Assembly: GCF_035917235.1 (NCBI RefSeq)
Contig: NZ_CP108423.1
Span: 4,095,001 to 4,159,000, forward strand
From: Streptomyces sp. NBC_01294
GTDB taxonomy: Bacteria > Actinomycetota > Actinomycetes > Streptomycetales > Streptomycetaceae
Reading direction: 5' to 3'
DNA length: 64,000 bases
Both the position numbers and the translations under genes were made by a program. Position 1 is the stretch's first letter. Each line of letters starts with the position of its first letter. This document shows, one piece after another, positions 1 to 64,000 of this stretch. The notes under the pieces are model-generated. The model did no database searches. It was given only the letters and a program-made list of their open reading frames with translations, and was not told the DNA's origin.

Positions 1-1
1 G

Positions 2-253
2 ATTCTGACGCCCCAGGGCAAGGTCACGGTGGCGGACCGGCTGTGCGAGCGGTTCGGTGTGAGCCGCGGCGACTGCGTCGCGTACGGGGACTCGGTGACC
101 GACTCGATGCTCTTCGAGGTGGTGCCGATCTCGGTGGCGGTCAACGCCCGGCCCTATCTGGCGGAGCGCGCGACCCATGTCTACGAGGGCCGGGACTTGC
201 GGGAGGCATACCAGCTCGTGGGGATGGCGCGCCCGGGAGTTGACGCATCTTAG
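2..253 (+). CDS. HAD-family phosphatase, C-terminal fragment (5' end outside window)
   Basis: The reading frame is open from the window edge to the TAG at 251-253 and encodes about 83 residues. It carries the last HAD motif, K...(A)YGDSVTDSMLF, in which the aspartates bind Mg2+, followed by a short alpha/beta tail (VAVNARPYLAERATHVYEGRDL). This pattern is typical of phosphoserine-phosphatase-like and Cof-type HAD hydrolases. The nucleophile motif DxDxT lies outside the window, so the substrate cannot be guessed. Upstream codons (ILTPQGKVT) continue in frame, so the GTG at 29 is unlikely to be the true start. Confidence 0.75.
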   Translation: MLTPQGKVTVADRLCERFGVSRGDCVAYGDSVTDSMLFEVVPISVAVNARPYLAERATHVYEGRDLREAYQLVGMARPGVDAS

Positions 254-395
254 GAGGAAAGTGGGTTCGAAACGCGGATTTTCCGCGTTTCCCCGCAGGC
301 CTCTGAGTCGGCTGGCACGCTGTGAAACCCGGAACCACGGATTCACAGGCCGTGGCGTGTGCAGACCGACCGAGATGCTCGAAGCGAGGCACCGC

Positions 396-1589
396 ATGGA
401 CGCTCCGCCCACCAGATCGGCCAGACGCGATACGGCCCGGATACCCGCCGAGGGCGGTGGCGGTACGGCCGAGCCCTCACCGGATGCCGTCCTCATCCGC
501 CGGACCCTCGCGGAGATCGCCCCCATAGCCGACAAGGTGACCTCGTACTTCTACGCTCTGGTGTTCACCGGGCACCCGGAAGTGCGGGGGATGTTCCCCG
601 CAGCCATGGACGGGCAGCGCGACCGGCTGCTGAAGGCGCTGCTGACCGCCGCCGAGCACATCGACGATCCCGAGGTCCTCGTCCCCTACCTGCGCCGACT
701 GGGCACGGGCCACCGCAAGTACGGCACCATGGCCGGCCACTATCCGGTGGTCGGCGAGGCCCTCGTCGGAGCGCTGGCCCGGTACGCGGTGGCGAGCTGG
801 GGACCGGAGACCCAAGCCGCGTGGGTGCGGGCGTACACCGCGATCTCCCAGATCATGATCGACGCGGCGGCCGAGGACGGGGTGAAGGCGCCGGCGTGGT
901 GGCACGCGGAGGTGGTCTCCCACGATCTGCGCACTCCCGACATCGCCGTGCTGACGGTCCGCCCCGACCAGCCGTACGCCTTCCTGGCCGGCCAGTACAC
1001 GAGCCTGGAGACGCCGTGGTGGCCGCGGGTCTGGCGGCACTACTCCTTCGCCTCGGCGCCGCGCGCCGACGGACTGCTGTCCTTCCACGTCAAGGCCGTC
1101 CCCGCGGGCTGGGTCTCCAACGCGCTGGTACGGCACGCCCGCCCCGGGGACGTTCTGCGCCTCGGACCGCCGGCCGGGTCGATGGTGGTGGACCACACCA
1201 CCGACAACGGGATGCTGTGCCTGGGCGGGGGAACCGGCATCGCCCCGATCAAGGCGCTGATCGAGGACGTGGCCGAGCACGGCGAACGGCGGCCGGTGGA
1301 GGTGTTCTTCGGAGCCCGCAGCGACAGCGACCTGTACGACAAGGACACCCTGCTGGGGCTGCAGCGCTCGCATCCGTGGCTGTCGGTGCGCCCGGTGGTG
1401 GGCGACGGGCTGGCCGGTCAGCTGCCGCAGGCCGTGGGTGAGCACGGGCCGTGGCGTTCGTACGACGCGTTCATCTCGGGCCCGCCCGCGATGATCCGAA
1501 GCGGTGTGGACGAGCTCCTGCGCATCGGCATCCCCGGCGAGCGGATCCGGTACGACGCTGTGGAGGAGCTGGCGGGGATCGCCGGCTGA
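396..1589 (+). CDS. hmp: Flavohaemoprotein (globin plus FAD/NAD oxidoreductase)
   Basis: The product has 397 residues. The globin domain spans roughly 28-165, with the proximal haem histidine at about residue 106 in the pattern LGxxHxxYGxxxxHYPxV. A ferredoxin-reductase-like module follows: the FAD motif RHYSFASAP, then the NAD motif GGGTGIAPI and a C-terminal SGPPAMI. The family oxidises NO to nitrate (NO dioxygenase) or reduces O2. The start chosen is the ATG at 396, because GAGG at 386-389 is well placed; the frame is open further upstream, and an alternative ATG lies at 375. The tail from residue 1 to 28 is basic and low-complexity, so the functional start could be slightly later. No NsrR-like operator was recognised. 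A hairpin terminator overlaps the stop codon. Confidence 0.9.
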   Translation: MDAPPTRSARRDTARIPAEGGGGTAEPSPDAVLIRRTLAEIAPIADKVTSYFYALVFTGHPEVRGMFPAAMDGQRDRLLKALLTAAEHIDDPEVLVPYLRRLGTGHRKYGTMAGHYPVVGEALVGALARYAVASWGPETQAAWVRAYTAISQIMIDAAAEDGVKAPAWWHAEVVSHDLRTPDIAVLTVRPDQPYAFLAGQYTSLETPWWPRVWRHYSFASAPRADGLLSFHVKAVPAGWVSNALVRHARPGDVLRLGPPAGSMVVDHTTDNGMLCLGGGTGIAPIKALIEDVAEHGERRPVEVFFGARSDSDLYDKDTLLGLQRSHPWLSVRPVVGDGLAGQLPQAVGEHGPWRSYDAFISGPPAMIRSGVDELLRIGIPGERIRYDAVEELAGIAG

Positions 1590-1614
1590 GACCGGCGGGC
1601 AGCCCGCCGGTCTC
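1588..1614. terminator. Hairpin terminator between convergent hmp and Nudix genes
   Basis: A perfect inverted repeat, arms GAGACCGGCG (1588-1597) and CGCCGGTCTC (1605-1614), starts inside the hmp stop codon. It can serve both convergent genes. No T-tract follows, which is common in Streptomyces. Confidence 0.65.
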
Positions 1615-1634
1615 ACGTGTGAGTCGGCCCGGGC

Positions 1635-2114
1635 TCAGCCCAGGTCGGGAGCGTGCATGGCGCGCACACCCTCGATGTTGCCGTCGAGGTAGTGCCGCAA
1701 GGACAGCGGGACGAGGTGGACGGCGGCGATGCCCACCCGGCTGAAGGGCACGCGGACGATCTCGTACTCGCCCTCGGGCTCGTCGATTTCGGGGCCGTGG
1801 CGAAGACTCGGGTCCATCGATTCGAGGCGGCAGACGAAGAAGTGCTGCACCTTCACGCCGGTCACCCCCTTGTCGGCGATGTGCTCGACGGTGTCGACGA
1901 AGCAGGGCACCACATCGGTGATCTTCGCGCCGAGTTCTTCGTGGACCTCCCGGTGGAGGGCGTCGACGACGGTGGCGTCCGAGGACTCCACTCCGCCGCC
2001 GGGGGTGAGCCAGTAGGGATCGATGCCGGGCTTGGTGCGCTTGATGAGGATCAGGTCGTCACCGTCGAGCAGGATCGCGCGGGCGGTGCGTTTGACCACG
2101 GGACGTTCGGTCAT
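1635..2114 (-). CDS. Nudix hydrolase
   Basis: The product has 159 residues from the ATG at 2114. A Nudix box is clear (LTPGGGVESSD...HREVHEELGAKI). The core REVHEELG is intact, but the first glutamate position of the consensus GX5EX7REUXEEXGU holds alanine next to an aspartate. The family hydrolyses nucleoside diphosphates linked to another moiety; the substrate is unknown. No Shine-Dalgarno is visible for the ATG, whereas AAGGGG precedes in-frame GTG codons at 2135 and 2132, so the protein may be 6-7 residues longer. Confidence 0.85.
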   Translation of the reverse strand: MTERPVVKRTARAILLDGDDLILIKRTKPGIDPYWLTPGGGVESSDATVVDALHREVHEELGAKITDVVPCFVDTVEHIADKGVTGVKVQHFFVCRLESMDPSLRHGPEIDEPEGEYEIVRVPFSRVGIAAVHLVPLSLRHYLDGNIEGVRAMHAPDLG

Positions 2115-2174
2115 GGGAGAAGAGTGGCCCACCACTCCCCTTCTGAAACGCGCCACGGGCCGGAAAAGGGGGGC

Positions 2175-3083
2175 TCACCAGTGCACGGCGGCTTCCAGCA
2201 GCCGGTCGTGCGCCCGCGCGAGGTGGGCGAGGGCGAGGCTCCCGGTCCGTACGGCCAGGAACCAGGTGCGCAGCGGCGGTACGGCAGGCTCGGCCAGGGC
2301 GACGATCCCACCGCTGTCGAGGGCGTCCCGCACCAGGTAGCGGGGCAGGACGGCGAGCCCGGCGCCGGCCCGGACGCATTCGAGTACGGCCCGCAGGTCG
2401 GGCGCGACCACCGTGGCGGCGGCCAGGGACCTGGCGTCGGGAAGGGCGTCGAAGACGGCCGCCCAGTAGCGGGTGACGAGCGGCAGGCTCTCGTGGACCT
2501 CCACGACCGGAATGCCGTCGAGGGCCGCGGGACCCTCGTCGTGCAGCCGGTCCGTGTCGACGAGGGCGGCCCAGTAGGGCGCGGCGACGAGCACGTGCTC
2601 CTCGTCGCACAGGGCGGTGGCGGTGAAGAGGCCGCCGCGGGGTTGGGCGGTGGTGACGACGAGGTCGTGGTGGCCGGCGGCGAGCCCGTCGAGGGTCGCC
2701 TCTGCGCCCGTCTGCAGGGAGGCGCGCAGGGTGTGGCCCTGACCGACGAGGGGGGCGAGGGCGGGGAGCACGCGCAGGCACAGGAACTCGGGGGGTCCGG
2801 CGACGTGGAGGGTGCGCACCTCGCCGGCGGCCTCCCGCTCGGTCTCGGTGATCCGCAGCAGGGCGTCGAGGTGCGGGGCGGCCTTGTGGGCGAGTTCGTC
2901 GCCGACGGCGGTGGGGGTGACGCCGCGGGCCCGGCGGTGGAAGAGCGGGCGCCCCAGCTGGCGTTCGAGGGTGCGGATCTGTGAGGTCACGGCGGGCTGG
3001 GACAGCCCGAGCAGGGCGGCGGCGCGCGTGAACGAGCCGGCCCGGTGGACGGCGACGAAGGTGCGCAGCAGGGCCAGGTCCAT
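2175..3083 (-). CDS. LysR-family transcriptional regulator
   Basis: The product has 302 residues. The N-terminal winged helix-turn-helix is typical (MDLALLRTFVAV..GSFTRAAALLGLSQPAVTSQI..LE..LG..LF), followed by a periplasmic-binding-like effector domain from about residue 90. LysR proteins usually regulate a divergent gene, but here the nearest upstream gene runs in the same direction, separated by 175 bp and a hairpin. The target is therefore not evident. Possible autoregulation from the AT-rich patch at 3108-3125 is inference only. Confidence 0.9.
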   Translation of the reverse strand: MDLALLRTFVAVHRAGSFTRAAALLGLSQPAVTSQIRTLERQLGRPLFHRRARGVTPTAVGDELAHKAAPHLDALLRITETEREAAGEVRTLHVAGPPEFLCLRVLPALAPLVGQGHTLRASLQTGAEATLDGLAAGHHDLVVTTAQPRGGLFTATALCDEEHVLVAAPYWAALVDTDRLHDEGPAALDGIPVVEVHESLPLVTRYWAAVFDALPDARSLAAATVVAPDLRAVLECVRAGAGLAVLPRYLVRDALDSGGIVALAEPAVPPLRTWFLAVRTGSLALAHLARAHDRLLEAAVHW

Positions 3084-3209
3084 CGCGGCACCTCTCGGTG
3101 GGGGCCTTCAACTATAAATATGCAGATAGGCCCCTGTCGTTACCGTGATTGGACTCTGACGCAGAGTCAACTAGCCTTGTCGCGTGGTTCTTCGCGCGCG
3201 GAACCCGGA

Positions 3210-3244
3210 GCGGTCCGAGCCACTTGGGGGGAGGCTCGGACCGC
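3210..3244. terminator. Strong hairpin terminator downstream of the PLP lyase operon
   Basis: A 12-bp perfect stem, GCGGTCCGAGCC (3210-3221) with GGCTCGGACCGC (3233-3244), encloses an 11-nt loop. It sits 15 bp beyond the lyase stop (minus strand) and upstream of the LysR gene, so it should isolate the two units. Confidence 0.75.
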
Positions 3245-3258
3245 GTTTCACGTCTCGT

Positions 3259-4455
3259 TCAGCTCGTGCGGCCCGCGGAATCGAGGGCCCGCAGCACGTC
3301 CGCGACCAGGTCCTCGGTGTCCTCGGCCCCGGCGGAGAAGCGGATGAATCCCTCCGACACCGCGTCGCCGCCCCACCGTCGGCGCCGCTCGGCGGTGGAC
3401 CGTACGCCGCCGAAACTCGTGGCGTCCTCGACCAGGTGCAGGGCGGCCATGAACCGTTCCGCGTGGGCGCGGTCGGGCAGCGTGAAGGAGACCACCGATC
3501 CGAAGCCCCGCATCTGGCGGGCGGCCGTCTTGTGGGAGGGGTCCGTGGCCAGGCCCGGGTAGCGCAGCCCGGTCACGTCGGAGCGGCCGGCCAGGGCCTC
3601 GGCCACGGCCAGCGCGTTGGCCCACTGGCGCTGCGCGCGCAACTGGATCGTGGCCAGGGAGCGGTGGGCGAGCCAGGCCTCCATGGGTCCGGGGATCGCG
3701 CCGACGATCTTGCGCCACTTCCGGACACGGGCGGCGAGCTCCGGGTCGCGGCACACGACGTACCCGAGCAGCAGGTCGCCGTGGCCGGTGAGGCCCTTGG
3801 TGCCGCTCGCCACGGAGAAGTCCGCCCCGAGTTCCAGCGGCCGCTGCCCGAGCGGGGTGGCGAGGGTGTTGTCGACGGCGACCAGGGTCCCGCCGGCGTG
3901 CGCGGCGTCCGCGAGGCGCCGTACGTCGCAGACGTCGAGCCCGGGATTGGACGGAGTCTCGATCCACAGCAGCCGGGCCCCGTCGAGGACCGCGAGCTGG
4001 GCGTCGTCGCCGGTCGGGGCGGTGCGCACGTGGATCCCGTACGCCTCCAGCTGCTCGCGCAGCAGGGGCAGTGCCTGGTACCCGTCGTCGGGCAGGACGA
4101 CGGTGTCGCCGGTGCGCGCCTGGGAGAGGGCGACGGCGGAGACCGCGGCCATGCCGGAGGCGAAGACGACGGTGTGCACGTCCTGGCCGGGGGCCTCCAG
4201 TTCCCCGATCGCCCGTTCCAGCAGGGTCCAGGTGGGGTTGGTGTCGCGGCCGTAGGTGTACGGGCCTTCGACGTCGCCGGGGAGGTGGAAGTGGGCGGCG
4301 AAGACCGGCCCGGGCAGCGGCGGCTCGTTCTTGACGGGCTCGGGCAGTCCGGCGCGGACGGCACGGGTGCCGTCGCCGAACCGGGCCGCGTCGCCGGCAG
4401 GGGCATCGGCCGCGCCGTCTCCGGGGACGGACTCTTCGGGGGCGTACTCGTTCAC
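3259..4455 (-). CDS. PLP-dependent Cys/Met metabolism enzyme (cystathionine gamma-lyase type)
   Basis: The product has 398 residues. It shows the Cys/Met-metabolism PLP fold: YxR near PTWTLLERAIGELE, the FASGMAA loop that binds phosphate, DNTLATP, and the Schiff-base lysine in SGTKGLTGHGD, with a C-terminal SFGGVRSTAE(R) segment. The family carries out cystathionine gamma-lyase, gamma-synthase or methionine gamma-lyase reactions; motifs here favour a lyase. The GTG start at 4455 overlaps the stop of the phosphatase gene by 4 bp (GTGA), so translation is coupled. It is the last gene of a three-gene unit. Confidence 0.85.
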   Translation of the reverse strand: MNEYAPEESVPGDGAADAPAGDAARFGDGTRAVRAGLPEPVKNEPPLPGPVFAAHFHLPGDVEGPYTYGRDTNPTWTLLERAIGELEAPGQDVHTVVFASGMAAVSAVALSQARTGDTVVLPDDGYQALPLLREQLEAYGIHVRTAPTGDDAQLAVLDGARLLWIETPSNPGLDVCDVRRLADAAHAGGTLVAVDNTLATPLGQRPLELGADFSVASGTKGLTGHGDLLLGYVVCRDPELAARVRKWRKIVGAIPGPMEAWLAHRSLATIQLRAQRQWANALAVAEALAGRSDVTGLRYPGLATDPSHKTAARQMRGFGSVVSFTLPDRAHAERFMAALHLVEDATSFGGVRSTAERRRRWGGDAVSEGFIRFSAGAEDTEDLVADVLRALDSAGRTS

Positions 4456-4943
4456 GCGGTGTGCTCCTTCACGGCCTCGCGTACGGCGTCCAGCAGACCG
4501 GGGCTCGCCGCCTCCACCAGCTCCAGGCACTCCTCGAACCCGTCGAGGGAACCGTAGTAGGGATCCGGTACGTCGGTCTCCGCGGCCGTGGCCGCCGGAT
4601 CGTAGGACCGCAGCAGCCGGACCTTGGCGGCGTCCTGCGGGGTGGGGGCGAGTGCGCGCAGGTCCCGCAGGTGCCCGGCGTCGAGCGCGATGACGAGGTC
4701 CAGGCGGGCGAACCAGGAGGAGCGGAACTGCCGGGCCCGGTGATCCTGCTCGTAGCCGGCGCCCTCCAGGACGGAGACGGTGCGCGGGTCGGCGCCGTCG
4801 CCCTCGTGCCAGCCTCCGGTTCCGGCGCTGTCCACCTCGATCAGGGTGTCGAGTCCGGCCTGCGCCACGTGGGCGCGGAAGACCGACTCGGCCATGGGGG
4901 AGCGGCATATGTTGCCCGTGCAGACGAAGCACACGCGGTACAT
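4452..4943 (-). CDS. Low-molecular-weight protein tyrosine phosphatase
   Basis: The product has 163 residues, normal for the family. The P-loop C(X)5R lies at residues 8-14 (VCFVCTGNICRS), and the general-acid loop DPYYG is present (TDVPDPYYGS). The family dephosphorylates phosphotyrosine proteins; in Streptomyces, PtpA-type enzymes influence secondary metabolism. The gene lies 11 bp after the holin-like gene and overlaps the lyase gene by 4 bp. Confidence 0.92.
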   Translation of the reverse strand: MYRVCFVCTGNICRSPMAESVFRAHVAQAGLDTLIEVDSAGTGGWHEGDGADPRTVSVLEGAGYEQDHRARQFRSSWFARLDLVIALDAGHLRDLRALAPTPQDAAKVRLLRSYDPAATAAETDVPDPYYGSLDGFEECLELVEAASPGLLDAVREAVKEHTA

Positions 4944-4954
4944 GGGCGGCCCGT

Positions 4955-5335
4955 TCAGTTCTTGTCGGGCAGGACCATGTTCACGGCCCAGGAGACGATG
5001 GAGATGATCAGGCCGCCGAGCAGCGCGGTCAGGAAGCCGTCGACGTGGAAGCTGAGGTCGAGCTGCGTGGCCAGCCAGGAGGTCAGGAGCAGCATCAGGG
5101 CGTTCACGACGAGGGTGAACAGACCGAGGGTGAGGACGAACAGCGGCAGCGAGAGCAGCTTCACCACCGGCTTGACGATCAGGTTGACCAGCCCGAAGAC
5201 CAGCGCGACCAGGATCAATGTGAGCGTGCGGCGGCCCAGACTGGTGCCGTCGTCGAGGGTGATGCCGGCAAGCAGCCAGATGGCGACGGCCAGGGCCGCC
5301 GCGTTGGCGAGCGTCTTGACTACGAAATTCGTCAT
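4955..5335 (-). CDS. Phage holin family 4 / small four-helix membrane protein
   Basis: The product is 126 residues and almost entirely hydrophobic, with about four membrane helices (NFVVKTLANAAALAVAIWLLAG, LILVALVFGLVNLIV, LLSLPLFVLTLGLFTLVVNALML, FLTALLGGLIISIVSWAVNMVL). This matches the actinobacterial phage_holin_4_2 family. The family name is historical and there are no phage genes nearby. The start chosen is the ATG at 5335 (MTNFVVK), where the conserved part begins; the frame is open to 5419. It is the first gene of the unit with the phosphatase and the PLP lyase. Confidence 0.8.
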   Translation of the reverse strand: MTNFVVKTLANAAALAVAIWLLAGITLDDGTSLGRRTLTLILVALVFGLVNLIVKPVVKLLSLPLFVLTLGLFTLVVNALMLLLTSWLATQLDLSFHVDGFLTALLGGLIISIVSWAVNMVLPDKN

Positions 5336-5424
5336 GTGTCTGATCGTGGCAGAGATGATCCCGCTGGAACATCCGCAGATGAGCGGATGCAAGGGCACGA
5401 GCGAGTACAAGGGGCACAACGACG

Positions 5425-5742
5425 ATGAAAGCCTTCCGGCTTGACGAGCTCGAAGCGGAGCGGGCCGCCAATGACGGCGCCTATCTGCAGTTCCTGCGCG
5501 AGCGGAACATGTCGGTCGGGCTGTACGCGCTCGATGCCGGGCAGATCGATCCGCAACAGCCGCACCGCCAAGACGAGGTGTACTTCGTCGTCAGCGGGCG
5601 CGCCTCGATCACGGTCGGGGAGGAGACGACCACCGTGGCGCGCGGCAGCGTGGTGTATGTCCCCGCGGGCGTCCCGCACAAGTTCCACCACATCACCGAG
5701 GACCTGAAGGTGATGGTGGTGTTCTCCCCGCCGGAGAGCTGA
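5425..5742 (+). CDS. Small cupin-domain protein
   Basis: The product has 105 residues and a single cupin barrel. Cupin motif 1 appears as PHRQDEVYFVVSGRASITVG (two of the usual metal ligands, H and E, are present). Motif 2 is VYVPAGVPHKFHH. Function is unknown: single cupins bind metals and act as dioxygenases, isomerases or sensors. It is divergent from the holin-like gene with about 90 bp between starts. Confidence 0.85.
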   Translation: MKAFRLDELEAERAANDGAYLQFLRERNMSVGLYALDAGQIDPQQPHRQDEVYFVVSGRASITVGEETTTVARGSVVYVPAGVPHKFHHITEDLKVMVVFSPPES

Positions 5743-5803
5743 GCGGATCTGAGCTGAGCGGAGCTGAACGGATCTGAACGGATCTGACCTGAGCTGAGCG
5801 GAC
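5738..5803. repeat. Degenerate 10-bp tandem repeat after the cupin gene
   Basis: The decamers GAGCTGAGCG, GATCTGAACG and GAGCTGAACG alternate about six times directly after the cupin stop codon. Similar low-complexity runs are read as RSDPFRSVQLRS on the other strand, but no gene is supported. Confidence 0.7.
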
Positions 5804-5822
5804 CGGGCGGATGAGGGTCGCG

Positions 5823-5853
5823 CCCCTGATCCCCCTAAGGGGCGGATCAGGGG
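5823..5853 (+). terminator. Hairpin terminator downstream of the cupin gene
   Basis: Arms CCCCTGATCC (5823-5832) and GGATCAGGGG (5844-5853) are perfectly complementary. The loop CCCTAAGGGGC can itself fold. It precedes the DUF5326 gene. Confidence 0.7.
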
Positions 5854-5947
5854 ACTCCGAGGGCTCACGGCCCCCCATGCGACGCCGTGGACTCCTAGCA
5901 TCGAGAGCAGGAAGTCACGGACGAGGTATGAGGAAGAGGACGAGAAC

Positions 5948-6175
5948 ATGGACGGGATCCGAGGGATATTCGCAGGCATGCCCTGGTGGGTGAAGTGGGT
6001 CGCCGTTCCGCTGCTGGCGCTCTTCGTCTTCGGCGGCGTGATCACCAGCATCCTGGGCGCGCTGATCGGGTTCGTCTTCAAGCTGCTGCTCTTCGTCGGA
6101 CTCGTCGCCGGCCTGATCTTCGTCGTGAAGAAGTTCAGTGGCGGCGGTTCGAAGTCCTCCTCCGGTGAGTGGTAA
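5948..6175 (+). CDS. Small membrane protein, DUF5326 family
   Basis: The product has 75 residues. A short amphipathic start (MDGIRGIFAGMPWWVKW) is followed by two adjacent hydrophobic helices (VAVPLLALFVFGGVITSILGAL and IGFVFKLLLFVGLVAGLIFVV) and a charged serine-rich tail. This matches the Streptomyces-restricted DUF5326 family of unknown function. Purine-rich GAGGAAGAGGACGAG precedes the ATG. Its conserved position beside ssgR-ssgA is from memory of other streptomycetes. Confidence 0.8.
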   Translation: MDGIRGIFAGMPWWVKWVAVPLLALFVFGGVITSILGALIGFVFKLLLFVGLVAGLIFVVKKFSGGGSKSSSGEW

Positions 6176-6370
6176 AAGAGGGCGGTCCGGGCGGTTCCGG
6201 GATTAAGCCAGGTGAGGGAACGTGACGCACTAAACCGCTCACACCCCCGGAAACGGTGGATAGAGTGGCAATCTGTGCCGTTCCCTGGGCACCGAAAGCC
6301 GGTAATGCCGCACTGACCTGCGGTGATGTGAACGAGCCGCCGAGCACGACCCCCAGGAGCCACGGCATGC

Positions 6371-6413
6371 GCGGGGGCGGCCCCCGCAGGGCGGGCCTCC
6401 CCCAAGGCCCGCC
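6371..6413. terminator. Two GC-rich hairpins between DUF5326 gene and ssgR
   Basis: GCGGGGG/CCCCCGC (6371-6387) is followed by GGCGGGCCT (6390-6398) paired with AGGCCCGCC (6405-6413). They probably end the DUF5326 transcript, but could also lie in the ssgR leader. The remainder of 6176-6433 holds no recognisable gene. Confidence 0.5.
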
Positions 6414-6433
6414 GCCACGCCTGGGGGTGAGCT

Positions 6434-7204
6434 TTGTCTCCGGTTCACAATGCCGGTGTGCCGACTCTGATCGGCTCGGTGCAGAGGGCGTTGAGGCTGC
6501 TCGAAGCAGCGGGCTCCCATAGCGAGGGAGCCCCGGCGAAACAGCTGGCGCGCGAGGCCGGGCTCCCGCTTCCCACCGCGTACCACCTGCTGCGCACCCT
6601 GACCCACGAGGGCTACCTGCGCAGGGAGAGCGGTGTCTTCGTCCTGGGCGCCGCCGCGGGTCGGCTCGCCGGTGGGGCACTCCAGCAGAAACGTCGCAGC
6701 ATGATCGTCGACTCCCTCGCGCACTTCCGCGACGCGGTCGGGGCCCCCGTCTACTTCGCGGTCTACCGCGAGGGTGAGATCGAGCTCGTGGGTGTCTCGG
6801 ACACCCCGGCCAGCCCGGCCTGCGAGGAGTGGGCCGACTTCCGGGCGACCGGCCACGCGCACGCCATCGGGCAGTGCCTGCTCGGCCAGCTCGACGAGAA
6901 GGCGCGCAAAGATCATTACGACCGTCATCCGGTCGAGGCCATCACCCCTTATACCGTGCGGGATCTGCGCTCCCTGGAACAACGGATCGGGGCCCTCGGG
7001 CGAATGCAGCCAGTAACCGAACGTCAGGAATATGCCCTCGGCACGGTCTGCGCCGCCATCCCCATCACAGCGGGCGATACCGCCGCAACCATGGCTATTT
7101 CTCTCCCCCTACAGCAGGCAGATCGATTGCTCTATGTAGTCAATCGACTACGGAGTGAAGTAGGCGCGCTGTTGAGCACCCTCTCGTTCTCTATCAGTAT
7201 CTGA
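6434..7204 (+). CDS. ssgR: IclR-family regulator SsgR, activator of ssgA
   Basis: The product has 256 residues. An N-terminal winged HTH (LIGSVQRALRLLEAAGS..GAPAKQLAREAGLPLPTAYHLLRTLTHEGYLRR) is followed by an IclR effector domain (FRATGHAHAIGQCLLGQL). Identity rests on family plus position directly upstream of ssgA; in S. coelicolor ssgR activates ssgA transcription during sporulation. The start is taken as the TTG at 6434, because GGGGGTGAG lies at a good distance. A GTG at 6458 is an alternative. Confidence 0.9.
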   Translation: MSPVHNAGVPTLIGSVQRALRLLEAAGSHSEGAPAKQLAREAGLPLPTAYHLLRTLTHEGYLRRESGVFVLGAAAGRLAGGALQQKRRSMIVDSLAHFRDAVGAPVYFAVYREGEIELVGVSDTPASPACEEWADFRATGHAHAIGQCLLGQLDEKARKDHYDRHPVEAITPYTVRDLRSLEQRIGALGRMQPVTERQEYALGTVCAAIPITAGDTAATMAISLPLQQADRLLYVVNRLRSEVGALLSTLSFSISI

Positions 7205-7240
7205 AAACTCACTCCTTGTGATCTGCTAGCGCTTCCACCA

Positions 7241-7253
7241 CTCTTGTCAAGAG
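7241..7253. promoter_or_regulatory. Inverted repeat in the ssgA promoter region
   Basis: CTCTTG-T-CAAGAG lies about 50 bp upstream of the ssgA start, in the 97-bp ssgR-ssgA gap. It could be an operator (SsgR is an obvious candidate) or part of the ssgR terminator. Sequence alone does not decide. Confidence 0.35.
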
Positions 7254-7301
7254 GGCCCTGGGGGATCATTCCTGGCCACTTCCACTACAGCGGGGTAGTC
7301 A

Positions 7302-7751
7302 ATGCGCGAGTCGGTACAGGCAGAGGTCATGATGAGTTTCCTCGTTTCCGAGGAGCTCTCGTTCCGGATTCCGGTGGAACTCCGGTACGACGCTCGTGAT
7401 CCCTACGCAGTCCGCCTGACCTTCCACCTTCCCGGAGACGCGCCCGTGACCTGGGCGTTCGGCCGGGAACTCCTCCTCGACGGCATCAACAAGCCGTGTG
7501 GTGACGGCGATGTGCACATCGCCCCCACCGACCCCGAGGACCTGTCCGATGTCCACATCCGGCTCCAGGTCGGCGGCGACCGGGCCCTGTTCCGTGCCAG
7601 CGCGGCGCCGCTCGTCGCGTTCCTCGACCGCACCGACCGGATCGTTCCGCTCGGGCAGGAGCGCAACCTGGGCGACTTCGAGGAGAACCTCGACGAGGCG
7701 CTCGTCAAGATCCTGGCCGACTCGAGGCAGAACGAGCAGAACGCCGGCTGA
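7302..7751 (+). CDS. ssgA: Sporulation and cell-division activator SsgA
   Basis: The product has 149 residues and matches the SsgA-like protein (SALP) family closely: SFLVSEELSFRIPVELRYDARDPYAVRLTFHLPGDAPVTWAFGRELLLDG and FLDRTDRIVPLGQE are signature stretches. SsgA marks sites of septation and helps localise SsgB and FtsZ in Streptomyces aerial hyphae. The ATG at 7302 has AGCGGGG at suitable distance. Internal ATGs at 7329 and 7332, preceded by GAGG, are alternative starts that give about 139 residues. Confidence 0.95.
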   Translation: MRESVQAEVMMSFLVSEELSFRIPVELRYDARDPYAVRLTFHLPGDAPVTWAFGRELLLDGINKPCGDGDVHIAPTDPEDLSDVHIRLQVGGDRALFRASAAPLVAFLDRTDRIVPLGQERNLGDFEENLDEALVKILADSRQNEQNAG

Positions 7752-7833
7752 CGCACGACCGCAGACCGCAGGCTGAAGACCGCACGCGGGGCGTCCGATG
7801 ACCGACGGGCGACCCGACTCAACGCCTCGGCGA

Positions 7834-7865
7834 CTCAACTCCTCAGCAGCTCAACTCCTCAGCAG
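7834..7865. repeat. 16-bp tandem duplication downstream of ssgA
   Basis: CTCAACTCCTCAGCAG occurs twice in direct succession (7834-7849, 7850-7865) within a longer CTCAACGCCTCA-rich stretch (7815-7905). No gene is supported in 7752-7957. Confidence 0.7.
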
Positions 7866-7957
7866 CTCAACGCCTCAACCACTCAACGCCTCACCGACTG
7901 ACCGGCTGGCCGACCGACCAGCCGCGCCCTCCCGGCGCCTTCCTCCGGACGCACCTT

Positions 7958-9421
7958 TCAGCGCTTGCGCCGCCGGCCCCGGCCGCCGCGGACCGGCCCC
8001 GAGGCCGGCGCGACGGCCGGGGATCCCGGCCGGTCTGCGGAAACGACCAGCGCGGCCAGCGCCGTGGTCACGGGGACCGAGGCCACCAGCCCGATCGAGC
8101 CCACGAGCGTCCGTACGATCTCCACCGCGACCAGCTCGCTGTTGGCCACCGAACCCATGCTGCTGTTCGCGATCGAGAACAGCAGGAGAAGCGGCAGCGC
8201 GGCGCCCGCGTACGCCAGCACCAGGGTGTTGACCACGGATGCGATGTGGTCGCGGCCGATCCGGATGGCCGCCTTGTACAGCGCGCGCGAGCTCATCGAG
8301 GAGTCGGCCTGGTGGAGTTCCCAGACCGCCGAGGTCTGGGTGACCGTCACATCGTCGAGCACGCCCAGTGATCCGATGATCACACCTGCGAGCAGCAAAC
8401 CGCTCATGTCGATGTCCGGGTAGAGCCCGTGGATCAGCCCGGTGTTGTCGTCGGTGTTGCCGCTGAGGAACGCCCAGTCGATCAATACCGAGCCCAGCAC
8501 CCCGATCAGCAGCAGCGAGACGAGCGTGCCGAGGACGGCGACCGCGGTACGGGCCGTCAGGCCGTGGCACATGAAGAGCGAGATCAGCATGATGGCGCTC
8601 GCCCCGACCACCGCGACGACCAGCGGGTTCGAGCCCTGCAGGATGGCCGGGAGGATGAAGAGGGTCAGCACGCCGAAGCTGATGACCAGTGCGATCAGTG
8701 CGAACAGTCCGCGCATCCGCCCGACGAGCACGACCGCGAGCGCGAAGATGCCGGCCAGCACCGCCATGGGGAGCTTGCGGTTCACGTCGATCACCGAGTA
8801 CTGGAGGTCGCGGGGGGCGTCCGGCGCGTACGCCACCACCACCCCCTGGCCGTCCTCCAACTGCCGCGGTGCGCCCGGCTGGACGATCTCCACGAAGGTG
8901 CGGCCCTTGTCCGGGCCGGTGCCGACCTCGACGGTGGCCTTCTTGCACTCGCCGGTCTGCGCGGCCTGCGCCTCGCGGCCCGCGGGGGTGGTGGGGTCGC
9001 CGGTCGTCGGCACCTGTGCGGCGTTCACGGATTTGCAGTCGACCTGTTCGATCGAGACGACCTTGCCCTGCTGGGTCTGCCGGTCGAAGCCCACCCCGGT
9101 CCGCTCGTGGGCGGGGGCGCCGCCTGGCCAGAGCACCACCATGCCGATGAAGACGGCGGTGGCGAAGGGGATCAGGATGGCTGCGATGACCTTGCGCAGG
9201 TGCTTCGAGACGGGAGCCGCCGGGCCGTGACCATGGCCGTGACCGTGACCGTGACCGTGACCGTGACCGTGACCGTGGCTGGGGGCAGGGCCGGAGGAGT
9301 GCCCGGGGCCGTGGTTCGCGTGGCCGGAGTGGTCATGGGGCTCTGTGGGCTCTGAGGGCTCGATGGGGGGCTGCGGCGAGGGCGTCACCAGCAGATCATC
9401 GCAAGAGATGAGGGGGCCCAC
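7958..9421 (-). CDS. YibE/F-like multi-pass membrane protein with His-Gly repeat N-terminus
   Basis: The product has 487 residues. The cytoplasmic N-terminus contains seven to eight His-Gly dipeptides, followed by a membrane anchor (VIAAILIPFATAVFIGMVVLW), an extracytoplasmic region, and about seven further helices. The conserved YibE/F core is visible at GVLDDVTVTQTSAVWEL and GRDHIASVVNTLVLAYAGAALPLLL. Function is unknown; the His-rich tail suggests metal binding. GTG starts at 9421 and 9388 are both possible and neither has a convincing ribosome site. It is divergent from thiC. Confidence 0.85.
   Translation of the reverse strand: MGPLISCDDLLVTPSPQPPIEPSEPTEPHDHSGHANHGPGHSSGPAPSHGHGHGHGHGHGHGHGHGPAAPVSKHLRKVIAAILIPFATAVFIGMVVLWPGGAPAHERTGVGFDRQTQQGKVVSIEQVDCKSVNAAQVPTTGDPTTPAGREAQAAQTGECKKATVEVGTGPDKGRTFVEIVQPGAPRQLEDGQGVVVAYAPDAPRDLQYSVIDVNRKLPMAVLAGIFALAVVLVGRMRGLFALIALVISFGVLTLFILPAILQGSNPLVVAVVGASAIMLISLFMCHGLTARTAVAVLGTLVSLLLIGVLGSVLIDWAFLSGNTDDNTGLIHGLYPDIDMSGLLLAGVIIGSLGVLDDVTVTQTSAVWELHQADSSMSSRALYKAAIRIGRDHIASVVNTLVLAYAGAALPLLLLFSIANSSMGSVANSELVAVEIVRTLVGSIGLVASVPVTTALAALVVSADRPGSPAVAPASGPVRGGRGRRRKR
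9237..9272. repeat. CCGTGA hexanucleotide microsatellite
   Basis: Six exact CCGTGA units lie in tandem with imperfect flanks. On the minus strand they encode the (His-Gly)n stretch of the YibE/F protein, so its length may vary by slippage without loss of frame. Confidence 0.85.
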
Positions 9422-9464
9422 TGTTCAGCACGCCATGGATGACGCTAGCGTGGGGGCACCTTTG

Positions 9465-11387
<1,923 letters not shown>

Positions 11388-11406
11388 GCCGTTCGACAGG
11401 AGCTAC

Positions 11407-11455
11407 GGGGCGGACCCGCGACCCATGGGGGGAGTCGCGGGTCCGTCCCGTTTTT
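11407..11455 (+). terminator. Intrinsic terminator of thiC
   Basis: A 16-bp stem (11407-11422 with 11434-11449, one G-U pair) encloses an 11-nt loop and is followed by five T residues. This is the most canonical rho-independent terminator in the window. Confidence 0.92.
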
Positions 11456-11561
11456 GCTGGCCCGGAGTGCTTCCACTCGCCACCACCTGCTGGCCGCCAC
11501 CCCGTCCTGATGACTCGTGCTCTTGACGTTCGTCACGACGGCCATTGGTGTCGCATCGATA

Positions 11562-11578
11562 GTCCGATAAGTGGACTT
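11562..11578 (+). promoter_or_regulatory. 17-bp element upstream of collagen-like gene 1
   Basis: GTCCGATAAGTGGACTT occurs here, 102 bp before the gene, and again exactly at 14519-14535 upstream of the second collagen-like gene. Its ends GTCC/GGAC form an inverted repeat. The inner CCGATAA resembles the -10 of sigma-WhiG promoters (GCCGATAA), but no TAAA-type -35 is seen 15 nt upstream. Confidence 0.6.
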
Positions 11579-11679
11579 TCCCGCGAGGTGTCCCGCCACT
11601 TTCGGCAACGGTTCCCAGGCTGTCCGATGTGGCCAAAGAGGCCCACACCATCGTTCGATCAGATTCGAGAAGGAGTGGA

Positions 11680-13068
11680 ATGCGCCCCGAGAACAGGACC
11701 AGGTCAACCCTTGGCCCGCTGCCGAGGAGCGGTTGGCGCAAGGGTGGCACGCTCGCGTCGCTCGCCCTGGTGATGATGGGAGTCGCCAGCCCCGCCATCG
11801 CCGTGGCCCAGAACGTTCAGGCGGCCGAGCGCGTGCACGCGGCGAGCCTCACGGCTGAGAACCCGTGCAAGCCTGGGCAGCATCACCGTCCGGACCACAA
11901 CCCGGACCAGGGTCCGGACTTCAACCCGGACCATGACCCGAACTTCAACCCGGACCATGGTCCGGACGACGGCCCGAGGGTCGCGGGCATCGAGGCCGGG
12001 CCCACCGGTCTCGACAGGTGTGAGGAGGGCAGGCCGGGCCCGACAGGACCGACGGGTGCCACCGGCGCTACCGGCGCCACGGGTGCTGACGGCCTCGACG
12101 GGGCTGACGGTGCGACCGGCGCCACCGGTGCCACGGGTACGGACGGCGCCGACGGTGCGACGGGTGCTGACGGCGCCACAGGTGCCACGGGTGCCGACGG
12201 CGCGACCGGTGCCACGGGTGCCGACGGCGCGACGGGCGCCACCGGTACGGACGGCGCAGATGGCGCTACGGGCGCGACAGGTGCCGACGGCGCCGACGGT
12301 GCTACGGGTGCCACGGGTGCCGACGGTGCGACCGGTGCCACGGGTGCCGACGGTGCTGACGGTGCGACGGGCGCGACGGGTACGGACGGCGCGGACGGTG
12401 CCACGGGTGCCACCGGCGCGCCGGGTACGGACGGCGCGGACGGTGCCACCGGCGCGACGGGCGCGCCGGGTACGGATGGTGCGGACGGTGCCACCGGCGC
12501 GACGGGCGCGCCGGGTACGGATGGTGCGGACGGTGCCACCGGCGCGACGGGCGCGCCGGGTACGGATGGTGCGGACGGTGCCACCGGCGCGACGGGCGCG
12601 CCGGGTACGGATGGTGCGGACGGTGCCACCGGCGCGACGGGCGCTACCGGTGCCACCGGTGCCACCGGCGCGACGGGCACTGGGCCCTGCGACGACATCG
12701 ACAGCTTCGCGCCTTCGATCACCGAGTCGTTCAGTGCCGCTCTGACGAACGGCATCGCCTACGTCGGCCGCGCGACCACGGCCGGAGGTGTGCCTGTCTG
12801 GCAGAACATCACGGACGATGACAACCCGGGCTTCCCCTTCGGCCTGGCCTGCGGCATCACGATCATCGAGCAGGGCCCGAACTCCTACGTCCAGGTCGTG
12901 ACCACGGACGGCAGGACCTACCAGACCCACGGCGACACCCTCCTGAACAACTTCGTCTGGGACGAGGAGTGGATCGAACTGCTCCCCGCCCCGACTCCCC
13001 CGGCTCTCCGGGGCAAGGAGTTCAAGGGAGACCTGATGCGCGGAGCCATGCGCAACCTCATCCCCTAG
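11680..13068 (+). CDS. Secreted collagen-like protein 1
   Basis: The product has 462 residues. A signal peptide covers about 1-45 ([25 protein letters not shown]). A polar linker follows with [12 protein letters not shown] and [18 protein letters not shown] repeats. About 73 uninterrupted Gly-X-Y triplets occupy residues 117-335, mostly GAT and GAD with GTD, and five copies of a 15-residue unit. The C-terminal domain of about 125 residues begins at C337 and resembles nothing I recognise; a related one ends collagen-like protein 2. Such triplets form triple helices, and threonines in GxT triplets are known glycosylation sites in Bacillus BclA. The ATG at 11680 has AAGGAG at 11670-11675. Confidence 0.9.
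12421..12645. repeat. Five tandem copies of a 45-bp coding repeat
   Basis: Units begin at 12421, 12466, 12511, 12556 and 12601, each encoding five Gly-X-Y triplets. Units 2, 3 and 4 are identical at every base; the others differ at few positions. Such identity in a synonymous-rich region indicates recent expansion. Confidence 0.92.
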
Positions 13069-13125
13069 GGAAGCCCGCTCTGGACGGCGTGCCGGCACGC
13101 CGAAATCCGGGATCGTGACGTCGGT

Positions 13126-13157
13126 CCGGGCGGATCACCGGTTGGGGATCCGCCCGG
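13126..13157 (+). terminator. Hairpin downstream of collagen-like gene 1
   Basis: CCGGGCGGATC (13126-13136) pairs perfectly with GATCCGCCCGG (13147-13157) across a 10-nt loop, 58 bp after the stop codon. Confidence 0.6.
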
Positions 13158-13193
13158 CTCCGGCCGACGGACGCGTCGGCCCGGCGTAACGAA

Positions 13194-13239
13194 CGGAGGG
13201 CGCCGCTCCACGGCCTGTCGGCCGGGGCGGCGCCCTCCG
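13194..13239. terminator. Second, longer hairpin between convergent genes
   Basis: CGGAGGGCGCCGC (13194-13206) pairs with GCGGCGCCCTCCG (13227-13239), 13 bp, 21 bp from the end of the glycosyltransferase gene. It probably terminates that minus-strand gene and may act in both directions. Confidence 0.7.
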
Positions 13240-13260
13240 TCGCGTGCGGGGGAGCGGCGG

Positions 13261-14382
13261 TCAGGCGACCACCTGGTACTGCGGATCCAGCTTGCGCCGG
13301 GCGAAGGCGAGGTTCTCGCCGACCCGCTCGCGCTGGCTCTCGGGAAGCGCGCCCTCCCGCAGCAGCCGCTCGCAGCAGTCCAGCGACTCCTGGTACTCGC
13401 CGACCCAGTAGGCGGCCACCGCGAGTTCGTCGAGCGCGCGCCACTCGTACCAGTCGAACTCGACGAACAGGATGTCGTCCGGCCGCGGGATCCGCACCGC
13501 CTGGCGCGCGAACATGTACGCCAGCGGCCAGCGCCCCTCGGTCCGGCAGAGGCGGGCGAGGTCACCGAGCGATTCGGCCCGCGAGGGACGGCTCTCGTGT
13601 GCGCGGAGGTAGCGGTCCATCACCTCGGCCGCCGGCTTCTTCAGGCGCGACGCGATCCGTGCCGCGTAGAGCTGGGAGCAGAAGGCCTCCTCGGCGAATC
13701 CGCCCATGCCCGCCCGGACGTCGTAGGCGGCGAGGGACTTCTCCGGTTCTCCCGCGTCGCGCCAGCTCTGCGCCAGATAAAACGCGTAGCGGGCATTGTC
13801 GGGTTCCTTCAGCAGCCCTTGTTCGAGAATCCCCGCGTCGCGCAGGTACTTTTCCCGTTCGCTGCCGTCACGGTGGCGGGCTCCCCCGCCGACGATGAGG
13901 ATATGGGCGCCTTCGAGCACTCCGCGGCTGAAGCGGGTTTCGCAATCGAGGTACTCGTGGAGCACGCCGACGTATTTCCAGGGCAATCGGGTGGAGACCA
14001 GGGCGGGCCGCCAGTGGATGACGGGTGCGTGGTGCACCGCCACGCTGTACGCGTCGTGAGTGAGCTCCGGCATGCGAAACCCGGGATCCACCTCCATCAC
14101 GTCGTCGGCGTCGAGGAAGAGCAGGTAGTCCGCGGTGGAGCGGGCGAGGTCGATCGCTTCGCTGCGGCTGCCGTCGAATCCCTTCCAGGGTCGTTCGTGC
14201 AGAACACCGGGCAGATCGCCGAAGAATTCCCGGATGATGTCCTGGGTGCCGTCCGTGGAGCCCGTGTCCACGATCACCCACGTGTCGATCAAAGGCCGCA
14301 CCGATTCGAGGCAGCGCCGGATCACCGGAGCCTCGTTCTTGACGATCATGTTCAGGCAGACTTTTGCTTTCAAGGGTCCCAT
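13261..14382 (-). CDS. Family-2 glycosyltransferase with helical-repeat C-terminus
   Basis: The product has 373 residues. The GT-A fold is shown by CLNMIVKNEAPVIRRCLESV, VDTGSTDGTQDII and the metal-binding DADD (LLFLDADDVMEVD). The C-terminal half is alpha-helical with TPR-like pairs (YAFYLAQSWRDAGEPEKSLAAYD). No membrane segment is seen, so it acts in the cytoplasm. It lies between two collagen-like genes, convergent with the first and divergent from the second, which suggests but does not prove that they are its acceptors. The ATG at 14382 lacks a strong ribosome site; a TTG four codons later is an alternative. Confidence 0.85.
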   Translation of the reverse strand: MGPLKAKVCLNMIVKNEAPVIRRCLESVRPLIDTWVIVDTGSTDGTQDIIREFFGDLPGVLHERPWKGFDGSRSEAIDLARSTADYLLFLDADDVMEVDPGFRMPELTHDAYSVAVHHAPVIHWRPALVSTRLPWKYVGVLHEYLDCETRFSRGVLEGAHILIVGGGARHRDGSEREKYLRDAGILEQGLLKEPDNARYAFYLAQSWRDAGEPEKSLAAYDVRAGMGGFAEEAFCSQLYAARIASRLKKPAAEVMDRYLRAHESRPSRAESLGDLARLCRTEGRWPLAYMFARQAVRIPRPDDILFVEFDWYEWRALDELAVAAYWVGEYQESLDCCERLLREGALPESQRERVGENLAFARRKLDPQYQVVA

Positions 14383-14518
14383 CCACTGTGGTGATGAAGA
14401 TGACCGTGAAAACGACGGTAGGGATCCGGGTAATGCCGTGCAAGGAAGCTCGACCGCAAAGGCAGAGGCCGGGCCGCGTCCGTTACTGCAGGTTCCGCCA
14501 ACGGGGGCTCACTCGCTG

Positions 14519-14535
14519 GTCCGATAAGTGGACTT
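14519..14535 (+). promoter_or_regulatory. 17-bp element upstream of collagen-like gene 2
   Basis: This is an exact second copy of GTCCGATAAGTGGACTT, 110 bp before the collagen-like gene 2 start and within the divergent promoter region shared with the glycosyltransferase gene. A second shared block (CATCGTTCGATC, then TTCGAGAAGGAG) lies just before both start codons. Confidence 0.6.
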
Positions 14536-14644
14536 ACGCGCGCGGCGACCGGCTGCCCGCGACCACGATCCCCACGATGGCCGAGGTGGCCAGTCCGGCC
14601 CCATCGCACATCGTTCGATCCGGTTTCGAGAAGGAGCGGCGTAT

Positions 14645-15562
14645 ATGAGCCCCGAGAACAGGACCAAGTCCACTCTTGGTCCGCTGCCCAGGCGCAGCAG
14701 CTGGCTGGCCGGCGGCACCCTCGCCTCGCTGGCCCTGGTGATGGTGGGCATCTCCAGTCCCGCATTCGCTGCGGCCGAGAGCATTCAGGCGGCCGAGACG
14801 GTCACGGCGGCGAGTCCCACGGGCGGCGGGGACAAGTGCAAGCCGCACAAGAAGCCCAAGCACGATCCGAGAGAGGAGCGCAGCGCGGCCGGCCCGCAGG
14901 GCGGCGGCGGTGACGAATGCGAGGGCAAGCGGGGCCCGACGGGCCCCCGGGGTCCGAAGGGCAAGCCGGGCGAGGACGGCATCGACGGTGCCGACGGTGC
15001 GACTGGAGCCACCGGTGCCCCGGGTGCCGATGGTGCGACGGGCGCGACGGGTGCTCCGGGTGTCGACGGTGCGACGGGCGCGACGGGTGCTCCGGGTGCC
15101 GATGGTGCGACGGGCGCGACCGGAGCCACTGGGGTGTCCGAATGCGTGGACATCGACGCCGTGTGGGACAACAACGCCCGCGAGTTCAGGGCGGCGCTCC
15201 CGGGCGACACCAACGCGTACGCGGGTATCCGCCGGCTCACGGGTCCGAACGCGGGAACGTGGCTCTGGTACGACCTCACGACCAATGACGCGGGCCAGTT
15301 CCCGGATGGCGCCTGCAGCATCTCCATCGGCCACCAGGCCAACGTGCTGGCGATCGACGTGGTGACGACGGAGGGTGTCATCTGGGAGACCTCCTGCGAC
15401 GTCAACCCGGGTGACGGCACGCTCACCTGTGATGGCGTGTGGTCGCCCCTCACCTCACAGCCCGAGGAGGGCGACCCGAACCTGCGCCGAGCCGCCGCCA
15501 CGGCGCCGGTCCGCCCGATGGACCCCAACCACCTGCCGAAGCAGCTGAAGCAGCTGAAGTAG
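14645..15562 (+). CDS. Secreted collagen-like protein 2
   Basis: The product has 305 residues and is a paralogue of collagen-like protein 1: both begin with PENRT(R/K)STLGPLPR, share the signal peptide core [11 protein letters not shown], and have QAAE just after cleavage. A basic linker ([12 protein letters not shown]) precedes about 23 Gly-X-Y triplets at residues 94-164, starting [19 protein letters not shown]. The C-terminal domain starts [20 protein letters not shown], echoing [19 protein letters not shown] of the paralogue. The ATG at 14645 is preceded by AAGGAG. Confidence 0.9.
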
Positions 15563-15577
15563 GGCGCGCGACCGGAT

Positions 15578-16390
15578 CTACTCCGGCCGGTGTTCCGGGC
15601 CGCCGAAGTCCGGACTCGTGAAGTCCGGAGGCGTGTAGCCGGGACGGGGTCCCTGTGAAGGGGATCCCGGGCTGGTGAAATCGGGCCGGGTGTATCCCAG
15701 GTTGGGGATGCGCCCGGCCCCTGGCGTGCGGGGGGTCGGGAAGCCCGGTCCCGCACTCGGATCGGCCAGCGCGTCCCGCAGGAACGGCACGATGCCGCGC
15801 TCCAGCAGGGCGTGCCGCCAGGCCTCCCGGGCCCGTGCCACCTCGTCGGGTATCGCCTCGGTCTCGTCCGCCACCACCTCGGTCGCGCTGTTGCGGACGG
15901 CCGTCACCAGCAGCCCGATCACGGCGAAGAGCAGGGCGGCCACGGTGAGCGCTCCGAAGAGCCAACCCGCCGTCAGCATGGTCTTGGCGAAGGCCGGTTC
16001 GGGCTCGATCATCTTCAGGCTGTAGCCGACGAGCAGGAAGATCAGCATGGCGGTGCCGGCCAGGACCGGTGCGAGGACCGCGACCACGGCGCTGATGCCC
16101 GCGCCGCCGCCGTTGTCCTGTCCGCCGTCCTCGTCCCCCGTCCTGCCGGGCGTGGACAGCACCTCGTCGCGTCGTTCCTCGCGGACCTTCACGTAGTGCC
16201 CGTACTCGGCGGCGGCCGCGGCGGCGAGCAGCGCGCTGGCCCCCTGGGCCATGGTGCGCAGCTGTTCGGCGTTCAGCCGTTCGCCCAGGGTGGCGAGTTC
16301 GGGCCGCTCGTGCGCGGCGCGCAGCGCCTCGTCGATGAGCCGATCGAACTCCGGCCGGTCTTCGGTCAGCAGGTGCGGAGCGCTGGTCAT
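15578..16390 (-). CDS. Membrane protein with C-terminal GYTxPDFTSP repeats
   Basis: The product has 270 residues. The N-terminal helical region is polar (about 1-85). Two membrane helices follow (ISAVVAVLAPVLAGTAMLIFLLVGYSL and MLTAGWLFGALTVAALLFAVIGLLVTAV), then a soluble region and a tail rich in Pro, Gly and Thr in which GYT(R/P)PDFTSP is repeated. I recognise no family. The ATG at 16390 is supported by GGGGG six bases upstream. It is convergent with collagen-like gene 2 with a 15-bp gap. Confidence 0.75.
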   Translation of the reverse strand: MTSAPHLLTEDRPEFDRLIDEALRAAHERPELATLGERLNAEQLRTMAQGASALLAAAAAAEYGHYVKVREERRDEVLSTPGRTGDEDGGQDNGGGAGISAVVAVLAPVLAGTAMLIFLLVGYSLKMIEPEPAFAKTMLTAGWLFGALTVAALLFAVIGLLVTAVRNSATEVVADETEAIPDEVARAREAWRHALLERGIVPFLRDALADPSAGPGFPTPRTPGAGRIPNLGYTRPDFTSPGSPSQGPRPGYTPPDFTSPDFGGPEHRPE

Positions 16391-16509
16391 GTGCATCCCC
16401 CGATGCTCCGTGGAAGCCGGTATGCCCGCGTAGACCCGGGCGCCGGCACAAACGGAGGAGAGCCTGCTACGGATAGAGCGATGGTAGAGCGCCCACAGCA
16501 CGCCGTGAC

Positions 16510-16532
16510 AGGGGCTTTCCGGAAATACCCCT
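16510..16532 (-). terminator. Weak hairpin after the metallophosphoesterase gene
   Basis: AGGGG (16510-16514) pairs with CCCCT (16528-16532), and the loop holds the palindrome TTTCCGGAAA. It lies 12 bp beyond the metallophosphoesterase stop on the minus strand. Confidence 0.4.
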
Positions 16533-16544
16533 CTGCGTAAGCTC

Positions 16545-17858
16545 TCAGTCGCTCAGCGGGAGTCGTACGACAAGAAGTTTTCCTGCCATCGTCACCCCGC
16601 CGTCCATGGCGATGGCGAGCCCTTCCGCGTACACGTGAGGGCCGTCGACGGCCTCGGGGCCGCGTGCCTCGTCACCGTCCTCCGTGCCCACCTCGCCGAG
16701 CAGGTACGGGATGGGGCTGTGCCCGTGCACGACGTGGCTGCCGCCGTAGGTGTCGAGGAGTTCACGTACGGCCGCCGGGCCGGTGCCCTCGTCGCGGAAG
16801 GCGAAGCGCTTGGTGAACTTCCGGAAGAGGTCCCAGGTGATGTCGGCGTCGCCGCGGTTGAGGAGCTCGTGGATGGTGTCGTTGACGTCCTCGATGGAGT
16901 CGCCGTAGTCGAGGTAGGCCGTGGTGTCGGAGTGCAGGAGCAGGTGGTCCTCCTCCAGCACGGCCGCGTCCAGGCGCGACATCCACTGCAGGTGGACGTC
17001 CTGCAGCCGTTCCATGTCGGTGCGCTGGCCGCCGTTGAGGAGCCACGCGGCCTGGAAGGTCGCGGTGCCGGCGCCGGAGACGACCGGGGTGTCGCCGAAC
17101 CGCTTGGCGCCGATGAGCAGCAGTTCGTGGTTGCCCATCAGGGCCTTGCAGTAGCCGCCGGCGGCGGCGGCCTCGGCGGACAGGCGCATGACGAGGTCGA
17201 TGACGCCGATGCCGTCGGGGCCGCGGTCGGTGAAGTCTCCGAGGAACCAGAGCCGGGCGTTGCCGGCGGACCAGCGGCGTTCGGAGTCGATCAGGCCCTG
17301 GGCCTGGAGCTCGGTGACGAGCTCGTCGAGGTAGCCGTGGACGTCGCCGACGACGTAGAGGGGCCCGGGACCGGCGGCCGCGTCCTGCGGGACGTACTGG
17401 ACCTGGACGGTGTCGCCGGGGCCTCCGAGGGGGGCGCGGCCGATGACGGGGAGGTCGCGGTAGGTCGGGGTGTAGCCCTCGGGCTCGTCCTCGTCGGGGT
17501 CCTGGCTCATCGCGTGCACGGGTTCGGCGTCGTGACGGGCGTCATGACGGGCGTCGAGGTGCGCCGGGGGACGGACGTGCAGGTGCGCGTCGGGGTGGTG
17601 CGTGGCCGGCGCCGGGGGTGTGGCCGGCTGCGGCGCGTAGCCGGGCTGCAGGGGCACGGTAGGCGTGCTGTCGTCGTAGTACGCCGGGTACTCCCCGTAG
17701 ACGGGGGCCTCGCCGTACACGGGTGCCTCGCCGTACACGGGAGCTTCGCCGGGAAGCCCGGTGGATACGGCGTACGGGGCGGGTTCGGTGACTGGAACCC
17801 GGAAGTCCCGCAGCGTCTCCGTCCGCATCGCGGGTCCCTGACCGGCCCCCTGAGTCAT
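16545..17858 (-). CDS. Metallophosphoesterase (PPP-type) with disordered N-terminus
   Basis: The product has 437 residues. The catalytic domain from about residue 165 has the PPP-family motifs GDVHG, GDFTDRGPD, GNHE and VHGHSP, which bind two metals. Relatives are serine/threonine phosphatases and Ap4A hydrolases. The first 160 residues are low-complexity, with three GEAPVY units, Pro-rich stretches and ARHDARHDAEPVH, probably flexible. The ATG at 17858 follows GGAGGGGTCG; the frame is open to 17891. Confidence 0.88.
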   Translation of the reverse strand: MTQGAGQGPAMRTETLRDFRVPVTEPAPYAVSTGLPGEAPVYGEAPVYGEAPVYGEYPAYYDDSTPTVPLQPGYAPQPATPPAPATHHPDAHLHVRPPAHLDARHDARHDAEPVHAMSQDPDEDEPEGYTPTYRDLPVIGRAPLGGPGDTVQVQYVPQDAAAGPGPLYVVGDVHGYLDELVTELQAQGLIDSERRWSAGNARLWFLGDFTDRGPDGIGVIDLVMRLSAEAAAAGGYCKALMGNHELLLIGAKRFGDTPVVSGAGTATFQAAWLLNGGQRTDMERLQDVHLQWMSRLDAAVLEEDHLLLHSDTTAYLDYGDSIEDVNDTIHELLNRGDADITWDLFRKFTKRFAFRDEGTGPAAVRELLDTYGGSHVVHGHSPIPYLLGEVGTEDGDEARGPEAVDGPHVYAEGLAIAMDGGVTMAGKLLVVRLPLSD

Positions 17859-17894
17859 CGACCCCTCCACCACCGTCGCGCTGCCGTACACCTG

Positions 17895-17927
17895 CGGACC
17901 CTCCTGACCTCCGGGGAGGAGGGTCCG
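17895..17927 (-). promoter_or_regulatory. Stable hairpin in the metallophosphoesterase leader
   Basis: CGGACCCTCCT (17895-17905) pairs with AGGAGGGTCCG (17917-17927), 37 bp upstream of the start codon. It may be the terminator of the upstream LacI-type gene or a leader structure. Position does not decide. Confidence 0.5.
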
Positions 17928-18089
17928 TGATGTCGTGCGCCCATCATAGGAATGCGGCTCGCGCTCTGTGACGCACCAGGGGTGGTGAATCCTGTGCGGA
18001 GCCGATCATTCCTGCCGATTTCTTCCGATATCGGTGTTGCTGAAATCCTTGGCCGGGCCATCGGCCAGGCCGACCGGACGGTCTGGCGG

Positions 18090-19181
18090 TCAATCCTGGG
18101 CCGGCGAACGGGGTGGACTGACGGTCGTACGGGGCTGCCTGCGCTGCGACGAGGTGCGGATGATGAGCTCGGTCGGGACGACCTGTTCGACGGGACGCCC
18201 GGTGTTCACTCCCTCGATCGCGTCGATGAGCAGCTGCACCACGGCGGTGCCGATGCGGCGCGGTTTGAGGGAGAGGGTCGTGATGGGCGGTTCGGTGTTG
18301 GCGTAGACGGTGGACTCGCTGCAGCACACGAGCAGCAGGTCCTCGGGGACGCGCAGGCCGTAGCGGCGGGCGGCGGCGAGCAGGTCGGTGCCGTTGGGGT
18401 CGAAGAGCCCGTAGACGGCGTCGGGGCGGTCGGGGCGGGCGAGGAGCCGGTCGGCTGCGACGGCTCCCGCGCACGGGTCGTGGGCGGGGTAGGACTCGTA
18501 GACGGGGTCCTGTCCGACGCGCTCGCACCAGTTGAGGTAGGCGGTGGTCGAGAGCCGGGTGTAGGTGTCGGTGGTGGTGCCGGTCAGCAGCCCGATCCGG
18601 CGGGCGCCGGCGGCGGCGAGGTGGTCGAGCAGGCCGAGTACGGCGGCCTCGTGGTCGTTGTCGACCCAGGCGGTGACGGGGAGGGAGCCTGCGGGGCGGC
18701 CGTCGGAGACCACGGGCAGGCCCTGGCGGACCAGTTCGGTGACGACGGGATCATGGTCGGAGGGGTCGATGACGACGGTGCCGTCGAGGGCGACGTTGGA
18801 CCACACGTCGTGGCGGGAGGTGGCGGGGAGGATGACGAGGGCGTAGCCGCGGGCGAGCGCGGCGGATGTAGCGGCCCTGGCCATCTCGGCGAAGTAGGCG
18901 AATTCGGTGAAGGTGAAAGGTTCATCCCCGTACGTCGTCACGGTCAGGCCGATGAGGCCCGACTTGCCGGTACGGAGGGTGCGGGCGGCGGCCGACGGGC
19001 GGTAGCCCAGTCGGTCGGCCACTTCGCGAACGTGGCGGCGGGTGGCGTCGGGCAGCCGTCCCTTGCCATTGAGCGCGTCGGAGACGGTTGTGATGGAGAC
19101 GCCCGCCGCGGCGGCCACGTCCCTGATGCCGGCCCGGCCCTGTCGGCCGGCGGCCCGCCGGGTGGTCTCGGTCCGGCTCAC
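18090..19181 (-). CDS. LacI-family transcriptional regulator
   Basis: The product has 363 residues. The HTH is classic (AGIRDVAAAAGVSITTVSDALNGKGRLPDATRRHVREVADRLGYRPSAAARTLRTGKSGLIGL), followed by a periplasmic-binding-type ligand domain. GGGAAG at six bases supports the GTG at 19181; an ATG at 19205 gives eight more residues but has no ribosome site. It is divergent from the HisC-like gene, and the 385-bp region between them holds two palindromes that are candidate operators. The ligand is unknown; sugars are usual for the family. Confidence 0.88.
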   Translation of the reverse strand: MSRTETTRRAAGRQGRAGIRDVAAAAGVSITTVSDALNGKGRLPDATRRHVREVADRLGYRPSAAARTLRTGKSGLIGLTVTTYGDEPFTFTEFAYFAEMARAATSAALARGYALVILPATSRHDVWSNVALDGTVVIDPSDHDPVVTELVRQGLPVVSDGRPAGSLPVTAWVDNDHEAAVLGLLDHLAAAGARRIGLLTGTTTDTYTRLSTTAYLNWCERVGQDPVYESYPAHDPCAGAVAADRLLARPDRPDAVYGLFDPNGTDLLAAARRYGLRVPEDLLLVCCSESTVYANTEPPITTLSLKPRRIGTAVVQLLIDAIEGVNTGRPVEQVVPTELIIRTSSQRRQPRTTVSPPRSPAQD

Positions 19182-19245
19182 CTGATGCTTCCCTGCTGCT
19201 GTCATGGCGAGCCGATAGTAGGGCTCGGTGGGGTGGGTGGTCCGG

Positions 19246-19257
19246 GTGCATATGCAC
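19246..19257. promoter_or_regulatory. 12-bp palindrome near the LacI-type gene start
   Basis: GTGCATATGCAC is perfectly symmetric and lies about 65 bp upstream of the regulator's GTG, a typical autoregulatory operator position. Its core GCATATGC is echoed in the larger palindrome at 19438. Confidence 0.45.
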
Positions 19258-19437
19258 GCGTTGACAGGCACGATTCTGCATGGTTCGCCACCCCCAATGA
19301 CCTTGGAAATGAAGGCGTTTGGTCACGGAGGGCGAGGGTGGGGCTTGTCGGCGGGTCCGGGCATGCCAAAACGGTGGGGTCTCGGGCCGGTCTCAACTCA
19401 CCTGCACGAGGGACGCGCGCCACGGCGCAGGCCACCG

Positions 19438-19459
19438 GCGCACGCATATATGCGTGCGC
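19438..19459. promoter_or_regulatory. 22-bp perfect palindrome upstream of hisC-like gene
   Basis: Half-sites GCGCACGCATA and TATGCGTGCGC (19438-19448, 19449-19459) are exact reverse complements with no spacer. It lies 108 bp upstream of the aminotransferase start in a spacer shared with a LacI-type gene. An operator is the likely role. Confidence 0.55.
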
Positions 19460-19566
19460 TCCCCCGCATTCCAGGCGCCCCCATTCTCGGAAGGGTGGAA
19501 TCCTCATAAGGTGAGCAGTATTGAGTCGACGGCGACGTCGTACGGGACGGTCGAGGAGGACCTGCG

Positions 19567-20646
19567 GTGAGCGAGAAGAGCCCGAAGCTGCGCGCCGAGC
19601 TGGACGGCATTCCGACATACAAGCCCGGCAAGCCGGCTGCCGCGGGAGGGCCCGTCGCGTACAAGCTGTCGTCGAACGAGAACCCGTACCCGCCGCTGGC
19701 GGGCGTGCTGGAGAGCGCGGTCACCGCGGCCGGGGCCTTCAACCGGTACCCCGACATGGCCTGCACCGGCCTGGTGAACGAGATCGCGGAGCGGTTCGGC
19801 GTGCCGGTCGAGCACGTGGCCACGGGCACCGGCTCGGTGGGTGTGGCCCAGTCCCTGATCCAGTCGACGGCCGGCCCGGGCGACGAGGTCATGTACGCCT
19901 GGCGCTCCTTCGAGGCGTACCCGATCATCACGCAGATCTCGGGTGCCACCTCCGTGAAGGTCCCGCTGACCGACGGCGACGTGCACGACCTGGACGCGAT
20001 GGCCGCGGCGATCACCGACCGGACCCGGCTGATCTTCGTCTGCAACCCGAACAACCCCACCGGCACCGCCGTGCGCCGCGCCGAGCTGGAGCGGTTCCTG
20101 GACCGGGTGCCCTCGGACATCCTGGTGGTGCTGGACGAGGCCTACCGCGAGTTCGTGCGCGACACGGACGTACCGGACGGCATCGAGCTGTACCGCGACC
20201 GCCCGAACGTCGCCGTGCTGCGTACGTTCTCCAAGGCGTACGGGCTCGCCGGCCTGCGGGTCGGCTTCGCCGTGGCGCACGAGCCGGTGGCCGCGGCGCT
20301 GCGCAAGACGGCGGTGCCCTTCGGCGTCAGCCAGCTCGCCCAGGACGCGGCGGTGGCCTCGCTGCGCGCCGAGGACGAGCTGATGGGCCGTGTCGGCGCG
20401 CTGGTGTGCGAGCGCAAGCGGGTCCACGAGACGCTGCTCGCGCAGGGCTGGACCGTGCCGGACACGCAGGCGAACTTCGTGTGGATGCGGCTGGGGCAGC
20501 GGACCGCCGAGTTCGCGGCGGCCTGCGAGAAGGCCGGTGTGGTGGTCCGGCCCTTCGCGGGCGAGGGCCTGCGGGTCACGATCGGTGAGACCGAGGCGAA
20601 CGACCTCTTCCTGCACACGGCGGAGGCGTTCTTCAAGGAGCTCTAG
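19567..20646 (+). CDS. hisC: HisC-like class I/II PLP aminotransferase
   Basis: The product has 359 residues. HisC-type features are KLSSNENPY(P), [19 protein letters not shown] and the PLP lysine in [15 protein letters not shown]. The gene is outside any histidine operon, so a role in aromatic amino acid transamination is as likely as histidinol-phosphate transamination. GAGGAGG precedes the GTG start at 19567. It is convergent with the cyclophilin-like gene with only 7 bp between stops. Confidence 0.88.
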
Positions 20647-20653
20647 CCCTGGT

Positions 20654-21022
20654 TCAGGCGAGTTCCACGCGGACGGGATCGCCGTCGCGGACGGTGGACA
20701 GCAGGCGGGGGTCGCCGTCGAACGAGCCGAGCACGTTGCACGGGCTCGCCAGGCGGCTCTCGCCTCCGCGCGAGATGGGTGTGGGGCCGTAGGGCAGCGC
20801 GAGAGCGTCGCCCTCGGTCCAGAACGCGACCGTGCCGGGCTCGACGACCTGCCGGGCGTCGTGCTCCAGGGCCACGGAGACGCCGGTGTCGAAGTAGACC
20901 TCCTCGCCCCAGGTGTTGGCGGAGGCGGAGATCGGAAGGGCCTCGGCCAGCGCCTTGCTGGTCGGGGTGTCGTCCAGGGTTGCGGTGAGCTGGCCCGCAG
21001 GCCAGGAGATTCGTATCTGCAT
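20654..21022 (-). CDS. Cyclophilin-like fold protein (TM1367-type)
   Basis: The product has 122 residues and is all-beta in appearance: IRISWPAGQLTATLDDTPTSKALAEALPISASANTWGEEVYFDTG, and DLFALPYGPTP-like DALALPYGPTPISRGGE. These match the small prokaryotic cyclophilin-like family (DUF369/TM1367). No activity is established. The start is taken as the ATG at 21022 (MQIRIS), where family similarity begins; an ATG at 21031 lies inside a palindrome. Confidence 0.75.
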   Translation of the reverse strand: MQIRISWPAGQLTATLDDTPTSKALAEALPISASANTWGEEVYFDTGVSVALEHDARQVVEPGTVAFWTEGDALALPYGPTPISRGGESRLASPCNVLGSFDGDPRLLSTVRDGDPVRVELA

Positions 21023-21028
21023 GAGCCG

Positions 21029-21049
21029 CATTCAACAATCTGTTGAATG
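21029..21049. promoter_or_regulatory. Palindromic operator candidate over the cyclophilin-like gene start
   Basis: CATTCAACA (21029-21037) and TGTTGAATG (21041-21049) are exact reverse complements around ATC. The TTCAACA/TGTTGAA form resembles MarR-type operators. It overlaps the first possible start codon. No MarR gene is nearby. Confidence 0.5.
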
Positions 21050-21097
21050 GATTGGCTAGAGGGGTACCCCGCCTGAAGGCTCTCGAGAGTGGTACGA

Positions 21098-21103
21098 CAT
21101 AAT
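21098..21103 (+). promoter_or_regulatory. Probable -10 box of the cydAB promoter
   Basis: CATAAT lies 10 bp before the Rex operator, so operator occupancy would overlap the transcription start. No strong -35 is seen (CTGAAG-like at about 21073). Inference from sequence only. Confidence 0.4.
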
Positions 21104-21112
21104 GCTTGTGAA

Positions 21113-21128
21113 TGTGAACGCGTTCACA
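21113..21128. promoter_or_regulatory. Rex operator (ROP) of the cyd operon
   Basis: TGTGAACGCGTTCACA is a perfect 16-bp palindrome that matches the Streptomyces Rex operator consensus TGTGAACNNNTTCACA. Rex binds it when NADH/NAD+ is low and releases it when NADH rises, inducing cydABDC under oxygen limitation. It lies 85 bp upstream of the cydA start. Confidence 0.95.
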
Positions 21129-21212
21129 AGCGTGTCCTGCTTTCTCCCGTATTGAGTGGGGCACAACAGGCAGACCGCCGCGGTGACCCGGCGACGCGAA
21201 GGAGACGAGGAC

Positions 21213-22718
21213 GTGGACCTAGCTTTGGCGCCGGAGACTCTGGCGCGATGGCAGTTCGGCATCACCACCGTCTATCACTTCCTCTTCGTACCCCTGACGA
21301 TCTCGCTCGCCGCGCTCACGGCCGGCCTGCAGACCGCCTGGGTGCGGACCGAGAAGGAGAAGTACCTCAGAGCCACAAAGTTCTGGGGAAAGCTCTTCTT
21401 GATCAATATCGCGATGGGTGTCGTCACCGGCATCGTCCAGGAGTTCCAGTTCGGCATGAACTGGTCCGACTACTCGCGATTCGTCGGCGACGTCTTCGGG
21501 GCCCCGCTGGCCTTCGAAGCGCTGATCGCCTTCTTCTTCGAGTCCACCTTCATCGGCCTGTGGATCTTCGGCTGGGACAAGCTGCCGAAGAAGATCCACC
21601 TGGCGTGCATATGGATGGTGTCCATGGGCACCGTCCTGTCCGCCTATTTCATCCTGGCGGCCAATTCCTGGATGCAGCACCCGGTCGGGTACCGCATCAA
21701 CGAGGAGCGGGGCCGGGCCGAGCTCACCGACTTCTGGCTCGTGCTCACCCAGAACACCGCGCTGACCCAGTTCTTCCACACGATCACGGCCGCCTTCCTG
21801 GTCGGCGGCGCGTTCATGGCGGGGATCGCCGCGTACCACCTGGCGCGCAAGAAGCACGTCCCCGTGATGCGGAGCTCGCTGCGCCTCGGCCTGGTCGTCA
21901 TGATCATCGCCGGTATGGGCACGGCGATCAGTGGTGACCTGCTCGGCAAGGTGATGTACAAGCAGCAGCCCATGAAGATGGCGGCCGCCGAGGCGCTGTG
22001 GGACGGCGAGGCGCCCGCGCCCTTCTCCGTCTTCTCCTACGGAGACGTCGACAAGGGCCACAACAAGGTGGCCATCGAGATCCCGGGCGTGCTGTCCTTC
22101 CTGGCCAACGGCGACTTCACCTCCTTCGTCCCGGGCATCAACGACGTCAACAAGGCGGCGCAGGAGGAGTTCGGTCCCGGCGACTACCGGCCCAACATCG
22201 CCGTCGCCTACTGGGGCTTCCGCTGGATGATCGGCTTCGGCATGGCCTCCGTCGCCGTCGGGGCGCTCGGCCTGTGGCTGACCCGCAAGCGGTTCCTGCT
22301 GCCGGCGGGGCTGCGGACCGGGGAGGACGAGGTCCCGCACCTGGTGCTCTTCAGGAGGGCGCTGAGCCCGCGGTTCGCCAACCTGTACTGGGTCGTCGCG
22401 CTCTGGACGATGCTCTTCCCGCTCATCGCCAACTCCTGGGGCTGGATCTTCACCGAGATGGGCCGCCAGCCGTGGGTGGTCTACGGGGTCCTGCGCACCC
22501 GGGACGCGGTCTCGCCGCACGTCTCCCAGGCCGAGGTGCTCACCTCGATGATCGGCTTCACACTGCTCTACGCCGTACTCGCCGTCATCGAGGTCAAGCT
22601 CATGGTCAAGTACGTCAAGGCCGGACCGCCCGAGCTCACCGAGGCCGACCTCAACCCGCCCGTCAGGATCGGCGGGGACGACAAGAACCCCGACCGGCCG
22701 ATGGCCTTCTCGTACTGA
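21213..22718 (+). CDS. cydA: Cytochrome bd oxidase subunit I CydA
   Basis: The product has 501 residues, about nine membrane helices. CydA carries haems b558, b595 and d and oxidises menaquinol. Visible landmarks are LARWQFGITTVYHFLFVPLT at the N-terminus (haem b595 histidine region), and GRQPWVVYG near the end, conserved in CydA. The periplasmic Q-loop is of the short type usual in Gram-positives. The GTG at 21213 (MDLALAPETLARWQF) is chosen because GAAGGAG lies eight bases upstream. Confidence 0.97.
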   Translation: MDLALAPETLARWQFGITTVYHFLFVPLTISLAALTAGLQTAWVRTEKEKYLRATKFWGKLFLINIAMGVVTGIVQEFQFGMNWSDYSRFVGDVFGAPLAFEALIAFFFESTFIGLWIFGWDKLPKKIHLACIWMVSMGTVLSAYFILAANSWMQHPVGYRINEERGRAELTDFWLVLTQNTALTQFFHTITAAFLVGGAFMAGIAAYHLARKKHVPVMRSSLRLGLVVMIIAGMGTAISGDLLGKVMYKQQPMKMAAAEALWDGEAPAPFSVFSYGDVDKGHNKVAIEIPGVLSFLANGDFTSFVPGINDVNKAAQEEFGPGDYRPNIAVAYWGFRWMIGFGMASVAVGALGLWLTRKRFLLPAGLRTGEDEVPHLVLFRRALSPRFANLYWVVALWTMLFPLIANSWGWIFTEMGRQPWVVYGVLRTRDAVSPHVSQAEVLTSMIGFTLLYAVLAVIEVKLMVKYVKAGPPELTEADLNPPVRIGGDDKNPDRPMAFSY

Positions 22719-22738
22719 GGCTGGGAGGAGACCACACC

Positions 22739-23740
22739 ATGCAACTCCACGACGTCTGGTTCGTGCTCATCGCCGTCCTGTGGATCGGCTACTTCTTCCT
22801 GGAGGGCTTCGACTTCGGGATCGGCGTACTGACCAAGCTGCTCGCCCGCGACCGCACGGAGAAGCGGGTCCTGATCAACACGATCGGGCCCGTGTGGGAC
22901 GGCAACGAGGTCTGGCTGCTCACGGCGGGCGGCGCGACCTTCGCCGCCTTCCCCGACTGGTACGCCACCCTCTTCTCGGGCTTCTACCTGCCGCTGCTGC
23001 TCATCCTGGTCTGCCTGATCATCCGCGGTGTCGCCTTCGAGTACCGGCACAAGCGCCCCGAGGACCGCTGGCAGAGCAACTGGGAACACGCGATCTTCTG
23101 GACCTCGCTGATCCCCGCGTTCCTGTGGGGCGTGGCCTTCGCCAACATCGTGCGCGGTGTGAAGATCGACCAGGACAAGGAGTACGTCGGCAGCCTCCTC
23201 GACCTGATCAACGTCTACTCGGTCCTCGGCGGACTGGTCACCCTCACCCTGTTCACCTTCCACGGCGCGGTCTTCGCCTCGCTCAAGACCGTGGGTGACA
23301 TCCGGGACCGCTCGCGGAAGCTCGCGGCGCGGCTGGGCGTCGTCACCGCCGTCCTGGCGCTCGTCTTCCTGATCTGGACCCAGGTCTCGCGGGGCGACGG
23401 GAAGAGCCTGGTCGCGATGGTGATCGCGGTGCTGGCGCTGGCCGGGGCACTCGGCTTCAACCGGGCGGGCCGCGAGGGCTGGGCGTTCGCCCTGTCCGGG
23501 GTCACCATCGCGGCGGCCGTCGCGATGCTCTTCCTGACGCTCTTCCCGAACGTGATGCCGTCCTCGATGGACGCCGCCTGGAACCTCACGGTCACCAACG
23601 CCTCGTCCAGCCCGTACACCCTGAAGATCATGACCTGGCTCGCGGGAGTGGCCACGCCGCTCGTCCTGCTCTACCAGGGCTGGACGTACTGGGTGTTCCG
23701 CAAGCGGATCGGGACGCAGCACATCGTCGATGTGCACTGA
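22739..23740 (+). CDS. cydB: Cytochrome bd oxidase subunit II CydB
   Basis: The product has 333 residues. The start MQLHDVWFVLIAVLWIGYFFLEGFDFGIGVL is typical of CydB, as are GPVWDGNEVWLL and the eight or so membrane helices. It forms the heterodimer with CydA. Spacing to cydA is 20 bp, with GGGAGGAG as ribosome site. Confidence 0.97.
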   Translation: MQLHDVWFVLIAVLWIGYFFLEGFDFGIGVLTKLLARDRTEKRVLINTIGPVWDGNEVWLLTAGGATFAAFPDWYATLFSGFYLPLLLILVCLIIRGVAFEYRHKRPEDRWQSNWEHAIFWTSLIPAFLWGVAFANIVRGVKIDQDKEYVGSLLDLINVYSVLGGLVTLTLFTFHGAVFASLKTVGDIRDRSRKLAARLGVVTAVLALVFLIWTQVSRGDGKSLVAMVIAVLALAGALGFNRAGREGWAFALSGVTIAAAVAMLFLTLFPNVMPSSMDAAWNLTVTNASSSPYTLKIMTWLAGVATPLVLLYQGWTYWVFRKRIGTQHIVDVH

Positions 23741-23788
23741 GGTCCCGCAAGACCCGACCGGCCTGTCCGACCGACCCTCCCCAGGGGG

Positions 23789-26700
23789 ATGTTTCACGTG
23801 AAACCGATCGACCCGCGCCTGCTCCGGTACGCACGTTCGACCCGCCTCTTCCTGGGGGCGGTGGTGGCCCTGGGGCTTGCCGGGGCGGGGCTGGTCGTCG
23901 GTCAGGCCATGCTGATCGCCGAGATCGTGGTGGGTGCCTTCGAGAAGGGGCTCGGCGGCGAAGCGCTCCGGACGCCGCTGCTGCTGCTCGCGGCGGTGGC
24001 GCTCGGGCGCGCCTTGATCGCCTGGCTGACGGAGCTGGCCGCGCACCGCGCCGGCGCGGCGGTCAAGTCGGAGCTGCGGGTCAGGCTGCTGGACCGGGCC
24101 GCCGAGCTCGGTCCCACCGGGCTGACCGGACAGAAGACCGGTTCGCTGGTGTCGCTGGCCACCCGGGGCGTGGACGCGCTCGACGACTACTTCTCGCGCT
24201 ACCTGCCCCAGCTGGGGCTCGCGGTGGTCGTGCCGGTGGCGGTGCTCGCCCGGATCGTCACCGAGGACTGGGTGTCGGCGGCCATCATCGTGGTCACCCT
24301 GCCCCTGATCCCCCTGTTCATGGTCCTCATCGGCATGGCCACCCAGTCCCGGATGGACCGCCAGTGGCGGCTGCTGTCGCGGCTGTCGGGACACTTCCTC
24401 GACGTGGTGGCAGGGCTTCCCACGCTGAAGGTCTTCGGCCGGGCCAAGGCGCAGGCCGAGTCGATCCGCAAGATCACCGACGATTACCGGCGCGCGACGA
24501 TGCGGACCCTGCGCATCGCCTTCCTCTCCTCCTTCGCGCTGGAGCTGCTGGCGACCCTGTCGGTGGCGCTGGTGGCCGTGACCATCGGCATGCGACTGGT
24601 CCACGGTGAACTCGACCTCTACACCGGGCTGGTCATCCTGATCCTGGCGCCGGAGGCGTACCTGCCGTTGCGGCAGGTGGGGGCCCAGTACCACGCGGCC
24701 GCGGAAGGGCTGGCGGCCGCCGAGGAGATCTTCGAGATCCTGGAGATCCCCGCCGCGGGTCCGGCCGGCACGGCCGAGCTGCCCGCCGGCACTCCCCTGC
24801 GGATCGAGATCGACGGGGTCGCCGTCCGTTACGAGGGCCGGGGCGAGGACTCGCCGCGGCCGGTCTCGCTGACGGTCGGGCCCGGGGAGTGCGTGGCCCT
24901 CACCGGCCCGAGCGGCGCGGGCAAGTCCACACTGCTCCAGGTGCTGCTGGGGTTCGTGCCCCCGACCGCGGGGCGGGTACGGATCGCGGGCGTGGACCTG
25001 GCCGAGCTGTCGCCGGCGCACTGGCAGGAGCGGATCGCGTGGGTGCCGCAGCGGCCGCACCTGTTCGCCGGGACGATCGCCGAGAACGTGCGCCTGGCCC
25101 GTCCCGGAGCCTCCGACACCGAGGTGGACGCGGCCTTGAAGGACGCCGGGGCCCGGGAGTTCGTGGCCGCGCTGCCGCGCGGGGCGCAGACCCTGCTGGG
25201 CGAGGGCGGCGTCGGACTGTCCGCCGGACAGCGGCAGCGGCTGGCCCTGGCACGGGCCTTCCTGGCGGACCGGCCCGTGCTGCTGCTGGACGAGCCGACG
25301 GCGGCGCTGGACGGCGAGACCGAGGCGGCGGTCGTGGACGCGGTCCGGCGGCTCTCCGCGGGCCGGACCGTGCTCCTGGTCGTGCACCGGCCGGCGCTGC
25401 TCGCCGTCGCGGACCGGGTGGTCGAGGTACGCGCTGCGGAGCCGTCCCCCGCCCGGCCGCTTGTCCAGGTCCCGGGGCTTCTTCCCCGGTATCCCCACCA
25501 AGGCTCCGCCCCGCACCCCGACGACGTGGCGGACGACGTGGCGGACGACGGGCGGACCTTGGCAGGGGTGCCGGCGGCGGCGAAGCGTCCGGTTCCGGGA
25601 CGGGAAGGGCCGGGGGGCGACCCCCTCGCCCGGGTACGGGCCACCGCCAAGGCGTGGCGAGGGAGGTTCAGGCTCGGGCTGCTGCTCGGAGCGCTGGCCG
25701 TCGGATGCAGCGTCGGCCTGATGGCCGTGTCGGGCTGGCTGATCTCGCGGGCCTCCGAACAGCCGCCCGTGCTCTATCTGATGGTGGCCGTCACCGCCAC
25801 GCGGGCCTTCGGGATGGGCCGGGCCGTCCTGCGGTACGCCGAGCGGCTCGTCTCGCACGACGCCGTGCTGCGGATGCTCGCCGACCTGCGGGTGTCCGTG
25901 TACCGGCGGCTGGAGCGCATCGCGCCCGCCGGGCTGCGCGAGCACCGGCGCGGAGACCTGCTGGCCCGGCTGGTGGCCGACGCCGACGCCCTGCAGGACT
26001 ACTGGCTGCGCTGGCTGCTGCCGGTCGGCACCGCGGTGCTCGTCGGAACCGGCTCGGTCGCCTTCACCACCTGGCTGCTGCCCGAGGCCGGAGCCGCGCT
26101 CGCCGTCGGACTGCTCGCCGCGGGCATCGGCGTACCGCTGGTCAGCGGGGTCTGCGCCCGCCGCGCGGAGCGGAGGCTCGCACCCGCGCGGGGCGAACTC
26201 GCCACCCGGGTGGCCGACCTGCTCACCGGTACCGCGGAGCTGACCGTGGCCGGGGCGCTGGACGACCGCAAGGGCCGGGCGCGCGAGAGCGACGGCATCC
26301 TGACGCGCATCGCCGCGCGGGGCGCCGCCGCGAGCGGCCTGGGCAGCGGACTGTCCGCCCTCGTGTGCGGGCTCACCGTCGTGGCCGCCGCAGCCGTCGC
26401 CGCGACCGCGGTGCACGACGGCCGGCTGTCCGGGGTGGCCATGGCCGTCGCGGTCCTGACGCCCCTTGCCGCCTTCGAGGCGGTGAGCGGACTCCCGCTC
26501 GCCGTCCAGTACCGCCAGCGCGTGCGCCGCAGCGCCGAGCGGGTCTACGAGGTCATCGACGCGCCGGTCCCGGTGGCCGAGCCGGAGCAGCCCGCCGTGG
26601 CCCCGGCCTCGCCCTTCCCGCTGCGGCTGACGGGGCTCCGCGCCCGCCACCCCGGCCAGGACCGTGACGCGCTGCGCGGGCTGGACCTGACCCTGGAGGC

Positions 26701-27370
26701 CGGCCGGCGCATCGCCGTCGTCGGCCCCTCGGGTTCCGGGAAGACCACGCTGGCGCACGTCCTGCTCCGGTTCCTGGATCCGGACGAGGGCGCGTACACC
26801 CTGGGCGGGACCGACGCACGCACCCTCGACGGCGACGACGTACGCGCCCTCGTGGGCCTCTGCGCCCAGGACGCGCACATCTTCGACAGCTCGGTCCGGG
26901 AGAACCTGCGACTCGCCCGGACCGGGGCGAGCGAGGAGCAGCTGCGGGACGCGCTGGCCGCGGCCCGACTGCTCGAGTGGGCGGACGGTCTTCCGGACGG
27001 GCTGGACACGCTGGTGGGCGAGCACGGCGAGCGGATCTCGGGAGGCCAGCGCCAGCGCCTGGCCCTCGCCCGGGCACTGCTCGCGGACTTCCCCGTACTG
27101 GTCCTGGACGAGCCGGCCGAGCACCTGGACCTGGCCACGGCGGACGCCCTGACGGCGGACCTGCTGGCCGCGACCGAGGGCCGGACCACCGTGCTGATCA
27201 CACACCGGATGGCAGGCCTGGAGGCGGTCGACGAGGTGCTCGTACTGGACGGCGGCGAGGTCGTGCAGCGCGGCGCGTACGCGGAGCTGGCCGCCGTCGA
27301 GGGGCCGCTGAGGCGGCTGCTGGAGCGTGAGAGGGAATCGGACGGGTCTTTGGCCGGCTTTCCCCTCTAA
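23789..27370 (+). CDS. cydDC: CydD-CydC fused ABC exporter for cytochrome bd assembly
   Basis: The product has 1,193 residues, two ABC half-transporters in one chain. The first half has a six-helix domain at about 15-320 and an ATPase domain (GPSGAGKS, LSAGQRQRLALAR, VLLLDEPTAALD). A Pro-rich linker around 550-610 leads to the second half (GPSGSGKT, ISGGQRQRLALAR, VLVLDEPAEHLD). In E. coli, separate CydD and CydC export cysteine and glutathione and are needed for bd assembly. The ATG lies within a parS site, so the protein starts MFHVKP. It is 48 bp after cydB. Confidence 0.95.
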   Translation: MFHVKPIDPRLLRYARSTRLFLGAVVALGLAGAGLVVGQAMLIAEIVVGAFEKGLGGEALRTPLLLLAAVALGRALIAWLTELAAHRAGAAVKSELRVRLLDRAAELGPTGLTGQKTGSLVSLATRGVDALDDYFSRYLPQLGLAVVVPVAVLARIVTEDWVSAAIIVVTLPLIPLFMVLIGMATQSRMDRQWRLLSRLSGHFLDVVAGLPTLKVFGRAKAQAESIRKITDDYRRATMRTLRIAFLSSFALELLATLSVALVAVTIGMRLVHGELDLYTGLVILILAPEAYLPLRQVGAQYHAAAEGLAAAEEIFEILEIPAAGPAGTAELPAGTPLRIEIDGVAVRYEGRGEDSPRPVSLTVGPGECVALTGPSGAGKSTLLQVLLGFVPPTAGRVRIAGVDLAELSPAHWQERIAWVPQRPHLFAGTIAENVRLARPGASDTEVDAALKDAGAREFVAALPRGAQTLLGEGGVGLSAGQRQRLALARAFLADRPVLLLDEPTAALDGETEAAVVDAVRRLSAGRTVLLVVHRPALLAVADRVVEVRAAEPSPARPLVQVPGLLPRYPHQGSAPHPDDVADDVADDGRTLAGVPAAAKRPVPGREGPGGDPLARVRATAKAWRGRFRLGLLLGALAVGCSVGLMAVSGWLISRASEQPPVLYLMVAVTATRAFGMGRAVLRYAERLVSHDAVLRMLADLRVSVYRRLERIAPAGLREHRRGDLLARLVADADALQDYWLRWLLPVGTAVLVGTGSVAFTTWLLPEAGAALAVGLLAAGIGVPLVSGVCARRAERRLAPARGELATRVADLLTGTAELTVAGALDDRKGRARESDGILTRIAARGAAASGLGSGLSALVCGLTVVAAAAVAATAVHDGRLSGVAMAVAVLTPLAAFEAVSGLPLAVQYRQRVRRSAERVYEVIDAPVPVAEPEQPAVAPASPFPLRLTGLRARHPGQDRDALRGLDLTLEAGRRIAVVGPSGSGKTTLAHVLLRFLDPDEGAYTLGGTDARTLDGDDVRALVGLCAQDAHIFDSSVRENLRLARTGASEEQLRDALAAARLLEWADGLPDGLDTLVGEHGERISGGQRQRLALARALLADFPVLVLDEPAEHLDLATADALTADLLAATEGRTTVLITHRMAGLEAVDEVLVLDGGEVVQRGAYAELAAVEGPLRRLLERERESDGSLAGFPL
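23790..23805. other. parS site 1, overlapping the cydDC start codon
   Basis: TGTTTCACGTGAAACC holds the 14-bp perfect core GTTTCACGTGAAAC of the ParB-binding site. The T and G of the cydDC ATG are its first two bases. Confidence 0.92.
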
Positions 27371-27394
27371 TAGGGACTAACTAGGCTCAAGGGC

Positions 27395-29233
27395 ATGTCA
27401 GCGCAGGAGTCGCAGGAGTCGCCGGATCCGTCATCGGATCCATCGCCGGGACAGCCGGGGCAGCAGGGACGGCCGGGGAATCCGGTAGCGCCGGTCGTCC
27501 CGGTGACGCCGGTGATGCCGGGAGCGCCTGGGGCGTCGGGCGCACTGGACCCGCTGGTGGCCGCGACCCAGGCCACCAGGAGCCTGCACGGCCTGTCCAC
27601 CGAGCTCACGGCGCGCGTACCGCAACTGCTGGAGGCCATGAGGTCGGTCGGGACCGGCCTGGAACTGCACAACACGCTGGACCGCATCTGCGAGACCGCG
27701 GCCGAGCTCGCGGACGCCCGGTACGCGGCGATCGGCGTCGTCGACACGGAGGGCCGCGGGCTCTCGGACTTCGTCACCCACGGCATCAGCCCCGAACTGG
27801 CCCGGAAGATCGGACACCGCCCGGACGGGAAGAGGGGCCTGCTCGGAGCGTTGATCTGGCACCCCGACACGGTGCGGCTCGCCGATCTGACGAAGGACCC
27901 GCGCGCGGAGGGGTTCCCGGCGCACCACCCGCCCATGACGACCTTCCTCGGTGTCCCGATCCGGGTTCAGGGAGAGATCTTCGGCAATCTGTACCTCGCC
28001 GAGAAGAACGGCGGCGGCGAGTTCAACGGCTACGACGTCCACATGGTCCGGGTGCTGGCCACCGAGGCGGGCATCGCCATCGGCAACGCGCGGCTGTACG
28101 AGGCCGCCACCCAGCGCGAGCGCTGGATCGACGGCTCGGTGGCCGTCACCACCGCCCTCCTGTCCGGAGGGGACGCCGACGACGCCCTCGCGGTGGTGGC
28201 CGAACAGGCCCGCCGCCTGGCCGACTCCTCCGCCGGGATCGTCATGCTGCCGGCCGAGGAGGGCGGGATGGAGATCGTCGCCGTCTCGGCCGAGAACCCG
28301 GCCACCTCGCTCGGCGTGGTGATTCCGGCCGAGAGCCCGGTCGTCGACCGACTGCTGCGAGGCGAGCCGGTCTTCGTGGACGACGCCTCGTCCGACCCCC
28401 GCATGGTCAGCAAGCTGACCAGCCAGTACGGCCCCTGCATGATGCTGCCCCTGCAGAGCGGCGGGCGGGTCCTGGGCGCGCTGGTCACCCCCCGGGCCCG
28501 CGGCGGACGGCCCTTCACCGAGGCCGAGCGGACGCTGGCCACACAGTTCGCCTCCCAGGCGGCGCTCGCCCTGATGATGGCCGAGGCCCAGCGCGACCGT
28601 GAGCGGCTCGCCGTGTTCGAGGACCGTGACCGGATCGCCCGCGACCTGCACGACCTGGTCATCCAGCGGCTGTTCGCCACCGGGATGATGCTGGAGGGCG
28701 CCCAGCGCCGGTCCATCGTCCCCGAGGTCCGTGACGGCGTGGGCAAGGCCGTGGACGAACTGGACGTGACGATCCAGGAGATCCGCACGGCGATCTTCGC
28801 CCTCCAGCAGGGCCCGGCGGAAGCCCCGTCCGGGCTGCGCACCCGAGTGTTGCGGGAGATCAACATGGCCGCCGTGCCCTTGGGCTTCAAGCCCGCGCAC
28901 CGGTTCCTCGGCCCGATCGACGCGGTCGTCGGCGAGCTGACGGGCAAGAACCTGATCGCCGCGCTGCGTGAGGCCCTGTCCAATGCCTTCCGGCATGCCG
29001 AGGCGTCCCGGATCGAGGTGCTCCTGGACTGCACCGTCATGCTCGCGGACGGGCGGCCCGGGGTCCGGCTGGAGGTCGCCGACGACGGCGTGGGCATCCC
29101 CGAGGGCGGCCGGCGCAGCGGGCTGCGCAATCTGCGCCGACGGGCCGAGTCGCTGGGAGGCGCCAGCTCGTACGGTCCGGGCATCGGCGAGGACGGCGGC
29201 GGGACCACCGTGGTGTGGGAGGCCCCGCTTTAG
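27395..29233 (+). CDS. Sensor histidine kinase with two GAF domains (DevS-like)
   Basis: The product has 612 residues. A Pro/Gly-rich start (about 1-50) precedes GAF 1 (about 90-230) and GAF 2 (about 250-395). The dimerisation/phosphoacceptor domain has DRIARDLHDLVIQRLF with His about 419, and the HATPase follows (REALSNAFRHA, VADDGVGIPEGG, GLRNLRRRAE). The arrangement matches mycobacterial DevS/DosT, in which GAF domains sense redox or gases. No response regulator is adjacent, so it is an orphan here. It follows the cyd genes by 24 bp and may share regulation with them. Confidence 0.9.
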   Translation: MSAQESQESPDPSSDPSPGQPGQQGRPGNPVAPVVPVTPVMPGAPGASGALDPLVAATQATRSLHGLSTELTARVPQLLEAMRSVGTGLELHNTLDRICETAAELADARYAAIGVVDTEGRGLSDFVTHGISPELARKIGHRPDGKRGLLGALIWHPDTVRLADLTKDPRAEGFPAHHPPMTTFLGVPIRVQGEIFGNLYLAEKNGGGEFNGYDVHMVRVLATEAGIAIGNARLYEAATQRERWIDGSVAVTTALLSGGDADDALAVVAEQARRLADSSAGIVMLPAEEGGMEIVAVSAENPATSLGVVIPAESPVVDRLLRGEPVFVDDASSDPRMVSKLTSQYGPCMMLPLQSGGRVLGALVTPRARGGRPFTEAERTLATQFASQAALALMMAEAQRDRERLAVFEDRDRIARDLHDLVIQRLFATGMMLEGAQRRSIVPEVRDGVGKAVDELDVTIQEIRTAIFALQQGPAEAPSGLRTRVLREINMAAVPLGFKPAHRFLGPIDAVVGELTGKNLIAALREALSNAFRHAEASRIEVLLDCTVMLADGRPGVRLEVADDGVGIPEGGRRSGLRNLRRRAESLGGASSYGPGIGEDGGGTTVVWEAPL

Positions 29234-29240
29234 AGCCGTG

Positions 29241-30131
29241 TCAGGAGTGCTGCCGCTGTGCGAGCCGTTCGGCCAGGATGTGCTCGATGACGAGGGCGAC
29301 CCCGTCCTCGTTGTTGGCGACCGTACGGCCGGACGCGGCCGCGATCACGTCCGGGTGGGCGTTGCCCATCGCGTACGAGGTACCCGCCCAGCTGAGCATC
29401 TCCACGTCGTTCGGCATGTCCCCGAAGGCGACGACTTCCGCGGGGGTGATGCCCCGCTCGGCGCAGCACAGCGCCAGCGTGCTCGCCTTGGAGACGCCGT
29501 GCCCGCTGATCTCCAGCAGGGAGGTGGGACTGGAGCGGGTGATCGACGCGTACTCGCCGGCGGCGGACCGGGCGAGCGCCAGGAACTCGTCCGGGGCGAG
29601 CTCGGCGTGGTGCGCCAGCAGCTTGAGCACCGGGGCGGCGCTTTCGTCCGTGTCCTCGTGCAGCAGCTTCTCGGCAGTGGCGACCCGGGCACCCGGGTCC
29701 TTGAAGAACGGCGGGTACTCCGGCTCGTAGTTGATTCCGGTGGTCAGCTCGACCGCGAAGGACGTACCGGGTACCGCAGTCCGCAGGACATCGACGACGG
29801 CCAGCGCGGCGGCCCGCGGCAGGGCCCTGACCTTCACGAACTCCCGTCCGGCGTGCAGATCGACGACCGCCGCCCCGTTCGCGCAGATCGCGAGCCCGTG
29901 GCCGTGGACATGGTCGGCGACCACGTCCATCCAGCGGGCCGGGCGGCCGGTGACGAAGAAGACCTCGATCCCGGCCTCCTCGGCGGCGGCGAGCGCGGCG
30001 ACGGTGCGCGGCGAGACGGACTTGTCGTCACGCAGCAGGGTGCCGTCGAGGTCGGTGGCGATGAGCCGGGGCGTGGGGGTTGGCCCGTCCGGGCACTGGG
30101 GAGCCGAGGTCACGGCTCCATCTTCGCCCAT
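29241..30131 (-). CDS. Cof-type HAD-IIB phosphatase
   Basis: The product has 296 residues. HAD motifs are [21 protein letters not shown], a lysine (KAST) and FGDMPNDVEML. The large cap insert places it in subfamily IIB with sugar-phosphate and FMN phosphatases. The ATG at 30131 and a GTG at 30113 are both possible. It resembles the HAD gene at 48859-49671 in every motif. Convergent with the kinase gene, 7 bp apart. Confidence 0.88.
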   Translation of the reverse strand: MGEDGAVTSAPQCPDGPTPTPRLIATDLDGTLLRDDKSVSPRTVAALAAAEEAGIEVFFVTGRPARWMDVVADHVHGHGLAICANGAAVVDLHAGREFVKVRALPRAAALAVVDVLRTAVPGTSFAVELTTGINYEPEYPPFFKDPGARVATAEKLLHEDTDESAAPVLKLLAHHAELAPDEFLALARSAAGEYASITRSSPTSLLEISGHGVSKASTLALCCAERGITPAEVVAFGDMPNDVEMLSWAGTSYAMGNAHPDVIAAASGRTVANNEDGVALVIEHILAERLAQRQHS

Positions 30132-30176
30132 GGCCGGGGGCGTCCGGACCAAGGTCGGAAACGGCGGTCTCCTGCT

Positions 30177-30212
30177 CCTGGCGCGATGTTTCACGTGAAA
30201 CATCGCGCCAGG
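30177..30212. other. 36-bp perfect palindrome with parS at its centre
   Basis: From 30177 to 30212 every base pairs with its mirror base, extending the 16-bp parS by ten bases on each side. It lies in the promoter region between the divergent HAD and LLM genes. Confidence 0.9.
30187..30202. other. parS site 2
   Basis: TGTTTCACGTGAAACA is the perfect ParB-binding consensus. It sits at the centre of the extended palindrome, 13 bp from parS site 3. Confidence 0.95.
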
Positions 30213-30215
30213 CGG

Positions 30216-30231
30216 TGTTTCACGTGAAACA
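30216..30231. other. parS site 3
   Basis: TGTTTCACGTGAAACA is a second perfect copy, 29 bp downstream of site 2 (centre to centre) and 23 bp before the LLM oxidoreductase start. Confidence 0.95.
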
Positions 30232-30254
30232 ACGGGTCGCCGTAGGCTCGACGC

Positions 30255-31160
30255 ATGAGTCTTCGTCTGAGCACGGTGATCCTTCCGGTACGTCGATGGC
30301 ACGAGGGAGGCCGCGACCAATGGCTCCGGGCTGAGCAGCTCGGCTTCCACACGGCCTACACCTACGACCACCTGTCCTGGCGGACCTTCCGTGACGGCCC
30401 GTGGTTCGGCGCGCTGCCCACCCTGACCGCGGCGGCCACCGCCACCCAGCGGCTGCGCCTGGGCACGCTCGTCACCTCGCCGAACTTCCGTCACCCGGTG
30501 ACCCTCGCGAAGGAACTCATCAGCCTGGACGACATCTCCGGCGGACGGATCACCCTGGGCATCGGCGCCGGCGGCAACGGCTTCGACGCCACCGCGCTGG
30601 GCCAGGAGGCATGGTCCCCGCGCGAGCGTGCCGACCGCTTCGCCGAGTTCGTGCCGCTGCTCGACCAGCTGCTGACTGAGGGCTCCGTGAGCCACGAGGG
30701 CACCTTCTACTCGGCCGAAGAGGCCCGCAACATCCCCGGCTGCGTGCAGCGGCCCCGGCTGCCGTTCGCGGTCGCCGCCACCGGACCGCGCGGCCTGCGG
30801 CTCGCCGCCCGGCACGGTCAGGCCTGGGTGACCACGGGTGACCCGAAGCTCTTCGAGGAGGGCACGCCCGAGCAGTCGCTGGAGGCCCTGCGCGGGCAGC
30901 TCGAAAAGCTCGGCAAGGCCTTCGACGAGATCGGGCGGGACCCCGGGTCCGTGGAGAAGGTCCTGCTGACCGGCTTCACGCCCGAGGCCAACACCGTGCT
31001 GGAGTCCCTGGACGCGTTCGTCGACTTCGCGGGCCGGCACCGCGAGCTGGGCTTCACCGAGCTGGTGATCCACGCGCCGATCCCGGACTCCGATTTCGCC
31101 GCCGACGAGGCCGTCTTCGAAAAGATCGCCACCGAGGCCCTGGCCCAGCTGGGCAGCTGA
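30255..31160 (+). CDS. LLM-class flavin-dependent oxidoreductase
   Basis: The product has 301 residues. Features of bacterial luciferase-like TIM barrels are seen: EQLGFHTAYTYDHL, RLRLGTLVTSPNFRHPVTLAKELISLDDISGGRITLGIGAGG and ATGPRGLRLAARHGQAWVT. The family uses F420H2 or FMNH2 for varied substrates; TSPNFRHP and GIGAGG do not settle the cofactor. Confidence 0.88.
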   Translation: MSLRLSTVILPVRRWHEGGRDQWLRAEQLGFHTAYTYDHLSWRTFRDGPWFGALPTLTAAATATQRLRLGTLVTSPNFRHPVTLAKELISLDDISGGRITLGIGAGGNGFDATALGQEAWSPRERADRFAEFVPLLDQLLTEGSVSHEGTFYSAEEARNIPGCVQRPRLPFAVAATGPRGLRLAARHGQAWVTTGDPKLFEEGTPEQSLEALRGQLEKLGKAFDEIGRDPGSVEKVLLTGFTPEANTVLESLDAFVDFAGRHRELGFTELVIHAPIPDSDFAADEAVFEKIATEALAQLGS

Positions 31161-31169
31161 ACCGGTCGT

Positions 31170-31200
31170 TGGTCGCCGCTCCCCGCAGGAGCGGCGACCA
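31170..31200. terminator. Bidirectional hairpin terminator after LLM gene
   Basis: TGGTCGCCGCTCC (31170-31182) pairs perfectly with GGAGCGGCGACCA (31188-31200) across a 5-nt loop, between the convergent LLM and helical-repeat genes. Confidence 0.85.
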
Positions 31201-31215
31201 CCGTCGGCGGCGGGC

Positions 31216-34200
31216 TCAGGCCGTCAGCTGTGCGACCAGGTTCTCGGCGGCAGGCAGGAGCCAGTCGGGCACGGCGTCCTCGGGCAGCGCCCGGACCTCT
31301 TCGATCAGCGCGGAGACGCGGCCGGCGCCCGCCTCCGCGCGGCCCCGCTCCTGCTCCGTCCACGCAGCGTTGTTCAGGCACTGGAACCGGTCGTGCAGGT
31401 GATCCGGGCCGAGCGTCGCGTAGACACCGGAGGCCCGGTCCCACAGCTCGATCTGCTCCACGCGAAGGGCCTCGATCTCGGCATCGCTCAGCGGCTTCGC
31501 CGGGACGGGGCCGTCGCCGGCTGCGCCCGGGGCGTCGTCCAGGTCCTGGTCCTGGTCCAGGTCCTCGTCCAGGTCCTCGTCCACGTCCACGTCGTCCGTG
31601 TTCACGTTCGTGCTGACGTACCGGTCGAGCACCTGTGCCAGCTGGTGCCAGGTCTGGGCGAGTTCGGACCGCAGCACGGGCACGTCGGGATCGGCGGCCA
31701 GGGCGGCCTCCAGTACGTCGGCGGCCTCGTCCATCCGGCCCCGGGCCCCTTCGACCGCTGCGGCGGTGAACTCCTCGCGCAGCCCCAGCCAGGCCAGGGA
31801 ACGCAGGACCCGCACCTCGGCGACGGGGGACCCGCCCGTCAGACGGTGCAGCTCCAGGGCCCGCTCGTAGGCGGCGACCGCCTCCGCGGCGAGCCCCGCG
31901 TCGGCCAGGGCGTCGGCGGCCGACTGCGCGAGGGCCGCGTGCGGGCGCTGGTCTTCCCAGCCCTTGGCCGCTTCCGCCGCCAGCAGGTACTGCTCCGCCG
32001 CCGGCCGGGGCTCGTTCAGCCGGCGCAGCAGATCGCCCAGGAACTCCCGTACGAACACCGCCTGCTGGTCGCCGTGCTCCAGCAGATCCGGCAGAGCCGA
32101 CTGCAAAACCTCCGCCGCCTCGGCCGCCCTGCCGTCCTGCGCGTACGCCCGGGCCAGCAGGAGCCGCGCCTGCGCTCCGCCGTCGGCGGTGAGACCGGCC
32201 TGGTCGAACCAGTGGGCTCCCGCCAGCGCGTGCTCAGCGGTCTGCGCCGCGGCACCCCGCCGCAGCAGGATGTCCGCGAGGGTCAGCCGTACGACGCCCT
32301 GTGCCTCGGCGTCGGTCAGCTCGGCGGCGTGCTCCAGTCCGGAGCGCGCCGCCTCCTCCGCCTCCTCGGGCCGGTCCAGCGACATCAGCACCCCCGCCCG
32401 CAGCACCAGCGGGTCCACGGCCTGCCACGGCCGGCCGGCCGAGACGGCCCGCTCGGCGGACGCCGCCAGCAGGGCCACGGCCCGCTCCGGGTCGCCCTGC
32501 GCCAGGGCCACCCGGCCCAGCATCTCCTCGGCCTCCGCCACCAGGTCCGCCGCCGTGTCCGCGTAGGCGGCGATGAAGGCGGTCAGCTCGGCGGCGAGCT
32601 CGCCGTGACCGTGCTCCTGGTCCGGGTCGTGATGGTCGTGGTGGTGGTCGTGCCGGTGGTCGTCCGATCCGGCCGCTTCCACCGAGCGCAGGTACGACTC
32701 CACGCGGATCGCCGACAGTTCCGCGAGCGCGATCCGCCGGGCCCGCAGCGGCTCGGCGGCGTCCAGTCCCTCGGCGGCCCGCACGGCGGCCCGCAGCCGT
32801 TCCCGGATCTCCGCGGGCGCGGCTCCGGACTGCGCGGCCACGCTGGCCAGCCGCAGTTCCGCGAGCGCCGCGCGCTCCGCCCGGCCGAGGGCCCGGTAGT
32901 CGTCCCGGACCGCGGTCAGCAGCGCCGGCGCCTCCTCGGCCCCGCGCCGCGCGGCGGCCAGGGCCTGCTGGTCCGCGAGGTCGGCGCGGACCAGCGGATC
33001 GGCTTCCGGCTGCGCGTCCACCCGTACGGCCACCTCGGCCCACAGCGCGTCCGCACCCGGATGCCCCAGGTCCCGGGCACGCCGGGCCCGTTCCACCAGC
33101 TCGCTGAAACCGGTGGGCGTCACGACCGGGCCGGGCACGACCGGGCCGGGCACGATCTGCCCGGGCCCGGCGGAGGCGGTGCCGGTGCCGGTCTGCGGCA
33201 GCCGGGCGCTGCGCACGCCCAGCGGCAGGTCGCCGACCAGCGGCTCCCGGCCGACCCGCGCCAGGAACCGCTCCGAGACCCGGGTCGTGCCGTTGCGCGC
33301 GTCGAACTGCCGGGCGATGTCGAGGGAGCCCGAGTACAGGACCTCGTACAGCTCGGAGACGGTACGGGGGGTTCCCTCGTAGGGGACGGCGGGGAGCGGG
33401 CCGTGCCCCAGCTCCTTCAGCCGGCGCAGCAGGACGAGGATGCCGCCGTGGAAGGCCAGCCGGTCGTCGACGTTGGCGAGCGGAGCCACGTGCGCGGCGT
33501 GTTCGGCCAGGATCTCCAGGCCGCGCGATGCGTTGCCGGTGAGCGCGCAGAACTCGATGTGCTTGCCGATCGACGGCAGCAGGCTCTCGTTGCCGCGGGC
33601 CATGCGGTAGCCGCGCAGGTGGTTCGAGCGCGCCTCGTCGGCCCTGCCGAGCCGCAGCAGCGGCAGCAGCGAGGTGGCGAGCACCCGGTGGGGCTCCTCG
33701 GCGCAGGTCATCTCACCCGAGAGCACCGGCCTCCACAGCTCCAGGGCCTCGGCGTCGTCGCCCTGCAGGGCGACGTACTGGCCCTGGCCGTTGAGTTCGC
33801 AGGCCCGGCAGTCGCTCATGTCGTCGCGCTCCGCCGCCAGCCAGCGCCGGAAGGCCCGCTCGGCCCGCTCGTCCTCGCCGATGGCATGGGCGAACCACAG
33901 CTCGGCCTCGCGCACGGGCCGCTCGCTGTAGCCGGCGATCCGGTAACGGCGCTCCATCTCGTCCAGCCAGCCGGCGGCGGACTCCAACGGGATCCCGGGG
34001 GAGTCGGAGATGGCCGTGGCCACCCACTTGAACTGCCAGAACAGCGAGTGCGCGTCCCATTCGGAAAAGGCGCCCGGGTCCTTGTCGTACTCCTGGAGCA
34101 GCCGGGCGAAGGGCACCAGCATCTTCGACGACTCGGAGCTGTAGAGGTACGCGTTGATCAGGTTGTCCAGGGCTTCGCGGAACAGGGCCCGGTCGCCGTT

Positions 34201-34314
34201 CGCCTCCGCCGCCCCGGCCAGGGCTTCGGCGTGCGCGTTGCGGGCGGCGCCGTTCGGGGCCTCGCGGTTCTCCGCCAGGCCCCGCACGATCTCCTCGCGC
34301 GTCAGCATCGTCAC
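31216..34314 (-). CDS. Large tetratricopeptide-type protein coupled to Hsp90 gene
   Basis: The product has 1,032 residues, almost all alpha-helical repeats. An N-terminal part (1-350) has SEL1/TPR-like pairs; a second array (about 420-900) has AAEVLQSALPDLLEHGDQQA and AAAYERALELHRLTGG-type TPRs. Between them lies a His/Asp-rich loop (DDHRHDHHHDHHDPDQEHGHG), and near 915-945 an acidic run (VDVDEDLDEDLDQDQDLDD). No catalytic motif is seen. The GTG at 34314 overlaps the Hsp90 gene stop by 4 bp (GTGA), with GGAGG eight bases upstream; an ATG at 34308 is an alternative. A scaffold or client adaptor for the Hsp90-like ATPase is the likely role (inference). Confidence 0.8.
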   Translation of the reverse strand: MTMLTREEIVRGLAENREAPNGAARNAHAEALAGAAEANGDRALFREALDNLINAYLYSSESSKMLVPFARLLQEYDKDPGAFSEWDAHSLFWQFKWVATAISDSPGIPLESAAGWLDEMERRYRIAGYSERPVREAELWFAHAIGEDERAERAFRRWLAAERDDMSDCRACELNGQGQYVALQGDDAEALELWRPVLSGEMTCAEEPHRVLATSLLPLLRLGRADEARSNHLRGYRMARGNESLLPSIGKHIEFCALTGNASRGLEILAEHAAHVAPLANVDDRLAFHGGILVLLRRLKELGHGPLPAVPYEGTPRTVSELYEVLYSGSLDIARQFDARNGTTRVSERFLARVGREPLVGDLPLGVRSARLPQTGTGTASAGPGQIVPGPVVPGPVVTPTGFSELVERARRARDLGHPGADALWAEVAVRVDAQPEADPLVRADLADQQALAAARRGAEEAPALLTAVRDDYRALGRAERAALAELRLASVAAQSGAAPAEIRERLRAAVRAAEGLDAAEPLRARRIALAELSAIRVESYLRSVEAAGSDDHRHDHHHDHHDPDQEHGHGELAAELTAFIAAYADTAADLVAEAEEMLGRVALAQGDPERAVALLAASAERAVSAGRPWQAVDPLVLRAGVLMSLDRPEEAEEAARSGLEHAAELTDAEAQGVVRLTLADILLRRGAAAQTAEHALAGAHWFDQAGLTADGGAQARLLLARAYAQDGRAAEAAEVLQSALPDLLEHGDQQAVFVREFLGDLLRRLNEPRPAAEQYLLAAEAAKGWEDQRPHAALAQSAADALADAGLAAEAVAAYERALELHRLTGGSPVAEVRVLRSLAWLGLREEFTAAAVEGARGRMDEAADVLEAALAADPDVPVLRSELAQTWHQLAQVLDRYVSTNVNTDDVDVDEDLDEDLDQDQDLDDAPGAAGDGPVPAKPLSDAEIEALRVEQIELWDRASGVYATLGPDHLHDRFQCLNNAAWTEQERGRAEAGAGRVSALIEEVRALPEDAVPDWLLPAAENLVAQLTA

Positions 34315-36173
34315 TTCTGGTCCTCCTGGGCATCGCGGGCGTCGGTGGAGTGCGTCGCCCATTCCAGGAGTCCGAGGAAGGCCCGGTTCAGCAGGGTGGA
34401 GTCGGCGGGGCGCAGCGGCCGCTGGGACATCAGCAGGGCCTGCCCGTAGAGCGATTCGACGGCGGTACCGGTGAGCGCCTCGTCGGGGAGGGCGGAGATC
34501 CGCCGGATCAGCGGGTTGTTGTGGTTGAGGACCAGGCGGGCGCGGGGTGCGGAGCCCCGCAGCGCGCCGAGGATGCCGCTCCACAGGGAGTCGGCGCTCT
34601 CCAGCGCGGCGGTCCGGTCGCGCTCTTGGCGGGCCTGGCGGTCGTCGAGGTAGAGCGCGGGAACGGCGACGGGCTGGAAGGCGCGCAGCACCACGTCGCA
34701 GCCCTGGGGTTCCAGACGGGTGCGTGCGGTGGCCAGGAAGGGGGCGAGTTCCAGTTCGGCGGCGGTCGGCACCGGGTCGAGCCGCTCGGTGACGGCCCCG
34801 GCGTCCAGCTCGGTGACCTTGAGCTCCGGCCGCACGGCGGGCAGCAGGGCCAGCAGGTCCGCGTCGTAGGTGTAGCCGGCGTTGATGACGCCGAGGCCGT
34901 GGGCCGCGGCGATCGGCGCGATCTGGCGGAACTCCTCGACGGTGCGGGTGAAGTGGATGTCCGTGTGGGCGGCCGCGAATTCCTGCAGGCTCATCGAGCC
35001 GTCGCTGGTCTCGAACGGCAGCCACGGCAGCATCAGCCCGAGCAGTTCGGGGTCGTGCCGGGCCATGGACTTCACACCGAGGTGGTGGACGCCGAGGAAG
35101 GCGGCCAGGCGGTCCGGCTCGCTCGCCGCCAGCTCGGCGAGCCAGCCGCGGACGCGGGCGCCGAGGGCGTCCCGCACGGCGGCCAGGGTCTCGTCGTCGT
35201 ACAGGTTCTCGCGGGAGGCCGTGGGCCGCAGGGTGTCCGTGTCGAGGACGGCGCGGACGAAGAACGCCCAGTCCGGCAGGAGGTTGTCCGCCCGGTCGGT
35301 CAGCAGCATGCCCTTGAGGTGGACGCGGTGTCCGGCCCGGTGGGCGGGGCTGGTCGGCTCGGGGAGGACGTACGCCACTCCGCGGACACCGGCGACCGGC
35401 AGGTCGAGGTCGATGCTGTCGAGCGGGGTGAAACCGAAGAGCTGCGCGCAGTGCCCGGCGAGCGCGACGCGGCGGGCGGCGGGGGTGGGGAAGGGCCGGT
35501 CCCACACGGCGGGCCGGTCGGTGACGGGGCGCGGCGCGCCGCCCTCGCCGTCGTCGAAGGTGATGGCGTAGGGCAGCAGGGAGCCGTAGTCGCGGGCCAG
35601 TTCCTCGACCTTGGCCGGGACGGTCCACTCCGCGGCGCCCGGGCGGGCTTCGAGGACGACGGTGGTGCCGGGCTCCGGGCGTGCCTCATGGGGCAGTTCG
35701 CGGACGGTGTACGAGCCGTCGTCCGTGGCCAGCCATTCGACGGGGGCCGCGAGGGGGTCGCGGGCGGAGCGGGTGACGACCCGGATCTGGCGGGCCACGA
35801 CGAAGCACGCGAGCAGGCCGATCCCGAACTGGCCGAGGAACTCCCCGCGGGTGGCCTCCAGGCCCTGGCTGTCGAACTCGCCGCCGTCCGCCGCGCCGCG
35901 CTTGGAGCTGCGGCCGATGGTGGCGAGGAGGGAGTGAGCCTCGTCGGCCGTCAGGCCGATGCCACTGTCCTCGATGGTCACCCGGCCGCCGGACGCCGAC
36001 AGCCGGATGCGGATCTCCGCCTCCGGGTCGAGGGCGCGGCGCGCGGTGACCGCGTCCACGGCGTTCTGCAGGAGCTCGCGGACGTAGACGCGCGGGCTGG
36101 AGTAGAGGTGGTGGGAGAGGAGATCCACCAGGCCGCGCAGATCGACCTGGAAACTGTGGGGTGTGGACGTCAT
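34311..36173 (-). CDS. Hsp90/HtpG-family ATPase
   Basis: The product has 620 residues. The GHKL ATPase domain is clear: YSSPRVYVRELLQNAVDAVTAR, IEDSGIGLTADEAHSLLATIGRSSKR, and GEFLGQFGIGLLACFVVA. The middle domain contains the conserved arginine region (TASRENLYDDE). Residue similarity after 400 is low, and there is no charged linker and no MEEVD end, so it belongs to the actinobacterial Hsp90-like group rather than classic HtpG. It probably acts with the helical-repeat protein encoded next. GAGGTGA precedes the ATG. Confidence 0.88.
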   Translation of the reverse strand: MTSTPHSFQVDLRGLVDLLSHHLYSSPRVYVRELLQNAVDAVTARRALDPEAEIRIRLSASGGRVTIEDSGIGLTADEAHSLLATIGRSSKRGAADGGEFDSQGLEATRGEFLGQFGIGLLACFVVARQIRVVTRSARDPLAAPVEWLATDDGSYTVRELPHEARPEPGTTVVLEARPGAAEWTVPAKVEELARDYGSLLPYAITFDDGEGGAPRPVTDRPAVWDRPFPTPAARRVALAGHCAQLFGFTPLDSIDLDLPVAGVRGVAYVLPEPTSPAHRAGHRVHLKGMLLTDRADNLLPDWAFFVRAVLDTDTLRPTASRENLYDDETLAAVRDALGARVRGWLAELAASEPDRLAAFLGVHHLGVKSMARHDPELLGLMLPWLPFETSDGSMSLQEFAAAHTDIHFTRTVEEFRQIAPIAAAHGLGVINAGYTYDADLLALLPAVRPELKVTELDAGAVTERLDPVPTAAELELAPFLATARTRLEPQGCDVVLRAFQPVAVPALYLDDRQARQERDRTAALESADSLWSGILGALRGSAPRARLVLNHNNPLIRRISALPDEALTGTAVESLYGQALLMSQRPLRPADSTLLNRAFLGLLEWATHSTDARDAQEDQK

Positions 36174-36318
36174 AGGGCGTCACCTCGCGTGCGTACGGGG
36201 ATGGTTCGGTGATCGCGAGGTCCCCCCCTCACGGATCCCGGAGTGGGACACACATTAGGGGGATGGTCCGACAATCTCCGCGTGAATTCCGGCGCCCGGG
36301 AGGCGGGGGCGGACCGCG

Positions 36319-36858
36319 CTACTGGAAGCGCAGGAACCGCGGGGGAACGGCGTCCACCAGCCACACGCCGTTGGCGCTGATCCGGAAGACGTGCCCGGCC
36401 GCGCGCATCGCCCCGGCGTCCACGGCGAGCACGACGGGCCTGCCGCGCCGCGCGCCGACCCGGGTCGCGGTCTCCCGGTCGGGGGACAGGTGCACGTGGT
36501 GGCGGGCCATCGGGCGCAGGCCCTCGGCGCGGATCGAGTCCAGGGCGACGGCGACGGTGCCGTGGTAGAGGTACGCGGGCGGTTCGGCCTCCGGAAGATC
36601 CAGGTCGACGGCCACGGTGTGGCCCTGGCTGGCCCGGATCCGGGTGCCGTCGACGGCGAAGCGCTGCTTGTCGTTGGCGGCGACGACGTGGTCGAGCTCG
36701 GCGCGGCTGAAGGGGAAGCCGTGGGCGGCGGCCGCGCGCAGCAGGTCGTCGATCTCCACCCAGCCCTGGGGGTCGAGCACCAGTCCGATCCGTTCCGGCT
36801 GGTGGCGCAGGTGTTTTGCGACGTACTTCGACACCTTCACGGTGCGTCTTTCATCCAT
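36319..36858 (-). CDS. kptA: RNA 2'-phosphotransferase Tpt1/KptA
   Basis: The product has 179 residues. The family signature is complete: VSKYVAKHLRHQPERIGL, GWVEIDDLL, the NAD-binding YLYHGT, and ARHHVHLSPDRETATRVG. Tpt1/KptA transfers an RNA 2'-phosphate to NAD, forming ADP-ribose cyclic phosphate. Its role in bacteria without tRNA splicing is unknown. The ATG at 36858 is chosen, with GGGGGT immediately upstream. Confidence 0.93.
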   Translation of the reverse strand: MDERRTVKVSKYVAKHLRHQPERIGLVLDPQGWVEIDDLLRAAAAHGFPFSRAELDHVVAANDKQRFAVDGTRIRASQGHTVAVDLDLPEAEPPAYLYHGTVAVALDSIRAEGLRPMARHHVHLSPDRETATRVGARRGRPVVLAVDAGAMRAAGHVFRISANGVWLVDAVPPRFLRFQ

Positions 36859-36991
36859 GACCCCCAGCGTGCCCGGTCGGGCGGACCTCCGGCAGGGAAT
36901 TTCGCGGGAGCCCGCCAGTGGACACCCTCTATCGCTCTTCCAAGATGCGGAATATATTTTCCGCTGCCACTTCTGTTCAGGGGGAGAAACC

Positions 36992-37885
36992 ATGACAGCC
37001 CAGACCTCTCTGTCACGCCGTGCGGCGGCCGAGCTGATCGGTACCGCCGGACTGCTCGTGGTCGTGATCGGCTCCGGACTCCAGGCCGCCGAGCTCAGCC
37101 GGGACACCGGTGTCGCCCTCATCGCCAACTCGTTCGCCTCGGCGATCGGCCTCGGGCTGATCATCACCCTCTTCGGGCCGCTGTCCGGCGCCCACCTCAA
37201 CCCGGTGGTCACCCTCACCTCCTGGTGGGCGGGGCGCCGCGGCGGCGAGGGGCTCGGCGGCGGGGAGGCGCTCGTCTACACCGCGGCCCAGGTCGCGGGG
37301 GCCGTCGGCGGCGCCCTCCTCGCGGAGGCCATGTTCGGCCGGACCCCGGGCGCCTTCGCCACCCAGGTGCGCGACGGCGGCCACCTGCTCCTCGGTGAGG
37401 TGGTCGCCACCGCCGGTCTCGTCCTCGTCATCCAGGGACTCGAGCGCATCGGGCGCCCCCGGCTCGTCCCGGCGGCGGTCGCGGCGTACATCGCGGCCGC
37501 CATCTGGTTCACCTCCTCCGGCTCCTTCGCCAACCCGGCCGGCACCATCGGGCGCAGCTTCAGCGATTCCTTCACCGGCATCGCGCCGGAGTCGCTGCCC
37601 GGATTCGTCGCCGCCCAGCTGATCGGCGGGGTGCTCGGCCTGGCGCTCGCCGCGCTCCTCTACGGGTCCCGGAACGGGTCCGGGAACAGGTCCGGGAACG
37701 AGTCCGACTCAGGGTCCGACTCAGGGTCCGACTCCAGGTCCGACTCAGGGTCGGACTCCGGGTCCGGGACCGGCCGGACCGCGAAGTCGGCGCCGGTCGA
37801 GGCGACCGTCCCGGCGGCCCTGTCCGAGAACGGTCCGGTGGACGGCGCGAGCCCCGCCAAGGCGGCGTACGAGACCATTGGCTGA
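36992..37885 (+). CDS. Aquaporin/MIP-family channel with Ser-Asp repeat tail
   Basis: The product has 297 residues and six membrane helices in two repeats. The pore motifs are NPV (GAHLNPVVTL) and NPA (SFANPAGTIG). The C-terminal tail from about residue 225 has GSGNRSGNESDSGSDSGS-type repeats encoded by short direct DNA repeats (37669-37765). The selectivity residues are not decisive for water, glycerol or arsenite, and no ars genes are nearby. GGGGAGAAACC precedes the ATG. Confidence 0.88.
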   Translation: MTAQTSLSRRAAAELIGTAGLLVVVIGSGLQAAELSRDTGVALIANSFASAIGLGLIITLFGPLSGAHLNPVVTLTSWWAGRRGGEGLGGGEALVYTAAQVAGAVGGALLAEAMFGRTPGAFATQVRDGGHLLLGEVVATAGLVLVIQGLERIGRPRLVPAAVAAYIAAAIWFTSSGSFANPAGTIGRSFSDSFTGIAPESLPGFVAAQLIGGVLGLALAALLYGSRNGSGNRSGNESDSGSDSGSDSRSDSGSDSGSGTGRTAKSAPVEATVPAALSENGPVDGASPAKAAYETIG

Positions 37886-37898
37886 GACACGGCCTCAG

Positions 37899-37987
37899 TT
37901 GCCCACAGGCAAAGGGGACTTGTCCACAGCCGTTTGGGTGGGTTTTGACGGCAAACGCGTGATCCGGCCTGTGGAACCTGTGGACTA
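37899..37987. promoter_or_regulatory. DnaA-box cluster in the spacer between aquaporin and MerR genes
   Basis: TTGCCCACA (37899-37907, +), TTGTCCACA (37920-37928, +, perfect actinobacterial consensus) and TAGTCCACA (37979-37987, minus strand) lie within 90 bp between the ends of two convergent genes. Convergent spacers have no promoter, so DnaA titration or a structural role is more likely than gene control. Confidence 0.65.
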
Positions 37988-38001
37988 AGCCCGACCCGGC
38001 G

Positions 38002-38934
38002 TCACCGGTCGCCCGGGTGCCATCGATCGCCCCGCCCCGCCAGGTCGTTCATCGCCCGGGCCTGGAGCTCCCGCTCCGTCGCGGCCCGGACGAACTCCGC
38101 CACGTGGTCGGCGCCCACCAGCTCCTGCACCGCCCGGACCGTCCCGGCCGGCAGCGCCACCGGCGAGGGGCCCGCCGGCTGCGGTGTGCCCGCCGTGCCC
38201 AGGTGCCGCTGCAGGTGCCGGGTCGCGAAGAGCCGCATCGCCCGCGCCAGCTCCGCGTCCACGGTCTGCTGGGCCAGCGGCCGCAGCCGCCGCACCATCG
38301 TCGCCGCCTCGGCCGCGTCCGCGTCCGTGGGCGGCACCTGCCCGAGGTAGCGCGCGAAAACGTGCTCGGTGGTGAACTCCAGGAACCGCGACGCGATGTG
38401 CTCGACCTGCCCGCGCAGTTCCCGCAGGTGTCCGGTGATCGCCGGCAGCGGCACCCCGGCCGCGTACAGCTCGGAGGCCACCGCCAGCTCCTGAGGGGAC
38501 GGCACCAGGTACTGGTCCGGGCGCCCCGGGATCCGCTCCAGCACCCCCAGGTCGCACGCCTCGTTCACCGCGTCGTCGTCCGGCCGGCCGCCGAACCGTT
38601 CGTTCAGCTCCTCCCGGCTGATCCGGGCCGCTTCCTCGTCGGTCCACGGCCCGTGCACCTCGGCGACCAGCCCCAGCACGCCGCCCAGCCCGCGCCCCGC
38701 GTCCCAGGCCTCCAGCAGCTCCTTGATGGAGGCCAGGGTGTAGCCGCGGTCCAGCAGGTCCGCGATCTGGCGCAGCCGCGCGAGGTGCGTGTCCCGGTAG
38801 ACGTTGGAGCGGCCCCGCCGCTCCGGCTTCGGCAGCAGACCTCGGTCCTGGTACGCGCGGATCGTGCGCACCGTCGCCCCGCTGTGGTGCGCCAGATCCT
38901 CGATCCGGTACTCGGCTACCGCCTGATCGGACAA
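38002..38934 (-). CDS. MerR-family transcriptional regulator
   Basis: The product has 310 residues. The DNA-binding domain is typical (YRIEDLAHHSGATVRTIRAYQDRGLLPKPERRGRSNVYRDTHLARLRQIADLLDRGYTLASIKELLEAW). The long C-terminal effector region (about 100-310) has no metal-binding cysteine cluster, so an organic ligand or protein partner is more likely than a metal. Confidence 0.88.
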   Translation of the reverse strand: MSDQAVAEYRIEDLAHHSGATVRTIRAYQDRGLLPKPERRGRSNVYRDTHLARLRQIADLLDRGYTLASIKELLEAWDAGRGLGGVLGLVAEVHGPWTDEEAARISREELNERFGGRPDDDAVNEACDLGVLERIPGRPDQYLVPSPQELAVASELYAAGVPLPAITGHLRELRGQVEHIASRFLEFTTEHVFARYLGQVPPTDADAAEAATMVRRLRPLAQQTVDAELARAMRLFATRHLQRHLGTAGTPQPAGPSPVALPAGTVRAVQELVGADHVAEFVRAATERELQARAMNDLAGRGDRWHPGDR

Positions 38935-39195
38935 TCCCGGCTCCCTACGACATCGCGGCTCGGCCGACCGCGCCCGCCGCGGCCGGGCGGCAGGTGAAGC
39001 CGCAAGGTACTCGACCGCCCTGCGCAGCGAGCCTTCCTGCGAGGGATGGTACGACCGCCGGAAGGAGCGGGGTATGGCCGCGGCGAGCTCTCTCCACGTG
39101 GGCGGCAGGCATCCGGTGCGGCGGGGTGCTCTTCCGGTGGAAGGCCACCCGGCGCGGGCTGATCGGGTACCGGCTGATCGGGTACGGGCTCCCGC
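38935..39195. other. Spacer with a short direct repeat, no gene seen
   Basis: A run near 39155-39186 repeats GGCTGATCGGGTAC twice. Otherwise no promoter, hairpin or credible coding frame was recognised; this spacer holds the MerR gene promoter. Confidence 0.5.
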
Positions 39196-40995
39196 TCACA
39201 GCCTGGGCTCCAGCCTCGCGAGGCGCCGCAGGGCGTTCGGGGCGTAGCGGGACATCCACAGCGCGCCCTTGGATTCCGGGGTCACCGGTACCACGGCCTC
39301 GTTGCGCACCACGGCCCGCAGGATCGCGTCCGCGACCTTCTCCGGCGGGAAGTTGCGCAGCCCGTACAGGCGCGAGGAGCGTTCCTGGCGGCGCTTCTCC
39401 TCGGCCTCGTCCACCCCGGCGAAGCGTGAGGTGGCGGTGATGTTGGTGTTGACGATGCCGGGGCAGATCGCGGAGACGCCGATCGACTTCGAGGCCAGCT
39501 CCGCGCGCAGGCACTCCGACAGCATCAGCACGGCGGCCTTCGAGGTGCTGTAGGCGGGCAGGGTCCTGGAGGGCAGATAGGCCGCGGCGGAGGCGGTGTT
39601 GACGATGTGCCCGCCCTGGCCCCGATCGGCCATCTGCTTCCCGAATATCCGGCAGCCGTGGATGACGCCCCACAGATTGACGTCGAGGACCTTCTTCCAG
39701 TCCTCGGCAGTGGTGTCGAGGAAGGCGCCGGACAGGCCGATCCCCGCGTTGTTGACCAGGACGTCCACGATCCCGTACTCGGCGGCGACCTTCACCGCGA
39801 GCTTCTCCATCGCCTGCTCGTCGCTGACGTCCACGCATTCGGCCCACGCCTCGGGGGCGCCGACGAGCCGGGCCATGTCGGCCGTGCGCGCCGCGCCCTC
39901 GGCATCGCGGTCGACGGCCACCACCCGCGCCCCGGCCTCGGCGAAGGCGAAGGCGGTGGCCCGGCCGATGCCGCTGGCCGCGCCGGTGACCAGGACCAGC
40001 TGGCCGCCGAAGCGGTCGGCGTACTTGCCCGGGGCCTTCTGCTCAGGCGCCCGCGTGGCCGGCTCCTCCCGGTCGGTGACGAACTCGGTGATCCAGGCGG
40101 CCAGCTGGTCGGGCCGGGTCCGGGGCACCCAGTGCTTGGCGGGCAGGGTCCGCCGCAGCAGGTCCGGGGCCCACTGCTCCAGGCCGTCGTAGAGCCGCTC
40201 GGACAGGAAGGCGTCCCCGGTCGGGGTGATGAGCTGCACCGGTACGTGGGCGTACGCGTCGGGGCGCGGCCGGCGCAGCCGCGGCCGCACGTTGTCGCGG
40301 TAGAGCCAGGCGCCGTGCGCCGCGTCGGAGGGCAGCGAGGCCGTCGGGTAGGAGCCCGCCGGAACCTGCTCCATGCGCTGGAGCATCGCGGGCCACCGCT
40401 TGCCGAGCGGCCCGCGCCAGGCGAGCTCCGGCAGCACGGGGGTGTGCAGCATGTAGACGTACCAGGACTTCATGCCCTGGCCGAGGAGCTGCGCCGCCGC
40501 GCGGGGGGTGGGCCGCGTCATCCGCTTCTTGATCCAGTGCCCGAAGTGGTCCAGGGAGGGCCCCGACATCGAGGTGAAGGAGGCGATCCGTCCCTCGGTA
40601 CGGGCGACCGTCGCGAACTCCCAGCCCTGTACGGAGCCCCAGTCGTGGCCGACCAGGTGCACGGGCCGGTCCGGGCTGACCGCGTCCGCCACCGCCAGGA
40701 AGTCGTCGGTCAGCTTCTCCAGGGTGAAGCCGCCGCGCAGCGGCTGCGGCGCGGTGGAGCGCCCGTGGCCGCGCACGTCGTAGAGCACCACGTGGAAGCG
40801 CGTCGCAAGCCGCTCGGCGACCTCCGACCAGACCTCCTTGCTGTCCGGGTAGCCGTGCACCAGCAGCACGGTGGGGCGGTCCGCCTCGCCGAGCTCGGCG
40901 ACGCACAGCTCGACCCCTCCGGTGCTCACCCAGCGCTCGCGCGCACCCGCCGGCCCCGCCGCTCCCGCTCCGCTCACGTCGCTCATGTGGCTCAT
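39196..40995 (-). CDS. Alpha/beta hydrolase - short-chain dehydrogenase fusion
   Basis: The product has 599 residues and two enzymes. The N-terminal hydrolase (about 25-300) has HGYPD, VRGHGRS and the nucleophile elbow GHDWGS, where Asp marks it as epoxide-hydrolase or haloalkane-dehalogenase type. The C-terminal SDR (about 325-590) has TGAASGIG, NNAGI and the active-site YxxxK (YSTSK). Fusion suggests consecutive steps on one substrate. The ATG at 40995 overlaps the M24 gene stop by 4 bp (ATGA), with GGAG/AAGG upstream. Confidence 0.88.
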   Translation of the reverse strand: MSHMSDVSGAGAAGPAGARERWVSTGGVELCVAELGEADRPTVLLVHGYPDSKEVWSEVAERLATRFHVVLYDVRGHGRSTAPQPLRGGFTLEKLTDDFLAVADAVSPDRPVHLVGHDWGSVQGWEFATVARTEGRIASFTSMSGPSLDHFGHWIKKRMTRPTPRAAAQLLGQGMKSWYVYMLHTPVLPELAWRGPLGKRWPAMLQRMEQVPAGSYPTASLPSDAAHGAWLYRDNVRPRLRRPRPDAYAHVPVQLITPTGDAFLSERLYDGLEQWAPDLLRRTLPAKHWVPRTRPDQLAAWITEFVTDREEPATRAPEQKAPGKYADRFGGQLVLVTGAASGIGRATAFAFAEAGARVVAVDRDAEGAARTADMARLVGAPEAWAECVDVSDEQAMEKLAVKVAAEYGIVDVLVNNAGIGLSGAFLDTTAEDWKKVLDVNLWGVIHGCRIFGKQMADRGQGGHIVNTASAAAYLPSRTLPAYSTSKAAVLMLSECLRAELASKSIGVSAICPGIVNTNITATSRFAGVDEAEEKRRQERSSRLYGLRNFPPEKVADAILRAVVRNEAVVPVTPESKGALWMSRYAPNALRRLARLEPRL

Positions 40996-41861
40996 GCTGC
41001 CTTCTCCTCGGCCCAGCGCCGCACGTGCGGCAGGTCGTCGTCCAGCCAGAACGCGCTCTCCTCGGGGTCCCGGGAGTCGGTGACGACCAGGATCTCCTCG
41101 AACTTCGCGCCGGTGCCCCGGAATCCCAGGTGCGGTTCCACCGCCCACAGGCCGGGCTGCGGCGGGTGGTCGGAGAAGTGGTACGGACTCCACAGCGGGG
41201 ACCAGCCCTCGCGGTGCCCGTGCAGGGCGTCACTGGCCAGCCCCTTGAGGGACTGGGTGCCGAATCCGAACGCGGTCGGCGACCAGCGGCGCTCCCTGAC
41301 CCGGTCGATCTTGTGCGCGATCACGCCGAAGGGATAGGCGCGGTGCCGGTTGGCGTATCCCTGCCGGGTCATCAGCCGCTCGACGTTCTCGTAGATCTCG
41401 CGCAGCGAGCGGCCCTCCCGCACCTGCTCCAGGATCAGCACGCGGTGCGCCTGAAGATCGGACATGAGCCGGTCCTGCACCGGATTGAGCCCGAGGCTGC
41501 CGGAATAGCCGATGTCGGCCGCGTAGCCCTTGAAGACCGGCGCCATGTCGAGGATGAACGGCATCCCCGGCTCCAGCTTCCGGTTGGTCGGGAAGAACTG
41601 CAGCGGGATCCTGAAGTTCGCGAAGGCGGTGCGGTCCCCGAACCAGGCGAAGGGCAGGTGGAACCAGTCCCGTACTCCGCGCTCCCGCAGCCAGTCGCGC
41701 TGCATCCGCGCGGCCTCGCGCTCGGTCACGCCGGGCCGCAACTGGGCCGCGACGGCCTCGGCGCACTCGTAGGAGAGGCGCTGCACCTCTCTGAAGCCGC
41801 TCAGGTCGGCGGAGCGTCGTCCGGAGCGTCGCGCGGTGCGTTGCTTGGTGTCCCCAGCCAT
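40992..41861 (-). CDS. M24-family metallopeptidase
   Basis: The product has 289 residues. The pita-bread fold of methionine aminopeptidase/proline dipeptidase is indicated by FILDMAPVFKGYAADIGYSG (two Asp ligands), YPFGVIAHKIDR, LWAVEPHLGF and GAKFEEILVVT. It may be a peptidase or a creatinase-like hydrolase. The ATG at 41861 (MAGDTKQR) is chosen because the frame upstream to 42002 is atypical and crosses a DnaA box. First gene of a coupled pair with the hydrolase-SDR fusion. Confidence 0.82.
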   Translation of the reverse strand: MAGDTKQRTARRSGRRSADLSGFREVQRLSYECAEAVAAQLRPGVTEREAARMQRDWLRERGVRDWFHLPFAWFGDRTAFANFRIPLQFFPTNRKLEPGMPFILDMAPVFKGYAADIGYSGSLGLNPVQDRLMSDLQAHRVLILEQVREGRSLREIYENVERLMTRQGYANRHRAYPFGVIAHKIDRVRERRWSPTAFGFGTQSLKGLASDALHGHREGWSPLWSPYHFSDHPPQPGLWAVEPHLGFRGTGAKFEEILVVTDSRDPEESAFWLDDDLPHVRRWAEEKAA

Positions 41862-41900
41862 GTCAGCCCGTCCATCCGTGTAGCCGTACGCGCACGTAAG

Positions 41901-41922
41901 TTGACACTGATGAATGTGACAA
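41901..41922. promoter_or_regulatory. Imperfect inverted repeat in the M24 promoter region
   Basis: TTGACAC (41901-41907) and GTGACAA (41916-41922) are complementary except at one position. It lies 40 bp upstream of the M24 gene start. It could be an operator; TTGACA on the plus strand could instead be a -35 box. Confidence 0.35.
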
Positions 41923-41957
41923 TGACCGGAGATCACGTCAAGGGTCGTGCACGGACC

Positions 41958-41966
41958 TGTGGACAA
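41958..41966 (-). promoter_or_regulatory. Single perfect DnaA box
   Basis: TTGTCCACA on the minus strand, about 115 bp upstream of the ABC operon start. A second near-match, GGGTCCACA, lies at 41974-41982 on the plus strand. Confidence 0.55.
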
Positions 41967-42078
41967 AGTTGTCGGGTCCACATCAGCATCCAGTACGGGC
42001 ATGTACGCCTGAAGGCTGAGACGGGATCCAGCTCCAGGTCTGACGTTTCACGGGAGCGGCGCCACTAACGTCGAACCC

Positions 42079-43071
42079 GTGACTGTCATCGCGACCGAAA
42101 GCCTGAGCAAGCGGTACCCCCGAGTGACCGCCCTCGACCGGCTCTCCCTTGACATCGGGCCTGGTGTGACCGGCCTCGTGGGTGCCAACGGAGCCGGCAA
42201 GTCCACGCTGATCAAAATTCTGCTGGGACTGTCCCCCGCCACCGAGGGCAGCGCCGCCGTACTCGGCCTCGACGTCCATACGCATGGCAGTGCCATCCGT
42301 GAACGCGTCGGCTACATGCCCGAGCACGACTGCCTGCCACCCGACGTCTCCGCCACGGAGTTCGTCGTCCACATGGCGCGCATGTCCGGACTGCCGCCGA
42401 CAGCGGCCCGGGAGCGCACCGCCGACACCCTGCGACACGTCGGGCTGTACGAGGAGCGCTACCGTCCCATCGGCGGCTACTCCACGGGCATGAAGCAACG
42501 CGTCAAGCTCGCCCAGGCGCTGGTCCACGACCCGCAGCTGGTCCTCCTCGACGAGCCGACCAACGGCCTGGACCCGGTCGGCCGCGACGAGATGCTCGGC
42601 CTGATCCGCCGCATCTACACGGACTTCGGCATCTCCGTCCTGGTCACCTCCCACCTCCTCGGCGAGCTGGAGCGGACCTGCGACCACGTGGTGGTCGTCG
42701 ACGGCGGCAAGCTGCTGCGCTCCAGCTCCACCAGCGACTTCACCCAGATCACCACGACCCTCGCGGTCGAGGTCACCGACTCCGACACCCACCCGGACGG
42801 CACCGCCGCCCTGCGCAAGGCGCTCACCGAGGTGGGCGTCGCCCTGCACGTGGGCAGCGAGCAGGGCCTGCCCGGCGCCGGCCACATCCTCCTCGTCGAG
42901 GCCACCGGCGAGGACACGTACGACACCGTCCGCGACACCGTCGCCGACCTGGGCCTCGGCCTGGTCCGCATGGAGCAGCGCCGGCACCACATCGCGGAGG
43001 TCTTCCGCGACAACGACCAGCCCTCGTCGCATCCCGTCCAGCAGAAGGGAGCCGGTTCCGATGGCGCCTGA
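42079..43071 (+). CDS. ABC transporter ATP-binding protein 1
   Basis: The product has 330 residues. Walker A GANGAGKST, signature YSTGMKQR, Walker B LVLLDEP and the H-loop SHLL are present. The C-terminal 90 residues form a regulatory extension of the drug/gliding-exporter type. It starts with GTG at 42079 and its end overlaps the permease start by 11 bp. Confidence 0.9.
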   Translation: MTVIATESLSKRYPRVTALDRLSLDIGPGVTGLVGANGAGKSTLIKILLGLSPATEGSAAVLGLDVHTHGSAIRERVGYMPEHDCLPPDVSATEFVVHMARMSGLPPTAARERTADTLRHVGLYEERYRPIGGYSTGMKQRVKLAQALVHDPQLVLLDEPTNGLDPVGRDEMLGLIRRIYTDFGISVLVTSHLLGELERTCDHVVVVDGGKLLRSSSTSDFTQITTTLAVEVTDSDTHPDGTAALRKALTEVGVALHVGSEQGLPGAGHILLVEATGEDTYDTVRDTVADLGLGLVRMEQRRHHIAEVFRDNDQPSSHPVQQKGAGSDGA

Positions 43072-43948
43072 CACCTCGACCCAGATCCACAACATCGGCT
43101 ACCGGTCCTACGACGGACCCCGGCTCGGCCGCGCCTACGCCCGCAAGTCGCTGTTCTCGCAGTCGCTGCGCGGCGCCTACGGACTGGGCCGCTCCGCCAA
43201 GTCCAAGGTCCTCCCGATGATCCTCTTCGCGGTGATGTGCGTCCCCGCAGTGATCATCGTGGCGGTCGCCATCGCGGTGCCCGGCTCCACCGACCTGCCG
43301 ATCAAGTACACGACGTACGCCCTGACCACGCAGGTGGTCATCGGCCTCTTCCTCGCCTCCCAGGCACCGCAGTCCGTCTCGCGGGACCTGCGCTTCAAGA
43401 CGGTGCCGCTCTACTTCTCGCGGCCCATCGAACGCGTCGACTACGTGATGGCCAAGTACGCGGCCATGGCCTCGGCCCTCTTCATCCTGACCGCGACCCC
43501 ACTGCTGATCATGTGGATCGGCTCGCTCCTGGCGAAGTTCGACTTCGCCGACCAGACCGAGGGATTCGGGCAGGGACTCGTGTCGGTTCTGCTGCTGTCG
43601 CTGCTCTTCTCCGGCCTCGGCCTGGTGATGGCCGCGCTCACCCCGCGCCGTGGGTTCGGCGTCGCCGCGATCATCGCGGTCCTCCTGATCCCCTACGGCG
43701 CGGTGACCGCCGTCCAGGGGATCACCTACAGCACCGGGAACACCGGAGCCATCGAATGGATGGGCCTGTTCTCCCCGATCACCCTGATCGACGGCATGCA
43801 GACGGCGTTCCTCAACGCGACCTCCGCCTTCCCCGGTGGCGAGGGCCCCTCGGCGGGCATCGGCTTCGTCTACCTGCTCGTCATCCTCGGCCTCATCGCC
43901 GGCTCCTACGCCGCCCTGATGGCCCGCTACCGGAAGGCCGGGCTGTGA
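43061..43948 (+). CDS. ABC transporter permease 1
   Basis: The product has 295 residues and about six membrane helices, ABC-2 type. The N-terminal cytoplasmic part has the conserved TQIHNIGYRSYDGPRLGRAYARKSL. It starts inside the first ATPase gene and its stop overlaps the second ATPase start by 4 bp, so all are co-translated. Confidence 0.88.
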   Translation: MAPDTSTQIHNIGYRSYDGPRLGRAYARKSLFSQSLRGAYGLGRSAKSKVLPMILFAVMCVPAVIIVAVAIAVPGSTDLPIKYTTYALTTQVVIGLFLASQAPQSVSRDLRFKTVPLYFSRPIERVDYVMAKYAAMASALFILTATPLLIMWIGSLLAKFDFADQTEGFGQGLVSVLLLSLLFSGLGLVMAALTPRRGFGVAAIIAVLLIPYGAVTAVQGITYSTGNTGAIEWMGLFSPITLIDGMQTAFLNATSAFPGGEGPSAGIGFVYLLVILGLIAGSYAALMARYRKAGL

Positions 43949-44856
43949 CCACCATCGACATCGACCACACCTCCCGCTGGTTCGGGAACGTCGTCGCCGT
44001 CAACGACGTGACCATGCGCATCGGCCCCGGCGTCACCGGACTGCTGGGCCCCAACGGCGCGGGCAAGTCCACGCTCATCAACATGATGGGCGGCTTCCTC
44101 GCCCCCTCCACGGGCACCGTCACCCTCGACGGCGCGCCGATCTGGCAGAACGAGCAGGTCTACAAGCAGATCGGCGTCGTGCCCGAGCGCGAGGCCATGT
44201 ACGACTTCCTCACGGGCCGGGAGTTCGTCGTCGCCAACGCCGAACTCCACGGCCTCGACGACGTGGCCGCCCGGCGGGCGCTCGCCACCGTCGAGATGGA
44301 GTACGCCCAGGACCGCAAGATCTCCACGTACTCCAAGGGCATGCGCCAGCGCGTGAAGATGGCCTCGGCCCTCGTCCACGATCCGTCCGTGCTGCTCCTC
44401 GACGAGCCGTTCAACGGCATGGACCCGCGCCAGCGCATGCAGCTGATGGACCTGCTGCGACGCATGGGCGACGAGGGACGCACCGTCCTGTTCTCCTCCC
44501 ACATCCTGGAGGAGGTCGAGCAGCTCGCCTCGCACATCGAGGTGGTCGTGGCCGGCCGGCACGCCGCCTCCGGCGACTTCCGCAAGATCCGCCGCCTGAT
44601 GACGGACCGCCCGCACCGCTACCTCATCCGCTCCTCCGACGACCGGGCCCTCGCCGCGGCCCTGATCGCCGACCCCTCCACCGCCGGCATCGAGGTCGAC
44701 CTCAAGGAAGGCGCGCTGCGCATCCAGGCCGTCGACTTCGGCCGCTTCACCGAGCTGCTGCCCCGCGTGGCCCGGGCACACGGCATCCGGCTGCTGACGG
44801 TCTCGCCCTCCGACGAGTCCCTCGAGTCGGTCTTCTCCTACCTCGTCGCGGCCTGA
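43945..44856 (+). CDS. ABC transporter ATP-binding protein 2
   Basis: The product has 303 residues. Walker A GPNGAGKST, signature YSKGMRQR, Walker B VLLLDEPFNGMD and SSHILEEVE are present. It is a diverged paralogue of the first ATPase. The GTG at 43945 overlaps the upstream stop (GTGA). Confidence 0.9.
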   Translation: MTTIDIDHTSRWFGNVVAVNDVTMRIGPGVTGLLGPNGAGKSTLINMMGGFLAPSTGTVTLDGAPIWQNEQVYKQIGVVPEREAMYDFLTGREFVVANAELHGLDDVAARRALATVEMEYAQDRKISTYSKGMRQRVKMASALVHDPSVLLLDEPFNGMDPRQRMQLMDLLRRMGDEGRTVLFSSHILEEVEQLASHIEVVVAGRHAASGDFRKIRRLMTDRPHRYLIRSSDDRALAAALIADPSTAGIEVDLKEGALRIQAVDFGRFTELLPRVARAHGIRLLTVSPSDESLESVFSYLVAA

Positions 44857-44871
44857 AAGGAGCTGGCACCC

Positions 44872-45591
44872 ATGTACGAACCCACCGTTGCCCGGCTCAC
44901 CTACCGGGCCCTGCTCGGCCGGCGCCGCGCGCTGATCCTCTTCGCGCTGCCCGCCCTGCTGATCGTCATCGCCCTCGTCGTCCGTGCCTTCGTCGGAGTG
45001 GACGACAAGGTGGCGGCCGACCTCCTCGGGGGCTTCGCCCTCGCCACCATGGTTCCGCTGATCGGTGTCATCGCGGGCACCGGAGCCATCGGACCCGAGA
45101 TCGACGACGGCTCCATCGTCTACCTGCTCGCCAAGCCGGTGAAGCGTCCGACGATCATCATGACCAAGCTGACCGTGGCGATCGCCGTCACGATGGTCTT
45201 CTCGGCGATCCCCACCCTGATCGCCGGATTCATCCTCAACGGCAACGGCCAGCAGATCGCCGTCGCGTACACGATCGCCGCCCTCGTGGCCTCGATCGCC
45301 TACAGCGCGCTGTTCCTGCTGCTCGGAACCGTCAGCCGGCACGCGGTCGTCTTCGGCCTGGTCTACGCCCTGATCTGGGAGTCGCTCTTCGGCAGCCTGG
45401 TCTCCGGCGCCAAGACCCTCAGCGTCCAGCAGTGGGCCCTGGCCCTCGCCGAGAAGGTCGCCGGGAACGGGTATGTCGACGCAACCGTCGGCCTGCCCAC
45501 CGCGGTGATCCTGCTCTGCGCGGTCACCGTCGGCGCCACCGTCTACGCGGGCCAGAAGCTGCGCCGCCTCACCCTCGCCGGCGAGGAGTAA
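44872..45591 (+). CDS. ABC transporter permease 2
   Basis: The product has 239 residues and six membrane helices, ABC-2 type (IGPEIDDGSIVYLLAKPVKRPTIIMTKL is the conserved cytoplasmic loop). AAAGGAG precedes its ATG. Two ATPases and two permeases suggest a heteromeric exporter; substrate unknown. Confidence 0.88.
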   Translation: MYEPTVARLTYRALLGRRRALILFALPALLIVIALVVRAFVGVDDKVAADLLGGFALATMVPLIGVIAGTGAIGPEIDDGSIVYLLAKPVKRPTIIMTKLTVAIAVTMVFSAIPTLIAGFILNGNGQQIAVAYTIAALVASIAYSALFLLLGTVSRHAVVFGLVYALIWESLFGSLVSGAKTLSVQQWALALAEKVAGNGYVDATVGLPTAVILLCAVTVGATVYAGQKLRRLTLAGEE

Positions 45592-45615
45592 GTCCCCCGC
45601 AGCACAGGGGAAGCC

Positions 45616-45649
45616 GTGCCCCGCCCGGCCCACCGGCCAGGCGGGGCAC
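45616..45649 (+). terminator. Terminator after the ABC operon
   Basis: GTGCCCCGCC (45616-45625) pairs with GGCGGGGCAC (45640-45649); the 14-nt loop has its own GGCC/GGCC pairing. It is 24 bp past the last stop codon. Confidence 0.75.
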
Positions 45650-45673
45650 AGCTTTGCCCGTCATCATCGGTGC

Positions 45674-46324
45674 ATGGTCGAGCACACCGAGCCGGAGCCG
45701 TCCAGGCCGCTGCGGTCCTGGATACGCTCGGCGCCCGGAACGCATATCTGGCTGCTGATCATCGCCGTCACCAGCATCGTCGTCGCGATCGCGCCCGACC
45801 AGGTCGACCGGGTGCTGCTCCACCGCAACAGCAGCAACATCCACCAGCTCGTCCAGCATCCCGTCCGGGCGCTCCTCAGCAGCGCCTTCTGGATCGAGAA
45901 CCCGGCCTCGCTCGCCTTCTACGCCGTGCTCTTCGAGCTGTTCCACGCCCCCGTCGAACGCTGGCTCGGCACCCTGCGCTGGCTCGTGATCGTGGCGAGC
46001 GCCCATGTCGTCGCCACGCTGATCAGCCAGCGGGTCCTGCTGACGGCCATCCAGGACCACCGCGCCCCGCGCAGCATGACCCATGTCGTCGACATCGGCG
46101 TCAGCTACGGGCTCGCGGCCGCCGCGGGGGTCCTGACCTACCGGATCCGCGCGCCCTGGAGATGGTTCTACCTGGCCGGAGTGGTCGCCTTCTTCGGGAT
46201 CCCCCTCGCCACCGGCGGCACCTTCACCGACCTCGGCCACGCCATCGCGCTCTGCGTCGGCCTGCTCTCGTGGCCCCTCACCCGCCACGTTGTTTCACGT
46301 GAAACACCACCCCGTCTCACGTGA
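45674..46324 (+). CDS. Rhomboid-like membrane protein
   Basis: The product has 216 residues and about six membrane helices. The core resembles rhomboids (LIFELFHAPVERWLG..-like LFELFHAPVERWLGTLRWLVIV, DIGVSYGLAAAAGVL, FTDLGHAIALCVGLLSW). A possible catalytic pair is Ser in GVSYG and His in LGHAIAL, but the canonical GxSG is changed to GVSYG, so activity is uncertain. The last 13 residues (RHVVSRETPPRLT) are encoded by parS sites 4 and 5. Confidence 0.78.
   Translation: MVEHTEPEPSRPLRSWIRSAPGTHIWLLIIAVTSIVVAIAPDQVDRVLLHRNSSNIHQLVQHPVRALLSSAFWIENPASLAFYAVLFELFHAPVERWLGTLRWLVIVASAHVVATLISQRVLLTAIQDHRAPRSMTHVVDIGVSYGLAAAAGVLTYRIRAPWRWFYLAGVVAFFGIPLATGGTFTDLGHAIALCVGLLSWPLTRHVVSRETPPRLT
46291..46306. 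other. parS site 4, inside the rhomboid-like gene
   Basis: TGTTTCACGTGAAACA, perfect consensus, lies in the last codons of the rhomboid-like gene where it encodes VSRET. Confidence 0.95.
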
Positions 46325-46328
46325 AACC
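46313..46328. other. parS site 5, one core mismatch
   Basis: CGTCTCACGTGAAACC differs from the 14-bp core by one base (GTCTCAC for GTTTCAC). It spans the stop codon of the rhomboid-like gene. Confidence 0.75.
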
Positions 46329-46332
46329 ACCT

Positions 46333-46348
46333 TGTTTCACGTGAAACA
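46333..46348. other. parS site 6
   Basis: TGTTTCACGTGAAACA, perfect consensus, lies in the 39-bp gap between the convergent rhomboid-like and response-regulator genes. Sites 4-6 form the densest triplet in the window. Confidence 0.95.
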
Positions 46349-46363
46349 TGACCGAGCCTCCGG

Positions 46364-47014
46364 CTAGTCGGCCTCGGCCCCCGCTTTCGCCACGCCGTGT
46401 TCCCACGCCCACGCGGCGATCCCCACCCGGTTCCGGGCCCCCAGCTTGGCCTGGACGTTCGCGATGTGGGTCTTGGCCGTCCCCGCGCTGATGAACAGCT
46501 CCGCGCCGATCTCGGCGTTCGTGAATCCCCGCGCCACCAGGCGCACGATGTCCAGCTCCCGGTCCGTCAGCGGATGCGGCGCGGGCCGGGCGACGGGACC
46601 CGCCTGCGTCAGCCGGCTCAGCAGTCGCACCGTGATCTGCGGACTGATCAGCGTGTCCCCGGCCATCGCCGCCCGCACCCCCTCGATGAGCAGCGCCGGT
46701 CCGGACCGCTTCAGCAGGAAGCCGCAGGCACCGTTGCGCAGCGCGGTGTGCACGTACTCGTCCAGGTCGAAGGTGGTCACCACCACGACCCGTGTCTCGG
46801 GGGCCAGCAGCCGGGTCACCTCCAGCCCGTCGACCCTCGGCATCCGGATGTCCGCGAGCACCACGTCGGGCCGCAGCTCCCGGGCCAGCGCCACCGCGCG
46901 CTCCCCGTCCGCCGCCTCCCCCACGACGGTCATGTCCGGCTGCGAATCGAGGATCAGCCGGAATCCGCTGCGGATGTCCTCTTGGTCGTCGGCTATCAGG
47001 ATGCGTGTGGTCAC
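46364..47014 (-). CDS. NarL/LuxR-type response regulator
   Basis: The product has 216 residues. The receiver domain has the acidic pocket (IADDQED), phosphoacceptor Asp55 (VVLADIRMP) and lysine (LLKRSG). The LuxR-type HTH is at the C-terminus (LTDRELDIVRLVARGFTNAEIGAELFISAGTAKTHIANVQAKLGARNRVGIAAWAWE). GTG start at 47014, 10 bp after the kinase stop; the two form one operon. Confidence 0.92.
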   Translation of the reverse strand: MTTRILIADDQEDIRSGFRLILDSQPDMTVVGEAADGERAVALARELRPDVVLADIRMPRVDGLEVTRLLAPETRVVVVTTFDLDEYVHTALRNGACGFLLKRSGPALLIEGVRAAMAGDTLISPQITVRLLSRLTQAGPVARPAPHPLTDRELDIVRLVARGFTNAEIGAELFISAGTAKTHIANVQAKLGARNRVGIAAWAWEHGVAKAGAEAD

Positions 47015-47024
47015 GCCGCCATGA

Positions 47025-48014
47025 TCACCCGAGGGCCTGGTCCTCCGCAGGGAAGACGGCGCGAACTCGCCATCCGCCGTCCTCGGCCGGCCCGGCCCGC
47101 AGCGTCCCGCCCGCTGCCTCCACCCGCCCGCGCAGACCCGCCAGCCCGGTCCCGCCCCGGCGCTTCCGCCCCAGCAGCCCGCCCGCGCCCCGGGGCGCTG
47201 CGCAATTGACCACGCTGAGCTCTATGCCCGCCCCGGCCCGGCGTACGGCGACCTGCACCACGGCCGCCCCGGGCGCGTGCCGGCGTACGTTCGTCAGCGC
47301 CTCGACGGCCACCCGGTACGCCGTGGTGTCCGCCTCCCGCGACAGCTCCCGTACCGCCTGCGGGTCGGCGTCCAGCGTCCCGCACTCGAACCGCTCCACC
47401 AGCTCCGGCAGTTGGGCCAGGCCCGGAACCGGGGCCGTCGGTCCGTCCGAGGCCTCCCGCAGCGCGTGCACCGTGCGGTCCATCGAGGCCAGCGCGCTCA
47501 GCCCCGCCGTCTCGATCCGCTCCAGCGCGCGGACCGCCTGGCCGGGATCCTGCGCGGCCACGAACCGGGCCGCCTGGGCCTGCACCACGATGGCGCTCAC
47601 GTCGTGCGCCACGAAGTCGTGCAGATCCCGGGCCAGTTCCAGCTGCTGGTCGCGCCGCGCATCCCGTACCGCCTGCCGCGTCCGGTCCGCCTGACGGCGC
47701 AGGTAGCCGCCGACCAGCACCGCCCCGAGGGCGGGCAGCGCCCAGAACGCCGCAGCCCCGCAGGCCTCCAGCCACGATCCGCTCTCCCACACCAGGGGGA
47801 CGGGCCACAGCGCGACGGCCGCCACGCCGAGCGCGCCCGCGAGGGTCGCGGAGCGCACCGGAGACCAGCGGGCCACCAGAGCCAACAGGAGGAGCAGAGG
47901 CCCCGACCAGAGCAGCAGCCATGACGGGGGCAGCCGCAGGACGGCGGCGGCGATGCCGACCAGCGCGGCCGCGGTCAGCAACGGGGCGTACGCGGCACGA
48001 AGGTTGACGGTCAT
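47025..48014 (-). CDS. Sensor histidine kinase (HisKA_3 type)
   Basis: The product has 329 residues. Four or so N-terminal membrane helices (about 8-105) are followed by the phosphoacceptor His132 in ARDLHDFVAHDVSAIVVQAQ and an HATPase with ALTNVRRHAPGA and GTGLAGLRGRVEAAGG. It has no extracellular domain, so it probably senses the membrane. Partner of the adjacent regulator; the divergent four-helix membrane protein may be a target. Confidence 0.92.
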   Translation of the reverse strand: MTVNLRAAYAPLLTAAALVGIAAAVLRLPPSWLLLWSGPLLLLLALVARWSPVRSATLAGALGVAAVALWPVPLVWESGSWLEACGAAAFWALPALGAVLVGGYLRRQADRTRQAVRDARRDQQLELARDLHDFVAHDVSAIVVQAQAARFVAAQDPGQAVRALERIETAGLSALASMDRTVHALREASDGPTAPVPGLAQLPELVERFECGTLDADPQAVRELSREADTTAYRVAVEALTNVRRHAPGAAVVQVAVRRAGAGIELSVVNCAAPRGAGGLLGRKRRGGTGLAGLRGRVEAAGGTLRAGPAEDGGWRVRAVFPAEDQALG

Positions 48015-48177
48015 GGGCCGACCCTACGAGCGCACGCCGCCGTCCGGCCATCCGCCGATCGGCAGAGGCCCACCGACCGGCGGCGCACGCCGACCTGCTG
48101 ATCGGCCGATGGTCGCGAAGACCTCGGCCGAGGACGCTTGAGTCATCAACCAGCCCCTCCCGGACAGGACGTGGACG

Positions 48178-48720
48178 ATGACCGCCAACACCCTCGCGCA
48201 CGCCTCGGACACCGTGCCCGGAGTTTCCCCCCAGGTTCGTCGGCTCGCCGGGCTCGCCTCGCTGACGGTGCTCCCCAGCTGCGTGTGGCGGCTCGTGGTC
48301 GCGGCGGGAGTGCCCATGGGCTGGGGCCCGGGCAGCGATCTGTACCACGCGTACTACCCGGGCCGGGAATCCCTGGTACTGATCTTCGTCAGCGTCTTGC
48401 AGGAGTGCCTGGGCCTGCTGAGCCTCGGGCTGGTCCAGCGCTGGGGCGAGGAGCTGCCCGGCTGGATCCCGTGGGTGGGTGGACGCCGGTTCCACCCTCT
48501 GGTGGCGGTGGTTCCCGCGGCGCTGGGCGCGATCGTGCTCACCGGCATCACGGTCCTCGGCGCCTCGACCTGGAACGAGGTCAACGCCGCGAATCCCGAC
48601 GCGCCCACCGGGCCGGCCCTGTGGGTCTTCAACCTGTCCTACGTGCCCCTGCTGCTCTGGGGTCCGCTGCTGGGCATCCTCACCGTCGCCTACTGGCGGC
48701 GCCGCCGGATGCACGGCTGA
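48178..48720 (+). CDS. Four-helix membrane protein of unknown function
   Basis: The product has 180 residues with about four hydrophobic helices (LASLTVLPSCVWRLVVAAG, SLVLIFVSVLQECLGLLSLGLV, PLVAVVPAALGAIVLTGITVLG, LWVFNLSYVPLLLWGPLLGILTVAYW). No recognised domain. Divergent from the two-component operon (163 bp), which suggests control by it. Confidence 0.72.
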   Translation: MTANTLAHASDTVPGVSPQVRRLAGLASLTVLPSCVWRLVVAAGVPMGWGPGSDLYHAYYPGRESLVLIFVSVLQECLGLLSLGLVQRWGEELPGWIPWVGGRRFHPLVAVVPAALGAIVLTGITVLGASTWNEVNAANPDAPTGPALWVFNLSYVPLLLWGPLLGILTVAYWRRRRMHG

Positions 48721-48786
48721 TGCGCGGAAAATCGCTGGTACGGGGCCTCGGCCCGGGGCAGAGTGAGTCGTGCGGGGAGCAACAAA

Positions 48787-48840
48787 AGGTCCGGGACAGC
48801 CACTTCGAGCGCGCCTCGCGGCGCGGGCTGTCCCGGACCT
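48787..48840. terminator. Long bidirectional hairpin terminator
   Basis: AGGTCCGGGACAGCC (48787-48801) pairs perfectly with GGCTGTCCCGGACCT (48826-48840). The 24-nt loop contains a second GC-rich hairpin. It lies between convergent genes. Confidence 0.85.
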
Positions 48841-48858
48841 CTCGTACGTCCGTACCGG

Positions 48859-49671
48859 TTACGCGGCGCCCAGCAGACGCTCCAGCACCACCGCGATGCC
48901 GTCCTCGTCGTTGGAGGTCGTCACCTCGTCGGCCACCGCCTTGAGCTCCGCATGGGCGTTGGCCATCGCCACCCCGTGCGCGGCCCAGCCGAACATCGGG
49001 ATGTCGTTGGGCATGTCGCCGAAGGCGATCGTCTCCGCCGCCTTCACCTTCAGCCGGCGCGCGGCCAGCGACAGGCCGGTGGCCTTGGTCAGCCCCAGCG
49101 GCAGGATCTCCACTATGCCGGGACCCGCCATGACGATGTCGACCAGGCTGCCCACGGACTCCCGGGCCACCTTGACGAGCGCGTCGTCGTCCAGCTCGGG
49201 GTGCTGGATGTAGAGCTTGTTGAGCGGAGCCGTCCAGACCGCGGCGGTGTCCTCCAGGTAGAGGGCCGGGAGGCCCTCCTGCACCTGGTAACCGGGCCCG
49301 AACAGGACCTCGCCGTCCACCCCGTCCCGGCTGGCCGCCAGGGCCAGCGGACCGACCTCGGCCTCCAGCTTCGACAGCGCCAGGCCGGCCAGCTGCCGGT
49401 CGAGCGTCACCGAGGTCAGCAGCCGGTGCGCACCCGCGTCGTAGACCTGCGCGCCCTGGCCGCAGACGGCGATCCCCTTGTAGCCGAGATCGTCCAGTAC
49501 GTGCCGGGTCCAGGGCACGGCGCGGCCGGTGACGACGATGTGCACCGCGCCCGCCGCGGTGGCCGCGACGAGCGCCTCACGCGTGCGTTCCGAGACGGTG
49601 CCGTCGCCGCGCAGCAGCGTGCCGTCGAGATCGGTCGCGACGAGCTTGTACGGGAACGGGGCCGGGCTCAC
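48859..49671 (-). CDS. Cof-type HAD phosphatase coupled to serS
   Basis: The product has 270 residues. HAD motifs are [24 protein letters not shown] and [14 protein letters not shown]. It is a paralogue of the product at 29241-30131. The GTG at 49671 overlaps the serS stop by 4 bp (GTGA), so translation follows serS. Substrate unknown. Confidence 0.9.
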
Positions 49672-50945
49672 TTGGTGATCGGCTCCAGCACCTCGCGGCC
49701 GCCGAGGTAGGGACGGAGCGCCTGGGGCACCCGCACCGAACCGTCGGCCTGCTGGTGGTTCTCGAGGATCGCCACGATGGTGCGCGGTACGGCGCACAGC
49801 GTGCCGTTCAGCGTGGACAGCGGCTGGGTCTTCTTGCCGTCGCGGTAGCGGATCGACAGGCGGCGGGCCTGGAAGCTGTTGCAGTTCGAGGCGGAGGTCA
49901 GCTCGCGGTACTTGCCCTGCGTCGGGATCCAGGCCTCGCAGTCGAACTTGCGCGAGGCGGAGGCGCCCAGGTCACCGGTGGCGACGTCGATCACCTGGAA
50001 CGGCAGCTCCAGGCTGGTCAGCCACTGCTTCTCCCACTCCAGGAGACGCTGGTGCTCGGCCTCGGCCTCCTCCGGCGCGACGTACGAGAACATCTCGACC
50101 TTGTCGAACTGGTGGACGCGGAAGATGCCGCGGGTGTCCTTGCCGTACGTGCCGGCCTCGCGGCGGAAGCACGGGGAGAAGCCGGCGTACCGCAGCGGCA
50201 GCTTGTCGGCCTCGATGATCTCGTCCATGTGGTACGCGGCGAGCGGGACCTCGGAGGTGCCGACCAGGTAGTAGTCGTCCTTCTCCAGGTGGTAGACGTT
50301 CTCCGCGGCCTGGCCGAGGAAGCCGGTGCCCTCCATGGCGCGCGGGCGCACCAGCGCGGGGGTCAGCATCGGGATGAAGCCGGCCTCGGTGGCCTGGGCG
50401 ATGGCCGCGTTGACCAGCGCCAGCTCCAGCAGGGCGCCCACACCGGTCAGGTAGTAGAAGCGCGATCCCGAGACCTTGGCACCGCGCTCGACGTCGATGG
50501 CGCCCAGCGATTCGCCGAGCTCCAGGTGGTCCTTGGGCTCGAAGCCCTCGGCGGCGAAGTCGCGGATGGTGCCGTGCGTCTCCAGAACGGTGAAGTCTTC
50601 CTCACCGCCGACCGGCACGTCCTCGTGGACGATGTTGCCGAGCTGCAGGAGGAGCTGCTTGGCGGCGTCGTCGGCCTCGTTCTGCTCGGCCTCGGCGGCC
50701 TTGACGTCCTGCTTGAGCTGCTCGGCCTTCTTCAGCAGTTCCGCCCGCTCCTCCGGGGAGGCCTTCGGGATGAGCTTGCCGAGGGACTTCTGCTCATTGC
50801 GGAGTTCGTCGAAGCGCATGCCTGAGGACCTGCGGCGCTCGTCGGCGGAGAGCAGTGCGTCGACGAGTTCGACGTCCTCTCCACGGGCGCGCTGCGAGGC
50901 GCGGACACGGTCAGGGTCTTCACGGAGCAGCCGGAGGTCAATCAC
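49668..50945 (-). CDS. serS: Seryl-tRNA synthetase
   Basis: The product has 425 residues. The N-terminal coiled-coil tRNA-binding arm (about 30-105) is followed by the class II core: motif 2 [33 protein letters not shown] and motif 3 [20 protein letters not shown]. Charges tRNA-Ser (and tRNA-Sec). It starts at an ATG at 50945. Confidence 0.98.
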
Positions 50946-51150
50946 CCCTCCAGGCTACCGGGCTGGGGTTCCTGGGATCACACCGATATCACGCTGCGTG
51001 TCGCTATGTCCTAATTGCAACGAATGGATAAGTCTTGAGGGCTGACCGGAACTGGTCCCTCTCGGACCGTCAATAAATGCGGTCCCATTCCCCGAAAAGG
51101 GGCAGAATGCCGACCGCCGGTCCGGCCCTGAGCAGGGCCGGAGGTGGTTC

Positions 51151-51214
51151 TTGTCCACAGGAATTGTCGTGGGCCGCAGCTTATCCACAGGCTGTGTGCT
51201 GACTCTGTGGACAC
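51151..51214. promoter_or_regulatory. DnaA-box group, left half of the serS-pheA cluster
   Basis: TTGTCCACA (51151-51159, +, perfect), TTATCCACA (51181-51189, +, perfect E. coli-type consensus) and GTGTCCACA (51206-51214, minus strand, one mismatch). Confidence 0.75.
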
Positions 51215-51414
51215 AGGAATAGATCATTCCTGACCGGTGGATGGTCGGGGTGAATCAGGGTTCAAACCACCCTCACACACTCATTCGGGTGGGAATGACT
51301 CGCCCCAAAGAGTTGATCGGTGATGCGGGGGTGACACCGTTCACCTCCCGCTCTCCAGCGCGAAACCCGGGCCACCCGACCGATTTGTCGACCTTGTCGT
51401 GCCGCTCTGTCGAC

Positions 51415-51460
51415 TTGTCCCCAGGTCTGCATCCGGTCCTGTGGATAACTCTGTGGACAG
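51415..51460. promoter_or_regulatory. DnaA-box group, right half of the serS-pheA cluster
   Basis: TTGTCCCCA (51415-51423, +, one mismatch), TTATCCACA (51440-51448, minus strand, perfect) and CTGTCCACA (51452-51460, minus strand, one mismatch), ending 13 bp before the pheA stop codon. Confidence 0.75.
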
Positions 51461-51472
51461 TGGACGACGACC

Positions 51473-52408
51473 CTACGCCCGGCCGTCCATGCAGCGACCC
51501 AGCCAGTCGGAGGCGGCCGTGAAGTCGCCGTCGGAGGTTCCGGCCCGAGGTGCCCGGACATCACTCTGAGCGACACCGGCGCGCGGGTAGGAACCGAGGA
51601 AGCGGACCTGGGGGCAGGTCCGCTTGAGGCCCATGAGCGCCTCGCCGACCCGCCGGTCGGAGATGTGGCCCTCGGCGTCGACGGCGAAGCAGTAGTTGCC
51701 GATGCCCTGCCCGGTCGGACGGGACTGGATCAGCATCAGGTTGACCCCGCGGACCGCGAATTCCTGGAGGAGCTCCAGCAGGGCACCGGGGTGGTCGTCG
51801 CCGAGCCACAGCACGACGGAGGTCTTGTCGGCGCCCGTCGGCGCGGCCGGCCGCGCCGGGCGTCCCACGAGGACGAACCGGGTCTCGGCGTTCTCCGCGT
51901 CGTGGATCTCGGTGACCAGCGGAACGAGCCCGTAGGTGGTGGCGGCGAACTCTCCCGCGAAGGCGGCGTCGAAGCGGCCCTCCTGGACCAGCCGGGCGCC
52001 GTCGGCGTTCGAGGCGGCCGACTCCCACACCGCGTCGGGCAGGTTCGCCCGCAGCCAGTTGCGCACCTGCGGCTGGGCGACGGGGTGCCCGGTGACGGTC
52101 TTCACGTCCGACAGGGCGGTCCCCGGCCGTACGAGCAGCGCGAAGGCGATGGGCAGCAGCACCTCGCGGTAGATCATCAGCGGCTCGCCCGAGGCCAGCT
52201 CGTCCAGGGTGGCGGTGACCCCGCCCTCCACCGAGTTCTCGATCGGGACGAGTGCGGCGGCCGCCTCGCCGTTGCGCACGGCGTCCAGGGCGGCCGGGAC
52301 CGACACCATCGGGACGAGCTCCCGGGTCGCGGCTTCCGGCAGGGTGCGCAGGGCGGCCTCCGTGAAGGTGCCCTCGGGACCGAGATACGTGAAGCGGGTG
52401 GCTGACAT
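51473..52408 (-). CDS. pheA: Prephenate dehydratase with ACT domain
   Basis: The product has 311 residues. The catalytic domain (about 1-185) has YLGPEGTFTEAAL, VPIENSVEGGVTATLDEL and the TRF motif (ETRFVLVG). The ACT regulatory domain (about 195-285) has GALLELLQEFAVRGVNLMLIQSRPTG, the usual phenylalanine-binding ESRP being QSRP here. Makes phenylpyruvate from prephenate. Confidence 0.97.
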   Translation of the reverse strand: MSATRFTYLGPEGTFTEAALRTLPEAATRELVPMVSVPAALDAVRNGEAAAALVPIENSVEGGVTATLDELASGEPLMIYREVLLPIAFALLVRPGTALSDVKTVTGHPVAQPQVRNWLRANLPDAVWESAASNADGARLVQEGRFDAAFAGEFAATTYGLVPLVTEIHDAENAETRFVLVGRPARPAAPTGADKTSVVLWLGDDHPGALLELLQEFAVRGVNLMLIQSRPTGQGIGNYCFAVDAEGHISDRRVGEALMGLKRTCPQVRFLGSYPRAGVAQSDVRAPRAGTSDGDFTAASDWLGRCMDGRA

Positions 52409-52450
52409 GCGATCAGCCTAATGCCGGGCCGGCGCCCCCCGGGTTGCTGT

Positions 52451-53728
52451 TCATCCTTCGAGCAGCCGCTGACCCACGTACTCGCCGCTGCGGGGGCCGG
52501 GCGGAACCGCGTACAGGCCGCTGGACTCGTGCCGGATGAAATCCGACAGCGCGTCGCCGCGGTCGAGCTTGCGCTGTACGGGTACGAACCCGCGCAGCGG
52601 ATCGGCCTGCCAGCAGACGAAGAGGAGCCCGGCGTCGGGAGCCCCGTCGGCGGCGACCCCGTCGTGGAAGGAGAAGGGGCGCCGCAGCATGGCGGCCCCG
52701 CCGTTCTGCTCGGGGGCGGAGATCCGGGCGTGCGCGTTGGACGGGATGACGGGCTTGCCGTCGGCGCCGAGCTTGTCCAGGGCCATCTCGGTGGTCTCGC
52801 TGCCCCCGGTCAGGGGGGCGCCGGTGGCCTTGGTGCGGCCGATGACCTGCTCCTGCTGCACGAGGGACTGCTTGTCCCAGTCGTCGAGCAGCATGCGGAT
52901 GCGCCGGACGACGGCGTACGAGCCCCCGCCCATCCAGGCGTGCTCGGCGAGCCCCGGACCCGCGCCGGGTACGAAGATCCGCTTGTCGAAGTCGGACTCC
53001 GAGGGTTTCGGATTGCCGGTGCCGTCGATCTGGCCCATGAGGTTGCGGGCCGTCATCGGGGCGCCGGTGGCACCGGGGGACCGGTTGAAGCCGTTCATCT
53101 GCCAGCGGACGCGGGCGGCGTCCCCGGCGTCCTTCTGCAGGGCGCGCAGGGCGTGGAAGGCGACGAGGCCGTCGTTCGCGCCGATCTGGACCCACAGGTC
53201 ACCGTTGCTGCGCTGGGCGTCGAGCCGGTCGGAGGAGAAGTCCGGCAGCGGATCGAGAGCGGCGGGGCGGCGGGCGGTGAGCCCCGTGCGGTCGAAGAAG
53301 GAGTGGCCGAAGCCGAAGGTGACGGTGAGGGAGGACGGACCGGCGTCGAGGGCGATGCCGCTGTCCGCGGTCGGGGCGGTCTCACCCGCCATGAGCCGCC
53401 GGGCCGTGTCGGACCAGCGTCGCAGCAGCGCTGCGGCCTCCCTACGGCCCGCCCCGGCGGCGAGATCGAAGGCGACGAGGTGCCCCTTGGCCTGGAGGGG
53501 CGTGGTGATCCCGGCCTGGTGGTCTCCGTGGAAGGCCACCTGGGTGGCCCCGAGGGAGGTCAGGCTTCCGGCCGCGCCCGAGGCGGAGCCGCTCCCGGCG
53601 TCGGCGAACGCGGAATGCGCGAGGGCGCCGCCCGCACCGCCCAGCGCGAGCCCGGCGGCGCCTGCGGCGCCGACGGTGCCCAGCAGCCGGCGCCGGGAGA
53701 TCTCGATGTCGGGGTTGCTCTCGGTCAC
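52451..53728 (-). CDS. efeB: Tat-exported DyP-type haem peroxidase (EfeB-like)
   Basis: The product has 425 residues. A twin-arginine signal (SRRRLLGTVGAAGAAGLALGG) is followed by a DyP domain with the GXXDG motif (GQIDGTGNP) and a C-terminal haem-histidine region. The GTG at 53728 lies 5 bp after the copCD stop, so it is the last gene of the copper operon. EfeB proteins usually go with efeUO iron uptake, but here the neighbours are copper genes; Streptomyces DyP proteins have been linked with copper-oxidase maturation (from memory). Confidence 0.9.
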   Translation of the reverse strand: MTESNPDIEISRRRLLGTVGAAGAAGLALGGAGGALAHSAFADAGSGSASGAAGSLTSLGATQVAFHGDHQAGITTPLQAKGHLVAFDLAAGAGRREAAALLRRWSDTARRLMAGETAPTADSGIALDAGPSSLTVTFGFGHSFFDRTGLTARRPAALDPLPDFSSDRLDAQRSNGDLWVQIGANDGLVAFHALRALQKDAGDAARVRWQMNGFNRSPGATGAPMTARNLMGQIDGTGNPKPSESDFDKRIFVPGAGPGLAEHAWMGGGSYAVVRRIRMLLDDWDKQSLVQQEQVIGRTKATGAPLTGGSETTEMALDKLGADGKPVIPSNAHARISAPEQNGGAAMLRRPFSFHDGVAADGAPDAGLLFVCWQADPLRGFVPVQRKLDRGDALSDFIRHESSGLYAVPPGPRSGEYVGQRLLEG

Positions 53729-53733
53729 GCTGG

Positions 53734-55719
53734 TCAGCCGATCTTCACGGTCTTCTGGACGGTGGTCTGGTCGATGTCGGAGGTACGGACGGTCACGTCG
53801 ATGCGCCATTCGCCGGCGAGCGGCAGCTGGACGCCCGATGCGGTCCAGTGCCCGGGGGCGGCCTGGTCGGGGACGAGCGGCAAGGGGCCGATGTCCTTGG
53901 CGGGGAGGGTGAAGGCGACCTTGACCTCGGGGAGGTCGAAGGGCTTGCCGTCGCCGGATTCGGACCAGAGGTGGAGGGTGTTGGCACCCACGCGACCCGG
54001 GTCGAGTTCGAGCCGGATCGTCCCCTTGCCGTTCGGGCCGCCGGTGTCGAAGGGCAGGGAGATCTTGACGGCGCGGTCGGGGACGGCGGTGGCGGTCGAG
54101 CCGCGGCTGCCCGACTCCTGCTCCACGGTGCGCCCCGGCTCGGTGCTGGTGAGGACCGTGGTGACGGCCAGCAGGATCACGGCGATGCCCGCCTCGGCGA
54201 GGACGGAACGGCGCAGGCCGGCGCGGTCCGGGTCGGCGTCGCGGACCCGCTTCTCACGCGCGTTCTCGCGGGCGGCACGCTGCCGGGCGAGCTGGGCGGC
54301 GCGCTCGGGGTCCGCGGGGACGGGGTCCGCGGGGACGGGAACGGGCTCTGCTTCAACGCGCCCTGTTTCACGGACGGGCTCTGTTTCACGTGAAACATCG
54401 GCGCCGGTTTCACGTGAAACATCGTCCGACGCAGGGGCTTCAGCGAGCCGTCCGGTCCACCTCCGGGACACGAAGGCGACGGCGAGGAGGACGGCGACCA
54501 GACCCACCTTCAGGAGCAGCAGCTGCCCGTAGTCGGTGCCGGTGAGGGCGGACCAGCTGCCGACCTGGCGCCAGGACTGGTAGACACCGGTGGCGGCGAG
54601 CACCAGGACGCTGACGTAGGCGACCCTGGAGAAGCGCCGGACGGCCGCGCGCTCGATCCCGGGGACCTGGTGCAGGGCGACGAGCAGCGCCGCGAGCCCA
54701 CCGAGCCAGGTGGCGACGGCCATCAGGTGCAGGATGTCGACGGGCATGGCGATGCCGGGCTGGATACCGGTGGAGGCGTGCTCGGAGAGCGCCCAGGTGG
54801 CGGCGATCCCGCCCGACACGACGGCGCCGCCCATGGCCAGGCCGAAGGTGAGGTCGCTGGTGTCCTTGGCGTCCTCCTCGGTTCCGGCGCCCTGCACACG
54901 GCGTGCGTAGACGCCGAACAGGACCGCGACGAAGAGGGCGGCCGCGCCCAGCAGGAGCAGCCGGGAGACCAGCGAGGCACCGGTCTTGGTCTCCAGAACG
55001 GCCCTGAGTCCGTCGAGGTCGAACGCGTCGGCGAAGTTCCCGGAGCCCGTGTACGGGGCCCGGAGCACCAGCATCACCAGGGTGGCGGCGGTCAGCGTGA
55101 CCCAGGCGCGCACGACGAGCTTCTGGAGCGGCCGTTCGGCGGCGCCACGGCGCCAGCACAGCAGGATGAAGGCGGCGCCGCCCACGAGGACGGCGAAGCC
55201 GGCGTAGGAGGCGTAGCGGGCGATCCCGTACGCGATGCCGACCGGCCCGCCGCCCGCCTGCGCGGCGGGGAGGGTGACATCGGTGGCGGAGGGCGCACCG
55301 ATGGAGAAGGTGAAGGCGCCGGAGATCGGGTGGCTGTCGGCCGAGACGGCCTGCCAGGCGACGGTGTAGGTGCCGTTGGGAAGGCCGGCGTGCAGGGCGG
55401 TGCCGTAGCGGATGGTGTTCCCGCTGCACATGTCGCGCAGCTCGCCGGTGTCCACGCGTTTGCCCTGGGGGTCGAGGACGCGGATGGAGTCGTCTCCCAT
55501 CGCGACCTGCTCCGAGAAGGAGAGCGTGACCTGGGCGGGAGCCGTGGCGACCACCGCCCCGTCCGTGGGGTCGCTCGCGGTGAGGGCGGCGTGCGCCGTG
55601 GCCGGGGAGGCCGCGGTGAACAGGGTTGCCAGCAGGGCTGCGAGGACCAGCGCGAGCCGTGGCAGGAATGCCGTGGCACGGGCGCGGGCCATGGAGGGGG
55701 CGGGGGCGGTGGCCGTCAT
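53734..55719 (-). CDS. CopC-CopD fusion copper-resistance protein
   Basis: The product has 661 residues. A signal peptide (to AHAALTASDPTDGAVV, His being the CopC copper ligand) precedes a CopC domain (about 45-140), eight or so membrane helices of CopD (HLMAVATWLGGLAALLVAL is the conserved region), and a C-terminal YtkA-like domain (about 560-660). The hydrophilic loop between helices is encoded partly by parS sites 7 and 8 and contains VSRETGADVSRETE. It overlaps none of its neighbours but sits 22 bp downstream of pcuAC. Confidence 0.92.
   Translation of the reverse strand: MTATAPAPSMARARATAFLPRLALVLAALLATLFTAASPATAHAALTASDPTDGAVVATAPAQVTLSFSEQVAMGDDSIRVLDPQGKRVDTGELRDMCSGNTIRYGTALHAGLPNGTYTVAWQAVSADSHPISGAFTFSIGAPSATDVTLPAAQAGGGPVGIAYGIARYASYAGFAVLVGGAAFILLCWRRGAAERPLQKLVVRAWVTLTAATLVMLVLRAPYTGSGNFADAFDLDGLRAVLETKTGASLVSRLLLLGAAALFVAVLFGVYARRVQGAGTEEDAKDTSDLTFGLAMGGAVVSGGIAATWALSEHASTGIQPGIAMPVDILHLMAVATWLGGLAALLVALHQVPGIERAAVRRFSRVAYVSVLVLAATGVYQSWRQVGSWSALTGTDYGQLLLLKVGLVAVLLAVAFVSRRWTGRLAEAPASDDVSRETGADVSRETEPVRETGRVEAEPVPVPADPVPADPERAAQLARQRAARENAREKRVRDADPDRAGLRRSVLAEAGIAVILLAVTTVLTSTEPGRTVEQESGSRGSTATAVPDRAVKISLPFDTGGPNGKGTIRLELDPGRVGANTLHLWSESGDGKPFDLPEVKVAFTLPAKDIGPLPLVPDQAAPGHWTASGVQLPLAGEWRIDVTVRTSDIDQTTVQKTVKIG
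54382..54397. other. parS site 7, inside copCD
   Basis: TGTTTCACGTGAAACA, perfect consensus, within the copCD coding sequence where the minus strand encodes VSRET. Confidence 0.95.
54406..54421. other. parS site 8, inside copCD
   Basis: GGTTTCACGTGAAACA contains the perfect 14-bp core, 24 bp from site 7. A half-site TGTTTCACGG lies at 54364-54373. Confidence 0.92.
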
Positions 55720-55741
55720 GGCGTGTCAGTTCCTCGATCCG

Positions 55742-56221
55742 TCAGTGGGCGTGGCCGGCCGTGGACGTCGGAGCCTGTGCGCTGTACGTCCGGTCCTTCA
55801 CGTCCAGCTCGACCTTGACGGAGCCGGCCTTCTCGAAGCGGAGCTCGACGGTGACCTTGTCGCCGACCTGCGGAGCGCTCTTGAGACCCATGAACATGAT
55901 GTGGTTCCCGCCGCGCTCCAGCTTGAGCTCGCCGTTCGCCGGCACGTCCATCGACTGGACCTGCTGCATCTTCTGGTCCTTGGTCTCGTGGATCTCAAGA
56001 TCGTCGGAGAGCGGGGACGTGGCGCCGGTGAGCTTGTCCGCGGTCCCGGAGGCGTTCTTGATGACCATGAAGCCGCCGGCCGCCTTGCCGTTCACGGGCT
56101 GGGGCATGAAGGCGCCGCTGACGGTCATCTCGGGCTTGTCGTCGCCCGAGCAGCCGGATATGGCGAGCGCTGCCGTCAGGGAGAGGGCGGCGGCGAGGGT
56201 GCGGGTGGTGCGGGCGTTCAC
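55742..56221 (-). CDS. PCuAC-type copper chaperone lipoprotein
   Basis: The product has 159 residues. A lipoprotein signal ends at LAISGCSG. The PCuAC (DUF461) fold follows with copper ligands of the HxM type (NHIMFMG) and upstream Met/His (FMPQPVNGKAAGGFM, EIHETKDQKM). Delivers Cu(I) to the CuA or CuB site of cytochrome oxidase. The GTG start overlaps the sco1 stop (GTGA). Confidence 0.93.
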   Translation of the reverse strand: MNARTTRTLAAALSLTAALAISGCSGDDKPEMTVSGAFMPQPVNGKAAGGFMVIKNASGTADKLTGATSPLSDDLEIHETKDQKMQQVQSMDVPANGELKLERGGNHIMFMGLKSAPQVGDKVTVELRFEKAGSVKVELDVKDRTYSAQAPTSTAGHAH

Positions 56222-56871
56222 GGGTTCTCCCCCTTGACGAGCTTCGGCAGGTCCTTCGTGTAGTCGTCGACGGTGGTGCCCTCGCCGTAGAGGACGTAGC
56301 CCTCGTCGGTCTTGGGCGAGAACGCGATGACCTGGGCGCCGTGCATGGAGATGACGTCGCCGTTGGCGTCCTTCTTGGCGGCCTCGATGCCGATGCCGAG
56401 GGTGCGCGCGGCGGCCTGGATGGTGGCGAAGTCCCCGGTGAGTCCGGTGAAGGACGGGTCCTGCGCCCTGAGCCACGAGCCGAGGGACTCGGGGGTGTCC
56501 CGTTCGGGGTCGGTGGTGACGAAGACGACCTGGAGGTTGTCCTGGTCGGCCTTGGGGAGTGCCTTCCGGGCCACGGCGATGTTGCTCATCGTCAGCGGGC
56601 AGACGTCGGGGCAGCTGGTGTAGCCGAAGTAGATGAGCGTCGGCTTGCCCTTGGTCTGCTCACGCAGGTTCCACGGCTTGCCGGTGGTGTCCGTGAGGAC
56701 GAGCTCCGGCTTGCCGAAGGGGCGGTCCAGCACGGTCGCGGCCTTGGTGTTGCTCTGGCCGCCGGAGATCTGGGTGACCGAGCCGGTCTTGGCGGGCTCA
56801 CCGCCGCAGGCGGTGAGGGTGAGTGCGGCCGCCGCGAGCAGGGCGGCGAGCGTCACACGTGTGGTGCGCAT
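56218..56871 (-). CDS. sco1: SCO1/SenC-type copper chaperone lipoprotein
   Basis: The product has 217 residues. Lipobox LTLTACGG; thioredoxin-like fold with the copper/redox CxxxC (TSCPDVCP), and the conserved His (MHGAQ). Helps to mature the CuA centre of the aa3 oxidase. Second gene of the operon, 69 bp after ycnI. Confidence 0.95.
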   Translation of the reverse strand: MRTTRVTLAALLAAAALTLTACGGEPAKTGSVTQISGGQSNTKAATVLDRPFGKPELVLTDTTGKPWNLREQTKGKPTLIYFGYTSCPDVCPLTMSNIAVARKALPKADQDNLQVVFVTTDPERDTPESLGSWLRAQDPSFTGLTGDFATIQAAARTLGIGIEAAKKDANGDVISMHGAQVIAFSPKTDEGYVLYGEGTTVDDYTKDLPKLVKGENP

Positions 56872-56940
56872 GGAGAGTTGTCCCTGGGATCGGGGATGTT
56901 ACGGACGTTCGGAGCGACGGCGCCCACGGGCGCGGCAGGG

Positions 56941-57666
56941 TCAGGCGGAGCGGCGACGCGAGGCGACGCCGAAGGCGACACCGCCGAGTCCGATGACGAT
57001 GCCGGCGATGCCGAGGGCGCGCGCGGTGGTGTCGGAGCCGTGTTCGGCGGCGGCCTTGTCGTGGCCGTTCCCGCTTTCGTTCTCGGCGTTCTTCGCCTCG
57101 TCGGCCTTGGCGCCGCTGCCGTGGTGGTCGTCGCCCTTGGGGGCGGTCAGCTTCAGGACGGGCGCGGGGTTCTGCGGCTCCGCGGCGCCTTCCTTGGCCT
57201 CCTCGATCCAGCGGACGACCTCGCCGTTGTCGTACGTCTGGATGGACTTGAAGACCATCTGGTCGGCGTTCTCGGGCAGTTTGCCGACGGACACCGGGAA
57301 CTGCTGGAACTTCCCGGCCTCGATCTTGCCGCCGGTCCAGGTCACCTTGGTGACGGCCTCGTTGATCTGCTTGCCGTGCACGGTGAGCGGCTTGTCGAGC
57401 TTGCTCTTCTCGACCGTCACGGTCCAGCCGGGAACGTCCTGCGGCATGACGGAGGTGAGCGGCTGGTCGATCGGGAAGTTGACCTCCAGCTGGGTGGTCG
57501 AAGCGTTGTCGCGCTCGTTGGGGACCTTGAAGTTGAGCGTCGCGTAGCCGCCCTTGGCGGCCTCTCCGACGGGCTGCACGCCGACGTGCGCGAAGGCGGT
57601 GCCGGACAGGACGAGGACGGTGCCGGCGGCGAGGGCGGCGGCGAAAGAGACGCGAGAGGTCTTCAT
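56941..57666 (-). CDS. ycnI: YcnI-family (DUF1775) copper-binding protein
   Basis: The product has 241 residues. After signal cleavage the mature protein starts HVGVQP, with the N-terminal His that binds copper in YcnI. A YcnI domain (about 28-160) is followed by a His/Ala/Lys-rich linker (KGDDHHGSGAKADEA) and a C-terminal membrane helix (ALGIAGIVIGLGGVAFGVA) with RRR. The ATG at 57666 is preceded by GGAGTG. First gene of the copper operon. Confidence 0.93.
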   Translation of the reverse strand: MKTSRVSFAAALAAGTVLVLSGTAFAHVGVQPVGEAAKGGYATLNFKVPNERDNASTTQLEVNFPIDQPLTSVMPQDVPGWTVTVEKSKLDKPLTVHGKQINEAVTKVTWTGGKIEAGKFQQFPVSVGKLPENADQMVFKSIQTYDNGEVVRWIEEAKEGAAEPQNPAPVLKLTAPKGDDHHGSGAKADEAKNAENESGNGHDKAAAEHGSDTTARALGIAGIVIGLGGVAFGVASRRRSA

Positions 57667-57770
57667 GGCGGAAACACTCCACGGAAGCAGTGGTGGCTCC
57701 GCGCACGGGCGCGCACGGAGTTCGCGGCCCCGGCGCTCCCGCTGTGTGTCCCGGGGAGGAGGGTGCCGCG

Positions 57771-58613
57771 TCAGGCTGCGAGGGCGAGCGCCACGGGGGG
57801 CCCGCGCCTGATCACGGTGTGCTGGAGTGCTTCGCGGCCGGTGGAGGCCGTGGAGTCGGACCCGGTCCGCAGGGTCTGCGCAGGCCGGGCGGGCGTGCCC
57901 ACGAGGCCGGCGCCGAGGGCGCGTACGAAGGCCAGTGCGGCGCGCAGCGGGCGCGTCGGGGCGGCCTCGGCGGAGAGCCGGGACAGTTCGACGAGCCGGA
58001 AGAGTGCGGCGTCGCCACGGCTGAGCAGCCAGCCGGCGGCGAGTGCGGCCAGCAGGTGGCCGATCAGCATGGCCGGGCTGAACAGTTCGGTCGTGGGCGC
58101 CGTGGCGGCGGCCTGGGCCACGTGCGCGTGGGTGCTGTGCCCCTGCGCCGCGACCTGTCCGGCCTGTGCGACCTGTCCGGCCTGCTGGGCCAAGGCGGCC
58201 GGGTCCAGGCCCGCGGCCTCCACGATCCGCCGGGCGTCGGCCGGGCTGAGCGGTACGGAGTTGCCCCCGCAGACCAGCCGGGCCGCGAGCTCCGCGAGCG
58301 ACCGGTCGGCGGCGCCGGCCGGTGCCTGCGCGGCCGCGGTGCTGTGCTGGCCGAGGCCGAACAGCGCGTGCAGGGCGAGTTGTCCGGCGGTGAGCCCGGC
58401 GGCGATCCCGGGCAGTGTCCGCCGGCGACCCGCGAGCGGGGCCGCGACCGCGAAGACGGCGAGGAAGCCGATGCAGAGGGCCCACCAGGGCACGGTGGCG
58501 CAGGACGCCAGGGCGTGTCCGGCCGCGGACAGCACGACGCAGACCGCGGTGAACACCGCGGCCCGGATCAGCCGGAGGCCGGCTCCGGCGTGCGTCGCGT
58601 GGGGGTCAGACAT
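57771..58613 (-). CDS. Membrane protein of unknown function upstream of ycnI
   Basis: The product has 280 residues with about five hydrophobic helices (AVFTAVCVVLSAAGHALAS, PWWALCIGFLAVFAVAAPLAG, GIAAGLTAGQLALHALFGLGQ, AMLIGHLLAALAAGWLLS). A loop has AQQAGQVAQAGQVAAQGHSTHAH. It has no clear domain; the position upstream of ycnI suggests a role in copper uptake or oxidase assembly (inference). Confidence 0.75.
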   Translation of the reverse strand: MSDPHATHAGAGLRLIRAAVFTAVCVVLSAAGHALASCATVPWWALCIGFLAVFAVAAPLAGRRRTLPGIAAGLTAGQLALHALFGLGQHSTAAAQAPAGAADRSLAELAARLVCGGNSVPLSPADARRIVEAAGLDPAALAQQAGQVAQAGQVAAQGHSTHAHVAQAAATAPTTELFSPAMLIGHLLAALAAGWLLSRGDAALFRLVELSRLSAEAAPTRPLRAALAFVRALGAGLVGTPARPAQTLRTGSDSTASTGREALQHTVIRRGPPVALALAA

Positions 58614-58682
58614 GGCCGGGCCATCATCGCACTGCGCTTAGGCCCTCCATACGGCAGGTCCGGAAGGTCCGTATGAGTCCCC

Positions 58683-58748
58683 TCTGCGAAGGCGGTCGCA
58701 CCCGCTGCGGCCGGTTCTGCGAAGGCGGTCGGACCCGCTGCGGCCGGT
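58683..58748. repeat. 33-bp tandem duplication
   Basis: Two 33-bp copies (58683-58715, 58716-58748) differ at one base. The multiple of three keeps an open frame on the minus strand, but no gene is supported. It lies between the divergent membrane protein and RsbW-like genes. Confidence 0.85.
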
Positions 58749-58878
58749 CGTGCCCAGGTGACGTGCACCGCCGCATACACCGCATCCCGGGAGAGCCGCA
58801 TCGGCCGGACGGGCGTAATGAGGTCCCGGACGGCCGCAGGGCGCTTACGGCCCCTCGCGGGCGGCAATACGTAACCGT

Positions 58879-59322
58879 ATGAGCATCTGGTGGTCTCTCC
58901 ACTTGAGGCGCGAAGCCGCGAGCGTGCCGCTCGCCAGGCGACTGCTGCTGGGGACGATGGAGACCGCGGGGGTGGACCCGGACATCTCCTTCGATCTCTC
59001 GGTGGCGCTGAGCGAAGCGTGTGCGAACGCCGTGGAGCACGGCGGGGACGGCGCGATCCCGGACGAGACCGAGGCGTACCACGTCACGGCCTATCTGGAC
59101 GGGGACTGCTGCCGCATCGAGGTGACCGATTCCGGTCCTGGGTTCCCACCCGCCACGGTGGCCCGCCGCAGACCCGCCCTGGCCGAACACGGCCGGGGCC
59201 TGGACCTGATCGCCGAGCTCGCCGACCACGTCCGCTTCCGCAACCGGCCGGGCCGCGGCGCGGTGGTGAGCTTCGACAAGACGCTGAAGTGGCGCGACGG
59301 CGCCCTGCTGAAGGTCTCGTAG
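58879..59322 (+). CDS. RsbW-like ATP-binding regulator (anti-sigma-type serine kinase)
   Basis: The product has 147 residues. HATPase_c_2 motifs are present: SEACANAVEHG, DSGPGFP and HGRGLDLIAEL. Such proteins bind or phosphorylate anti-sigma-antagonists or sigma factors. The PP2C phosphatase 1.6 kb away, though convergent and separated by pepP, could be part of the same partner-switching system. Confidence 0.88.
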   Translation: MSIWWSLHLRREAASVPLARRLLLGTMETAGVDPDISFDLSVALSEACANAVEHGGDGAIPDETEAYHVTAYLDGDCCRIEVTDSGPGFPPATVARRRPALAEHGRGLDLIAELADHVRFRNRPGRGAVVSFDKTLKWRDGALLKVS

Positions 59323-59328
59323 AAACGC

Positions 59329-59364
59329 CGGTGGGCGGGACCCCGTACGGGATCCCGCCCACCG
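59329..59364. terminator. Hairpin terminator between RsbW-like gene and pepP
   Basis: CGGTGGGCGGGA (59329-59340) pairs with TCCCGCCCACCG (59353-59364); the 12-nt loop folds further (CCCGTACGGG). It sits between convergent genes. Confidence 0.85.
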
Positions 59365-59382
59365 CCACGCATCGCGGAGGCG

Positions 59383-60849
59383 TCAGCCCTTCAGGCGCGC
59401 CATCCAGGCCTCGACCTCGGTCGAGGTGCGGGGCAGCCCGGCGGACAGGTTCCGGTTGCCGTCCTCGGTGACGAGGATGTCGTCCTCGATCCGGACGCCG
59501 ATGCCGCGGTACTCCTCGGGCACGGTCAGGTCGTCGGCCTGGAAGTACAGGCCGGGCTCGACGGTGAGGCACATGCCCGGCTCCAGCGTGCCGTCGACGT
59601 ACGCCTCGGTGCGCGCGGCGGCGCAGTCGTGGACGTCCATGCCGAGCATGTGGCCGGTGCCGTGCAGGGTCCAGCGGCGCTGCAGGCCGAGCTCCAGGAC
59701 GCGCTCGACCGGGCCGTCCAGCAGACCCCACTCGACGAGCTTCTCGGCCAGCACGTGCTGGGAGGCGTCGTGGAAGTCGCGGAACTTCGCACCCGGCTTC
59801 ACCGCGGCGATCCCGGCTTCCTGGGACGCGTAGACCGCGTCGTAGATCTTGCGCTGGATGTCGGTGTACGCGCCGTTGATCGGCAGCGTGCGCGTGACGT
59901 CGGCGGTGTAGAGGGAGTGGGTCTCCACGCCGGCGTCGAGCAGCAGGAGGTCGCCGGAGCGGACGTCGCCGTCGTTGCGGACCCAGTGGAGGGTGCACGC
60001 GTGCGGGCCGGCGGCGCAGATGGAGCCGTAGCCGACGTCGTTGCCCTCGACGCGGGCGCGCAGGAAGAAGGTGCCCTCGATGTAGCGCTCGGACGTGGCC
60101 TCGGCCTTGTCCAGGACCTTCACGACGTCCTCGAAGCCGCGGACGGTGGAGTCGACGGCCTTCTGCAGCTCGCCGATCTCGAACGCGTCCTTCACGGCGC
60201 GGGCCTCGGAGAGGTAGACGCGCAGTTCCTCGTCGCGCTCCTTGGTCACCTTGTCGGTGAGGGCGGACTCGATCAGCGCGTCGTGGCCGCGCACGTTGCG
60301 GACCGGGCCCTCGGCCTCGGTGAGGGCCTCGGCGAGCTTGCGGACGTCCTGGGCGGGGATGCCCAGGAGCTGCTCGGCCTCCGTGAGGGAGTGGCGGCGG
60401 CCCACCCACAGCTCGCCCTGGCCGGACAGCCAGAACTCGCCGTTCTCCCGGTCGGAACGCGGCAGCAGATAGACGGTGGCGGTGTGGCCGGTCGGCCCGG
60501 TGGGCTCCAGGACCAGCACGCCGTTCTCGGTCTGGTCGCCCGTGAGGTACGCGTACTCGGTCGAGGCGCGGAACGGGTACTCGGTGTCGTTCGAGCGGGT
60601 CTTCAGACGGCCCGCGGGGACGACCAGGCGCTCGCCCGGGAAGCGCGCGGACAGCGCGGCGCGGCGGGCGGCGGTGTGCTCGGCCTGGGCGATCGGCTCC
60701 AGTCCGTGCAGCTCCGTGTCGGCCCAGCCGGTGCGCATGCTCTCGGCGAGTTCGTCGCTGACGCCCGGGTACAGACCGTTCTTGCGCTGCTTGTGCGTCT
60801 TCTTGGGCTGCTCTTCTTCCGGGGTCTCCGGGGTGAGCTCGTCAGCCAC
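59383..60849 (-). CDS. pepP: Xaa-Pro aminopeptidase P
   Basis: The product has 488 residues. The N-terminal creatinase-like domain (about 50-200) precedes the M24 domain with LLLLDAGVETHSLYTADVTRTLP (two Asp ligands), HGTGHMLGMDVHD (His), EPGLYF and RIEDDILVT (Glu ligands). Removes N-terminal residues before proline. A basic/acidic N-terminal tail of 25 residues is extra. Confidence 0.95.
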   Translation of the reverse strand: MADELTPETPEEEQPKKTHKQRKNGLYPGVSDELAESMRTGWADTELHGLEPIAQAEHTAARRAALSARFPGERLVVPAGRLKTRSNDTEYPFRASTEYAYLTGDQTENGVLVLEPTGPTGHTATVYLLPRSDRENGEFWLSGQGELWVGRRHSLTEAEQLLGIPAQDVRKLAEALTEAEGPVRNVRGHDALIESALTDKVTKERDEELRVYLSEARAVKDAFEIGELQKAVDSTVRGFEDVVKVLDKAEATSERYIEGTFFLRARVEGNDVGYGSICAAGPHACTLHWVRNDGDVRSGDLLLLDAGVETHSLYTADVTRTLPINGAYTDIQRKIYDAVYASQEAGIAAVKPGAKFRDFHDASQHVLAEKLVEWGLLDGPVERVLELGLQRRWTLHGTGHMLGMDVHDCAAARTEAYVDGTLEPGMCLTVEPGLYFQADDLTVPEEYRGIGVRIEDDILVTEDGNRNLSAGLPRTSTEVEAWMARLKG

Positions 60850-60969
60850 GTCATCTCCTCAGCTACGACGGTACGGACCTGGGTGTGGACCGCATCCATC
60901 GTATGCGTGTACGGAGTGAGCGTGGTCCGAATCGTGCCGTCCGTCACGATTCGGAACATGCCCCGCGGC

Positions 60970-62406
60970 TCATTCGAACCGGGCGGCGAGCAGCACGATG
61001 TCCTCCGGGGCGTCGGTCGGCTCCCCGTCGGGCAGCACGGTCCGCAGGATGTGCTCGCACAGGGCCCCCGGATCGTCCCGGACGCTCCGGGGCGCCCCCG
61101 CGGCCGCCGCGTGCAGCCGGGCGTAGGCGCGGTCCATCGGGTCGCCGGTGTGGTGCAGCAGCCCGTCGGTGTACAGCAGCACCGTTTCTCCGGATGCGGG
61201 CTCGATCTCCACGCTCGGCGCCTCCCAGCAGGACAGCATGCCGAGGGGAGCGGAGAGCGAGGTCTCCACGTACTCGGTGCGGTGCTCGCCGATGAGGAGC
61301 GGCGGGGTGTGACCGGCGCCCGCCAGGATGATCTTGCTGCCCTGGCCGTCGCCGTGCGGGCCCCCGGCGGTCTCGCAGTAGGCGAAGAGCGCGGTGGCCG
61401 AGCGGGCGGGCTCGGTCAGGCGCAGCAGAAGCTCCAGGTCGGACAGGACCGCCACGGGGTCCTCGCCCTCCATGACGGCGTAGGCCCGCAGCGACGCGCG
61501 CAGCCGCCCCATGGCGGCGACGGCGCTCGGCCCGGATCCGGTGACGGAGCCGACGGCCAGCCCCAGGGCGCCCTCGGGCAGCGGCAGGGCGTCGTACCAG
61601 TCGCCCCCGCCGAGCGGCCCCGTGTGGTGGCGGGCCGCGAGCTGCACCCCGGGGATCCGGGGGAGCCGGCTGGGCAGCAGCTCCTCGGCGACGGTGGCCA
61701 GCCGCGCGCGGGAGCGCTCCACCTCCAGCATCCGGGCCAGGTGCTCGGAAGCGTGCCGTACGTACAGCCCGGCGAGGTCGCGCTGGCGGTCGCTCGGCTC
61801 GGCCTGCTCGTCGTAGAGCCAGACGGCCGCGCCGAGCCGGCCGGTGGCCTCGGCGGTCAGCGGGAGTGCGTAGCTGGCCGCGTAGCCGAGGCGCGCGGCG
61901 ACCTCGCGGTGCCGGGGGTCGACGGGGGCGGCGAAGCCACCGGTCCCGGGGGGTGCGCCCGGTTCGGGCAGGATCTCGGAGCCGCCCTGGGCGTCGGGCA
62001 GACCGTCGAGGATCCGCCCGTAGGAGGTGGCGCTGCGCGGCACGGTCTCGATGTGGCCGAGTTCGGCATGGCCGAGGCCCAGGCCGATCGTGCTGCCGGG
62101 GCCGAGTCCGTCGGAGGGCTCCAGGACGATCAGTCCGCGGCGGGCACCGACGAGTGAGGCCCCGGCGCGCAGGAACTCGTGGAGGGAGGTGTCGAGGTCG
62201 CCGGCGCGGGCCAGCCGCTCGGTGAGCTCGTGCAGGGTGGTGAGGTCCGAGACCATGCCCGCCAGCCGGTCCTGGATGAGACTGCCCGGGCCGGTCGGAG
62301 GGGCCGGTGCGGGGGTGGTCCGGGCGGGCGTGGGCGCCGCAGTGTGCGGTGACGCGGTAACTGCCGGATCGATTCCAGCCACTTTCGGCAGATGCGGGGC
62401 GCTCAT
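60970..62406 (-). CDS. GAF-PP2C (SpoIIE-type) serine phosphatase
   Basis: The product has 478 residues. A disordered Pro/Thr-rich start (about 1-40), GAF domain (about 55-210) and SpoIIE domain (about 245-475) with HHTGPLGGGDWYDALPL, GSVTGSGPSAVAAMG and VLLYTDGLLHHTGD follow. The canonical GD(V/I)xGHG is changed to GSVTGSGPSA, so metal binding, and therefore activity, may be altered. Typical role: dephosphorylating an anti-anti-sigma factor. Confidence 0.9.
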   Translation of the reverse strand: MSAPHLPKVAGIDPAVTASPHTAAPTPARTTPAPAPPTGPGSLIQDRLAGMVSDLTTLHELTERLARAGDLDTSLHEFLRAGASLVGARRGLIVLEPSDGLGPGSTIGLGLGHAELGHIETVPRSATSYGRILDGLPDAQGGSEILPEPGAPPGTGGFAAPVDPRHREVAARLGYAASYALPLTAEATGRLGAAVWLYDEQAEPSDRQRDLAGLYVRHASEHLARMLEVERSRARLATVAEELLPSRLPRIPGVQLAARHHTGPLGGGDWYDALPLPEGALGLAVGSVTGSGPSAVAAMGRLRASLRAYAVMEGEDPVAVLSDLELLLRLTEPARSATALFAYCETAGGPHGDGQGSKIILAGAGHTPPLLIGEHRTEYVETSLSAPLGMLSCWEAPSVEIEPASGETVLLYTDGLLHHTGDPMDRAYARLHAAAAGAPRSVRDDPGALCEHILRTVLPDGEPTDAPEDIVLLAARFE

Positions 62407-62920
62407 GGCGTCCGCCTTTCCACCTGGTGCGATTCGCTAAATAGCATCGCAAACCCCCAGATCGTGCTGCGCCGCCATCAAGGAATCCACATCTACACGC
62501 ACACGTGGATGCATGTCCAGCATTGCCCAGGTGGGAATCCTGGTGTCCGTGAGACGGCAACTCACTGTCGAGCCAAGGCTAGAACTTGGCCGGAAAAAGC
62601 TGGAAGCAGTCGGTTTTTGCGGTCGACTGGACGGGCTCCACAGGGCGGTCGGGTAGCTACTCGTTGGTGTCCGCGGCCAGTTGGCGCCGCCGGGAACCAC
62701 CCGGGACGGGCCGCCGTCCTTAGCGGCGGCAGCCGCTCTCGGCAGTCGGCGCGGGTCGCGCTCCGCCCCCGCCGGACGTTTGATGGACCCGTAAGAAAAC
62801 TGCACGAACCGTGTGAACCTGCTTCTGGCGGACAGTGACGCGAAACCTGTACGTGTGGTGAGACACCGGTTACATGGTGTGATGTGGCCCTCGGCGTTCA
62901 ACGGAAAGGAACGAGCGCTC
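62407..62920. other. 514-bp divergent spacer between PP2C and prim-pol genes, no gene found
   Basis: This stretch holds the promoters of both neighbours. Open frames in it have poor codon bias for this genome and no family resemblance. No palindrome, DnaA box or parS was seen. Confidence 0.6.
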
Positions 62921-63661
62921 ATGCGCGAGATCCTCGGAAGGCGTCTCCAGCGGCTCCGCGATCGCTTTCAATCCCTGCGCCCCGACCCGGGACAGAGCGG
63001 CACCGCGTCCGCTCTCCTCGACGCGGCGCTCACCTGCGCCACCAGATGGCAGTGGCCCGTCCTGCCCGGCGTCGGCCGGTCCGGCACCGACGGCTCGCGC
63101 TGCGCCTGCCCCGACCCCGACTGCGTCGTCCCCGGCGCACACCCCTTCGACCCGGGGCTGCTCGCCGCCACCACCGACCCCCGGATGGTGGCCTGGTGGT
63201 GGACCAACCGGCCCACCGCACCCGTCCTGATGGCCACCGGCGGGACCGCCCCGTGCGCGGTGAGCCTGCCTGCCGCCGCGGCCGCGCAGGCCCTCGTACG
63301 ACTGGACGCGCAGGGCCTGCGGCTCGGGCCGATCGTGGCCACGCCCACGCGCTGGTCGCTGCTGGTGGCGCCGTATTCGCTGGAGCGGCTCGGCGAACTC
63401 CTCTACGCGAAGGACCACGTGCCCTCCTCGCTGCGCTTCCATGGTGAGGGCGGCTACCTGCTGCTGCCGCCTTCCGCCGCGTCCAGTGGCGGCCAGGTGC
63501 GCTGGGAACGGGAGCCGGGCGCGCCGCCGCAGGCACGGTCGCCCAAGCTGCGTCCGCACGCTGCCGGGAACCTCTGGCTGCCCGAGGTCGAAGCGGTCGT
63601 GGACGCGCTGGTCGAGGCGAGCAGCGGCGCACCCGGCGGCGGCAGCCGGCTCGCGTACTGA
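62921..63661 (+). CDS. Bifunctional DNA primase/polymerase-domain protein
   Basis: The product has 246 residues. The prim-pol family's zinc-like motif is present (CACPDPDCVVPGAHPF), followed by WWWTNRPTAPVLMATGG. Catalytic Asp/Glu residues of active archaeal-type primases are not obvious, and the protein ends without a helicase. It may be a regulatory or degenerate member. The ATG at 62921 (MREILGRRLQRLRDRF) is preceded by AAGGA; the frame is open to 62813. Confidence 0.8.
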   Translation: MREILGRRLQRLRDRFQSLRPDPGQSGTASALLDAALTCATRWQWPVLPGVGRSGTDGSRCACPDPDCVVPGAHPFDPGLLAATTDPRMVAWWWTNRPTAPVLMATGGTAPCAVSLPAAAAAQALVRLDAQGLRLGPIVATPTRWSLLVAPYSLERLGELLYAKDHVPSSLRFHGEGGYLLLPPSAASSGGQVRWEREPGAPPQARSPKLRPHAAGNLWLPEVEAVVDALVEASSGAPGGGSRLAY

Positions 63662-63769
63662 CCTGCAGGGCCCCGGGGATCACTCGTACGGGTGCCAGCG
63701 GGACCGGTTTCCACGGGAATTGGGCGCGGGGATCTCCGTGCCCCATTCCCGCATCGCTATCTTCGGCGA

Positions 63770-64000
63770 ATGAATCTCCGCCTGATCGGTATCGGCGCCG
63801 GTGTGTTGATCATCTTGTCGCTCCCGCTTGCCGGAGCGATCGCCGGGCCGGATTTCGCCGGTCAGGACGACGGAAAGGGTGGCGGCCTGTTCTCGACCCT
63901 CGGGCTTTCGGACTCCTCCCGCACCGCTCCGGCGTCGCCCGGGCACTCGGAGGTGGCGTCCGGGCCCGAGCGGCCGGGCCAGGCCGAGCAGCCCCGTACG
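63770..64000 (+). CDS. Secreted or single-pass membrane protein, truncated at window end
   Basis: The frame from the ATG at 63770 remains open to the last base (77 codons). Residues 1-25 form a signal peptide or anchor (MNLRLIGIGAGVLIILSLPL). The visible region is rich in Gly, Ser, Asp and Pro (FAGQDDGKGGGLFSTLGLSD, SPGHSEVASGPERPGQ). Codon bias is that of coding Streptomyces DNA. No family can be assigned from this fragment. Confidence 0.6.
   Translation, partial: MNLRLIGIGAGVLIILSLPLAGAIAGPDFAGQDDGKGGGLFSTLGLSDSSRTAPASPGHSEVASGPERPGQAEQPRT

Follow-up and report, generated by a model that had tools for sequence, protein, structure and literature searches.

In the 64-kb stretch of Streptomyces DNA analysed here (the window), two genes for secreted collagen-like proteins, C1 and C2, flank a gene for a family 2 glycosyltransferase (GT). 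The arrangement raises the question of whether the enzyme glycosylates the two collagens. We consider it probable, at about 0.7, that GT is a dedicated protein O-glycosyltransferase and that C1 and C2 are its collagen substrates. This reading is based on the observed anatomy of the locus, its conserved linkage, the co-occurrence of enzyme and collagen across genomes and the fold kinship of GT with peptide glycosyltransferases.

Two collagen-like proteins around one glycosyltransferase

Reading of the open reading frame together with Pfam identified C1 (11680..13068, plus strand) as a secreted collagen-like protein of 462 aa. Its Gly-X-Y repeat (aa 117-335; 12028..12684, plus strand) runs through 73 triplets without a break, with Ala at 60 of the X positions and Thr at 39, Asp at 27, Pro at 6 and Gly at 1 of the Y positions. 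The repeat is followed by Cys337 and then by a C-terminal head domain (12688..13065, plus strand). C2 (14645..15562, plus strand) is a secreted protein of 305 aa with an unbroken repeat of 24 triplets (aa 94-165; 14924..15139, plus strand), in which Y is Thr in 10 and Asp in 6. After this repeat comes Cys167, and the head of C2 (15143..15559, plus strand) is of the same family as that of C1, with 28% identity. The signal-peptide regions of the two proteins are similar to each other. The Pfam Collagen model PF01391 recognised both proteins above its 27.2-bit cut-off (C1, E 3.7e-34, 116.7 bits; C2, E 2.5e-11, 43.6 bits). The sequence-only reading, which had described two secreted, Thr-rich collagens with related signal peptides and related Cys-led C-terminal domains on either side of a family 2 glycosyltransferase, was thus confirmed, apart from its count of about 23 triplets in C2. 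It was also right that the protein ends carry no sortase motif: no LPXTG signal was seen at the ends of C1 and C2 by reading, and the Scl LPXTG adhesin families stayed under their cut-offs (SclB, 95 of 325 bits; SclA, 78 of 400).

GT (13261..14382, minus strand; 373 aa) points away from C2, as a divergent pair, and towards C1, as a convergent one. The element GTCCGATAAGTGGACTT lies upstream of both collagen genes, at 11562..11578 (plus strand), 118 bases before the ATG of C1, and at 14519..14535 (plus strand), 126 bases before the ATG of C2. When up to three mismatches were allowed, these were the only two matches in the window, with 0.03 expected. A 15-base core of the element, with at most one change, was found at roughly the same place in loci L062, L063 and L076.

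Structure prediction gave the head as two four-stranded beta-propeller blades per chain, and a head trimer might close a six-bladed propeller. The structure matches listed for the predicted head were beta-propellers, and no TNF-like or C1q-like chain was among them. One likeness in fold is to the RSL lectin of Ralstonia solanacearum, at about 10% identity and with a single-chain prediction on our side. The head profile gave no credible match to solved sequences (best E 0.27). An hhalign comparison of the two halves of the head scored 9.6, no better than 30 column-shuffled controls, which reached up to 11.1; the two-blade reading comes from the predicted structure.

Linkage of the enzyme to collagen genes

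We sampled 295 Streptomyces genomes and found 71 GT loci in 67 of them. A Gly-X-Y reading frame with a score of at least 8 lay within about 6 kb of GT at 60 of the 71 loci, within 600 bp at 43 and divergent from GT at 46. One of the 60 frames, that of L087, looks spurious, and at the other 11 loci no frame of score 8 was nearby. Under a stricter criterion, an open reading frame with at least 10 uninterrupted Gly-X-Y triplets, a collagen was found at 57 of 70 GT loci in the other Streptomyces genomes versus none of 20 regions of 20 kb drawn at random from genomes that carry GT. In a second set of named Streptomyces loci, 25 of 35 had a Gly-X-Y frame, counted within the fetched flanks only. The link is present in two separate, distant GT lineages within Streptomyces. 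Of the three genes, whose co-occurrence the sequence-only reading had suggested checking, the enzyme and one nearby collagen are regularly linked. The GT-centred trio was rejected as a conserved unit: only the window and L062, out of 71 loci, have a collagen on each side of GT at a distance of no more than 600 bp. The usual Streptomyces unit is one divergent collagen-GT pair.

For comparison by genome, PF01391 was uninformative: it matched 256 of 295 genomes, and many of its top matches, when opened, were GNPGNP or GLPGLP repeats matching on both strands. Whether a genome has the collagens was therefore decided from the head-domain profile and from inspection of open reading frames. Head domain and GT occurred together in 54 genomes, the head alone in 17, GT alone in 13 and neither in 211, which gives an odds ratio of 52 and p 1.8e-31 before any correction for kinship. 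Among the 17 GT-free genomes with a head domain, a repeat was present in 4 of 18 places read, three of them Thr-poor. One genome, G128, has a Thr-rich (7/14) head-domain collagen and no GT match. An enzyme found mostly in collagen-free genomes would have spoken against the proposed modification; this was checked and was not the pattern, as the partner head domain is present in 54 of the 67 GT genomes and a Gly-X-Y frame at 60 of the 71 loci.

Outside Streptomyces, 44 GT loci were picked by similarity of the GT alone. A Gly-X-Y gene was present at 30 of them, within 600 bp at 24; these collagens are mostly Thr-rich, with a median fraction of Thr at Y of 0.67. Their gene order is tandem or convergent, whereas it is divergent in Streptomyces. 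In other actinobacteria a collagen was seen at 3 of 10 GT loci, one of the three lacking Thr, and 7 of 10 loci had no collagen.

The enzyme and its probable substrate

GT combines a family 2 GT-A glycosyltransferase domain (Pfam Glycos_transf_2, E 2.9e-15) with a TPR-like helical C-terminal half; the Pfam TPR matches were below cut-off, and the helical half is known from the structure model. Neither a signal peptide nor a membrane segment was predicted by reading. The closest solved structures are the peptide glycosyltransferases SunS and ThuS (Foldseek E 4.5e-16 and 3.4e-14). These are glycocin S-glycosyltransferases that modify Cys of a small peptide, whereas Thr is proposed as the acceptor here, and GT scored 37.8 bits with the SunS family model TIGR04195, for which 350 are required. 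By sequence the best solved relative is GmaR (1.4e-12, residues 3-99), and the likeness is limited to the GT domain. GmaR, a flagellar glycosyltransferase and antirepressor, acts on flagella and is not known to act on collagen. Some GT relatives adjoin flagellar genes, so the family has other substrates too.

On the preferred reading, the GT-A domain would take a nucleotide sugar while the TPR helices hold the repetitive chain, and the cytoplasmic enzyme would put sugars on the Y-position Thr of the Gly-X-Thr repeats before export. The sugar, by analogy, may be beta-GlcNAc. The signal peptides would then export glycosylated C1 and C2, and the head domains and repeat-flanking cysteines may bring three chains into register and lock them together. 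The sugars could stabilise a triple helix that is almost without proline, the role of hydroxyproline in animal collagen. What results would be an extracellular rod, glycosylated and bearing a propeller-like head. In serine-rich adhesins, chains that already carry cytoplasmic glycosylation are known to be difficult to export by the general route, and this counts against the preferred reading. So do the 11 Streptomyces loci that lack a frame of score 8, the linked collagens that are poor in Thr, the Thr-rich collagen of the GT-free genome G128, the 7 of 10 collagen-free loci in other actinobacteria and the flagellar neighbours of some relatives.

Alternatively, the collagens could be O-mannosylated outside the cell by Pmt, the general protein mannosyltransferase of Streptomyces, with GT only extending the glycan or acting on another target. 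We regard this as unlikely, though it is the best of the alternatives. Many secreted proteins of Streptomyces carry O-mannosyl glycans of up to three hexoses (PMC6593405), and the PMT family matched the genome above cut-off, with a model that is not Pmt-specific, as it also matches 8 of 14 control genomes. However, a general Pmt leaves unexplained why GT, and not Pmt, stands beside Thr-rich collagens in other phyla, and the lack of a predicted membrane segment in GT would put secreted chains out of its reach.

The enzyme could also act on the Thr/Ser- and Asn-bearing spacer or on the head, for example to set an export or attachment mark, rather than on Gly-X-Y. Consistent with this, the n-region leader and the head domain are conserved among the partner collagens, and, when the nearest linked collagen within 3 kb was taken at each locus, 6 of 57 had Thr at less than 20% of the Y positions. 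GPQ/GAQ collagens that lie close to certain clade A enzymes have almost no Thr there. Yet the Streptomyces head was absent from all 44 loci outside the genus, where the Thr-rich repeat is retained; partners in and outside Streptomyces thus share no head domain, the repeat alone is common to them, and it is the likely substrate. Clostridioides difficile SgtA likewise acts on the repeat (PMC7157674). We hold action on spacer or head to be very improbable.

Least probable of all is a role of GT in making or decorating a surface polysaccharide, its linkage to collagen then reflecting no more than a shared cell-surface role and joint inheritance: family 2 enzymes make many polysaccharides, and the Streptomyces loci may stem from few ancestral arrangements, so that kinship inflates the counts, but gene order and the partners' other domains vary between groups, two distant lineages are both linked to collagen, the GT structure is nearest to peptide glycosyltransferases, and reading of the genes next to the pair in the window showed no further glycosyltransferase.

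More broadly, and only tentatively, since we would put it at slightly less than an even chance, the TPR-GT2 family may be a collagen-directed O-glycosyltransferase in at least six phyla, with Gly-X-Thr glycosylation as a common substitute for hydroxyproline and the Streptomyces head as a new trimeriser, in which three two-blade chains form a six-bladed propeller atop the triple helix. The GT-collagen pairing recurs in many unrelated bacteria, and sugars may serve there as hydroxyproline does in animals. If the family modifies collagens in Streptomyces and other phyla, sugar-stabilised collagen would be a widespread bacterial material, enzyme-substrate pairs would be at hand for glycosylated recombinant collagen, and the reason why bacterial collagens prefer Thr in Y would become directly testable. 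Streptomyces would also gain a candidate for an extracellular fibre, together with a specific enzyme gene to knock out.

Comparison with known systems

Among titles and opening lines of abstracts in the open literature, we found no description of a collagen-glycosyltransferase pair in Streptomyces or across phyla. A review (PMC8968730) states that bacterial collagens mostly lack glycosylation, the exceptions being limited in number. Like Bacillus BclA, a surface protein whose exosporium glycan is attached to its repeat (PMC8968730), C1 and C2 are collagen-like proteins with a C-terminal head. Other genes direct BclA to the spore, and it has a TNF-like head, in contrast to the propeller blades predicted for the heads of C1 and C2.

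The nearest precedent is in C. difficile, where SgtA adds O-GlcNAc, from UDP-GlcNAc, to Thr of the BclA3 collagen repeat and its gene lies beside bclA3 (PMC7157674). By the layout described there, SgtA and GT are alike in having a GT-A domain and C-terminal TPRs in about 360 aa, and in both systems the glycosyltransferase gene adjoins a collagen-like gene with Thr in its repeat. The systems differ in that ours is found in Streptomyces and other phyla, with Sec-type signal peptides, a different head domain and, in the window, two collagens for one GT. A conserved pairing of GT with a Thr-bearing collagen gene, as in SgtA-BclA3, was found here. In conclusion, conserved adjacency, co-occurrence and this precedent together give good support to the earlier proposal that GT may modify C1 and C2.

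Anatomy of the locus and fold of the enzyme

Two secreted collagen-like proteins, C1 (11680-13068, + strand, 462 aa) and C2 (14645-15562, + strand, 305 aa), flank a glycosyltransferase, GT (13261-14382, - strand, 373 aa). The group is bordered by thiC (9600-11387) on one side and by an ORF with no family over the cut-off (15578-16501, - strand) on the other. This arrangement had been described correctly in the sequence-only reading; the uninterrupted Gly-X-Y triplets number 73 in C1 and 24, rather than about 23, in C2. In the C1 repeat, Ala occupies position X in 60 of the 73 triplets, and position Y holds mainly Thr (39), Asp (27) or Pro (6). Both N-termini have a long n-region followed by a hydrophobic signal core. 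Cysteines lie ahead of the repeat (63 and 114 in C1; 65 and 92 in C2), and a single cysteine directly past it (337 and 167, respectively) starts the C-terminal head domain. The earlier statement that the ends carry no sortase motif was borne out by reading both proteins, neither of which has an LPXTG end. The tails of C1, C2 and partner head-domain proteins were read as two recurring kinds, N..P-K..LK-like or NGGTVVP-like, a possible attachment or export feature. Near-identical tandem units occur in the DNA of the C1 repeat (12390-12640), and partner repeats span 8 to 242 triplets, suggesting fast length change.

Pfam assigned Glycos_transf_2 to GT, with TPR matches under the cut-off. By sequence, the proteins of known structure related to it are GmaR (1.4e-12) and SunS (5.5e-9). 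The AlphaFold2 model (pLDDT 91) best matched SunS and ThuS (E 4.5e-16), followed by structures with TPRs, O-GlcNAc transferase among them. GT scored 37.8 bits against the 350 required by the NCBI SunS family. At E 1e-20 its profile matched at least 7785 database proteins among 7999 scored candidates; the 120 matches listed either had no name or were annotated as glycosyltransferase, TPR or hypothetical protein.

Linkage and co-occurrence in Streptomyces

GT matches (E 1e-40) were detected in 67 of 295 genomes evenly drawn across Streptomyces, and formed two groups by identity to the GT of the window, clade A (about 66-85%) and clade B (40-46%). We collected 71 loci (the window plus 70 further places; 28 A, 43 B) with about 6 kb per side, less at contig ends. 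Of these, 60 (23 A, 37 B) contain a Gly-X-Y frame scoring >=8, although one of the 60 looks spurious (L087, GGPGPPGRP.., without Thr); the other 11 have none in these flanks. With distances taken from the stop-to-stop frame, it lay within 600 bp of GT at 43 loci (8 A, 35 B); some clade A collagens were 2-5 kb distant. The nearest frame was divergent from GT at 46 loci. By a stricter measure, 10 uninterrupted triplets, 57/70 GT loci were positive versus 0/20 random 20-kb regions out of 20 GT-bearing genomes. In another set of named Streptomyces loci, which overlaps the first, 25/35 had a frame scoring >=8 in flanks of up to 5 kb.

Six clade A enzymes (L075, L077, L083, L084, L085, L086) lie near GPQ/GAQ collagens almost without Thr in Y, whose leader and C-terminal domain differ from those of head-domain partners. 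Several genomes carry multiple GT copies: a tandem pair plus a third in G016, three in G212, and several including fragments in G144. In a single case (L088, genome G046), GT reads as broken, in two pieces and with a stop, and the head-domain partner divergent from it lacks Gly-X-Y, possibly joint decay or an assembly fault.

The upstream regions of C1 and C2 share 73% identity across about 150 bases, and a genome search at E 0.01 gave no third copy. The window contains GTCCGATAAGTGGACTT at two places, one ahead of each collagen gene, and the 15-base core of this element (at most one change) lies 118-127 bases ahead of partner genes at L062, L063 and L076. The n-region MSPExRTxSxLGPLPR (11680-11740 and 14645-14710 in the window) is conserved ahead of the signal peptide at 47/71 GT loci, in a total of 53 ORFs, one of which (L114 12472) looks spurious; it might serve as a docking site for GT. 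At L120 it accompanies a Gly-X-Y repeat and a different C-terminal domain. The sole collagen found at L063 (G199) pairs a C2-like n-region with a head domain nearer to the C1 head (64% identical), a combination that looks like recombination between the two paralogues.

Co-occurrence across Streptomyces, proposed for search by the sequence-only reading, was quantified using a profile built from 41 head domains, which matched 71/295 genomes. GT and head occurred together in 54, head only in 17, GT only in 13 and neither in 211 (odds ratio 52, p 1.8e-31, uncorrected for kinship). The 17 GT-free genomes contain 19 head-domain places, of which 18 were read (two, in G082 and G291, look like chance matches). 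Only four had a repeat of score >=8, with Thr in Y at 2/17, 1/10, 0/9 and 7/14. A GT profile search at E 1e-10 in six GT-free genomes gave no match in G128 and four others; G167 had a GT fragment of 48 positions. The median Thr fraction of the nearest linked collagens (<=3 kb) was 0.63 in clade A (n=20) and 0.70 in clade B (n=37), with 6/57 below 0.2, and that of 15 unlinked head-domain collagens in GT-bearing genomes (from 27 such places, our own count) was 0.29. Several of the unlinked collagens have charged repeats of GPKGDR/GEKGER type. This pattern, in small numbers, is consistent with Thr-rich, proline-poor repeats depending on GT, to which the 7/14 repeat of G128 is an exception.

GT loci beyond Streptomyces

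In a species-genome scan selected by GT similarity alone, 79 loci were kept (best 80 of 526), 44 of them outside Streptomyces. With flanks up to 5 kb, often shortened by contig ends, 30 of these 44 had a Gly-X-Y frame of score >=8 (24 within 600 bp, 6 farther) and 14 had none. Within this best-80-of-526 set, the 30 loci are labelled Pseudomonadota, Myxococcota, Verrucomicrobiota, Planctomycetota, Acidobacteriota (one locus each for the last three) and Nocardioidaceae, and many are metagenome bins whose taxon labels may be wrong. Their collagens had a median Thr fraction of 0.67 (minimum 0.32), and the nearest was tandem in 22, convergent in 7 and divergent in 1. The Streptomyces head domain was found at 0/44. 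Three random regions of one other actinobacterium were all negative. In a tree of 88 enzymes, clades A and B (17 rows each) were separate and well supported, and clade A grouped with Nocardioidaceae. A class-wide set of 246 genomes included 7 from outside Streptomyces that held GT loci, 10 in all, 3 with a Gly-X-Y frame, one of these without Thr.

Four Holophagaceae GT copies (L230, L233, L240, L241) have no collagen and lie near a sigma-factor gene and what look like genes of the flagellar switch; at L230, the one locus run, Pfam confirmed FliM, FliN and the sigma factor. The GT family is therefore not exclusively collagen-linked, and these relatives are perhaps flagellin-directed.

Proposed modification and known systems

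Locus anatomy, linkage, co-occurrence and fold kinship were established directly, and the last three largely strengthen the earlier proposal that GT modifies the collagens. We infer that the TPRs of GT would grip the repetitive collagen chain in the cytoplasm, where GT would glycosylate Thr at the Y position before export. The head and cysteines would then set the register of the exported chains, which may zip into a triple helix stabilised by sugar. Moving chains that already carry sugars through the general export route would be a difficulty, as it is for serine-rich adhesins. The main rival explanation is that the collagen glycan comes from the general O-mannosylation pathway (PMC6593405); the family of the O-mannosylating enzyme has matches in the genome of the window.

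Among the open PMC papers that our searches listed, we found no description of a GT-collagen pair in Streptomyces, of its reach over several phyla, or of this new type of head. The kind of pair itself is already known from C. difficile. According to PMC7157674, sgtA lies directly upstream of bclA3, and SgtA (358 aa, GT-A plus four TPRs) puts beta-O-GlcNAc on threonines of collagen-repeat peptides, with serine accepted too. The GT of the window resembles SgtA in domain layout, GT-A plus TPRs.
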